IMG/VR virus record: IMGVR_UViG_3300025057_000028
Location: 1-33,410 of that record
Strand: one strand, 5' to 3'
Length of the DNA: 33,410 bases
Origin: a virus
Shown: piece after piece, positions 1-33,410 of the stretch
Layout of the letters: every line of letters begins with the position of its first letter
How positions within the stretch are numbered: the stretch's first letter is position 1
The notes under the pieces: generated by a model
The model's input: only the letters and a program-made list of their open reading frames with translations
Told to the model about the DNA's origin: nothing
The model's database searches: none
Translations under genes and position numbers: made by a program

Positions 1-128
1 GTGCCTTCCATCACGCCGCCGGGCTGCTTGTAAAACTTCCACGGATACTTGCCACGCACTGGGTTCTTCTCTGCCAGCTCATGCCACCAATGGTCACTAT
101 CCATCGGGTTGGTCGACATCCACACGCC
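1..128. repeat. Terminal overlap, left copy
   Basis: These bases are the same as 33283-33410 except for one mismatch, c at 12 against t at 33294. The terL reading frame continues through the join, so this is most simply the overlap left when a circular or circularly permuted genome is written as a line. The mismatch is at the third position of a valine codon and is silent. Confidence 0.95.
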
Positions 129-719
129 GCGCCACGGACAACCGCCGTGCTTCTTGGTCGGGTAACGCCCGACACGTGAGGTCAAACCATCGACCACAGC
201 CTTCGGCAGCTCACGCGCCTCATCAATGAAACCGCCAGTCAATTCCAACGACAGCAGCTTACGCACATCGCGTGGCTGGTCGAGCGCCAAAAATATAACT
301 TCACAATCCAAGCCCGGCACGCCATCGCGTTCAGGCAACTGAATATGATGCGTAATAGGCGGCGACCAACGCATCGGCCCCCACACATTCTCAGGGAATA
401 TCTCTTGCCACGTCTTAATCGTGGTCGTGCGCAGCTCAGGATACGAGTTACGAATAACGGCAAAGCGCGTATAGCGGATATTATCAACGGGTGATGGCGG
501 CTGCTTCACAGCTCGCAACATCACCTCAGCAAGCGACGCAAACGTCTTGCCAGAGCCAACTGGCCCCATCAAGCCACGCACAAAGCTATCGTCGTTCAGA
601 AACTTCCACGTCGTCGGGCTTTCAGAAAAATCAAGATTAAGACCAGATAACGCTTCACTCGCGTCGCGCCCACGCTTACGGCGGGGGCTGCGGTCACGCG
701 CCTTCGTCTGTCTCGCCAT
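1..719 (-). CDS. terL: Terminase large subunit, N-terminal part (continues at 33283)
   Basis: This is the ATPase half of the DNA-packaging motor that pumps phage DNA into the prohead. Reading leftward from the ATG at 719-717, the frame is open to the window edge for 239 codons. It shows a Walker A motif GPVGSGKT at residues 52-59 and a Walker B motif GGFIDEA with D166 and E167. The frame continues without a break at 33283 and stops at 32445, giving a 518-residue protein across the junction. The first 20 residues are rich in Arg and Lys. The start overlaps the end of the zinc-binding gene at 694-927 by 26 bases, and GGAG precedes it. The gene is split only because of where the circle was cut. 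The family call is firm. Confidence 0.95.
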   Translation of the reverse strand, partial: MARQTKARDRSPRRKRGRDASEALSGLNLDFSESPTTWKFLNDDSFVRGLMGPVGSGKTFASLAEVMLRAVKQPPSPVDNIRYTRFAVIRNSYPELRTTTIKTWQEIFPENVWGPMRWSPPITHHIQLPERDGVPGLDCEVIFLALDQPRDVRKLLSLELTGGFIDEARELPKAVVDGLTSRVGRYPTKKHGGCPWRGVWMSTNPMDSDHWWHELAEKNPVRGKYPWKFYKQPGGVMEG

Positions 720-927
720 CATCTAGCTCCAACGTAATGCCACCCGGCTCAGTATAAAATTCAAAAAACGGCGTATGACAAGCGCCGCAAACAATCTGCT
801 GACTGCCCTCATACACGCGGCCACGGGTTTGCTGGCCGCAAAAATCACACTCCACAAAATCGTCATAAAACCGCACGTAATCCTTCTTCGGCAGCTTGAC
901 GACGTTGTTAGGCCATTCGCTACTCAT
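694..927 (-). CDS. Small protein with two CxxC pairs (zinc-ribbon-like)
   Basis: A 77-residue protein with cysteines at 27/30 (CDFC) and 47/50 (CGAC), the spacing of a four-cysteine zinc ribbon. The last 15 residues are strongly acidic. It lies between the small and large terminase genes, overlapping terS by 8 bases and terL by 26, so it is translated together with them. Zinc ribbons at this position may help assemble the packaging complex or bind nucleic acid, but that is inference from position only. I do not recognise a named family. Confidence 0.8.
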   Translation of the reverse strand: MSSEWPNNVVKLPKKDYVRFYDDFVECDFCGQQTRGRVYEGSQQIVCGACHTPFFEFYTEPGGITLELDDGETDEGA

Positions 928-1321
928 CGTCCTCCTCCTTCACTTCATAGGTCGTGGCCTTCGGGCCAGTCACGTTAATGCCAATCATACTTGGCTTGCG
1001 CTCATCGGAGTTAGGCTCCAACAAGCCACGGTGCTTAGCCAGCAGGCGCAGTGCCGACAGCTTGTCGTGCATCTCAACCTCAATCTGGTTGCCGTGCTGG
1101 TTTGGCGTAACCTTAACCTTCTTAATCGCGCGCCGTGCCCTATCCGGCAGTCTATCCGACGCACACACACCCACATTGCCCAACTCGTCCCAGCTCAGCA
1201 CATCCGTCACCTCGCCAGAAGCTATCGCCTCCAGCTCCTGCACAACCGCCTCGCGGCGGTCTGCATCATTCGACGCAAGCGCTGCACGCTGCTCCCTAGT
1301 CGTCAATGGCTTGTCCGTCAT
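920..1321 (-). CDS. terS: Terminase small subunit
   Basis: A 133-residue protein, the DNA-recognition partner of TerL. The N-terminal 50 residues are helical and charged. The stretch around residues 68-102 (VKVTPNQHGNQIEVEMHD followed by KLSALRLLAKHRGLLEP) matches the end of the Terminase_2 type of phage small terminases, where a beta hairpin is followed by a helix carrying a LLxKHxGL-type motif. The tail is acidic. It sits one small gene before terL, as expected. It overlaps the preceding gene (1296-1574) by 26 bases. The call rests on this motif and position and not on a strong full-length match. Confidence 0.75.
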   Translation of the reverse strand: MTDKPLTTREQRAALASNDADRREAVVQELEAIASGEVTDVLSWDELGNVGVCASDRLPDRARRAIKKVKVTPNQHGNQIEVEMHDKLSALRLLAKHRGLLEPNSDERKPSMIGINVTGPKATTYEVKEEDDE

Positions 1322-1574
1322 CCAATATCTCCGCGCCTACTGCTGCGTAGCCAGCCAAATCGAGCCAGCTATCTTCATGCTCAGGCGATTGTACCAGTCT
1401 AGCAATCTTAACGCCAGCCATACAAAGCGCAACCTGTTCAGGGGTTACCTCCTTTTGCATGATGACCGTCCATATATCCGCAATGCGCTGATGGTTCTCG
1501 CGCATCGTTCCATAGTCCTTACCGCGCTTCTGCAATGTCGTAGCTGCGGTTCTCAGTAATGTGTTCGCTTTCAT
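1296..1574 (-). CDS. Phage protein resembling the DUF6378 family
   Basis: A 92-residue helical protein. The N-terminal half contains RGKDYGTMRENHQRIADIW and the centre reads VALCMAGVKIARL. This pattern is seen in small phage proteins annotated DUF6378, which are related in appearance to MazG-like helical bundles but have no proven activity. A clear GGAGG ribosome binding site lies 7 bases before the ATG. The ATG overlaps the stop of the proline-rich mini-gene (1571-1705) as ATGA. It is part of the gene run leading to the terminases. The function is unknown. Confidence 0.75.
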   Translation of the reverse strand: MKANTLLRTAATTLQKRGKDYGTMRENHQRIADIWTVIMQKEVTPEQVALCMAGVKIARLVQSPEHEDSWLDLAGYAAVGAEILDDGQAIDD

Positions 1575-1705
1575 GCGTTACCTCCAAAAATTTTGTGCGA
1601 CACCCCCATACGTACAGGGTAGGGGGGCGGGGGGCAAGGGGTGGGTCTTACAGGAAGTGGTGCTGGCGCTGGCAGCGGTGTAAAGAAGCATACGTTGGTT
1701 TGCAT
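1571..1705 (-). CDS. Proline-rich mini-protein
   Basis: A 44-residue reading frame that fills the gap between two larger genes. Its ATG is one base after the stop of the HTH gene (1707-2357). Its TGA overlaps the ATG of the next gene as ATGA, the arrangement expected for translational coupling. The middle of the protein is very proline-rich (PLPAPAPLPVRPTPCPPPPYPV) because the DNA here is a C-rich tract on this strand. I see no ribosome binding site of its own, so translation would rely on the preceding gene. No family is recognised. The exact fit of both ends argues for a real gene, while the G-rich tract on the other strand offers an alternative reason for the unusual composition. Confidence 0.55.
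   Translation of the reverse strand: MQTNVCFFTPLPAPAPLPVRPTPCPPPPYPVRMGVSHKIFGGNA
1617..1645 (+). other. G-quadruplex-type motif
   Basis: On the + strand there are five G-runs of 3, 6, 6, 4 and 3 bases separated by loops of TA, C, CAA and T. This easily satisfies the usual four-run G-quadruplex pattern with very short loops. It lies in the 132-bp gap between the HTH gene and the DUF6378-like gene, inside the proline-rich mini-gene. The G-rich strand is the template strand for the leftward transcript. Confidence 0.75.
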
Positions 1706-1706
1706 T

Positions 1707-2357
1707 TTATACACCTAGCTCTGCCGCCACGTCCTGTAGAGAAGGCACCCCCTGCCGCTTGGCAAGCCTTGCCCTGCTTACCGACAGCGTAGCCTCTGTC
1801 AGCTGCTCAACCGATACCTCTTCGGGCAGTCGGCGCGTGTGATTGATGACGTTATCGAACAGCACCACCTGACCCGTCGCCTGCTGGATGGCCCGGACGA
1901 ACGCGTGGGCGAGCGCCTCAGCGTGCGTGTGAGAGCGCGATTGTGCATCCCCCAGACCCCCTTTACTTTCTGGTACGTCATCTTGGTCTTGCACGAGCTG
2001 CAATGGCTTGGCGATATGTATGTCCTCCAAGCTAGGCAATGCCATATCCTTTTCCCACAGCACTTGGTAGCGATTGTTTTTCCAGCCAGTTTTGGTCTTC
2101 TGGTAGTCCTTCGGCTGTAGCTGCCGCACGTACTTCAGACGCTTCAGCTTCTTGATGCTCTCGTGAATGCTGCTGCGTGACTTCAGATTGGTCAGCTCCA
2201 TCAGCGTAGCCATTGACGGCCAGCACACACCAGCCCGATTAGTGAACGCACACAGCGCCATCAGCACCCGCAGGTCTGTATCCTTCAGCGTCCTATCACC
2301 TGCGGCACGCATTGGACACACGCTGTATGGCCGCTTGAACTCAGATAAATGAGACAT
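1707..2357 (-). CDS. Winged-helix DNA-binding protein, probable replication initiator or loader
   Basis: A 216-residue protein. Residues 20-100 form a winged-helix pattern: a helix with LKDTDLRVLMALCAFTN, then WPSMATLMELTNL, then a recognition-type helix SRSSIHESIKKLKRLKYV. The same arrangement occurs in phage and plasmid replication proteins whose N-terminus is a helix-turn-helix. After a linker, the C-terminal 80 residues are a separate helical region. Its neighbours are the primase-helicase and a 192-residue protein, with no DNA polymerase in the genome. A role in bringing host replication proteins to the origin is therefore plausible but inferred. The start ATG overlaps the end of the 61-residue zinc protein by 17 bases. 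Confidence 0.7.
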   Translation of the reverse strand: MSHLSEFKRPYSVCPMRAAGDRTLKDTDLRVLMALCAFTNRAGVCWPSMATLMELTNLKSRSSIHESIKKLKRLKYVRQLQPKDYQKTKTGWKNNRYQVLWEKDMALPSLEDIHIAKPLQLVQDQDDVPESKGGLGDAQSRSHTHAEALAHAFVRAIQQATGQVVLFDNVINHTRRLPEEVSVEQLTEATLSVSRARLAKRQGVPSLQDVAAELGV

Positions 2358-2526
2358 CTTTTCGCTCCTTGTTTTTGCCGTAGCACTCGTGGCACCACTG
2401 CTTGAACTTCACAGGCTCCTTGCCCGTCACCACAGTGACGAAGCCGTGAGACTTGGTATTGCACTCAGCGCACACAACGCCGCCTCGTGAGAACTGCCGT
2501 TGCGCCCTAGAAGGGGAGTTCGTCAT
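2341..2526 (-). CDS. Small CxxC/CxxC zinc-binding protein
   Basis: A 61-residue basic protein with C19-A-E-C22 and C45-H-E-C48, a probable single zinc site made from two knuckles. It overlaps the upstream 192-residue gene by 20 bases and the downstream HTH gene by 17, so all three are probably translated together. Its size and zinc knuckles are similar to Com, the small activator of mom translation in phage Mu. The resemblance is only of type, not of clear sequence, and it is not beside the mom-like gene here. Nucleic-acid binding is the likely role. Confidence 0.7.
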   Translation of the reverse strand: MTNSPSRAQRQFSRGGVVCAECNTKSHGFVTVVTGKEPVKFKQWCHECYGKNKERKDVSFI

Positions 2527-3085
2527 CGAATATCTCCTCTTGCTTCTCTTTCACGTTCACAACTTCCGCGCCCGGAAACTCATGCTTGGTCATCGTCACG
2601 GCGACATGACCCTCCCAGTTGGCTAGGATGTTCGCCACTTCCTCTACGCAATACACGACCATATCCCTATGCTCGCGTGCTACCTTGTGCTGCTCTTCAA
2701 ACGTACGCGTGATTGCCAACACCTTGCCATCTGGCATAGCCGCTTCCCAGAACTCACCCGTCAGCTCGCTATGCCCGTTCGCCTTAGCTGCCTTCTCCAA
2801 CGCTGCATATGCACGCGCCATAGCTTCAGCCTCAACCTTCACCTCACTGCCGACATCTGCATCAATAGCTTTATTGAGCCGGTCAAGCTGCGCCTCAAAC
2901 CGTTCACGTAGTTTCGTATCGACCAGCTCTGGCAATCTATCAATGCCCCACCGCTGTTCGTAGTCAGACACAATCTTATCAAGCTCGACTAACGCCGACC
3001 TGAGCTTCCTTGCATTCACACTATCGCCGTTTCGCTGCATCATCTTCTGAACGCCACGAGCTGGCTTTGGTATTCTTTTAGCCAT
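2507..3085 (-). CDS. Unknown helical protein with an SSB-like acidic C-terminal tip
   Basis: A 192-residue protein from the ATG at 3085-3083. GGAGG lies 11 bases upstream, and a longer in-frame GTG start at 3103 would overlap that site, so ATG is preferred. The first 20 residues are basic, the middle (about 25-110) is alpha-helical with coiled-coil character, and the end reads EEIFDDELPF. That ending looks like the DDDIPF tip by which bacterial SSB recruits its partners, although no OB-fold is evident. It is the first gene after the TGTGA cluster and is followed by zinc and HTH genes in a replication module. The tip suggests contact with host replication or repair proteins; this is inference. 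Confidence 0.7.
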   Translation of the reverse strand: MAKRIPKPARGVQKMMQRNGDSVNARKLRSALVELDKIVSDYEQRWGIDRLPELVDTKLRERFEAQLDRLNKAIDADVGSEVKVEAEAMARAYAALEKAAKANGHSELTGEFWEAAMPDGKVLAITRTFEEQHKVAREHRDMVVYCVEEVANILANWEGHVAVTMTKHEFPGAEVVNVKEKQEEIFDDELPF

Positions 3086-3103
3086 TTTAGCCAATACCTC
3101 CAC

Positions 3104-3208
3104 GACACGTGTGATATGTGATATGTGATTGTGAACCCCTTATAGGGGGTTTCACATCACACACACATAATGTGATTATCACATAAGATGTGAAAACTTT
3201 TTCACACA
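3104..3208. promoter_or_regulatory. Dense TGTGA/TCACA motif cluster; candidate origin or operator array
   Basis: This 105-bp gap contains six TGTGA and four TCACA pentamers on the + strand. They include a tandem 7-bp repeat (TGTGATA, TGTGATA, TGTGATT) at 3110-3130 and a perfect palindrome ATGTGATTATCACAT at 3170-3184. A second palindrome at 3189-3206 has 8-bp arms TGTGAAAA/TTTTCACA around CT. A hairpin-forming element at 3131-3155 pairs GTGAACCCC with GGGGTTTCAC, but no T-run follows on either side, so it is not a normal terminator. On the leftward strand GATAAT within the first palindrome could be a -10 box, though no good -35 accompanies it. Iteron-like origin and multi-site operator both fit. 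Confidence 0.6.
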
Positions 3209-5023
3209 TCAGCCTAACCCCTTGTTAATAATGACAATTCCGTCCTCGATAAAAATCACACGTTTGCTCTGTAGGGCTGCTCTAGCATCCCTTCGCTTAC
3301 CTGCTGTGAGGTCGGGAGTTTTCACACGGTGTTCTACTTTCCATCTCTCTATGTCACACCTATCGGACTTCTCATTCATCAATACGTTATGCAGTGCATC
3401 GAGTGCAATTTGCTGGTCGTTGGTTAGTTTCGCCCGGCGCACGTCACTACGTTGCGTAGGCTCGCTGGGCTGAATAACGATAGAGCTGTCGCCCAGCATC
3501 GCAATCGGCACCATATCGAAGACCATATCGTCGAATGGCTCTGCATCCTTCTGCTTTTCGCATTGCAGGGTGAAGCTGTCCTCATCCTTTTTGACACGCA
3601 ATGCAGCGTCTACAGCGCCAAGTAGCGCAGTTGAGCCACGCATACCACGTGACGCGTCCTTGCCTGCGTGGTGGATACCCAGCACCGCACCGTCAATATG
3701 CCGCTGTAGGGCGTTACAGGCGCTTACAAACAGCCCCATATCTGAGCTGGAGTTCTCATCACCCAGCAGACTGCGCGCCACCGTGTCGATAATGCACAGC
3801 GTAAACTGCTGGTCGAGGCCATCAACGGTGCGCAGGAGCTTCTCAACGTCCTGCTGCTCTGTCATATGCACCGCCATAGGAAGCACATACATAGGCGCGT
3901 CAGCTTCGATACCGACGTGCTGCTGCCACGCCTTCACACGCTTACCAAGACCGCCTACGCCCTCGCCTGCAATATACAGCACCGCACCCTGCTTGACTGC
4001 GTTACCGTGCCAAGCGCGCCCATACGCAACAGATAAAGCTATGTCGATACCCAGAAACGATTTACCCGCGCCGGGTTCGCCATAGATGACACCGAAACCG
4101 TGTTCAGTGAGCAGACCATCGACCAGCCATTTGACTGGCGGCATATTGCGTAGATACGTCAGGCTGTATGTCGGATACACGTCAGGCTCGTCGACTGGCT
4201 CCAACACCTCACCATCGGGCGTTACGACATCCGTTATAACATCCGCACTGCTGACAACATCACGCAGCTCTTCTGGCGTGTGCCCGTTCTGCAACCAGTC
4301 ATACACGTCCTGCTTCTCACTGAGACCCGGAAGGTCAACCACCTTGATGTCCTTTGCCACGTCAATGAGATGACTGCTGACCACCTGCGCGTGCTTCTGC
4401 CCCGCTTCGTCTGCGTCGGGTAGAATGACCACGCGTCGGCCTTCAAAGAATTTGTTTAGCTCTGCTTTCCATTTGCCAGCCCCGCCGTGTGATGTCGTAG
4501 CGACAGCACCCAGCTCAATGAGTTTGTCTGCACACTTCTCGCCTTCGACCACAAAAATTGTTTTCTCCGGGCGCGACAGGATGCCTTGCAGATTGTAGGG
4601 CAGCGCCTCGACATCCTGCATATTGTAAATCCAGCCGCCACTGCCGTCTGGCCTGCGCTGCCTGAATGTCTTTGGCTCAAAGCGCATGACCTGATACCGC
4701 AGCTCACCTTGCGCGTCGACGTAGTTATACACCTTGCTGAGATACTGCGCAGGCTGGATGGCCTTCTGCGTTTGCTTTGGTATGCCGAACTTGCGCTCCA
4801 GTACGTCAGGGATACCGGCGAGCTGCGCGCCCTCATTCTGACGAACGAGGTCGACTACGCCGCCGCCTATGTTGTTTTCAAAATCGAACCACGTACCTTT
4901 GCGCAGGTCGACTTCCTTCGACCCACGATTGCCCCAGCGCAGCGTGTGGCCGCGCCGTTCCTTTGGTTCACCCCAATAATGTTTTGCGACTGTCTCAATG
5001 TGAGCGCCGATATTGTTTGTCAT
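3209..5023 (-). CDS. Primase-helicase (TOPRIM plus RepA-like RecA-fold ATPase)
   Basis: A 604-residue replication protein. The N-terminal 140 residues resemble the front of phage primases but lack the usual cysteine zinc site. A TOPRIM-like domain follows, with VVEGEKCAD from residue 158 and PDADEAG around 202-208. The C-terminal half is a RepA/AAA_25-type ATPase with Walker A GEPGAGKS at 315-322 and Walker B CIIDT at 410-414, followed by the HHAGKDASRGMRGS motif. It would unwind DNA and possibly make primers, working with the host polymerase since none is encoded here. The start uses GGAG and the 15-base leader GGAGTAAACGAGATG, which is also found at the mom-like gene 18 bases upstream of this one. 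The gene ends beside the TGTGA cluster. Confidence 0.9.
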   Translation of the reverse strand: MTNNIGAHIETVAKHYWGEPKERRGHTLRWGNRGSKEVDLRKGTWFDFENNIGGGVVDLVRQNEGAQLAGIPDVLERKFGIPKQTQKAIQPAQYLSKVYNYVDAQGELRYQVMRFEPKTFRQRRPDGSGGWIYNMQDVEALPYNLQGILSRPEKTIFVVEGEKCADKLIELGAVATTSHGGAGKWKAELNKFFEGRRVVILPDADEAGQKHAQVVSSHLIDVAKDIKVVDLPGLSEKQDVYDWLQNGHTPEELRDVVSSADVITDVVTPDGEVLEPVDEPDVYPTYSLTYLRNMPPVKWLVDGLLTEHGFGVIYGEPGAGKSFLGIDIALSVAYGRAWHGNAVKQGAVLYIAGEGVGGLGKRVKAWQQHVGIEADAPMYVLPMAVHMTEQQDVEKLLRTVDGLDQQFTLCIIDTVARSLLGDENSSSDMGLFVSACNALQRHIDGAVLGIHHAGKDASRGMRGSTALLGAVDAALRVKKDEDSFTLQCEKQKDAEPFDDMVFDMVPIAMLGDSSIVIQPSEPTQRSDVRRAKLTNDQQIALDALHNVLMNEKSDRCDIERWKVEHRVKTPDLTAGKRRDARAALQSKRVIFIEDGIVIINKGLG

Positions 5024-5035
5024 CTCGTTTACTCC
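5021..5035 (-). repeat. Repeated translation-start element, primase copy
   Basis: Fifteen bases GGAGTAAACGAGATG, covering ribosome binding site to start codon, are identical to those at 5663-5677 before the neighbouring mom-like gene. Duplication of the start region, or a shared translation signal, would explain it. Confidence 0.85.
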
Positions 5036-5041
5036 AACCCC

Positions 5042-5665
5042 TCAAAATAAAAGTGTTTGCGTTTCCACGTTGCCGCCTGCGTCGTAGGTTTTGCTCTCGC
5101 CCTTCGGGTAGGGCTGAACATCATACCGTAGCTTCTGGCGCAGCTCTTTCTTTTGCCTCTTGTCACCAACAAAAGTTACATACCTGTGCTTGCGTGGCCT
5201 ATCCACCAAATCAGTGCCCCAATGTCCACGCGAATGTCGTGCTGACTTACCGCCGCTTGTGTCAAACCCCACGGGGTCTTTCCGCTTTGCAGACAAACCC
5301 GTGTAAAGAAAGTTCGTAGCCTGATAGACGTAGCCGATATGCCCCTGCTTTGTGTCAGCGTAGCTCACTATAATCTTTGGTGGGGGCAACAGCTTCATCG
5401 ACCTAGAGACAAGTATAGAGGCTAAGTTCTTTTCGTTGCGCTCCAAGCACAGCCTGTTTAGCTCCAACACATCCAGTGCGTGTTCCTCCCCACAAACACC
5501 ACGCGCAAGATGTGGCGACGCTGGCGCGCCGTATGTGATAACACCAATCAAATTGTTTTCTTCATACAAACCATAGGCAAACATAATTAGAGGCATCCGC
5601 TTCATGTAATGCTTTTGCAGAAACCATTGCCGCGTTTCCTCTGGCTTGATTTGCAAAACCTGCAT
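5042..5665 (-). CDS. Mom-like adenine modification protein (GNAT fold)
   Basis: A 207-residue protein from the ATG at 5665, which has AGGAG seven bases upstream. A longer frame from 5731 runs through a terminator hairpin and is rejected. The motifs YGAPAS (45-50), ELNRLCL (68-74) and SYADTKQGHIGYVYQATNF (101-119) are those of the phage Mu Mom family. Mu Mom has a GNAT-like fold and changes adenine in phage DNA to a methylcarbamoyl derivative that resists many restriction enzymes. Here it would protect replicated DNA before packaging, and it sits directly before the primase-helicase. A terminator hairpin lies immediately before its ribosome binding site, so expression probably depends on read-through. 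I see no clear Com gene beside it. Confidence 0.85.
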   Translation of the reverse strand: MQVLQIKPEETRQWFLQKHYMKRMPLIMFAYGLYEENNLIGVITYGAPASPHLARGVCGEEHALDVLELNRLCLERNEKNLASILVSRSMKLLPPPKIIVSYADTKQGHIGYVYQATNFLYTGLSAKRKDPVGFDTSGGKSARHSRGHWGTDLVDRPRKHRYVTFVGDKRQKKELRQKLRYDVQPYPKGESKTYDAGGNVETQTLLF

Positions 5666-5677
5666 CTCGTTTACTCC
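5663..5677 (-). repeat. Repeated translation-start element, mom copy
   Basis: GGAGTAAACGAGATG, the same 15 bases as 5021-5035. It begins just after the T-run of the terminator at 5680-5729, so the two signals are within a few bases of each other. Confidence 0.85.
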
Positions 5678-5679
5678 TG

Positions 5680-5729
5680 AAAAAATATTGGGGCGTGCCG
5701 CTGAGGGGGAGGGAAGGGCAGCACGCCCC
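5680..5729 (-). terminator. Intrinsic terminator or attenuator before the mom-like gene
   Basis: Reading leftward, a 12-bp stem (GGGGCGTGCTGC pairing with GCGGCACGCCCC, one G-U pair) encloses a 16-base loop and is followed by AATATTTTTTC. The stem pairs fully only in the leftward RNA, because the other strand would have a C-A mismatch. It begins 12 bases after the stop of the SSB-like gene and ends 24 bases before the mom ATG, leaving no room for a normal promoter between. Confidence 0.85.
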
Positions 5730-5741
5730 AACTGACGCTAC

Positions 5742-6359
5742 CTAAAACAGTGGTGCGGGTGTTTCATCACCACTGCTTTGCGCGGCAGCCGGTTCAGGAG
5801 TAGTGTCCGGCGCACTTGCAGCGTCAAAAAAATCGGGCCTGTCGACCCAGCTCACGATGCTCCACTTCGGTGCCTTGAACCGAAGCTCACCATTTGGCGA
5901 CTGGATTTTAATCGTCTCCGTGCCTTCAATGGCAACCACTGGCATCAGGCCAGCGTGCTGACCCTTCTCTGCCAGATACTTGCTGTGCAGGTCATCCATT
6001 GAACGCAGCACAGTCTTCGCACTGTGGCTGAACTCACGCAGGCCCAAGTCCGTTGACCCAATGCGCAGACGGAACGCCTGCTTGTGGTCTTCACTTGGCT
6101 TGCCCGGCATCGGTTCACCGACCTTCGCCATCACAAAGTCAGGCGCGCCAGTTGCGAACGACAGCCAACCGACTTCGATATTTTCCATATCCATCACGAA
6201 GTTGGTCGGCATTTCGACCTCGACTTCGGTTTTTGTCCATTGACCGTCTTCGCCCTGCACGCGATTGACTGCGATGAGGTCGCCGCCCTTTGCGTCATAC
6301 TTGACGATTGGCAGGATGTCGCCTGCCGATTTAGTTTCAGTTGGTAATCCTAACGCCAT
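5742..6359 (-). CDS. Probable single-strand DNA-binding protein
   Basis: A 205-residue protein with a beta-rich body of about 165 residues, containing GWLSFATGAPDFVM, LRIGSTDLGLREFSHSAK and PKWSIVSWVDRPDFF. It ends in a low-complexity Pro/Ala/acidic tail SSGDETPAPLF. This body-plus-acidic-tail plan is that of phage single-strand-binding proteins, and the gene lies between recombination nucleases and the primase-helicase. No standard SSB motif is plain, so the assignment is from architecture and position. AGGA lies 9 bases before the ATG at 6359. The terminator at 5680-5729 follows its stop. Confidence 0.6.
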   Translation of the reverse strand: MALGLPTETKSAGDILPIVKYDAKGGDLIAVNRVQGEDGQWTKTEVEVEMPTNFVMDMENIEVGWLSFATGAPDFVMAKVGEPMPGKPSEDHKQAFRLRIGSTDLGLREFSHSAKTVLRSMDDLHSKYLAEKGQHAGLMPVVAIEGTETIKIQSPNGELRFKAPKWSIVSWVDRPDFFDAASAPDTTPEPAAAQSSGDETPAPLF

Positions 6360-6394
6360 AATTCATATCCTTTCATAAACGCTATTCATGTAAC

Positions 6395-6811
6395 CTAGAG
6401 TTCTTTGAACTCGCTCACTGGTATGAAGCAGCAGATGTCCCAATCCTTTGGGTCACCTCTATCGGTTCTGCCACCCATACCAATCCTGTACTGACCCAGC
6501 CCGGCAAACGGAATGAAGCCAGTCCAGTCCGTCCAGCTCACCACGAGGAAAGCTGGTCGTCTGAACGCCTGCTCAATATCATTGGCAGACATAATTTTGT
6601 GCGCATTGATGAGCGTCGTCTCGTACTTGTCGCGCTCAAACGTGCGGCACTTTATTTCTATGAAGCTGGTCACCTCGCCTTTGCGGAACGCAGCATAGTC
6701 GAGACGGTAGACCGGGTTGAGCTTTTCGAGCGACACGTCGCGGCGCTCTTCAATGAGCTTCGCGACGGCGCTCTCACCGCGCAGACTTTGTTCCGTCTCA
6801 TACTTGGGCAT
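6395..6811 (-). CDS. PD-(D/E)XK nuclease-fold protein (second of a pair)
   Basis: A 138-residue protein from the ATG at 6811, inside the end of the preceding gene, which it overlaps by 14 bases. A longer upstream frame to 6943 lies wholly within that gene and is rejected. E13 in RGESAVAKL, D38 in RLDYAAF, and E52/K54 in FIEIKCR match the E-D-ExK active-site order of the PD-(D/E)XK superfamily. It resembles small phage holiday-junction or VRR-type nucleases in layout, but the exact family is not clear. It is adjacent to another protein of the same fold and could be its partner. Confidence 0.65.
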   Translation of the reverse strand: MPKYETEQSLRGESAVAKLIEERRDVSLEKLNPVYRLDYAAFRKGEVTSFIEIKCRTFERDKYETTLINAHKIMSANDIEQAFRRPAFLVVSWTDWTGFIPFAGLGQYRIGMGGRTDRGDPKDWDICCFIPVSEFKEL

Positions 6812-7214
6812 CGACCCACTCCCTGATGACCGCGACTGCGTAGTCCCAGTCAGACGCAAACGGATACAGCGCGCTGCTCGTCTCGCCCCACTCTTCATTG
6901 ATAGCCACGAGAGGTAGCACAACACGAGGTCGGTGCCTGTCATACTTGAAGATGAGGCACGGCATCAGGTCATCGCCCGTAGCGTCGACGACTTGCCGCC
7001 ACCAATCATCTTGGAACCACGTGCCTGCACCATTCACGGCGTAGGCTTTGCACTCAATCTTGAATGGTGGGCACACCAAGTCCGGGAGACTGTCCGACTG
7101 GTATTGGGACAGGTTGCGGCGCAGAGGTTCTTCCAAACCCAAATCCTCTGTGAGCTTGTTGGCGACCCAACGCTCGAATGCTGCACCTTTGTTTCTACTC
7201 TTCCGACCCGACAT
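6798..7214 (-). CDS. PD-(D/E)XK nuclease, Holliday-junction-resolvase-like
   Basis: A 138-residue protein. The start is taken at ATG 7214 (MSGRKSRNKGAAFERWV), because the conserved KGAAFE motif normally lies near the N-terminus; longer frames to 7319 only overlap the neighbour. Active-site residues visible are E14, D45 (SLPDLV), and E54/K56 in IECKAY. The order and spacing are those of small phage nucleases that trim or resolve branched DNA. It lies early in the leftward arm with the SSB-like gene and its sister nuclease. Cutting of junctions before packaging or degradation of host DNA are both possible. The neighbouring small gene overlaps its start by 20 bases. Confidence 0.75.
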   Translation of the reverse strand: MSGRKSRNKGAAFERWVANKLTEDLGLEEPLRRNLSQYQSDSLPDLVCPPFKIECKAYAVNGAGTWFQDDWWRQVVDATGDDLMPCLIFKYDRHRPRVVLPLVAINEEWGETSSALYPFASDWDYAVAVIREWVDAQV

Positions 7215-7356
7215 CTCTACACCCGTAAACTTTGTACCCAGCTCGCACAGTTTCCAATGCCGCGTTCCAGCACTGGTCGTATGTGTCGAATGCTGTGTAC
7301 CGCACATATCGTTGACCATCGCCCCACGTCAAAACCCATATCAGGCTAAACAACAT
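7195..7356 (-). CDS. Small protein with hydrophobic N-terminus
   Basis: A 53-residue protein if started at ATG 7356; ATG 7368 would add four residues and neither has a strong ribosome binding site. Both starts are inside the end of the Arc-like gene, so coupling to it is likely. The first 12 residues (MLFSLIWVLTWG) are hydrophobic and could be a short membrane anchor. The rest, RYTAFDTYDQCWNAALE, looks like a small folded domain with one cysteine here and another near the end. I do not recognise a named family. Confidence 0.6.
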   Translation of the reverse strand: MLFSLIWVLTWGDGQRYVRYTAFDTYDQCWNAALETVRAGYKVYGCRDVGSEE

Positions 7357-7543
7357 TACGTGCGGCATTGACCAGCTTGTCCAACTGCGCGCTCTGGTTT
7401 TCCAAACGGCGTTCCAATTCTTTGGACAAAATTTCATCAGCCAGTGATGCCATCGAACGATGACTGCTTTGCTTCAGCTCTAGCTTCAGTGCGTCAACGG
7501 TAGTCGTGCGCAACCGAAGCAGTGTTGGTTTAAGGTCAGACAT
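7346..7543 (-). CDS. Arc-like ribbon-helix-helix regulator
   Basis: A 65-residue protein. Residues 4-15 (LKPTLLRLRTTT) fit the DNA-contacting beta strand, and the two helices that follow (VDALKLELKQSSHR and MASLADEILSKELERRL) complete a ribbon-helix-helix fold. These proteins bind operators as dimers. It is the first gene of the leftward arm and reads away from the divergent promoter region, the usual position for an autoregulator controlling one or both arms. AAGGAG lies 6 bases before the ATG. The last 15 residues extend past the fold and may help oligomerisation. Confidence 0.8.
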   Translation of the reverse strand: MSDLKPTLLRLRTTTVDALKLELKQSSHRSMASLADEILSKELERRLENQSAQLDKLVNAARNVV

Positions 7544-7646
7544 GATTTCTCCTTGCTATCATTTTTTTATCTTAGGGGTATTGCAAACTGATTAGAACGA
7601 GACTATATCTAGGAAATCGATAGAACAAACAGGAGGTTTATTCGAT
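7544..7646. promoter_or_regulatory. Divergent control region between the two arms
   Basis: This 103-bp gap separates the leftward Arc-like gene and the rightward gene at 7647 and is AT-rich. It must drive the rightward arm and probably the first leftward genes. No clean operator palindrome is obvious. Leftward, TAAGAT with a weak upstream TTCTAA is the best I can see, and it is weak. Confidence 0.7.
7581..7609 (+). promoter_or_regulatory. Candidate sigma70-type rightward promoter
   Basis: TTGCAA at 7581-7586 and TATATC at 7604-7609 are separated by exactly 17 bases, each matching four of six consensus positions. The predicted start lies about 30 bases before the ribosome binding site of the gene at 7647. 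Confidence 0.45.
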
Positions 7647-8003
7647 ATGTTTGTAGTAGTTTTTGATTATATGGACTCAAGTGTTGAGGCCGGTGACTAT
7701 AAAGTTGCTTGGTCTTGTAAGGAAATGTTTGCCAAAAAATCAGAGTTGAACCGCTTTATGCGAAATCACAGAGAGCGTGCAAAACATGAGAGCGGCGTTT
7801 ACGGTATGTGTAACTGGGCGAAAGTCGATGAGTTTGATATCGACCTCAAGCTGTTCACGTTTTACGCGATGAGCGCACCTGACTTGCACATTCGGCTTGA
7901 AGACTTGACCCGTGAAGCTCTTGGCGACGCGAAAAAATACGTTAAGGATTGCGAGCGCAAGCATAACGAAAAGTGGGAACGTGAATTTGGGGTGCAGGCA
8001 TAA
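7647..8003 (+). CDS. Unknown early rightward protein
   Basis: A 118-residue protein with a strong AGGAGGT ribosome binding site 9 bases before the ATG. It starts with a hydrophobic strand (MFVVVFDYM) and is otherwise mixed, with a charged, lysine-rich C-terminal helix (KKYVKDCERKHNEKWERE). No known motif is recognised. As first gene of the rightward arm, with two further small genes overlapping head to tail, it fits the pattern of early phage genes that modify the host. No function can be stated. The stop overlaps the next ATG by one base (TAATG). Confidence 0.8.
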   Translation: MFVVVFDYMDSSVEAGDYKVAWSCKEMFAKKSELNRFMRNHRERAKHESGVYGMCNWAKVDEFDIDLKLFTFYAMSAPDLHIRLEDLTREALGDAKKYVKDCERKHNEKWEREFGVQA

Positions 8004-8257
8004 TGGCTGGTTCACCGAATATAAAATTGTTTAACGCATCCGGCGAATACGTCGGCTGCGTTAAGACAGCGGAGCAAGCCGGGCACATTTTTGCTTTTTG
8101 CAACAGCCACGTTTTTGCTGAGGCGCGCTGGGGCCACACCAAAGCTAAAACGCTTTTTACTAAAACCGACGACAGCGAGTGGTTTGGATTGTTCGACGAA
8201 ATCACCGAGCTCATCTTTGACCGCGCTGTAGAGCTTGGTCTTGGAGATTATGTATGA
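8003..8257 (+). CDS. Unknown small protein
   Basis: An 84-residue protein, translationally coupled to the gene before it (TAATG) and to the one after it (ATGA). The sequence IKLFNASGEYVGCVKTAEQAGHIFAF looks like a short beta-hairpin/helix domain, followed by a C-terminal helix (ITELIFDRAVELGLGDYV). I find no motif to name it. It is probably early and acts in the cytoplasm, as no signal peptide or membrane segment is visible. Confidence 0.75.
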   Translation: MAGSPNIKLFNASGEYVGCVKTAEQAGHIFAFCNSHVFAEARWGHTKAKTLFTKTDDSEWFGLFDEITELIFDRAVELGLGDYV

Positions 8258-8451
8258 CCGACAAGCTAGACCACCCGAAGTTCCTGCTGCGTGAACCCGC
8301 GCAGCAGGACGACGTTATCTTCAAGGAGATTGATGGCGTTGTGCATATCATCGACTTGGAAAAGCACGGCACCGTCGAAGCCTACTTGCAGCGCATGACC
8401 AAGCCTTCGTTCGACCTGACCGAAGAAGAGGAGGCAGATTTTTATGGTTAA
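8254..8451 (+). CDS. Unknown acidic small protein
   Basis: A 65-residue acidic protein ending SFDLTEEEEADFYG. It overlaps its upstream neighbour by four bases (ATGA) and the recombinase start by eight. A strongly acidic small early phage protein could be a DNA mimic such as an anti-restriction factor, but nothing in the sequence beyond charge supports that. It has no recognised motif. Confidence 0.7.
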   Translation: MTDKLDHPKFLLREPAQQDDVIFKEIDGVVHIIDLEKHGTVEAYLQRMTKPSFDLTEEEEADFYG

Positions 8452-9085
8452 GTACATCGCTTACTATCGCGTGTCGACGAAAGCTCAAGGCCAATCAGGT
8501 CTTGGGCTGGAGGCACAGCAGGCGTTGGTCGCACCATACGCTGACGACATCCTGCACGCATTCACCGAAGTCGAGAGCGGCAAGAATGATGACCGCCCTC
8601 AGCTCGCCGCAGCGTTGGAGCTGTGCCGTGAGCTGGGCGCGTCCATCTTGATTGCCAAGATTGACCGACTGTCACGTGACGCTGCATTCCTGCTGACGTT
8701 GCGTAAGGCCGGGGTCGACATCATCGCTGCTGATATGCCGAACGCTGGCACGCTGGAGTTCGGCGTGCGAGCTGTGGTGGCGCAGCACGAGCGTGAGCAA
8801 ATCTCGCAGCGCACAAAGGCAGCACTGGCCGCTGCCAAACAGCGCGGCGTAAAGTTAGGTTCTCCCAACCCACGCGCTGGCGGTCTTGCCGCTGGCGCGG
8901 TTCGCAGGGCAAAGACGCAAGCCATCGCTGGCAAAGCATTGCCCGTCATCACTGCGCTGCGCGACGCTGGTGCGTCGCTCCGCGCGATTGCCGACGAGCT
9001 GAACAAGCTAGGCATTCAAACAGCTACTGGCAAAAGTTGGTACGCACAGTCCGTCAAAAACATTATGGAGGTATCTCATGCGTGA
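8444..9085 (+). CDS. Small serine recombinase (resolvase/invertase type)
   Basis: A 213-residue site-specific recombinase. The N-terminal catalytic domain has YYRVST with nucleophile S11 and R9, E44-SGK, and KIDRLSRD with R75 and R78. Then come the long helix EREQISQRTKAALAAAKQRG and a C-terminal helix-turn-helix (ASLRAIADELNKLGIQT). The size is that of resolvases and invertases and is far shorter than large serine integrases of 450 residues or more. It may resolve genome multimers, invert a segment or integrate the phage. I could not find inverted or attachment repeats to decide among these. It lies in the middle of the rightward operon. Confidence 0.9.
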   Translation: MVKYIAYYRVSTKAQGQSGLGLEAQQALVAPYADDILHAFTEVESGKNDDRPQLAAALELCRELGASILIAKIDRLSRDAAFLLTLRKAGVDIIAADMPNAGTLEFGVRAVVAQHEREQISQRTKAALAAAKQRGVKLGSPNPRAGGLAAGAVRRAKTQAIAGKALPVITALRDAGASLRAIADELNKLGIQTATGKSWYAQSVKNIMEVSHA

Positions 9086-9212
9086 CGACGACGATTGGAA
9101 ACAAGCGCTTGGCGACATCATCGCCTTGCTTTGTATTTTTGGCGTAGGGTATGTTGCCCTACTGCTTGCACCCGGCATTGAACTTGCCATCATCGACGCG
9201 AAAGGAAATTGA
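9078..9212 (+). CDS. Membrane mini-protein
   Basis: A 44-residue protein overlapping the end of the recombinase gene by eight bases and ending one base before the exonuclease start. GGAGG lies seven bases before the ATG, a strong signal that it is translated. The first 13 residues are acidic and hydrophilic (MRDDDDWKQALGD), followed by one transmembrane segment (IIALLCIFGVGYVALLLAPGI). Its position just before a recombination nuclease and its membrane anchor are notable, but the role is unknown. Confidence 0.75.
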   Translation: MRDDDDWKQALGDIIALLCIFGVGYVALLLAPGIELAIIDAKGN

Positions 9213-9213
9213 A

Positions 9214-10170
9214 ATGGTCGGTAAAGTAACCCCTGATAATATCATTACGGCATCACGTGTGCCTGCACTGCTGAATGCCAGCCCGTATGAAACCCCGAAC
9301 GACGTGCTAAAGAAGTGCATCGACGCAGAGGAGGGCGTGCCCCGCGAAGCGTTCAAGCAGAACGAAGCAATGTTCTGGGGCGACGCGATGGAGCCAACCA
9401 TCCTGCACATCGCATCGCAGCGTCTTGGTCTGTCCGACATCAAGTTCGATTACGACGAGGCGTTCTTTCACGAGAAGCTACCACTGGCCTGCTCGCTGGA
9501 CGGCGCAGGCACAGGCAGCGGTAGTATCAAAACTGATACTAGCAAGGGCATCTACTGCATCACGTCCGATGAGATTGACATCACTGGGCGCGGCGTGCTG
9601 GAGGCGAAGAACACGGGTAGCAAGCCTGAGACAACGCCAGCTCTGTATCGTGGACCACTACAGCTCCAAGCACAGATGATGTGTACGGGCGCGCAATGGG
9701 GTGCCGTGTGTGTGCTGTATGGTGGCAACGAGCTGCGCATCTTTGTTTACGAAGTGCAGCACGACACGCAGGAAATGATTGCTGGTGCCGTTCTTGATTT
9801 TGAAAAGCGCAAAAAAAATTACGACTGGTATCCTGTGTTCTCCAGCGAGGACGGCAACACTGCCTACCCGATGGTCGACGATGCCGTGCCTGAGCTGGAG
9901 ATAAAAGACAATGAGGCGCTGGACTATCTCGCTGACCTAGCCGACGCGCATCGTGATAAGAAGATTGCGGAGAGCCGCATCAACGAAGCGGAGGCTGGGC
10001 TGAAAGAGTTTCTGGGTAGCCACGAAAGCGCCATCGGTATAGTGGGCAACAAGCAGTACCGCGTGAAGTGGCCGATGCGTCAGCGGCGCGCGACAGCAGA
10101 GAAGGTCATACCCGCCAAACCTGCTGAGACGTATCGCCAGAAGACGCTTACGCTGAAGGAGCTGGACTAA
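9214..10170 (+). CDS. YqaJ-type viral recombinase (exonuclease)
   Basis: A 318-residue protein. The start is ATG 9214 with AAGGA before it; the longer frame from 9151 lies inside the preceding mini-gene. The lambda-exonuclease-like active site is visible: E60 in FWGDAMEP, D96 in LACSLDGAG, and E130/K132 in VLEAKNT. A C-terminal region of charged helices (about 230-318) follows. Such enzymes chew one strand from a double-strand end to start annealing recombination, and usually act with a single-strand annealing protein. No annealing partner is recognised here, though the SSB-like protein could serve. It shares an operon with the serine recombinase. Confidence 0.85.
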   Translation: MVGKVTPDNIITASRVPALLNASPYETPNDVLKKCIDAEEGVPREAFKQNEAMFWGDAMEPTILHIASQRLGLSDIKFDYDEAFFHEKLPLACSLDGAGTGSGSIKTDTSKGIYCITSDEIDITGRGVLEAKNTGSKPETTPALYRGPLQLQAQMMCTGAQWGAVCVLYGGNELRIFVYEVQHDTQEMIAGAVLDFEKRKKNYDWYPVFSSEDGNTAYPMVDDAVPELEIKDNEALDYLADLADAHRDKKIAESRINEAEAGLKEFLGSHESAIGIVGNKQYRVKWPMRQRRATAEKVIPAKPAETYRQKTLTLKELD

Positions 10171-10379
10171 TGAGCGCTGGTCTTACGCCTAAGCAAGCTG
10201 AGCTGCTGCAAGTCATTAAAGAGTTCACAGAGTTGAATGACTACACGCCGTCAATCAGTGAGCTGGCTAAGCTGACGGGTCGGGCACGAACGCCGACGCA
10301 CTCGATGCTTCAGCAGCTTGAGCGGCGAGGGTATATAAAACGAACGCCGGGTATGGCGCGAAGTTTGGAATTACTCTAA
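10170..10379 (+). CDS. LexA-like DNA-binding domain without peptidase
   Basis: A 69-residue protein that corresponds to the LexA N-terminal winged-helix domain only. It shows LTPKQAELLQVIKEF, then PSISELAKLTG, a recognition helix TPTHSMLQQLERRGYI, and ARSLELL at the end, which in LexA leads into the linker. There is no Ser-Lys autocleavage domain, so it would not be inactivated by RecA in the normal way. It could bind host SOS boxes, repress phage promoters or both. It is the last gene of the rightward arm and overlaps the exonuclease stop by one base. Confidence 0.85.
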   Translation: MSAGLTPKQAELLQVIKEFTELNDYTPSISELAKLTGRARTPTHSMLQQLERRGYIKRTPGMARSLELL

Positions 10380-10423
10380 GAAAGAAATAGGGGCGGGGTC
10401 TTTGGAGAAGGATGACCGCCCCT
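10378..10423 (-). terminator. Terminator at the junction of the convergent arms
   Basis: An 8-bp perfect stem, AGGGGCGG paired with CCGCCCCT, encloses a 19-base loop. Leftward it is followed by the T-rich ATTTCTTTCTT and begins inside the stop codon of the last leftward mini-gene, so it ends the late leftward transcript. Rightward the tail (TACAATTTG) is weaker, so termination of the other arm is possible but less certain. Confidence 0.75.
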
Positions 10424-10488
10424 TACAATTTGTAGAACACAATAACGAAAAGCACACCAGCGATACCCCCCGTTATGAAGTATATCAT
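10423..10488 (-). CDS. 21-residue transmembrane mini-protein
   Basis: A reading frame of 21 residues, MIYFITGGIAGVLFVIVFYK plus a final leucine, that is almost wholly one hydrophobic membrane segment. Its ATG overlaps the stop of the preceding gene as ATGA, a GGTAGGGG tract sits just before it, and its stop leads directly into the terminator stem. It is the last leftward gene and comes right after the endolysin and a basic mini-protein. A helper role in lysis is possible. No family is known to me. Confidence 0.6.
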   Translation of the reverse strand: MIYFITGGIAGVLFVIVFYKL

Positions 10489-10622
10489 CCCCTACCTTGC
10501 CCTCTGTATTTCTTCCAGCTTGCTCGTTTGGATTTGTTATTCGGTCTGCTGCGTGTCGAGCTGCCAATGCTTGTACGTTTCTTAACAGGCTCGATAATCA
10601 CCTTCTCTTTTTGCCGTGCCAT
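10485..10622 (-). CDS. Basic 45-residue protein
   Basis: A 45-residue protein whose ATG overlaps the endolysin stop by one base (TAATG). It is rich in Lys and Arg, for example VKKRTSIGSSTRSRPNNKSK and ASWKKYRGQGRG. The composition suggests nucleic-acid or membrane-phosphate binding and an unstructured chain. It is coupled upstream and downstream by start/stop overlaps, which supports it as a real gene despite its size. Its function is unknown. Confidence 0.7.
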   Translation of the reverse strand: MARQKEKVIIEPVKKRTSIGSSTRSRPNNKSKRASWKKYRGQGRG

Positions 10623-11071
10623 TACTCACTCCATACCTTGTAGGTGTTGCCGTCATATATCAGCGACTGCTTGCGGTTGCTCCCAGCTCTGTAGCTGCAA
10701 TGCACCCACCCGGCAGTCGGGTCATCGGGGTCGTGAAATTCTAGGATGAGCTGGTCGAAGTCCAGCGTATCGCGTATCCACCTAGCCAGCTCGATGTTTG
10801 CTACGCCGGGCACCTCGAAGTCAGCCGCCTCACCCTTTGCGTGCTGGCTTGTGCTGCGGCTACCTATGGCCCTGCACAAAGCAGGGCTACGGTAGCCAGA
10901 GCTGGGCGTAAAGCCACGCCCGTAGTGGTCGCGTACAGGTTGCAGCACATTCTCGCACAACGCCCTCAGCGCCTCGATATGAGCCTCTGAAGGGGTGTTG
11001 TCGATACCGCGTCGCAGAGCTGTCTGGCTCTTGGTCATCTCCCGCAGGCTGAAGTTGTTAGACAGTTTCAT
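10622..11071 (-). CDS. Peptidase M15 endolysin (DD- or LD-carboxypeptidase type)
   Basis: A 149-residue muralytic enzyme. The M15 motif SQHAKGEAADFEV supplies zinc ligands H77 and D84, and GWVHCSYR supplies the third histidine, H124. SSGYRSP at 57-63 is the usual upstream motif. The length equals that of compact M15_3-type domains and there is no signal peptide, so export needs a holin. The 3-TM holin gene directly before it (11089-11478) fits. It would cut peptide cross-links in the cell wall to release phage. Confidence 0.9.
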   Translation of the reverse strand: MKLSNNFSLREMTKSQTALRRGIDNTPSEAHIEALRALCENVLQPVRDHYGRGFTPSSGYRSPALCRAIGSRSTSQHAKGEAADFEVPGVANIELARWIRDTLDFDQLILEFHDPDDPTAGWVHCSYRAGSNRKQSLIYDGNTYKVWSE

Positions 11072-11088
11072 ATTACCAACGGGAGCTG

Positions 11089-11478
11089 TTACTTTTTTCC
11101 ACTACGGCCCTTGAACATATCACCCGCCTTGATGCCGAAGCTCGCACAAATTGCTATATACAAGAGGTTCTGGTACCAGCTCGGAAGCGTAGCTAAGATT
11201 TCAAAGCCATTCTTAACATCATCAGAAAAAGCAGGAATAAAAACAAGGACGGCAGGGAGAAGGAGAACAACCAGTGCCAGCTCATCTTTCCAGCTACCCT
11301 TTGTAGCGTCTGCCATATTAGCTTCCCAGTCGACCTCGCCTGTCGCAATTTTCTTTTGCACTTCTGCGTCAGCCTTTGCCTTTTCAACGCGCACAACAGC
11401 CTTAGCTTTTGTCTCCTCGACCTTGCCATTCACCCAATTCCCTGCAATGCCTGCAACGGCGTTAAATATATTCAGCAT
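11089..11478 (-). CDS. Holin, 3-TM family
   Basis: A 129-residue protein. The N-terminal 60 residues are amphipathic and charged (KAKAVVRVEKAKADAEVQKK). Then come LALVVLLLPAVLVFIPAF as one clear membrane helix and LLYIAICASFGIKAGDMF as another, with a possible third segment at the N-terminus (IFNAVAGIAGNWV). The layout is that of the Holin_3TM family, also seen in gene-transfer agents. It would form the membrane hole that lets the M15 endolysin out, 17 bases downstream. Confidence 0.8.
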   Translation of the reverse strand: MLNIFNAVAGIAGNWVNGKVEETKAKAVVRVEKAKADAEVQKKIATGEVDWEANMADATKGSWKDELALVVLLLPAVLVFIPAFSDDVKNGFEILATLPSWYQNLLYIAICASFGIKAGDMFKGRSGKK

Positions 11479-11489
11479 CTCTGCCTCCG

Positions 11490-11921
11490 CTAGTAATTGT
11501 TCAATCGCTTGCGTGCTTTTGTTATCGCAAGTCTAATCTGCTTTTGCTCTGGTTCCAAGAAGTCTTCACGGGTCAGCGTCGTGCGCTTTGCTTTGACTGT
11601 CGACGTGCAGCGTATGCAGATGCGGCGCAAGTCGAGAGCGATGTAGCAAATCAGGTCGGCATCGTCTGTTGTGATTTGACGTTTTGTCTTACTGCCCTTG
11701 CTTGTCATAAAGGCCCACGACTTACCAGTGTCACTGCGTGGCCCGGTTGCGGTCTTGCATTCCACGCGGAGGGGGAAGTTGTCGTCGTCGAATAGGATGA
11801 TGTCCGTGCCCTCAAGATTAGCTAGTGAGCATTTGTATTCTAACGCTTTGAATGCTGACATCGCCAGATGCTCTCCAGCGGCACCGATTGAAACTGCCCC
11901 CCTCACAGTTTTCCAACCCAT
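11490..11921 (-). CDS. PD-(D/E)XK nuclease-fold protein in the lysis region
   Basis: A 143-residue protein with IGAAGEHLAMSAFKALEY (E17), GTDIILFD (D40) and LRVECKTAT (E54, K56), the same E-D-ExK order as the two early nuclease-like proteins. The GAAGE start is typical of small restriction-like or resolvase-like nucleases. It lies among holin-like genes, 11 bases before the holin, so it is probably expressed late. It may process packaged or host DNA at the end of infection; this is inference. It is basic in its C-terminal third (ITKARKRL). Confidence 0.7.
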   Translation of the reverse strand: MGWKTVRGAVSIGAAGEHLAMSAFKALEYKCSLANLEGTDIILFDDDNFPLRVECKTATGPRSDTGKSWAFMTSKGSKTKRQITTDDADLICYIALDLRRICIRCTSTVKAKRTTLTREDFLEPEQKQIRLAITKARKRLNNY

Positions 11922-12149
11922 CTACTTGTCCTTATCCTCAAGCCGGTCAAGTTTGTCTAGCCGACGCTGTGTCATCTGATTGAAGAAGGTAAAGAGCTGC
12001 GTGATTTTACTCTCCGTATCTTTCAGCCGCTCGTCCATTCGGTCAGTCTTATTTTCGAGGTGAGATACGGAGCGACTGAACCACCATATCATAGCCATTG
12101 CTGCCGTTAGGATAGGCCAGTAGGCAAGTAGTGTCTCGCCAAAGTTCAT
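11922..12149 (-). CDS. Membrane-anchored coiled-coil protein (spanin- or holin-like)
   Basis: A 75-residue protein with one N-terminal membrane helix (LLAYWPILTAAMAMIWWF, residues 7-24), followed by a charged coiled coil (NKTDRMDERLKDTESKITQL onward). This plan is common to inner-membrane spanins and to small phage holin-like proteins. It lies next to other one- or two-TM mini-genes, the holin and the endolysin, so a part in lysis is likely. There is no lipoprotein partner that I can see. Confidence 0.65.
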   Translation of the reverse strand: MNFGETLLAYWPILTAAMAMIWWFSRSVSHLENKTDRMDERLKDTESKITQLFTFFNQMTQRRLDKLDRLEDKDK

Positions 12150-12153
12150 TGCT

Positions 12154-12309
12154 CTAATCCTGTAAGGCTTTTCTTATTCTAATACCAAGCAAGAACAAAC
12201 CGCCGATAGCGATTGCAAGGTTCAACCAGACGGTGAGTCCGGAAGCCCAGACGGGTGCGGTGATTGCCACTCCGCTTACAACGTAATCAATCGCCGCATC
12301 GTCGTTCAT
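12154..12309 (-). CDS. Two-segment membrane mini-protein (class-II-holin-like)
   Basis: A 51-residue protein with GGAGAAATAAG just before the ATG. Residues 10-22 (VVSGVAITAPVWA) and 25-43 (LTVWLNLAIAIGGLFLLGI) could each cross the membrane, and the end is basic (RIRKALQD). The hydrophilic acidic start and positive tail are usual for small holins. It is two bases after the previous gene and five bases before the coiled-coil gene. No family is named with confidence. Confidence 0.65.
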   Translation of the reverse strand: MNDDAAIDYVVSGVAITAPVWASGLTVWLNLAIAIGGLFLLGIRIRKALQD

Positions 12310-12310
12310 C

Positions 12311-12460
12311 TTATTTCTCCTTGCGAAGATTCAGAGCCAACTTCTGAATGAAGTCATCAATCTTTGCGAGAATCTCATTGTCGCGCATAGACGGAGTTAC
12401 GTTAGCAATCACCGAGGCGGCTGCTACGATAGCTGTAATCCAAGTGATAATAGTTTCCAT
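12311..12460 (-). CDS. 49-residue membrane mini-protein
   Basis: A 49-residue protein whose ATG overlaps the stop of the preceding gene by one base (TAATG). Residues 3-20 (TIITWITAIVAAASVIAN) form a membrane segment, and the remainder is an amphipathic helix ending NLRKEK. It precedes another small membrane protein, so two to four such proteins form a tandem set ahead of the endolysin. Its role in lysis is inferred from that setting. Confidence 0.65.
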   Translation of the reverse strand: METIITWITAIVAAASVIANVTPSMRDNEILAKIDDFIQKLALNLRKEK

Positions 12461-12954
12461 TATTCAGTCTCCGTAGGGTAAGTCATTGTGATAATTACGC
12501 ACTCTATATCGTTGAAGTTAAAAAAGGCCTCTTGCGTTTCTGGCTTGCCCTCAACCTCTTTAATTAAATTCCTGTGGTGAGTTGTGTTTCTTACTGTATC
12601 TGTGACCCATCCAGTAAGGCCTTCACCCATAAAAAACTGTTCTGACATTGCCCAAAAGTCTGGGTCAGTCCAATATGAACGGCTGTTGTCTAAGTCTGGC
12701 GAGAACAATCCGACTGAAACTTTAGCCGACGAACCCTCTTTTACCCCAGCAAACCAACAAATAGTTTTGCCATCTTTGAAAAATTCAAAGTGAAAAGGTA
12801 ATTCCTCAAGTTGCTCTAACAACCAATCTTTGCAAGGACGCTCACCCATAATGTCCGAAGTTAGAGTTTCTCTTAACAAGAATTTTTCTGAGTCTGCATA
12901 AAGCGTTTCGAAAACATCTGGGCTAGGTTTAGTGTTTGAATATGTGTAAGCCAT
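12460..12954 (-). CDS. Unknown protein downstream of tail genes
   Basis: A 164-residue protein, acidic, with DVFETLYADSEKFLLRETLT and HFEFFKDGKTICWFAGVKEG. No membrane segment or signal is seen. It overlaps the tail protein stop by one base and the next mini-gene by one base, so it belongs to the tail-to-lysis transcript. It could be a small tail component or a host-adaptation factor such as an acetyltransferase-like fold, but no motif decides this. Confidence 0.7.
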   Translation of the reverse strand: MAYTYSNTKPSPDVFETLYADSEKFLLRETLTSDIMGERPCKDWLLEQLEELPFHFEFFKDGKTICWFAGVKEGSSAKVSVGLFSPDLDNSRSYWTDPDFWAMSEQFFMGEGLTGWVTDTVRNTTHHRNLIKEVEGKPETQEAFFNFNDIECVIITMTYPTETE

Positions 12955-13511
12955 TAGTTAAACACCACCGTTCTTGTTGTCCCAGTTGTGGTTGTTCCCC
13001 AAGCATTGCCAGAGGCACTCCACGTCCACTGCTTAACATTTGTGCTGGAGTCATAATTAAACGACGTTGCACTTGTTCTTGTGAATGTAGTGTTATGTGC
13101 TGTCAAAGAAGTAAAGCCAGTGTTTGTCGTGTCTGTGCCGATATTTCTTGCCCTAAAAAGGAAACTCCAGCTTGTGCCGTTATATATGCTAATGAGTTCG
13201 GCAGTAGCGTTGCCGTTATTTATAAAATCTATCGTGTTGTCAGAAATTGAACCTTGAATAGTCTGACCTAAGTCCAGACCGTATCCATAAGACTGAATTG
13301 CTTTAAACGACCAATTGCCAAGTGTGACATTAGTTGACCATAGTTGACTGCTTGCACCATAGAAACTACTAAACGTCATCTGACTATTTGCAGACGCACT
13401 AATCAAGCCACGAATGTCGCTGTCGTTCATCGAACACTGTGTGCCAGATGTGCCACCAGCTTCAACGTGCAAATCATTCAAGCTAATCTGTCCGCTACTT
13501 TGAAGAGGCAT
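12954..13511 (-). CDS. Putative tail protein next to the tail fibre
   Basis: A 185-residue Ser/Thr/Asn-rich protein without cysteines except C27. The start, SSGQISLNDLHVEAGG with MNDSDIRGLIS and MTFSSFYGAS following, is a pattern I recognise from small proteins placed after tail fibres in marine phages. The rest is a beta-rich, low-charge domain resembling a fibre tip or receptor-binding module. It overlaps the end of the tail fibre gene by 17 bases. Adhesion or fibre-tip function is inferred. Confidence 0.65.
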   Translation of the reverse strand: MPLQSSGQISLNDLHVEAGGTSGTQCSMNDSDIRGLISASANSQMTFSSFYGASSQLWSTNVTLGNWSFKAIQSYGYGLDLGQTIQGSISDNTIDFINNGNATAELISIYNGTSWSFLFRARNIGTDTTNTGFTSLTAHNTTFTRTSATSFNYDSSTNVKQWTWSASGNAWGTTTTGTTRTVVFN

Positions 13512-16065
13512 TTTCTAACTCCTCTACTTTTGCGCTAAGTTCCTTCACTGCCTCGACAAGCAAGCCAATCAACTGGTCATACTGCACAGTCTTATATGTC
13601 TCGCCTTCTTCGCCGTGGAACACAGCCTCATCCTCAATGACAGCAGAGGGAAGAACCTTCTCTACGTCTTGGGCAATCAAGCCAGCCGACTTGCGGTCAT
13701 CCTTGAGGTAGGTAAAGGTGCAACCATTAAGCTGCTGCACTTTGGTCACTGCGTTTTCAATCGGTGCAATGTCTTTCTTAAGGCGAATGTCTGAGACTGT
13801 AGTGGAGTATGCGACTACGTTGCCATCGACGTGGAGGTCGCCATCGGACTCAAGTTTCAGCCTATGCGTTACAGCCCCTGCATTACCTAAATAAACATTA
13901 AATGAATTGTCTGTATCACGAAGATACATCATGTTTGCGTAACCTTGACCTTGGCTGTCGGCATCGCCTGTGCAAATCCCAACACCAGCAGTATCGTTAT
14001 AAGTGTATAATGGCAGTCCACTACTTGAGGAGTAACCATTAATTTTTATAGCCGAGAGACTATCCGATGTAAGTTCAAGTATTTTGCTGGGCGAAGTCGT
14101 GCCAATCCCAACATTCCCGCTGCTGTCGATGCGCATAGCCTCTGAGGCGTTAGCACCAAACGCCATATGATTTGTTGCGTGTCGATAAGAGATATATCCA
14201 GCGTCATCGTCTGCACTGTCACCAAAAAACAACTCTGTATAACCAGATGTGTCTGTAACTTTAATTGCAGCCGCAGTATTTGAGCCGTTATTTACTTCAA
14301 AAACTTGAGTGGGCGAATCAGTCCCCACCCCAACTCGGTCATTCGTGCTGTCAACATACAGCGTGTCAGTGTCAACAGTCAGCCCATCAGCCGTGACCGT
14401 GCCAGTGACATCAATGCCTGTGCTGCTGGTGGTCAGTTTGAGTGACGCATCATAATATAAGCTAGTTGCGGCATTTAAAGTTGAAGCAAAATATGTTTCG
14501 CCAGTTGAGCTTCTAAGGCGAAGCTCGTCTGCTTGCATAAAAATAAATTGACCGCTTGCGGCATTTATAAAGTTATATGTTCCATCATGATAAATCTGCA
14601 AGTCAGAGCCAGCACCGAAGATGGCTTTGTTGTTGTCGCCAAATGACAGATTGCCCGTCATTGTGTCGCCGGACTTAGCAACCAATGAAGCACCATCAGC
14701 ATAAGCATCTACCCAAGATGTGCCGTTATAGACTTTCATCTCCCCATCAGTGCTGTTGAAATACAACGCCCCGGCTACCAGTGCATCGCCATCATTATCA
14801 ACAGTTGGGTCGGATGTTTTTGTTCCGAGGTAGCGGTCATCAAAGCTATCAAATGAAGCTAACGCGCTATCCCTCGCACTCTCGGCTGCGGTCTGTGCAT
14901 TAGACGCAGAGGTAGCAGATGCAGCAGCAGCAGTGGCAGAGGAGGCTGCATTTGTCTCAGATGTGCCAGCATTAGTCGCGCTGGTTGCAGCGTTAGTTGC
15001 GCTAGTAGCTGCATTGGTTTCGCTTGTGCCAGCGTTAGTCTCGCTGGTCGCAGCAGCAGTAGCACTACTAGCCGCAGCAGTAGCACTCGTAGAGGCCGCA
15101 GAAGCACTCGTAGAGGCTGCGGTAGCTGAAGTAGAGGCATTGGTGGCCGAGGTTGCAGCATTAGTCTCAGAGGTCGCTGCGTTGGTTTCTGAGGTAGCAG
15201 CATTAGTAGCTGACGTTGCAGCCTCAGACGCTTTCGTCGTTGCTGTGCTTTCGCTGGATGCGGCGTTCGTCTCACTCGTGGCTGCGTTGGTTTCCGACGT
15301 AGCTGCGGCTGTCGCACTAGCGGCAGCAGCAGTGGCCGACGCAGCGGCATTGGTGGCTTGTGTCGCAGCGTATGACGCATCAATCACCAAGTCCCACTTG
15401 GCTACATCAGCATTGCTGCTAATCGGTGTTGTGCCGCTGGATGTGTGAGACGTGTTGACGCGATAGATATTATAGTTAGACGCATCACGAACAATGTCGC
15501 GCACAGTGTAGGCGGTACCAGCAGCCCAGTCGCCGCGCCAGTTACCAATGTCCTCACCCACAATCGGGTTGCCGTTATCGTCAAACGCAAGCGTCTTGCC
15601 AGCGCGCGATGAAGCAGTCGGCAGCTCCATATTCAGAGAGCCGCCATCTTCTACTAGAGCCGGGTCGTAGACCGGCGCGCGCATTGTACGCTTAGCTTCT
15701 TCTGCGACTTGCTGGTCGAAGATAACAAGACTATCGAGCTGCTCGTTCAGAGCTGAGGCACGCAAGTCACCAGCGGTCACAAAGTCTGTAACGCGCTCAA
15801 GGTCGCGCGCGCCGACGACAACAATCTGGTCAGCGTTAACAGGTGTCTGCGGCACATTGGTGGCGACAATCAACGTAACAGAGCCAGTGCCGTTTGCGTT
15901 TATCGAAACGGTGTAATCTGTTGTCAGTGTGAGCTTGGTCGCGTTGAAGTAAACGGTGATGTCCGTTTGCTCCAAAATCTCAAAGCTAAACGCGTACGGC
16001 CCCAAGCCAGCGGAGCCGCTATAAACGACCCGACGGGTCACTGCGTTGATACTATAATCAGCCAT
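13495..16065 (-). CDS. Tail fibre with T7-type N-terminus and S74 chaperone
   Basis: An 856-residue fibre. Residues 1-70 (SINAVTRRVVYSGSAGLGPY) resemble the N-terminal anchor of the T7 gp17 family, which attaches to the tail. Residues about 227-396 are an Ala/Ser/Thr/Asn repeat coiled coil. Later parts contain GVGTDSPT and GIGTTSPS-type beta repeats seen in shaft domains. The C-terminus (about 750-856) is a Peptidase_S74 intramolecular chaperone with SDIRLKKDI, KSAGLIAQDVEKVLPS and YDQLIGLLVEAVKEL. This domain helps trimer folding and then cuts itself off, so mature fibres would be shorter. AGAGGT lies eight bases before the ATG, with a possible promoter upstream. Confidence 0.9.
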   Translation of the reverse strand: MADYSINAVTRRVVYSGSAGLGPYAFSFEILEQTDITVYFNATKLTLTTDYTVSINANGTGSVTLIVATNVPQTPVNADQIVVVGARDLERVTDFVTAGDLRASALNEQLDSLVIFDQQVAEEAKRTMRAPVYDPALVEDGGSLNMELPTASSRAGKTLAFDDNGNPIVGEDIGNWRGDWAAGTAYTVRDIVRDASNYNIYRVNTSHTSSGTTPISSNADVAKWDLVIDASYAATQATNAAASATAAAASATAAATSETNAATSETNAASSESTATTKASEAATSATNAATSETNAATSETNAATSATNASTSATAASTSASAASTSATAAASSATAAATSETNAGTSETNAATSATNAATSATNAGTSETNAASSATAAAASATSASNAQTAAESARDSALASFDSFDDRYLGTKTSDPTVDNDGDALVAGALYFNSTDGEMKVYNGTSWVDAYADGASLVAKSGDTMTGNLSFGDNNKAIFGAGSDLQIYHDGTYNFINAASGQFIFMQADELRLRSSTGETYFASTLNAATSLYYDASLKLTTSSTGIDVTGTVTADGLTVDTDTLYVDSTNDRVGVGTDSPTQVFEVNNGSNTAAAIKVTDTSGYTELFFGDSADDDAGYISYRHATNHMAFGANASEAMRIDSSGNVGIGTTSPSKILELTSDSLSAIKINGYSSSSGLPLYTYNDTAGVGICTGDADSQGQGYANMMYLRDTDNSFNVYLGNAGAVTHRLKLESDGDLHVDGNVVAYSTTVSDIRLKKDIAPIENAVTKVQQLNGCTFTYLKDDRKSAGLIAQDVEKVLPSAVIEDEAVFHGEEGETYKTVQYDQLIGLLVEAVKELSAKVEELENASSK
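14880..15385. repeat. Tandem degenerate repeats in the tail fibre
   Basis: About 500 bases encode tandem heptad-like units such as SATNAAT, SETNAAT and SATAAAS with changed letters between copies. The protein region is rich in small residues and would form a trimeric coiled coil. Such repeats shorten or lengthen by recombination, and assembly errors are possible here too. Confidence 0.85.
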
Positions 16066-16084
16066 CTATCTTACCTCTGGTTGC

Positions 16085-16090
16085 ATTATA
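16085..16090 (-). promoter_or_regulatory. Possible -10 box upstream of the tail fibre gene
   Basis: TATAAT on the leftward strand, within TGTATAATG, lies 20 bases before the fibre ATG in the 31-bp gap after the 956-residue gene. No good -35 hexamer is found at 16-18 bases upstream (TTTTGG or TTTGGA at best), so the promoter may be weak or may not exist. Confidence 0.35.
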
Positions 16091-16096
16091 CATGAT

Positions 16097-18967
16097 TTAC
16101 TGCGCATCCAAAATCTTCTCGTTGAATAGAGCATCCTGCTGACGCATCAATTTCATCGCTTCAGATTTCTTGTCACTAACGATGTTGCTTAAAAGCCTTT
16201 GCTTGTCTTCGTTCATTTCTAGCGACTGATAGAAATCACCGTCTATCAAGTTCATCATATTGTCTAACATTGTTTCGCCGTGCCTGTAGCCAATATTTCC
16301 CGGCAGGTTGCCGCTGTTATCAACTTCATTCATATAAGTGATAAGGGTGTTGTACTGAACTGCATTAAGCAAAACACCGTATTCTTTTTTGCGCGGCATC
16401 GGTACGCCTAGCCCCAGCGATACCAGCTCCTCATCCACTGGTGCGTATTTGGTGTTCTTGATACGGATAGGAGAGAACATCTCCCAAAAAGCACCAGTAC
16501 CAGTCATCCTCTCTTCGCCCCACAGGTTCAAGCTCGGCGGCAGGTCTCTGTTGAACAGTGGGTTGCGTGACTTGGCACGTTGCAGCGCAGTGTAGAAACC
16601 ACGCACGAAGGCAGGTGTCGTCGTCGGGTCTTCGCCGAATAAGCCCTCCTCTGGCAGCATAGTGCTACGAGCTGTCGGGTCTTGCATACGTGCAATGCCA
16701 GCGCCGAATGCCGACTGCAATGGAACAAAAGAAAGAGCGGCCTCTGTGCCTTTCTGCGCAAGCAGCTCAGTGAGAGCCTCAAACTGACTAGCACCATCAG
16801 GCTGGTTCAGCACACGGCCCAAGTCCTTTACGGCATCAAGCATAGGCAGCTCTTGCATATAGCCAGCGATGCCGACCACGGCAGCGGTGGCAAGCGTATC
16901 CAGCACAGCTGGGTCTTCTTCGTATTGGGCGTAATATGCAAAGTCAGCAGCCATAGCCAATAGACCAGAAATCGGGTCGAGACGTGAAAACGTCACCGAC
17001 TTATATGTGCCGTCGTCTTGCTTAAAGTTAATCGAGTAGAGCTGTATGCCTTGACGCATAAGAGCCTGACGAGCTGTTCGGTCAGGTGGCCCTGAACCCA
17101 TAATGATTACGTTACGGTCAGGGTCGTCTATGCCCATCGCCTGATACGCAAAAGTTGCCATAAGAGCAGAGCCAGTTGCCACCTGAGCTAAGGCAAGGTC
17201 AGCTTCACGACCACCAGCCATCAGGGTTCTGTAAAAGTTAGGGTTAGCCAACATAGCCGGGCTTCTAGCCAGCGTCTCTTTCATTACGTTGACTGGCGTT
17301 TTGTAGAACGGCACAAACAGCTTAGCAACAGGGTGGCTGGTAACGCCCTGCATATCGCCTAAGAAGCCGTCTAGGTCGCCCTGAAACGTCATCGTTCTTG
17401 CTGCTTCTTGCGCGTCGGTAACAAGGCCAGCAGGCGGGTTATTAAGTATGCGCACCTCTTCGGCCACAGCAGCAGCTTTGGCCTCGTCAACCGTCTTGCC
17501 TGCGTCGATAGCAGCGTCGTACATCTCAGCGCCACGCAGTGAAGCCATAACGCGCAGCTCACTGCGGTAAGCTATACCCTTAAAGAACTCATCTTCAGCC
17601 AAAAGCGCACGACCACCCATACGCGCCTGAATGCCAAGAATATTTACAAAACCAGCACCGACGTTGCCATTTCTAATTTGCTCAGTAATAACACGCGGGT
17701 CGCCAGTCGTACCAATCGCACGGCGATTACGCACGTCAATCTTAGACGCAATGTCTGTAGGCTCTTCAGTAAAAGCCGTACGACCAGCAACAAGCAATGC
17801 GTCTTTGTAGCTTTCCCGTATAGCATCAAGACGAATAAGCGCCTCACGTATACGCACGCGGTCTGACGTGCCCGTCACCGCAGAGCGAACCTTACCGATG
17901 CCACTGGCAACAGCAGTCTCTGCAATGCGTGTCATCATAAAGATGGCATTACCTGCGATGTTGACGGCGTGTGTTGCTGGGTGCGTAAGGATTGAGTTAA
18001 TCCAAACTTCTGTAATTACGTCCATAGTTTTGGCAAGTATGCCCTGCTGCACAAACTTAGATTTGCCAGCGCGGGTCGGGATTGCCATATACAGCTCGCC
18101 CAAGAACTCAACGTCTTGCACGTCCTCTGCCCCAAACAAAGCGTTAAGCTCACCAGCGCGGCGACCCAGCACGCCATCACTAAGTTTGCTTGCCATATAC
18201 AGCGTGCGGCCTGCCTCACTAACTGAACCTGACAGATTGGCGTATAGGTTCGCCTCAACCGTCATCAGCTTAAAAAACTTCTCAAACGCTGCTTGGCGCT
18301 CTGCGCCTTCAGGTAACCTACGAGCCGCTTCCAACGCCTCGATAGTTTCGTTTGTTACTTGGCGCGCAGCTATCAGACCAGCCAAAATCTTCTCAGCAGT
18401 TTCGCCAGTGCCCGGCGCGCGACCCAACCATTCAGCAACGATATTGTCCATACCCTGCTGCATAGCCATCTCTTCGAGCTTCTCCATATTGAGAACGCCG
18501 CGACGCTGTGCTTCAAACAAACCAGAGTTTGCGTCTTTGACTTTAGCAAGATGCTCACCCACATCATATGCGTCGATGTTGTCACCGATACGCACGACGT
18601 TTATGCCTTTAGTGTATTCACCACCAATAGCCTCTGCCAGCTCAGCGACCTCTTCTGGTGTCGCCTCACGCACGACCATACTTGCGCCAATCTGCTGCAC
18701 GGGCTTGTCGGGGATAGGCGGCACGACCTTCTTCTCAGCTTCGCTCATGCGCTTAGCCACGCCGACGACGACATCTTTCAAGCCTGCTACCTTAATAGGC
18801 TCAGGCTCTTGCGTCTCGACAATCTCAGGCTCGCCAAGCAAACCCTCATACGGATTTGGCTCAGCCGGGTCTAGGTCTACTGGCTGCTCAAACTGCGTAT
18901 CGTTCAGCTCTTCTTGCGTGCTGAGCTGGTCGATGCGTTGCTCTATGCTATCCTTAGAGATTGCCAT
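16097..18967 (-). CDS. Large internal virion (ejection) protein, polyvalent-type
   Basis: A 956-residue protein, last of the set between tail tubes and fibre and so in the place of T7 gp15/gp16 ejection proteins. The first 130 residues are acidic and Pro-rich, probably flexible. The centre has ITEVWINSILTHPATHAVNI, a segment common in large polyvalent phage proteins, followed by hydrophobic stretches (AGNAIFMMTRIAETAVASGI). The C-terminal half is mainly helical. I see no lysozyme or transglycosylase active site. It is probably carried in the capsid and injected with the DNA. It overlaps the previous gene by 14 bases. Confidence 0.75.
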   Translation of the reverse strand: MAISKDSIEQRIDQLSTQEELNDTQFEQPVDLDPAEPNPYEGLLGEPEIVETQEPEPIKVAGLKDVVVGVAKRMSEAEKKVVPPIPDKPVQQIGASMVVREATPEEVAELAEAIGGEYTKGINVVRIGDNIDAYDVGEHLAKVKDANSGLFEAQRRGVLNMEKLEEMAMQQGMDNIVAEWLGRAPGTGETAEKILAGLIAARQVTNETIEALEAARRLPEGAERQAAFEKFFKLMTVEANLYANLSGSVSEAGRTLYMASKLSDGVLGRRAGELNALFGAEDVQDVEFLGELYMAIPTRAGKSKFVQQGILAKTMDVITEVWINSILTHPATHAVNIAGNAIFMMTRIAETAVASGIGKVRSAVTGTSDRVRIREALIRLDAIRESYKDALLVAGRTAFTEEPTDIASKIDVRNRRAIGTTGDPRVITEQIRNGNVGAGFVNILGIQARMGGRALLAEDEFFKGIAYRSELRVMASLRGAEMYDAAIDAGKTVDEAKAAAVAEEVRILNNPPAGLVTDAQEAARTMTFQGDLDGFLGDMQGVTSHPVAKLFVPFYKTPVNVMKETLARSPAMLANPNFYRTLMAGGREADLALAQVATGSALMATFAYQAMGIDDPDRNVIIMGSGPPDRTARQALMRQGIQLYSINFKQDDGTYKSVTFSRLDPISGLLAMAADFAYYAQYEEDPAVLDTLATAAVVGIAGYMQELPMLDAVKDLGRVLNQPDGASQFEALTELLAQKGTEAALSFVPLQSAFGAGIARMQDPTARSTMLPEEGLFGEDPTTTPAFVRGFYTALQRAKSRNPLFNRDLPPSLNLWGEERMTGTGAFWEMFSPIRIKNTKYAPVDEELVSLGLGVPMPRKKEYGVLLNAVQYNTLITYMNEVDNSGNLPGNIGYRHGETMLDNMMNLIDGDFYQSLEMNEDKQRLLSNIVSDKKSEAMKLMRQQDALFNEKILDAQ

Positions 18968-21608
18968 CTGTTTCCTCTTTCGGTTTTAGTGCAGCGCCAA
19001 CACCGACGGCAGCAGGTACTGCAAACAACGGTTGGCCTTCTTTTGCCATTGTCTTCAATTTGTCAGTAATACGCAAGGCTTTGGTCGTTTGTGGGTCACC
19101 GTCAATGCTAATTTCGATGTCCTCAACTTTAGCTTCTTCGTCCAGCTTCTTGGCAACGTTGCCCGTAGCCTTCGGCAGTACCTTGTCGTAATACGTCTCA
19201 AGGCCTTGTTCGTTCCAACGGTCAAACTGCACGTCGCCCGGTGTCCACGCAATATAATCGTAGCCCTCATCGGCAGCTTTGCGGATTAGACGGCGCATAG
19301 ACATCTCTGTCCACTTGTCGGTCTTGCCGACCAGTGGGCCTTCAGGTGTGCCAATCTTTTTGGGCATCATTTTCTTTTCATACTCAATGGCGTCTTCTGC
19401 CTGCTTCCTCGTGGCGAATCGTTGTTCGCCACGAATAAATACTACTGGTGGGGTGTCGCCTAACTGTTCATCGCCTTCTATGTTGTACACAGTAAAGTAA
19501 GTTTCACCTGTTCGCGGGTCTTTGCTCTCGTAAATAGTAAAGTCTGTTTTTTCTGTCGCGCCAAAGCCGCGACGACGACCAATCTGCGCCCAGTCGCTTT
19601 GCAGCTCTTCGATGTAAAGCACGCGGCCTACGTCGTCAAAATTAGTCTCAGTTGTAATAAACCTGCCGTCTTCTGTGCGACGGCCCAACTTGCGGTCACT
19701 CAAACGAGCGTGCGCAACAACATCATCCTCTTGCCAGTGAGGTGATGGCATACGGTTTTCCATTACACTAGAAAGGCGCTGTTGTTTTTGTAACGCCTCA
19801 AACTCATTAGCCTCAGCCACCCTTAAGGCCTCAGATGGCCTAACGACTATCTGGCTAGGGCGGCGCTCTTTTTCTGCTTGTATCTTGTCGCCAAGCTCTT
19901 TGAGCCTTGCTTCTTGTGCCTCGTTTAATTTGAACGACGGGTCACCCTTGTAGCCGGGGTTGGTCAGCAATACCTCGCGGTAGTTCTCCGCACCCTCTTG
20001 CGTGTATTCGGAATACTGTGTGTCACCTGCGCCAATGTCGAGGCCACGGTCAATAGCGTCTTGCTGCACCTGCACCTGCGCCTCGTTAAGTGAGTATACG
20101 TCGGTTATGTCATCGACGGCTTGGTTCTGATAGGTGACATAGTAGCCCGTGTCGTCATTGCCGACGATGCGGTAGTCTTCAAGCGCACCCTCGCCGTTCA
20201 CCTCGTAATATGGATTATTAAAATAGTTTTCTCTGGCAATATCACTAAGCTCAGCATCAACTTCCCAGCCGATATTCTTAACATCTACGTCAGGGTGCTT
20301 AGCTTGTATACGTGCCAGCACCTCTGGTTCTACGTTTACGAAGCGACCACCTGTAGCCTGCATCAGCTCTTTGTATGCAGCGACACCAGACGTTACATCG
20401 TATCCCCTGTTCTCAAGAGCCAGCTCTAAGTAGTCGTCATCGCCAGAGTTGATTTCATCGTCTATTCGTTCACGATGAAAATTTATTTCTTCATAATCAT
20501 CTATAACTTCTGGGTTGCCAAAGCTCTGGTGCGTGTCAGGATTTAGCGTGCCACCCTGATAGGTAATCTCTTCCAGCTTGACCTTGTTCTGGTCGATAAA
20601 GTCCATAGCCTCTTGCTTGGTCAGCTTCGGATTGGCCTCTAGGAACTCATCGAGGCCCGTCCACTTCAGCTCGTCAGCCTTAACGCCAGCGTTAAGCATC
20701 TGCCCCTTGAGCTGCGGCCCGGTCAGCTTCTCTTGCTTTAGATTGTCGATGAACTCTTGCGCGCGGCTGTAGAAGCCTAGCTCATCTTGTTTGCGCGTCG
20801 GAATTTTTTTTTGAGCCTTCTGAAGTGTACGAAGCAACTCATCGCCTGTTATAATCTGGGTATCGTCAAGACCCGGCGCAACAGTTTCAGCCGCGCGTTT
20901 TTCTGTGGCCAAATCCCTAATGATGCCACGCGTCTCGTCATCGAGCGCTTCGATTACTTCACGCGGTTGCATAGCTATAGTTTTGCGCGGGTCAATCTTT
21001 GCCTGTATCTCTGGGCCAATAGCGCCCAGCTCACTAGCCGCACCGCGCTGGCGGCGGATTACATCGCGCGCTACGCGTGTTGCAAGTTGCACACCTTTGG
21101 GCAGGCCAACAACCTCGCCAGCGAGCTGGGCCTGACGCGTCATAGCCTGCGCGCGCTCATCACCCTCTGGTGCAAGTTCTAAAAAGCTAGGCGCGATGAG
21201 GCTAAGTAAATCAGACACGGCTTCGGTGCCGTACTTGGCCGACATCTCTTCAACACCAGAAACAAAAGCATCGAGACGCTCACCTTCTTCAGCCGCAAGG
21301 GAGCGGCCAATGCCGTATGCTAAGCCAGCGATGTCACCGGGCGCGCCAACAGCACCAGACACAGCGCCCTTTGCAAGTGCGCCTGTGGTGCGTGCTAGGT
21401 CAGCCGGTATCATAGACGGGTCACGTTCCCCAGTAGCGTAAGGCGATGTGCCTTGACGCATCGGCGCGCGTAGCTTGCCCAGCTCCTCAGCAGTGGGCAT
21501 AACCATCTGAGCGCGCAGCGCACCAGTCTCGTCACGCACCATCTGCATCTCCTGCCCGGTGGAGTACAGGTCGTGGGTATTCATAAACTCGTTTTTCAAG
21601 CTGCTCAT
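18954..21608 (-). CDS. Large internal virion protein with polyvalent-protein domain
   Basis: An 884-residue protein. The first 190 residues include small-residue-rich helices (ALAKGAVSGAVGAPGDIAGL) that might insert into a membrane. The middle is acidic, and the C-terminal third (about residues 655-815) carries LYIEELQSDWAQIGRRRGF and later RRLIRKAADEGYDYIAWTPG. This pair of motifs is widespread in large polyvalent proteins of phages and mobile elements. Its biochemical function is not known to me with certainty. The ATG overlaps the stop of the 540-residue gene by one base. A role as an injected protein is inferred from position. Confidence 0.7.
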   Translation of the reverse strand: MSSLKNEFMNTHDLYSTGQEMQMVRDETGALRAQMVMPTAEELGKLRAPMRQGTSPYATGERDPSMIPADLARTTGALAKGAVSGAVGAPGDIAGLAYGIGRSLAAEEGERLDAFVSGVEEMSAKYGTEAVSDLLSLIAPSFLELAPEGDERAQAMTRQAQLAGEVVGLPKGVQLATRVARDVIRRQRGAASELGAIGPEIQAKIDPRKTIAMQPREVIEALDDETRGIIRDLATEKRAAETVAPGLDDTQIITGDELLRTLQKAQKKIPTRKQDELGFYSRAQEFIDNLKQEKLTGPQLKGQMLNAGVKADELKWTGLDEFLEANPKLTKQEAMDFIDQNKVKLEEITYQGGTLNPDTHQSFGNPEVIDDYEEINFHRERIDDEINSGDDDYLELALENRGYDVTSGVAAYKELMQATGGRFVNVEPEVLARIQAKHPDVDVKNIGWEVDAELSDIARENYFNNPYYEVNGEGALEDYRIVGNDDTGYYVTYQNQAVDDITDVYSLNEAQVQVQQDAIDRGLDIGAGDTQYSEYTQEGAENYREVLLTNPGYKGDPSFKLNEAQEARLKELGDKIQAEKERRPSQIVVRPSEALRVAEANEFEALQKQQRLSSVMENRMPSPHWQEDDVVAHARLSDRKLGRRTEDGRFITTETNFDDVGRVLYIEELQSDWAQIGRRRGFGATEKTDFTIYESKDPRTGETYFTVYNIEGDEQLGDTPPVVFIRGEQRFATRKQAEDAIEYEKKMMPKKIGTPEGPLVGKTDKWTEMSMRRLIRKAADEGYDYIAWTPGDVQFDRWNEQGLETYYDKVLPKATGNVAKKLDEEAKVEDIEISIDGDPQTTKALRITDKLKTMAKEGQPLFAVPAAVGVGAALKPKEETDGNL

Positions 21609-23230
21609 TAGTCTTGCACCAATCCAAGCGTACGCAGACGGTTCATCTGCCTGTTGTAGTATTGTTTATTGTTAATTCTGGTTTGGACGTATTGGATGAA
21701 CTCCTCGTCCGTCTCAACTTTTGCCTCCTTCTTAGCAGCATCTATGCCTGCGCGCGCCTCCTTTCTAGCTTTCTCTGCTTCGCCGCTAAGCACGTTATCA
21801 ATGTAGTTCTGCATCCAGTCGATGCGATTGATTGTCGGGTCCGCCTTAGCCGCAAGGTTCAGCTCGTTCTCAGCCCTTGCCATACGAGCGCCCTTCTCAG
21901 GGTCAGTAGTCAAAGCGCTTTTGTTTATGCCCAACGTAGCGCGCGCCATATCCAAAGCAATGTTGTGGTCGTCATTGCGTCGTGCGTCGACCCGGCTAAT
22001 GAAGTCCTTGAACGTCGCAGTGCTCATATCGCCGCGTGCGTTGACAACATCGTCTAGCGTTATTGTTCCCTGAGCTGACTTGATAAGCAGGCCGTTAATG
22101 ACATCAGGATTATCCTGACCGCCCTCTTTCATTAGACCAGCTTCGAGCTTGTTGGCTGCGTCAATGTCGATGTCCCTAAGAGCTGCAATCTGCGCGTCTC
22201 GCTCCTCTACATCATTGGCAAGGTATGCCTGCATAGCCAGCTCAGAATGCTTGTCTGCTGCAATCTTTTGCTTGCGCTCAGCAGCGTCAGCCATCTTCTT
22301 CTCGATTGCTTCGTTCTCTTCTATCTGAGCTGCCGCCCCAAGAATAACGTCGCGTCGCTCGTCAGGCTGTAGACCGTTTAGCAGGACAGCAATGTTGGGG
22401 TCTTCAACCTTGTTGGTCAAAACCTGAGCGACGTGGCTTGTTGGCTGTTCCAAAATCCACTCGCCAACACGCTGCTGAATAACCGCCGCCTTACGGTTCT
22501 CAGCTTCGGTAAGCAGCCCCTTTCTCTCAGTGGCGGTCAAATGCGGTAGTTGACTTATAGACGCAATCTGCTGGTCGATAATATCGAGCTGCGTTGTTAC
22601 TTGCCCGTCGATAGGGTTCTGTACGCTAACCCCATCAGTCACGATGGTGGAAAACGTATCCATAATAGAGCGAGCCTGCTCAAAGTTATCAGCTCTGTCC
22701 TGCTCTAGCTGTCGCTTTATTCTTTTGTTAGAGAACGCCAGCAGCGAGCTGTTGTATATCGTCGCCATCTTAGCGCGGAACACCTGACCAGTCTCCTTGC
22801 CGATATTGTCATCAAGCACAGAACCGTAGCCATTGATGATTGAGTTGACGCGCTTAGCGTAATCTTGGACAGACAGGTTTTGTGTTTCTGGGTCAGCATC
22901 CAACAGGCGCACCTTTGTGCTGACCTGTTGCTCCATACGGTATTTGACAACTTCGGCAGCAGCGGCCTGAGCAATCTCACCTCTTGGAATGTCTAGCGCG
23001 GTGCCGCTCTCCATCGCCTTGTTGATTTGAGCTGTGTCGGGTGCGTTTTCGACACCGTAATCAATGGCCTCTTCTTTCTGATACTCAAACGCAAAGTCGG
23101 CCATCCTGTCCAACGCGTTTACTATAGAGCCAATCGCTTGCTGCTGCGCGCGGCCAGTCGACACAAAGTCGACGCTTGGCACGTCAGGCAAGCGCAACGG
23201 ACGGCGACGATATTTAGGTGCTTCGGCCAT
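21608..23230 (-). CDS. Internal virion core protein
   Basis: A 540-residue helical, highly charged protein rich in Ala, Asp, Glu and Lys, with KKMADAAERKQKIAADKHSE and similar coiled-coil stretches. The N-terminus (YRRRPLRLPDVPSVDFVS) has basic and Pro residues. It lies between the gp14-like protein and two large internal proteins, equivalent to T7 gp15 in order. Such proteins form the core over the portal and then the ejection channel. The identity rests on synteny, size and composition. One-base overlaps (TAATG) join it to both neighbours. Confidence 0.7.
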   Translation of the reverse strand: MAEAPKYRRRPLRLPDVPSVDFVSTGRAQQQAIGSIVNALDRMADFAFEYQKEEAIDYGVENAPDTAQINKAMESGTALDIPRGEIAQAAAAEVVKYRMEQQVSTKVRLLDADPETQNLSVQDYAKRVNSIINGYGSVLDDNIGKETGQVFRAKMATIYNSSLLAFSNKRIKRQLEQDRADNFEQARSIMDTFSTIVTDGVSVQNPIDGQVTTQLDIIDQQIASISQLPHLTATERKGLLTEAENRKAAVIQQRVGEWILEQPTSHVAQVLTNKVEDPNIAVLLNGLQPDERRDVILGAAAQIEENEAIEKKMADAAERKQKIAADKHSELAMQAYLANDVEERDAQIAALRDIDIDAANKLEAGLMKEGGQDNPDVINGLLIKSAQGTITLDDVVNARGDMSTATFKDFISRVDARRNDDHNIALDMARATLGINKSALTTDPEKGARMARAENELNLAAKADPTINRIDWMQNYIDNVLSGEAEKARKEARAGIDAAKKEAKVETDEEFIQYVQTRINNKQYYNRQMNRLRTLGLVQD

Positions 23231-23667
23231 TACGTCCCTGTCCCAGTTTTCATTCCTGATTCAATGCCGCCAGCTACCATACCAGCAGCTTGCGCAAATG
23301 CGTTGAGCTTGGTCGCTTTAGCCTGCGCCATCAACTGCTCTGCTCTCATCCTGCCGCCCATCAGGGACATCTCCCCAGCCTCACGTGTAGTGATAAGGTC
23401 GGTCACGCCTTGAGCAAGATTAAAGTTTGCTATGGTGTCAGCCGAACCACTGGCCGCGTCGATGCCGCCAGCTCCTGCGTATGCGTTCATCGTGGCTGCG
23501 TTTTGCAGCATCTCGTCAAGCACAGCAACACCCTCTTGCCTGTATTGCAGATACTCTTGACGAGCGCGCTGCTGCTCATAAGCAGCCTGCTTAGCCTGTG
23601 CCTTTGCTGCCTTGCGACCACCAGAAAGCGTCGCGGCTGCTGCAACAAAATAAAATACCTGTGCCAT
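23230..23667 (-). CDS. Internal virion protein B-like (gp14-like)
   Basis: A 145-residue protein. The N-terminus is hydrophobic (VFYFVAAAATLSGG) and is followed by a long Ala/Gln-rich helix (KAAKAQAKQAAYEQQRARQE). The end is Gly/Ala-rich. This matches short internal virion proteins that sit after the tail tube genes in T7-like phages and insert into the host membrane during ejection. It starts one base after the tail tube B stop. The family call is by layout and composition, with no diagnostic motif. Confidence 0.7.
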   Translation of the reverse strand: MAQVFYFVAAAATLSGGRKAAKAQAKQAAYEQQRARQEYLQYRQEGVAVLDEMLQNAATMNAYAGAGGIDAASGSADTIANFNLAQGVTDLITTREAGEMSLMGGRMRAEQLMAQAKATKLNAFAQAAGMVAGGIESGMKTGTGT

Positions 23668-23668
23668 A

Positions 23669-25699
23669 TTACTGTCCTGCGCTTACCTTATAATCAATTC
23701 CCAATAGGGTCATCTTGAGCGGCACTGTCTGGCCGATGGTGATTTGTCCGTCGTAAGTATAACCCAAAATGCCGTTCAATGTCTTGATGCCTGTAAATTC
23801 TTCAACATCATCATCAAGTATGCCCGTGCCAAAATTACGGAACGGAACTTGCTTACCGTTGATGGTTAGAGCCTGCGTCTCAAACAACTCAGCATTCACC
23901 TCAAAGATGCGCTTCTTAAATCCTTTGAGCGACCCGCTGCTGAGGTTAGGCTCAACTGGCAGCGTCTTAACAATCGGGGTGAAGTTCAGGCCGACCTGAT
24001 GGCTTGAGGTTGCGGCAATCGCAAAGGTTACTGTAGACGGCGAAGCACCCACTGTTTGGTCTGGCTCAATAACCCCGTCTCGTATGATTTTGACGCTCTC
24101 TGCTTCGAGGTGCGCCATAGTAACAGAACTAGCTGCGCCACCAGTTTTAGCACAGTCCAACAAAACATCAGGGTCAAACAGCTCAACATAATACACAGAA
24201 GCGCTGTTAACAGTGCGCTGTACCACAGTATATATATCGCTAACATCGACACCGATGTTGATGAATTGCCCATCAGTCGTCCACTCTGTAGGCGCGATTA
24301 CGTTCTGCGAACGCAAGATGGTATAGCAGGCAATCGAGCCGTCGTCGTCATTTACAATCAGTAATCGGTCACCCTCATCTGTGCCCGTAGACCGACGTAC
24401 CGCCATCTCACTAGGTGATTTTAGCAGATGTGACGACAATAGAGAAATCTTGGCAGACGTGTAAGCCGCCACGCTATCACTAAAAACAAACTCTTGAATG
24501 GCGCGACCCTGACGCTGGATAAACAGGGTAGAGCCGTCTAGGTTTTGCACACGTATGCCCGGCTTGGTGCCAAACGAGGTTTGCGCCTTCACAATCAAGT
24601 TGCTTGGCGTGATGGGTTCTTCCAAACCTTGCGGCACGTAGAACTCGCCACCAGATGTAAATATCTGCAAGTGCCGACCAGAATACATATCTATGATTGC
24701 GTTGAACGTACCAGTGTCCATAGTCGCCTCGACGGAAGCGTCATCGAGGGCTTCGCCGGGGTCGAAGTCAAAGAAGCTGCTAACACGCGAACCCCATATG
24801 GTAGAGGGTCGCGTGCTAGTCCCTCCAAAATACAAGCGCCCTTCGTGGAACGTAACCGCGCGAGGCCAGCCACGGGTGCTAGACCAAGTTTCTTCGTACC
24901 CTTGCTCAAGCTCCCAATCGGCATCATCAATATTACTTGTGTCGAAAAGAGGCACTTCGGCAAAGCAATCTAGTGTCGCATCGTTTACCCTGCGCACAAT
25001 CCGCAAACGACCAAACGGTGTGACGTTTATATACTGGCCCTCATAACCAAAAGAACCCCCCGCGGATGTTGTAAAAATATTTGCGTCGGAGCCGCTGTGC
25101 TTTGCAGTCAACGTAATGTTGCCAGTCGTACCAGTGGTCTCTAGGTGGTCATGTGGCGTGCCCGTGTTGAAAGCATTGCCTGCGGTTGTTGTTAGAGAGA
25201 AGGCAAACTTAGGAACAAAACCAAAAGAGATTGTGCTTGCCGTCCACGTGCTGTCACTCGCGCCGCGCACGATAGACAGGGGCGCCAAAGATGAATGCAC
25301 GATAATCAGCGTGTCAGCCGACTGAATAAAATTCATCTCTGGTATGACGCTGGCCGTCAGCCCAGACACAGACAGAAACGCGTTACCAGTTCCGTTGATG
25401 TTGGTAATCTGCACGCCATCCTTAAAAACGTACATTCTGGTCGGCGTAAAAACCAACATATAGCTGTCATCAATACTAAACTCGAACGGCACCATACGCG
25501 TCGCATTGGCAGCGCCGCTGTCCAGCGTCGCAATATACTTTGTGCCGTCACGGCGCTTAGCGCCGCCCTGCGGTTGGATTGTGACGTTCTGTGCTGTGCT
25601 TAACCCAGAGCTATACTGCTGTATGTCTGTACGAGCGCGCAGCTTGGGGTCAAGTTCGCCTGCCGTAAAATCGTTTTGTATTTGGATGATACGCGACAT
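23669..25699 (-). CDS. Tail tubular protein B (nozzle)
   Basis: A 676-residue beta-rich protein that begins SRIIQIQNDFTAGELDPKLR, a classic start for the nozzle protein of podoviruses that forms the tip of the short tail. Motifs such as GYEETWSSTRGWPRAVTFHEGRL (split here: residues near 269-291) and FGGTSTRPSTIWGSRV are also typical. It would contact the fibre and close the tail tube. It overlaps tail tube A by one base (TAATG). The C-terminal half is made of beta domains without catalytic motifs. Confidence 0.9.
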   Translation of the reverse strand: MSRIIQIQNDFTAGELDPKLRARTDIQQYSSGLSTAQNVTIQPQGGAKRRDGTKYIATLDSGAANATRMVPFEFSIDDSYMLVFTPTRMYVFKDGVQITNINGTGNAFLSVSGLTASVIPEMNFIQSADTLIIVHSSLAPLSIVRGASDSTWTASTISFGFVPKFAFSLTTTAGNAFNTGTPHDHLETTGTTGNITLTAKHSGSDANIFTTSAGGSFGYEGQYINVTPFGRLRIVRRVNDATLDCFAEVPLFDTSNIDDADWELEQGYEETWSSTRGWPRAVTFHEGRLYFGGTSTRPSTIWGSRVSSFFDFDPGEALDDASVEATMDTGTFNAIIDMYSGRHLQIFTSGGEFYVPQGLEEPITPSNLIVKAQTSFGTKPGIRVQNLDGSTLFIQRQGRAIQEFVFSDSVAAYTSAKISLLSSHLLKSPSEMAVRRSTGTDEGDRLLIVNDDDGSIACYTILRSQNVIAPTEWTTDGQFINIGVDVSDIYTVVQRTVNSASVYYVELFDPDVLLDCAKTGGAASSVTMAHLEAESVKIIRDGVIEPDQTVGASPSTVTFAIAATSSHQVGLNFTPIVKTLPVEPNLSSGSLKGFKKRIFEVNAELFETQALTINGKQVPFRNFGTGILDDDVEEFTGIKTLNGILGYTYDGQITIGQTVPLKMTLLGIDYKVSAGQ

Positions 25700-26310
25700 T
25701 AGCGAACATCCGTAAGTGGGAACTCTTCAATAGTCTGCGGTGGCCGGTCTGCTCCATCAATGTTGATAGCGACACGCACCAAACCGCCGCGCATATTTTC
25801 AGATGGTGAGCCAAACGCGCGGTTATAAAAATAGTCAGCCTTTGTAATTTGGTCAGTAATCGGCTCAGCAAATTCTGCGGCCAAAGCCGTTTTGAGAAGA
25901 CGCACAAAATAAGGCGGGAAAGAAGACGGCTCTGGTAAAAACTGATAGTCAATCCAAACATCTTCATAGTCTGTGTAGAGACCACCAGAATAAATCTCAA
26001 AGTCACGTGCTGGTCGACCGCCAGCAGATGACGTAATGAATACAGCCTTTGGATTACCAAGTATGTCACCCGGCAAGGCGTATTTATATTTCCATTCATT
26101 GATAGGCGCGTCAGCCAAGCGAGCAAGTTTAACCTTCTTAACTGTCCAGCTATACGCATACTGCATAATCAGTGTGTCACGCACATCATCGTACAAACGG
26201 TCAGCGACCTGCGCCTCATCAGTACCATCAGAAAAGCTCGACAGCGGAGCCGCGCCGAGCATGATAAGTGCGTCAGAACAGATAGAAAGTTTTGTGTCGC
26301 CAGCGGCCAT
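25699..26310 (-). CDS. Tail tubular protein A (gatekeeper)
   Basis: A 203-residue protein. The start, KLSICSDALIMLGAAPLSSF, followed by RLYDDVRDTLIMQYAYSW, is the well-known pattern of T7 gp11-like adaptor proteins that link the portal to the nozzle. The length agrees with the family. GGAGG precedes the ATG, which lies about 10 bases after the terminator at 26321-26356; its transcription must therefore come from read-through or from a promoter that I cannot see. It is followed by the nozzle gene. Confidence 0.9.
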   Translation of the reverse strand: MAAGDTKLSICSDALIMLGAAPLSSFSDGTDEAQVADRLYDDVRDTLIMQYAYSWTVKKVKLARLADAPINEWKYKYALPGDILGNPKAVFITSSAGGRPARDFEIYSGGLYTDYEDVWIDYQFLPEPSSFPPYFVRLLKTALAAEFAEPITDQITKADYFYNRAFGSPSENMRGGLVRVAINIDGADRPPQTIEEFPLTDVR

Positions 26311-26320
26311 TTACGCCTCC

Positions 26321-26356
26321 AAAGAAAAAGGATGGGGATGGCCGAAGCCACCCCCA
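26321..26356 (-). terminator. UUCG-tetraloop terminator after the capsid unit
   Basis: A 10-bp stem, TGGGGGTGGC with GCCATCCCCA, is closed by a TTCG loop (C-UUCG-G, an unusually stable tetraloop) and followed by TCCTTTTTCTTT. It lies between the decoration gene stop and the tail tube A start, with the last Ts overlapping the ribosome binding region of the latter. Confidence 0.9.
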
Positions 26357-26362
26357 GCCAGA

Positions 26363-26635
26363 TTAGTCTGTGTCTGCGACGCTGACGGCAGTGCCGTCAG
26401 ATACGTCAACAACACCAGATGCGTTCGACAGAACAACAACGATAGACATCGTTGGGGTTGCGCTGTCGTGAACGAAGATGATGTCGCCAACAGCCAAAGT
26501 GTCAGACAGGTCATTGAAGTAACCTGACGTGTTCACATCGGCGATAGCGTCGGTTGACGTGTAGGTGTAGATGCTCGGAGCGTTACCACGCTTGGAGGCA
26601 GCTACGGTGTTCAAACCAGTGTTTGAGTATGCCAT
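26363..26635 (-). CDS. Probable head decoration protein
   Basis: A 90-residue, acidic, Ser/Thr/Val-rich protein with a small beta fold (DTLAVGDIIFVHDSATPT, SIVVVLSNASGVVDVSD). A small protein of this type right after the capsid gene is commonly a decoration or head-fibre protein binding the capsid surface. AGGAG lies 9 bases before the ATG. It shares the capsid promoter and terminator, so it should be made in large amounts. The exact family is not certain. Confidence 0.65.
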   Translation of the reverse strand: MAYSNTGLNTVAASKRGNAPSIYTYTSTDAIADVNTSGYFNDLSDTLAVGDIIFVHDSATPTMSIVVVLSNASGVVDVSDGTAVSVADTD

Positions 26636-26646
26636 AGTTCAGTCTC

Positions 26647-27483
26647 CTACTCGGTTGCGCTGACTTTGACGATACCTTCGTCATCAATGGCAACGGCACC
26701 AGCCGAGAACATTGAAGAAACGAGGAACGACGTTTTTTCAGCAACGTAGTTGATTTCCGAACGCTGACCCATACCAATGCCCAGACCAGCCGCGTCGCGG
26801 TGGAAGAACAGGTTGGTGCGAACGCCACCAGAAAGCGGCAAGCCACCTTCATCACGGTCACCGACAGTGATGAACTTGAAGCCCAAGAAGGTGTCAATTT
26901 CACCAGTCGACAGAGCTTTGACGGTTGCAAAGTCTGAGCTGGTCAGTTCGGTTTCATCCAACAGAGCTGACAAGCCGTTAGCGTGGATGACGGCGCAGCG
27001 GCCTTCAGCCGGTACGTTTTTGGCATCCAGTGCCTTTTTAGCAGCCAGCAGTTTGGCGAGGTTCAGGTTCGTACCTGTGCCGCCAATATCGGTGCTAACA
27101 GTCGACGGGCTGGAAGCTGCATTGATAGCATCAATGACGAGCTGGTCCATACGACGGCCAATAGCGTTACCGACAACTTGAACAAGCTCACGGCGCTCGT
27201 CAAAGTTGACTTTTTGCTGATGGAAAATATCGGAATATTCAGCAGCGATGTAGTCCGACATAGTGGCCGTGACTTGCGAATAAGTCACGTTCAACGGAGT
27301 TACATCAGTCTGCGGAACGCGAACAGTGGCGGTGCCTTTCCCGATTTTCGGGAACTTCACCTGATTGCCTTCGACGTTGTTACGCTCACGGGTCACACCG
27401 GCAAGGGCGCGTGCGCCTTGATATGCCTGTTTGACTTCTGCATCGAACAACTGAACGAAAGCTGAAGTAATGCCTTGTGCCAT
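26647..27483 (-). CDS. Major capsid protein
   Basis: A 278-residue protein, HK97-like by expectation. FPKIGKGTATVRVPQTDVTP, DYIAAEYSDIFHQQKVNFDE, IGRRMDQLVIDAINAA and the end AGAVAIDDEGIVKV are the patterns of short podoviral capsid proteins. The length is small for T7 relatives (gp10A is about 345), so it is a compact version. AAGGAAC lies six bases before the ATG. Upstream are a terminator and its own strong promoter, and a scaffold gene precedes it, which confirms the role. Confidence 0.92.
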   Translation of the reverse strand: MAQGITSAFVQLFDAEVKQAYQGARALAGVTRERNNVEGNQVKFPKIGKGTATVRVPQTDVTPLNVTYSQVTATMSDYIAAEYSDIFHQQKVNFDERRELVQVVGNAIGRRMDQLVIDAINAASSPSTVSTDIGGTGTNLNLAKLLAAKKALDAKNVPAEGRCAVIHANGLSALLDETELTSSDFATVKALSTGEIDTFLGFKFITVGDRDEGGLPLSGGVRTNLFFHRDAAGLGIGMGQRSEINYVAEKTSFLVSSMFSAGAVAIDDEGIVKVSATE

Positions 27484-27551
27484 TACGGGTTCCTTTCAGA
27501 AGTGGTTAATACAAAGTTTCGTTACAGGTATCCGTTACCGGGCTGTGACTT

Positions 27552-27570
27552 GGGCGCTCGCGCTGCGCCC
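27552..27570 (-). other. Hairpin in the capsid mRNA leader
   Basis: GGGCGC and GCGCCC form a 6-bp GC-only stem with a 7-base loop, in the middle of the 5' leader that the capsid promoter would give. No T-run follows, so it is not a terminator. It may shield the mRNA 5' region from decay. Confidence 0.5.
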
Positions 27571-27613
27571 CGGAGCGGGTCTTGTCAGGCCAAAAGGTTA
27601 TCCAACAAATCAC

Positions 27614-27642
27614 ATTTTACAGAAAAAGGGCGACACTGTAAA
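27614..27642 (-). promoter_or_regulatory. Capsid promoter overlapping a terminator
   Basis: TTTACA (27642-27637) and TAAAAT (27619-27614) each match five of six positions of the sigma70 consensus, with exactly 17 bases between. The -35 hexamer begins in the loop of the terminator at 27623-27653 and the -10 follows its T-run. Transcription would start near 27607 and give a leader of about 120 bases for the capsid gene. Confidence 0.75.
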
Positions 27643-27653
27643 CAGCGCCGCCC
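27623..27653 (-). terminator. Terminator between scaffold and capsid genes
   Basis: An 11-bp stem (GGGCGGCGCTG with CAGTGTCGCCC, two G-U pairs) with loop TTTA, followed by TTTTT. The stem base lies 24 bases after the scaffold stop codon. It would stop most leftward transcripts that come from the portal genes and isolate the capsid gene, which has a promoter embedded in the same bases. Confidence 0.85.
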
Positions 27654-27676
27654 CGGAGGTTTCACGAACAATCTTA

Positions 27677-28477
27677 TTATACAGGATTGTAGTCGCTATT
27701 TCCATAAGTCTGTTCAAAGAGCTTTTCGACTTTGATGCGGAACGACGGGTCACTGACGTAACGCGGGTCAGCTACCATAGCTTGCAGCTCTTCTTTTGAC
27801 GGTGCACCTTCAGGCTCACCTACATTGACCGGGATAGTTTGGTCGCCGTAGTAGCTGCGGATTTTTTGAAAAGCCTTAATACCCTGAGCTGTGCCGCCCA
27901 TAATCTTAAACTCTTCAAAATCATCCTCGCCCCATACGCCCTTGCGCACTAAGCCCTGTGCCCATTCGGTCATAGACTTTAGTGTTAGGTCGGCGTTCGG
28001 GCCTAGCTTCTTATATTCTTCATCAAAAGAAACTTGCGCCTCAGTCTCTGCTTCGCCAGCAAGTTCAATAAAACTTTTGCCCAGCTCTTCAAAGGCGGCT
28101 TGGCTGATGCCGTTTTCTTTTGCCCAACTTAGATAGGTGGACAACAGAGGGTCATCTGCCTCGATGTTTGCGTCAGAGAATATTTGGTTGTCATACTGCT
28201 CTGGTGCTTTGTGTTTGCCTTGTGAAAACTTTTTCTGAAGTTCGTTATACGACTTCGCCAAGTTTTCAATGTCTGGCCCGTTTTCGTCGCTCCAAAATTT
28301 TTCAGGGAACCAGTCTTCGCGGGTGAACTCGATGTCTTCACCTTCTGCCGCTACCGTAACGTCTTCGACGCTGGGTTGGTTATCCGGCTCAAGATGGGAA
28401 ATCGTTTCTTGCTCCGGCTGCTGGTTATCCTCGCTCTCTACAGAGGCTTGGGCCATCAGGCCTTCGTCTTCACTCAT
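27677..28477 (-). CDS. Scaffold (head assembly) protein
   Basis: A 266-residue acidic protein. Residues 1-55 are a Glu/Asp/Gln-rich disordered arm (ESEDNQQPEQETISH), the middle is helical (YNELQKKFSQGKHKAPEQYD), and the end (KEELQAMVADPRYVS, IKVEKLFEQTYGNSDYNPV) is a helical capsid-binding region. Position between portal and capsid, charge and length fit podovirus scaffolds such as T7 gp9. The start overlaps the previous stop by four bases (ATGA). The stop codon area also contains a TATAAT on this strand, with no independent support as a promoter. Confidence 0.85.
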   Translation of the reverse strand: MSEDEGLMAQASVESEDNQQPEQETISHLEPDNQPSVEDVTVAAEGEDIEFTREDWFPEKFWSDENGPDIENLAKSYNELQKKFSQGKHKAPEQYDNQIFSDANIEADDPLLSTYLSWAKENGISQAAFEELGKSFIELAGEAETEAQVSFDEEYKKLGPNADLTLKSMTEWAQGLVRKGVWGEDDFEEFKIMGGTAQGIKAFQKIRSYYGDQTIPVNVGEPEGAPSKEELQAMVADPRYVSDPSFRIKVEKLFEQTYGNSDYNPV

Positions 28478-28761
28478 AATTCTGATGCTCTCCTAATTCT
28501 ACGTTCGATTTCTCGAACCATTGAGTTTTGCCCTTCGCGTGCATAACCGTGCGAAGCCTCTTCGCCGGGATACCACGTGGGCTGTTCAATCGTCAGCGAA
28601 CGCAGATGCTGCAAAAGCTCCTGCCCATCATCGCTGCCGAACACGCGCAGATACAATCGGTCTATGTCGTCCTGATTGTCCTGCTGTGTCGCGCGGAGCT
28701 GCGGCTCAACTGAGCGCAGTCCATCCCATCCTTCAGTGGGTTGTAAAATAGTCTCTGACAT
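28474..28761 (-). CDS. Bbp19-like phage protein
   Basis: A 95-residue protein with DIDRLYLRVFGSDDGQELLQHLRS at 33-56 and, further on, REGQNSMVREIERRIRRA. The first motif and the later REGQ are typical of the small Bbp19-like domain found between portal and scaffold genes in podoviruses. Its role is unknown. AGGAAGG lies 9 bases before the ATG, and the gene overlaps its upstream neighbour by 29 bases. Confidence 0.75.
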   Translation of the reverse strand: MSETILQPTEGWDGLRSVEPQLRATQQDNQDDIDRLYLRVFGSDDGQELLQHLRSLTIEQPTWYPGEEASHGYAREGQNSMVREIERRIRRASEL

Positions 28762-28912
28762 TGTTCAAAACCTTCCTAACCATCCAAGTTCGTGGGTAGC
28801 GCTGGCGCAAAAAATATTCGTTCCATCTACCCGCCCAACGTGATGCGCGCGGCGCACCACGATTGAACGTCGTCCCGTCACCCTCCCTTATGATTGGTAT
28901 GACGAAACGCAT
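28733..28912 (-). CDS. Small basic protein after the portal gene
   Basis: A 59-residue protein from ATG 28912, where GAGGT lies 6 bases upstream. A TTG start at 28924 would add four residues but lacks a better signal. It is rich in Arg and aromatic residues (RASRWAGRWNEYFLRQRYPR). No family is recognised. It lies between portal and the Bbp19-like protein and may be a minor head or assembly factor. Confidence 0.6.
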   Translation of the reverse strand: MRFVIPIIREGDGTTFNRGAPRASRWAGRWNEYFLRQRYPRTWMVRKVLNNVRDYFTTH

Positions 28913-28920
28913 TAGCCACC

Positions 28921-30459
28921 TCAACTCTCTTCAGCCGGTATCTCTTCCTCCGGCGCTTCTTGAAGGGCTTGGGCCGCTTGCTGTATCATTTGCTGGCGCT
29001 CAAGCGGCGTTGTTCTTAGCTCTGCTGGGATACCCAGCTTGTCAGCAATGTGGTCGGAGATGCCGTCCACTTTGACAGACATCTGACCCATTGGGCCAAG
29101 AGATGACGAGAGCTGCACCCACTGCATAATCTTTTCGATGTCGCCCATACTTTGAGCCTGCGCGATGGGTGACACTGGCGTGACCTTGACCTCAAGTCCG
29201 TTGATACGCAGAGGCATCTCGATGATACCGCGCTCGTCCATAACCGACAAGATGCGCGCAACCATCGGCACCATCGTCTCAGTAATCAGACGACCAAAGG
29301 CTGAGCCAAGATTTTGTGCCAGCTCTTTCATGCGCTCAGCAATCTCAGTCGCGCTGCGAGCTGACATATTGTCGGGCGGCAGCGTGTCATCGAGCATGAT
29401 TTTTTTGATGTTCATAACCAAGTCATTGATGACGAGCTGGCTGACATTGAAGTCACCAGAGCGAGGCAGCATACGCAAGCTCTCGCCTTGAGGCCCACCA
29501 TTGCGTGCTACTGGGATAATCGCACCCGGCGCGATGCGCACAGTCTGCGGATTTAGTACCCCGTCATCAGCGGCTGTATAGACACCTGCAATAGACAGGG
29601 ACGCATTTTTCAATAGCAGCTCTTTTGTTTTGTTCAGCGTCTTGATGTCGGGGATGGCCGTGACAAGGGGACCACGACCATATACTTCACCAGCCACCTT
29701 CATGTAGCGAGCTACAATCCACGGGCTAGATTTCATGCGGCGCATCAGGAGTTGCGCCTTACCTTCTGGCCAGATGACATGATAGCAGTAATCACCGCGC
29801 TCAACGTCGTACAGTGTGGCCTCAAGCAATTCGATTTCTTCAGTCGGCTTATCTTCAACCATACGCGCAAGGCGTTCGGGCATTTCAATATCAGTCCAGT
29901 GTTGCGCGATGGCCTCACCCTTCAAGCGCATACGACGATAGACGTTATCGACCTTGCCGTGCGCGCCCTCTTCAATCGCAACCAAATACTGCGGTACTGC
30001 CGTGAAGCGGATAGGTGTTATATCATCACCCGGTTGCACGAGCATGACAGCCGTGCCGACAGCCAAGTCCATTAGGAACTCGCCCATAGCTAGGTCAAAG
30101 TTTGTTTGACGCAGCAGCGCAAACATCTTTTCACGATATACGTCGAGCGCAGCTTGCGCCTCGATGCGTCGTTCTTCGGGAATGTCTGGCCCCGGCTCTA
30201 AGCGACACCACTCACCATAGGGCGGGAACAAACCAGCTTGGATGCGGTTGGCGAAGCGTTGCGTCGCGTTGATAGCAGTACTGTCAAACACGCGCGCCAT
30301 TTTATTCTGACCCGGCGCGCCGCCACCTTCGTAGTATCCGTCATACAGATTGCGCTGCGGCAGAGCGAACTCATAGCAGTCCTCATAGATTTGTCGCCAG
30401 TTGTCCTTACGACGCTGCGCCGCTTCGTGGCGTTTCATAATATTTTCTACACTATGCAC
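28921..30459 (-). CDS. Portal (head-tail connector) protein
   Basis: A 512-residue protein of the podovirus head-tail connector family (Pfam Head-tail_con). It shows RRKDNWRQIYEDCYEFALPQ near the start, then VFDSTAINATQRFANRIQAGLFPP with PYGEWCRLEPG, and DTLPPDNMSARSATEIAERM in the C-terminal half. Twelve copies form the ring through which DNA enters and leaves. The length is usual. The C-terminus has an acidic tail (EAPEEEIPAEES) that may lie in the crown. The ATG overlaps the end of the preceding gene by 8 bases. Confidence 0.95.
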   Translation of the reverse strand: MHSVENIMKRHEAAQRRKDNWRQIYEDCYEFALPQRNLYDGYYEGGGAPGQNKMARVFDSTAINATQRFANRIQAGLFPPYGEWCRLEPGPDIPEERRIEAQAALDVYREKMFALLRQTNFDLAMGEFLMDLAVGTAVMLVQPGDDITPIRFTAVPQYLVAIEEGAHGKVDNVYRRMRLKGEAIAQHWTDIEMPERLARMVEDKPTEEIELLEATLYDVERGDYCYHVIWPEGKAQLLMRRMKSSPWIVARYMKVAGEVYGRGPLVTAIPDIKTLNKTKELLLKNASLSIAGVYTAADDGVLNPQTVRIAPGAIIPVARNGGPQGESLRMLPRSGDFNVSQLVINDLVMNIKKIMLDDTLPPDNMSARSATEIAERMKELAQNLGSAFGRLITETMVPMVARILSVMDERGIIEMPLRINGLEVKVTPVSPIAQAQSMGDIEKIMQWVQLSSSLGPMGQMSVKVDGISDHIADKLGIPAELRTTPLERQQMIQQAAQALQEAPEEEIPAEES

Positions 30460-30760
30460 TTTTCTTCGCCTTATTCCGTTTGCTTATCGCAGCAGCTTTA
30501 CGTTTTGCGTCTGCTTTGCTCGACGCGCCCCAAGCGCGGAGAGACAAAAGCAGGCGCGTGGGTTCACCTTTTGCATCACGCTCTGGGCCGGGCATACCGC
30601 CCATACGGGCAAGAAAGGATGCACGGCGCGGGTTATCGCCTGACTTGACCGGGCGCTTCAGGTTCATACCCTGCGAGCGCGCCGATGCACGGCCTTTTTC
30701 GTTTAGACCGCCTGACGGATTTTTACCTTCCTTACGTTGCCAAGCAGGACTACTAGCCAT
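30452..30760 (-). CDS. DUF6321-like phage protein
   Basis: A 102-residue very basic protein with NPSGGLNEKGRASARSQGMN, then LKRPVKSGDNPRRASFLARMGG and a Lys/Ala-rich tail. The NPSGGLNEKGR and NPRRASFLARMGG pair is the mark of a small phage family placed before portal genes. The role is unknown, probably in binding DNA or in head assembly. The ATG overlaps the previous stop (GATGGCTAG) by 8 bases. Confidence 0.75.
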   Translation of the reverse strand: MASSPAWQRKEGKNPSGGLNEKGRASARSQGMNLKRPVKSGDNPRRASFLARMGGMPGPERDAKGEPTRLLLSLRAWGASSKADAKRKAAAISKRNKAKKSA

Positions 30761-30971
30761 CTTTCTTGCCCTTCAAAATATCGGCATCGGCTTTGCGCGC
30801 GCCGCCCTTACCAGACACAAAAGATTTTACGCGACCCATAGCCCATTGGTGAGCTGATACGCCGGGGCGTGAGCCAGAGCTGTAGTATGCACCCAGACCA
30901 CGACGGTATACCTTCATCAGCTTGTCATTGCTAAAACGACCAGCGCCCGGAATGTTGTCAAACTTAGCCAC
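30753..30971 (-). CDS. Small unknown protein, GTG start
   Basis: A 72-residue protein that starts at GTG 30971, where AAGGAG lies 7 bases upstream; longer frames to 31091 run inside the previous gene without a binding site. It contains IPGAGRFSNDKLMKVYRRGLG and SRPGVSAHQWAMGRVKSFV, glycine- and lysine-rich. No family name is known to me. It is placed in a run of small basic genes between the terminases and the portal gene. It overlaps the upstream gene by 8 bases. Confidence 0.7.
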   Translation of the reverse strand: MAKFDNIPGAGRFSNDKLMKVYRRGLGAYYSSGSRPGVSAHQWAMGRVKSFVSGKGGARKADADILKGKKDG

Positions 30972-31140
30972 GCGCGCGCTCCTTAGAAATCTTATCCATC
31001 TGCGCACCAGACAAGAGGCCGCGCTTATACAGTTTGCGCGTGCGCTTGATTTCCCTGCGTTGCTTATCAGGGTTTTTAGCGCCAGCCACATACTTGCGAG
31101 GCAGGCCAGACTTCTTATCTTTCGGCACGCCGTAAGCCAT
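30964..31140 (-). CDS. Basic 58-residue protein
   Basis: A 58-residue protein whose ATG overlaps the preceding stop by one base (TAATG). It is rich in Lys and Arg (KNPDKQRREIKRTRKLYKRG) and ends in helical sequence with a further basic stretch. It fits between two coupled genes without a gap. Function is unknown; nucleic-acid binding or head assembly would suit its composition. Confidence 0.7.
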   Translation of the reverse strand: MAYGVPKDKKSGLPRKYVAGAKNPDKQRREIKRTRKLYKRGLLSGAQMDKISKERARG

Positions 31141-31295
31141 TACGCTTTGCCCTTCTTCTTAGCCATTGAATATTTCATGCCACCATCAACAACACGACCA
31201 CCGTATTGCTTGGCGTATTCTTTCGCGGCCTTCATGCCGGGCTTCGTATATGCAAAGTGACGGGTCTTGCCGTCTTTCAAGATTACTTTAGGCAT
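31140..31295 (-). CDS. 51-residue basic protein
   Basis: A 51-residue protein (VILKDGKTRHFAYTKPGMKA, ending YSMAKKKGKA) whose ATG overlaps the stop of the upstream gene by one base. The start looks like a short beta hairpin followed by a helix. Small basic proteins of this kind are frequent in podovirus structural operons, but no function can be given. It overlaps the next ATG in the same manner, TAATG. Confidence 0.7.
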   Translation of the reverse strand: MPKVILKDGKTRHFAYTKPGMKAAKEYAKQYGGRVVDGGMKYSMAKKKGKA

Positions 31296-31744
31296 TATCC
31301 AAGCGTCCTCTGTGTTGGCTGGTCGGCTCCAGTACCCAAACGGCCACCAGAGAGAAGAGAGCGACGACCAGCTCTGCGAGCGCGGCGGCGCGAAGCGATG
31401 CGCTTACCCGCAGCCGTGGAGCGCCGTTCTTCTTTTTTCTCAATTTCAGCTTCTCTCTCCTTCAGCTCCTCAAGAACTTCAGCCTGCTCAGCTTCGGCCT
31501 CACGAATTTCTGCGGCAATGCTGTCGGGTGTTTTGCCTGTTACAACATCCTCAATATCTGCAAGACCCTGCCTGAGACCTGTCTCACCCTCAGACAGAGC
31601 TGTTTTAATATCGCGCTCAGCGTCTTTGAGGTTTTCCTCTGCCTGCTTACCGATGCGACTAAGTTCTCTATCAACTTTTTCAGGAAGAAAATCACGCCTA
31701 ATACTTCTACGTCCTCTTTTACTGAAGGGATTGTACTTACCCAT
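31295..31744 (-). CDS. Coiled-coil protein with basic tail
   Basis: A 149-residue protein. Residues 20-105 are a long, charged coiled coil (KQAEENLKDAERDIKTAL, EAEQAEVLEELKEREAEIEK). Residues 112-135 form a basic patch (AAGKRIASRRRARRAGRRS). It follows another small charged helical gene, and two in a row suggests they belong together. It may be a minor structural protein, perhaps a head or tail-completion factor. No named family is recognised. Confidence 0.7.
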   Translation of the reverse strand: MGKYNPFSKRGRRSIRRDFLPEKVDRELSRIGKQAEENLKDAERDIKTALSEGETGLRQGLADIEDVVTGKTPDSIAAEIREAEAEQAEVLEELKEREAEIEKKEERRSTAAGKRIASRRRARRAGRRSLLSGGRLGTGADQPTQRTLG

Positions 31745-31745
31745 A

Positions 31746-31967
31746 TTACTGCTCCGGGCTTAGTGGGTCGAGACCCATACGCGCTTCGGCTCCGCGTTCG
31801 GTGGACAAGAGCATACGCTGACCGCCAGTGCGACGAGCGCGTTGACGAGCCTGTAGCTGTTTTTGCTTTTGGATTTCTTGTTGCTCAATGCGCGCTTCCT
31901 GTTTTTTTTGCAGCTCTGCAATCTCAGGGTCAGGCTTTGGCATTTTTACATCAAATAGGCCGCTCAT
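31746..31967 (-). CDS. Small charged helical protein
   Basis: A 73-residue protein. After MSGLFDVKMPKPDPEIAE comes a Gln/Lys/Arg coiled helix, and then a C-terminal segment GGQRMLLSTERGAEARMG. GAGGA lies seven bases before the ATG, which is inside the end of the acetyltransferase-like gene. The pattern MPKPDPEI and GGxRMLLS recurs in small proteins near terminase genes of podoviruses. Function is unknown. Confidence 0.7.
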   Translation of the reverse strand: MSGLFDVKMPKPDPEIAELQKKQEARIEQQEIQKQKQLQARQRARRTGGQRMLLSTERGAEARMGLDPLSPEQ

Positions 31968-32451
31968 CGTATATCCTCGAAAAAATAATAAAGTCGGAAC
32001 CGTGTGGGCCGTACTTCCGCAGCAGCCCTTCTTGCTCGAATTTTAACGCGATTGCCCATCTGACTGCAACCTTATCTTGCGTATCAACAGTGATTTGCAT
32101 TCGGTGTAATCGCTTTTCGCGCGCTACTACGTCCAAGTATCGACGGCACATACGCGTAAGCGTTATCGGCACGATATTAAGGTGCTTACTTCCTATGAGC
32201 CAACTCTCCGTCACGCCGTCCCACATCTCGTGTGAACCAAAGCAGGCGACCATCTTGCCGCCCAAAATCGCAGTAAAACTAAACGGCTCCGTTTCGTAAT
32301 ACCGCAGCATATCCTCATAGTTCTCAATATTCTGATAAGCCAACAGGTCGAACTCGCGCAAGTCCATTGAACGAGGGTGATACCAGCGGAACGGCACAAT
32401 CTTCAGATTGTCGCTCTTCACAATCTCAGCAAGCAGCGTGTCCGTTACCAT
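31951..32451 (-). CDS. GNAT-like protein related to T7 gp13
   Basis: A 166-residue protein. FTAILGGKMVACFGSHEMWD and the later CRRYLDVVAREKRLHRMQIT followed by A-VRWAIALKFEQEG have the arrangement of a GNAT fold, and the family resembles the DUF2833 acetyltransferase-like proteins that include T7 gp13, which is needed for virion assembly. Here the gene is next to terL instead of next to the tail genes as in T7. Enzyme activity is not proven, since the acetyl-CoA loop is poorly conserved. It overlaps the terL stop by seven bases. Confidence 0.75.
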   Translation of the reverse strand: MVTDTLLAEIVKSDNLKIVPFRWYHPRSMDLREFDLLAYQNIENYEDMLRYYETEPFSFTAILGGKMVACFGSHEMWDGVTESWLIGSKHLNIVPITLTRMCRRYLDVVAREKRLHRMQITVDTQDKVAVRWAIALKFEQEGLLRKYGPHGSDFIIFSRIYDERPI

Positions 32452-33410
32452 ACGCTAAAATCCATATTGGCCTGCAACTGCTTGAACTGTGGCCGTCCGT
32501 TCGGGTTGCGTGTAAGCATACGATGCTCGCCACCACCCAACATCAGATACCCATATGCGTCACCAACGTGCGAATGCTCGTTCTTATTCGGCGCATCGCG
32601 GAACCGCTCCTGCCCCGCACCAACTGCCACACGCTTAAAATGATAACCACCAGACAATGCCTTTCGCGTGCGCACGCAGTCACGCGACACAAGCAGACCG
32701 GGCTTACCGTCAATCAACCTATTCATCGGCATCGCACCTGCTTCACGGCGCACCATAAAATCATTGGACGCGGTGGGCTGCGCTCGCAGCCCTAGCGTCC
32801 GCAAATGGTCAAACGCAGTCACTTCAAAAATCTCATCGCGCTTCATACCCGCCGGGTCACCCCAGATAAACACATCCGACTTAGGAAACTTCTGCTGTAT
32901 GTCTGCCATCAGGTGATGCGCAAAGCGCTCCAACCCCATAGAGAACGCAACCAGCTCATGCACGACGTGCCAGCGACCATTGCGCATCTTCTGACCAAAC
33001 ACAGCAGCGGGGGTCAAACCAAAGTCCAATCCAATATGCACGGGTATGTCAGGCTCAATCTCAACCTCATACGACATCAAGCTATCGGAGAACTCATGCC
33101 ACACGGGTTTGCCGTCCTGCACGTAAACATATTTGGCACCAGCATAGCACTCAATCCAGTCCAGCGACTTACCAGCCAACTGCTGCTCGTAATAACCGGG
33201 CGGCAGGTTGTTTACGTTCTCCGCGTCAGGATTGTTAATCCAATACTTATTCGCAGAGTATATCGCGTCCTCATGCTCCTTCGTGCCTTCCATTACGCCG
33301 CCGGGCTGCTTGTAAAACTTCCACGGATACTTGCCACGCACTGGGTTCTTCTCTGCCAGCTCATGCCACCAATGGTCACTATCCATCGGGTTGGTCGACA
33401 TCCACACGCC
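32445..33410 (-). CDS. terL: Terminase large subunit, C-terminal part (begins at 719)
   Basis: The nuclease half of TerL continues from the window's left end (719-2) and overlaps it over 33283-33410. The motif IGLDFGLTPAAVFGQ supplies the first acidic active-site residue of the RNase H-like nuclease fold. WGDPAGMKRDE supplies the second, and DAYGYLMLGG near the end the last. The nuclease cuts the concatemer at the start and end of packaging. The stop TAA at 32445-32447 overlaps the next gene's start. Together the parts give 518 residues, usual for podovirus TerL. Confidence 0.95.
   Translation of the reverse strand, partial: GVWMSTNPMDSDHWWHELAEKNPVRGKYPWKFYKQPGGVMEGTKEHEDAIYSANKYWINNPDAENVNNLPPGYYEQQLAGKSLDWIECYAGAKYVYVQDGKPVWHEFSDSLMSYEVEIEPDIPVHIGLDFGLTPAAVFGQKMRNGRWHVVHELVAFSMGLERFAHHLMADIQQKFPKSDVFIWGDPAGMKRDEIFEVTAFDHLRTLGLRAQPTASNDFMVRREAGAMPMNRLIDGKPGLLVSRDCVRTRKALSGGYHFKRVAVGAGQERFRDAPNKNEHSHVGDAYGYLMLGGGEHRMLTRNPNGRPQFKQLQANMDFSVW
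33283..33410. repeat. Terminal overlap, right copy
   Basis: The same 128 bases as 1-128 apart from position 33294. It marks the closing point of the circle. Confidence 0.95.

Follow-up and report, generated by a model that had tools for sequence, protein, structure and literature searches.

A predicted promoter nested in the terminator ahead of a podovirus capsid gene, a recurrent architecture in marine phages, and the structured capsid leader RNA behind it

Can the same 40 or so base pairs stop one transcript and start the next? The question is raised by the segment ahead of the capsid gene in a viral metagenome record of 33,410 bases (IMGVR_UViG_3300025057_000028, positions 1 to 33,410; this whole stretch is termed ‘the window’). 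An earlier note, made from the sequence alone, had read both a terminator and a promoter out of these bases, and had proposed that the capsid gene and its neighbour form an independent expression island. The window is, judged by its sequence, a podovirus, and its capsid protein shares 64.5% identity with the capsid of Methylophilales phage MEP301. No phage RNA polymerase was found among the large ORFs tested in the window, and MEP301 is described as being without one (PMC8024684).

The features of the region are collected in Table 1. Two of the gene labels given previously have had to be loosened: the name ‘scaffold’ for the upstream ORF draws on weak head-assembly matches and on synteny with MEP301 gp32, and is weaker than had been stated, while the ‘decoration’ gene exists as an ORF but matches a function-less family, so that its role is an unproven label. 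Elsewhere in the window, a Mom-like DNA modification protein (5042-5731, minus strand; phrog_1384, E 2.8e-53) suggests that the phage DNA may be modified, and a serine resolvase/invertase-like gene with a YqaJ-type recombinase behind it (8444-10170, plus strand) lies on the strand opposite to the late genes.

Table 1. Positions of genes and of predicted RNA and promoter elements in the capsid region of the window
Feature	Position	Strand	Basis and details
Upstream ORF, 266 aa, likely scaffold/capsid assembly protein	27677-28477	-	phrog_1052 head assembly, weak; synteny with MEP301 gp32 ‘capsid assembly protein’
Rho-independent terminator	27623-27654	-	Arms 27643-27654 and 27628-27638, loop TTTA 27639-27642, T5 27623-27627; sequence, folding, covarying arms in relatives
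-35 hexamer TTTACA	27637-27642	-	Four bases in loop, two in right arm; register kept in 53 distinct elements, nested in 32
Predicted RNA 3' end of upstream transcript	about 27623-27625	-	Terminator position
-10 hexamer TAAAAT	27614-27619	-	17 nt past the -35; sequence; near-identical relatives (L232 group) read TATAAT
Predicted capsid mRNA start	27606-27608	-	Position rule from the -10 only; coincides with 5' strand of leader helix P1
Structured capsid leader, about 94 nt	27519-27612	-	Covariance model 76 bits, sole copy in the record; covariation
Leader helix P1	27582-27608	-	Bulged helix, AYAA bulge
Leader H-type pseudoknot	S1 27574-27577/27561-27564; S2 27566-27570/27552-27556	-	
Leader helix P3	27525-27545	-	Mirrored bulge
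Major capsid protein gene, 278 aa	26647-27483	-	phrog_3437 major head protein, E 2.6e-51
Small ORF after capsid, 90 aa	26363-26635	-	phrog_18004, no function attached
Second terminator, closing the capsid unit	26326-26361	-	Hairpin core 26333-26356, T5 26330-26326

The element is present exactly as first described: a hairpin followed by T5, and the hexamers of TTTACA-N17-TAAAAT (27642-27614, minus strand), placed such that the -35 falls in the loop and right arm, the T-tract lies inside the spacer and the -10 stands beyond the T-tract. On the minus strand the left arm reads GGGGCGGCGCTG (27654-27643) and the right arm CAGTGTCGCCC(T) (27638-27628(27627)), giving a stem of 12 bp with 8 G-C pairs that is directly followed by T5; its fold of -22.2 kcal/mol (z = -5.0) was equalled by none of 200 shuffled sequences. 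The promoter, whose TTTACA is one base removed from TTGACA, matches 10 of 12 positions of an E. coli-type sigma70 consensus, whose validity for the host is assumed. Promoter-like sites are near chance in the region (18 found, against 15.0 +/- 4.2 expected); just two of the 18 reach 10/12, and one of these two, the nested site, is the strongest terminator-like one on the list. Because such hexamers taken alone occur near the chance level, the case for a nested promoter depends on comparison with relatives. A second 10/12 promoter-like site (TGGAAA-17-TATAAT, 27676-27704, minus strand), which overlaps the stop codon of the upstream ORF ahead of the terminator, was not seen among the aligned scaffold-capsid intergenic regions of relatives.

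Eighty loci were gathered by a capsid search, and more were added by two DNA pattern scans. Alignment of their scaffold-capsid intergenic regions uncovered a common plan, consisting of a stem arm, TTTACA, the other arm, a T-run and a TATAAT-like hexamer. The 106 loci with a recognizable capsid promoter reduce to 53 distinct elements, 32 of which are nested (defined as a -35 inside a hairpin that folds below -14 kcal/mol and has 9-15 enclosing pairs), and in all 32 the spacer is exactly 17 nt. When the arms of 22 dissimilar elements were exchanged, the duplex energy was halved, from -20.7 kcal/mol with their own arms to -10.3 with swapped ones, and none of 20,000 permutations matched the true pairing. 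The conserved, high-information columns of the nested alignment are the loop hexamer, the T-tract and the -10. Pairing of the stem and the promoter hexamers are thus both kept in relatives, as can be read directly from arms that differ in sequence around a fixed register, and these observations lend support to the earlier proposal that one element may both stop the upstream RNA and start the capsid RNA.

How often would a promoter and a terminator coincide in this way in other DNA? A survey that combined a strict terminator finder with a promoter match of at least 10/12 recovered nested promoters in 0 of 43 terminators in 0.9 Mb of bacterial DNA, and in 20 of 122 terminators in 1.2 Mb of viral loci, of which 19 belonged to this phage family and one (L211) to a cyanophage. 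A scan for the cyanophage pattern (CCC-TTGACA-GGG, a T-run and TANNNT) matched at least 120 stretches, versus 12 for a control with one permuted hexamer, AGTTCA; among the matches listed, these yielded 37 non-redundant TTGACA-loop terminators, versus two for the control. A match of at least 5/6 to TATAAT stood at a spacing of 17 in 19 of those 37 listed terminators (0-4 at other spacings), and 24 of the same 37 are intergenic, with one ORF ending before them and another beginning after them in the same orientation. When the seed pattern was left out, 8 of 120 terminators of the TTGACA loci (again among the matches listed) still had a promoter nested at 17 nt, whereas none of the 76 terminators of other viral loci and none of the 60 of bacterial loci had one. 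Chance overlap of a promoter and a terminator is ruled out by the arm-swap, base-rate and control-hexamer tests.

The cyanophage elements (L412-L530 and L211) are intergenic terminators of many genes, with a loop of exactly TTGACA and a -10 at 17 nt. Two such loci that were tested match Synechococcus and Prochlorococcus phages, and one example stands just ahead of a high-light-inducible gene of the Bellamy type. The promoter-in-terminator architecture is therefore recurrent, being found in unrelated phages, and the cyanophage and capsid-unit elements are probably of independent origin. The earlier note had known of no standard description of such an arrangement; none was found in the literature, within a limited set of open-access papers, but the element is not unique, as many cyanophage sites share its architecture. 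It is made of known parts newly combined, and belongs to a recurrent architecture for which no description was found.

It could still be argued that the element is a terminator and nothing else, with TTTACA representing a favoured loop, the -10-like hexamer a by-product of an A+T-rich tail, and the capsid RNA made by read-through. The arms do covary as they would in any terminator, and the near-chance frequency of promoter-like hexamers across the region as a whole also counts in its favour. However, lineages without the hairpin around the -35 retain TTTACA-17/18-TATANT: in L006 and L042 the terminator is separate and upstream, with TTTACA-18-TATAGT retained; in L230 and L268 an upstream hairpin has a T-run that extends into the -35; and in L009 and L231 a hairpin is located in the spacer. 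The hexamers are therefore not conserved merely as a loop. Furthermore, nested relatives read TTTACA, TTGCGG, TTGCAT or TTTACC in the loop, with the register of T-tract and -10 fixed, and replacements such as TTGCGG and TTGCAT are still -35-like; the cyanophage -10 match is at its maximum at a single distance from the loop hexamer, 17 nt; and the capsid gene would be starved if a strong terminator stood ahead of it with no promoter. Taken together, these points make a terminator acting alone improbable.

Weaker again, and scarcely credible for this element, is the idea of a promoter plus operator in which the inverted repeat is the site of a dimeric repressor or activator rather than a terminator: palindromes that overlap promoters are common operators, and MEP301, L059, L061, L068 and L076 carry one around the -10 without a T-tract, but the arms of the nested elements have no sequence in common from lineage to lineage while remaining paired, which excludes a sequence-specific protein site there, and the T-tract is fixed right behind the stem.

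The strong palindromes around the capsid-promoter -10 in the MEP301 group (in which L082 is also listed) have arms that differ between lineages. Their right arm is also the 5' strand of leader helix P1, such that an RNA reading through from upstream could not fold the leader; an RNase processing site or a switch is possible.

The reading that is retained, in all likelihood the correct one, is that of an intrinsic terminator that carries the -35 of a sigma70-type promoter in its loop and right arm, the T-tract in the 17-nt spacer and the -10 beyond, and that is predicted to stop the scaffold RNA and to start the capsid mRNA. The nested form is absent in some relatives (L006, L009, L036, L042 and L245), and is thus not essential; since some lineages un-nest or move the terminator and yet keep the promoter, termination and initiation signals can be separated. 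Mapped on the capsid tree, nesting requires about four changes, in keeping with a single gain and a few losses within a clade of 48 rows. A second clade (L058 and L063-L067) has TTGCAA or TTGCGT nested at 17 nt within terminators that have longer loops, and because the tree scored these rows as ‘distant’, the number of gains is uncertain.

In operation, a polymerase arriving from the scaffold gene would form the hairpin and U-tract and be released inside the spacer, ahead of reaching the -10 and the start site; a host holoenzyme would then reuse the same bases as a promoter and initiate about 6-8 nt past the -10, near 27607. The first bases of the capsid mRNA would form P1 of a structured leader, and the message would carry the capsid gene and the small ORF and end at the second terminator. 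From the sequence and its conservation, we infer termination, initiation, use of the host polymerase and protection of the promoter from interference. The second terminator (GGCTGGGGGTGGCTTCGGCCATCCCCATCC followed by T5), which had been placed at 26321-26356, is real: 35 of 75 relatives have it after the small ORF as well, +1124 to +1190 relative to the start of the capsid gene, so that the capsid unit is closed on both sides. This conserved downstream terminator, together with a likeness to the layout of T7 and LUZ100, favours the independent expression island proposed at the outset. The best reading of the region is an insulated capsid unit, composed of terminator-promoter, leader, capsid gene, small ORF and conserved terminator, which host RNA polymerase would read.

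What the earlier note missed is the structured leader at the start of the predicted capsid RNA, which is located straight after the -10 in all core relatives. It consists of two permuted copies of a GG-AUAA-CC/GG-CC bulged helix, with an H-type pseudoknot in the core group. A single-sequence fold of the window leader (z +1.4) is uninformative, because the pseudoknot is not modelled in it, and covariation was used instead. In the core alignment of 35 sequences, the 22 pairs are formed in 95.2% of cases, and 14 of them show double changes, as compared with 8.3 in shuffled alignments (0 of 500 as high); slid controls fall to 22-40%. Pseudoknot stem S1 is 99.3% paired, with changes from C-G to U-A and from U-A to C-G, and a nested alternative to it (GCTT/AAGC, pairing columns 43-44 with 73-74) was rejected, as it has no double changes whereas S1 has them. 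In a broader alignment, 12 pairs are formed at 95.6%, with eight doubly changed versus 4.8 when shuffled (0 of 500).

The leader is tied to the capsid gene. Strong matches to the core covariance model lie ahead of a capsid gene wherever enough downstream sequence is available. A scan for the P1 motif, which is independent of the capsid, gave 36 model matches, and 35 of these are directly ahead of a capsid gene (with L532 and L600 read in the right frame, and L600 recognized by its N-terminus only). Many of the capsids behind these leaders were recognized at profile level only, among them diverged ones with HMM E-values of about 1e-45 to 1e-7, and the three diverged ones that were tested are all phrog_3437 major head proteins. 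The 3' end of the leader falls 15-60 nt ahead of the capsid start codon. In several diverged clades it stands behind the upstream ORF and ahead of capsid genes without a visible local promoter (L554, L584, L546 and L545), from which it follows that the leader has a role of its own, and is not part of the terminator-promoter as such.

How far the leader extends was examined with further searches. Model R2, one of two covariance models (R1 and R2) of the leader family, detected no leader when applied to whole records of MEP301 (where P1- and P3-like pieces are visible by eye), SI2, a Vibrio phage, Hodr or HTVC028P. Between the capsids of L584 and pelagiphage HTVC010P, identity is about 70%; R2 found nothing in HTVC010P itself, and weak matches ahead of the capsid in the HTVC010P-type phages Greip, HTVC100P and HTVC203P (E 0.08-0.7). 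Intergenic regions of this type contain a readable P1 motif, GTAAG-ACAA-TT...AA-C-CTTAC, and since the model scores there are weak, the extension to this group is based on position and on the readable motif. Bacterial genomes scanned with the pattern of the P3 motif yielded what appear to be chance matches only. In a further clade (L124, L133, L147, L156, L166, L193, L201 and L204), with capsids 31-36% identical, the P3 motif GAGCAGCCCGAAAGGATACCTGC stands directly ahead of the capsid gene, with no evident P1 and no evident nested terminator. Rfam 15 gave no match at the window leader (E <= 5) and none at the diverged leaders (E <= 1); the weak matches that did appear, such as SorY and L2 leader, fall elsewhere, and assignment to a known RNA family was rejected. 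The leader is an RNA family absent from Rfam 15 and undescribed as far as the literature searched shows.

With regard to function, a tentative preference is given to a cis-acting element that raises or stabilizes the output of capsid mRNA. A less likely alternative is that the leader serves as an operator for the capsid or scaffold protein, with surplus protein settling on the two AUAA-bulged helices and shutting off capsid translation. That the leader is found strictly with major head protein genes belonging to a single family (phrog_3437), that the bulged motif occurs twice, as expected for a dimer, and that the leader ends shortly before the start codon all speak for such control; on the other side, binding is a candidate activity only, and in the window the ribosome site is not visibly covered by the leader, as judged from a thermodynamic fold that is unstable.

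Somewhat more doubtful is a role as an RNA antiterminator of the HK022 put type, which would carry polymerase past the second terminator into the tail genes. In HK022, the putL site comes immediately after PL and forms two stem-loops (PMC9378689), and the window leader similarly begins at the predicted 5' end with two bulged helices, with a terminator about 1.1 kb downstream and tail genes beyond. Against this, the leader is linked to the capsid gene alone with one copy per record, it occurs in the clades without a visible promoter, and the retention of a terminator behind the capsid unit speaks for a benefit of stopping at this point.

The wider picture can be put as follows, and is held to be slightly more likely than not: the promoter-in-terminator is a general insulation device that marine phages have invented more than once (for the capsid units of MEP301-like podoviruses and for many cyanomyovirus genes), and an undescribed RNA of two AUAA-bulged helices, which controls capsid output, opens the capsid mRNA in a wide range of podoviruses that extends as far as the HTVC010P-type pelagiphages. 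Were this correct, stop and start would be packed into the same ~40 bp, and upstream traffic would never cross the start site, which would represent a compact answer to transcriptional interference and one that could be used as a synthetic insulated promoter. Maps of terminators and promoters that are made separately would then miss one regulatory class. The capsid leader, for its part, would place an RNA family new to Rfam 15 and to the literature searched at a high-output gene of abundant marine phage groups.

Each component of the capsid unit has a counterpart in known systems. Like ordinary intrinsic terminators, the element has a G+C hairpin and a T-tract, and like sigma70 promoters it has a -35 and a -10 with a 17-nt spacer; unlike either of these signals in their ordinary form, it shares bases between the two, with the -35 made of terminator loop and right arm and the T-tract lying in the spacer. 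The TTGACA-loop terminators of T4-like phages of Synechococcus and Prochlorococcus are identical to it in architecture, and differ in belonging to unrelated phages and genes, in their perfect TTGACA loop and in being without a capsid leader. The leader resembles HK022 put RNA as a structured RNA just downstream of a promoter with two stem-loops (PMC9378689), a likeness of layout; put sites belong to early operons, are about 70 nt long and are not capsid-linked. Finally, the capsid genes of T7 and LUZ100 are each served by a promoter of their own and immediately followed by a strong terminator (PMC10134795), in agreement with the earlier note as regards the T7 terminator. The capsid unit of the window likewise combines a local promoter with a terminator after the capsid gene (here after the small ORF), but whereas the local promoter of T7 and LUZ100 serves a phage polymerase, the predicted one of the window is of the host type, is nested in the upstream terminator and is followed by a structured leader.
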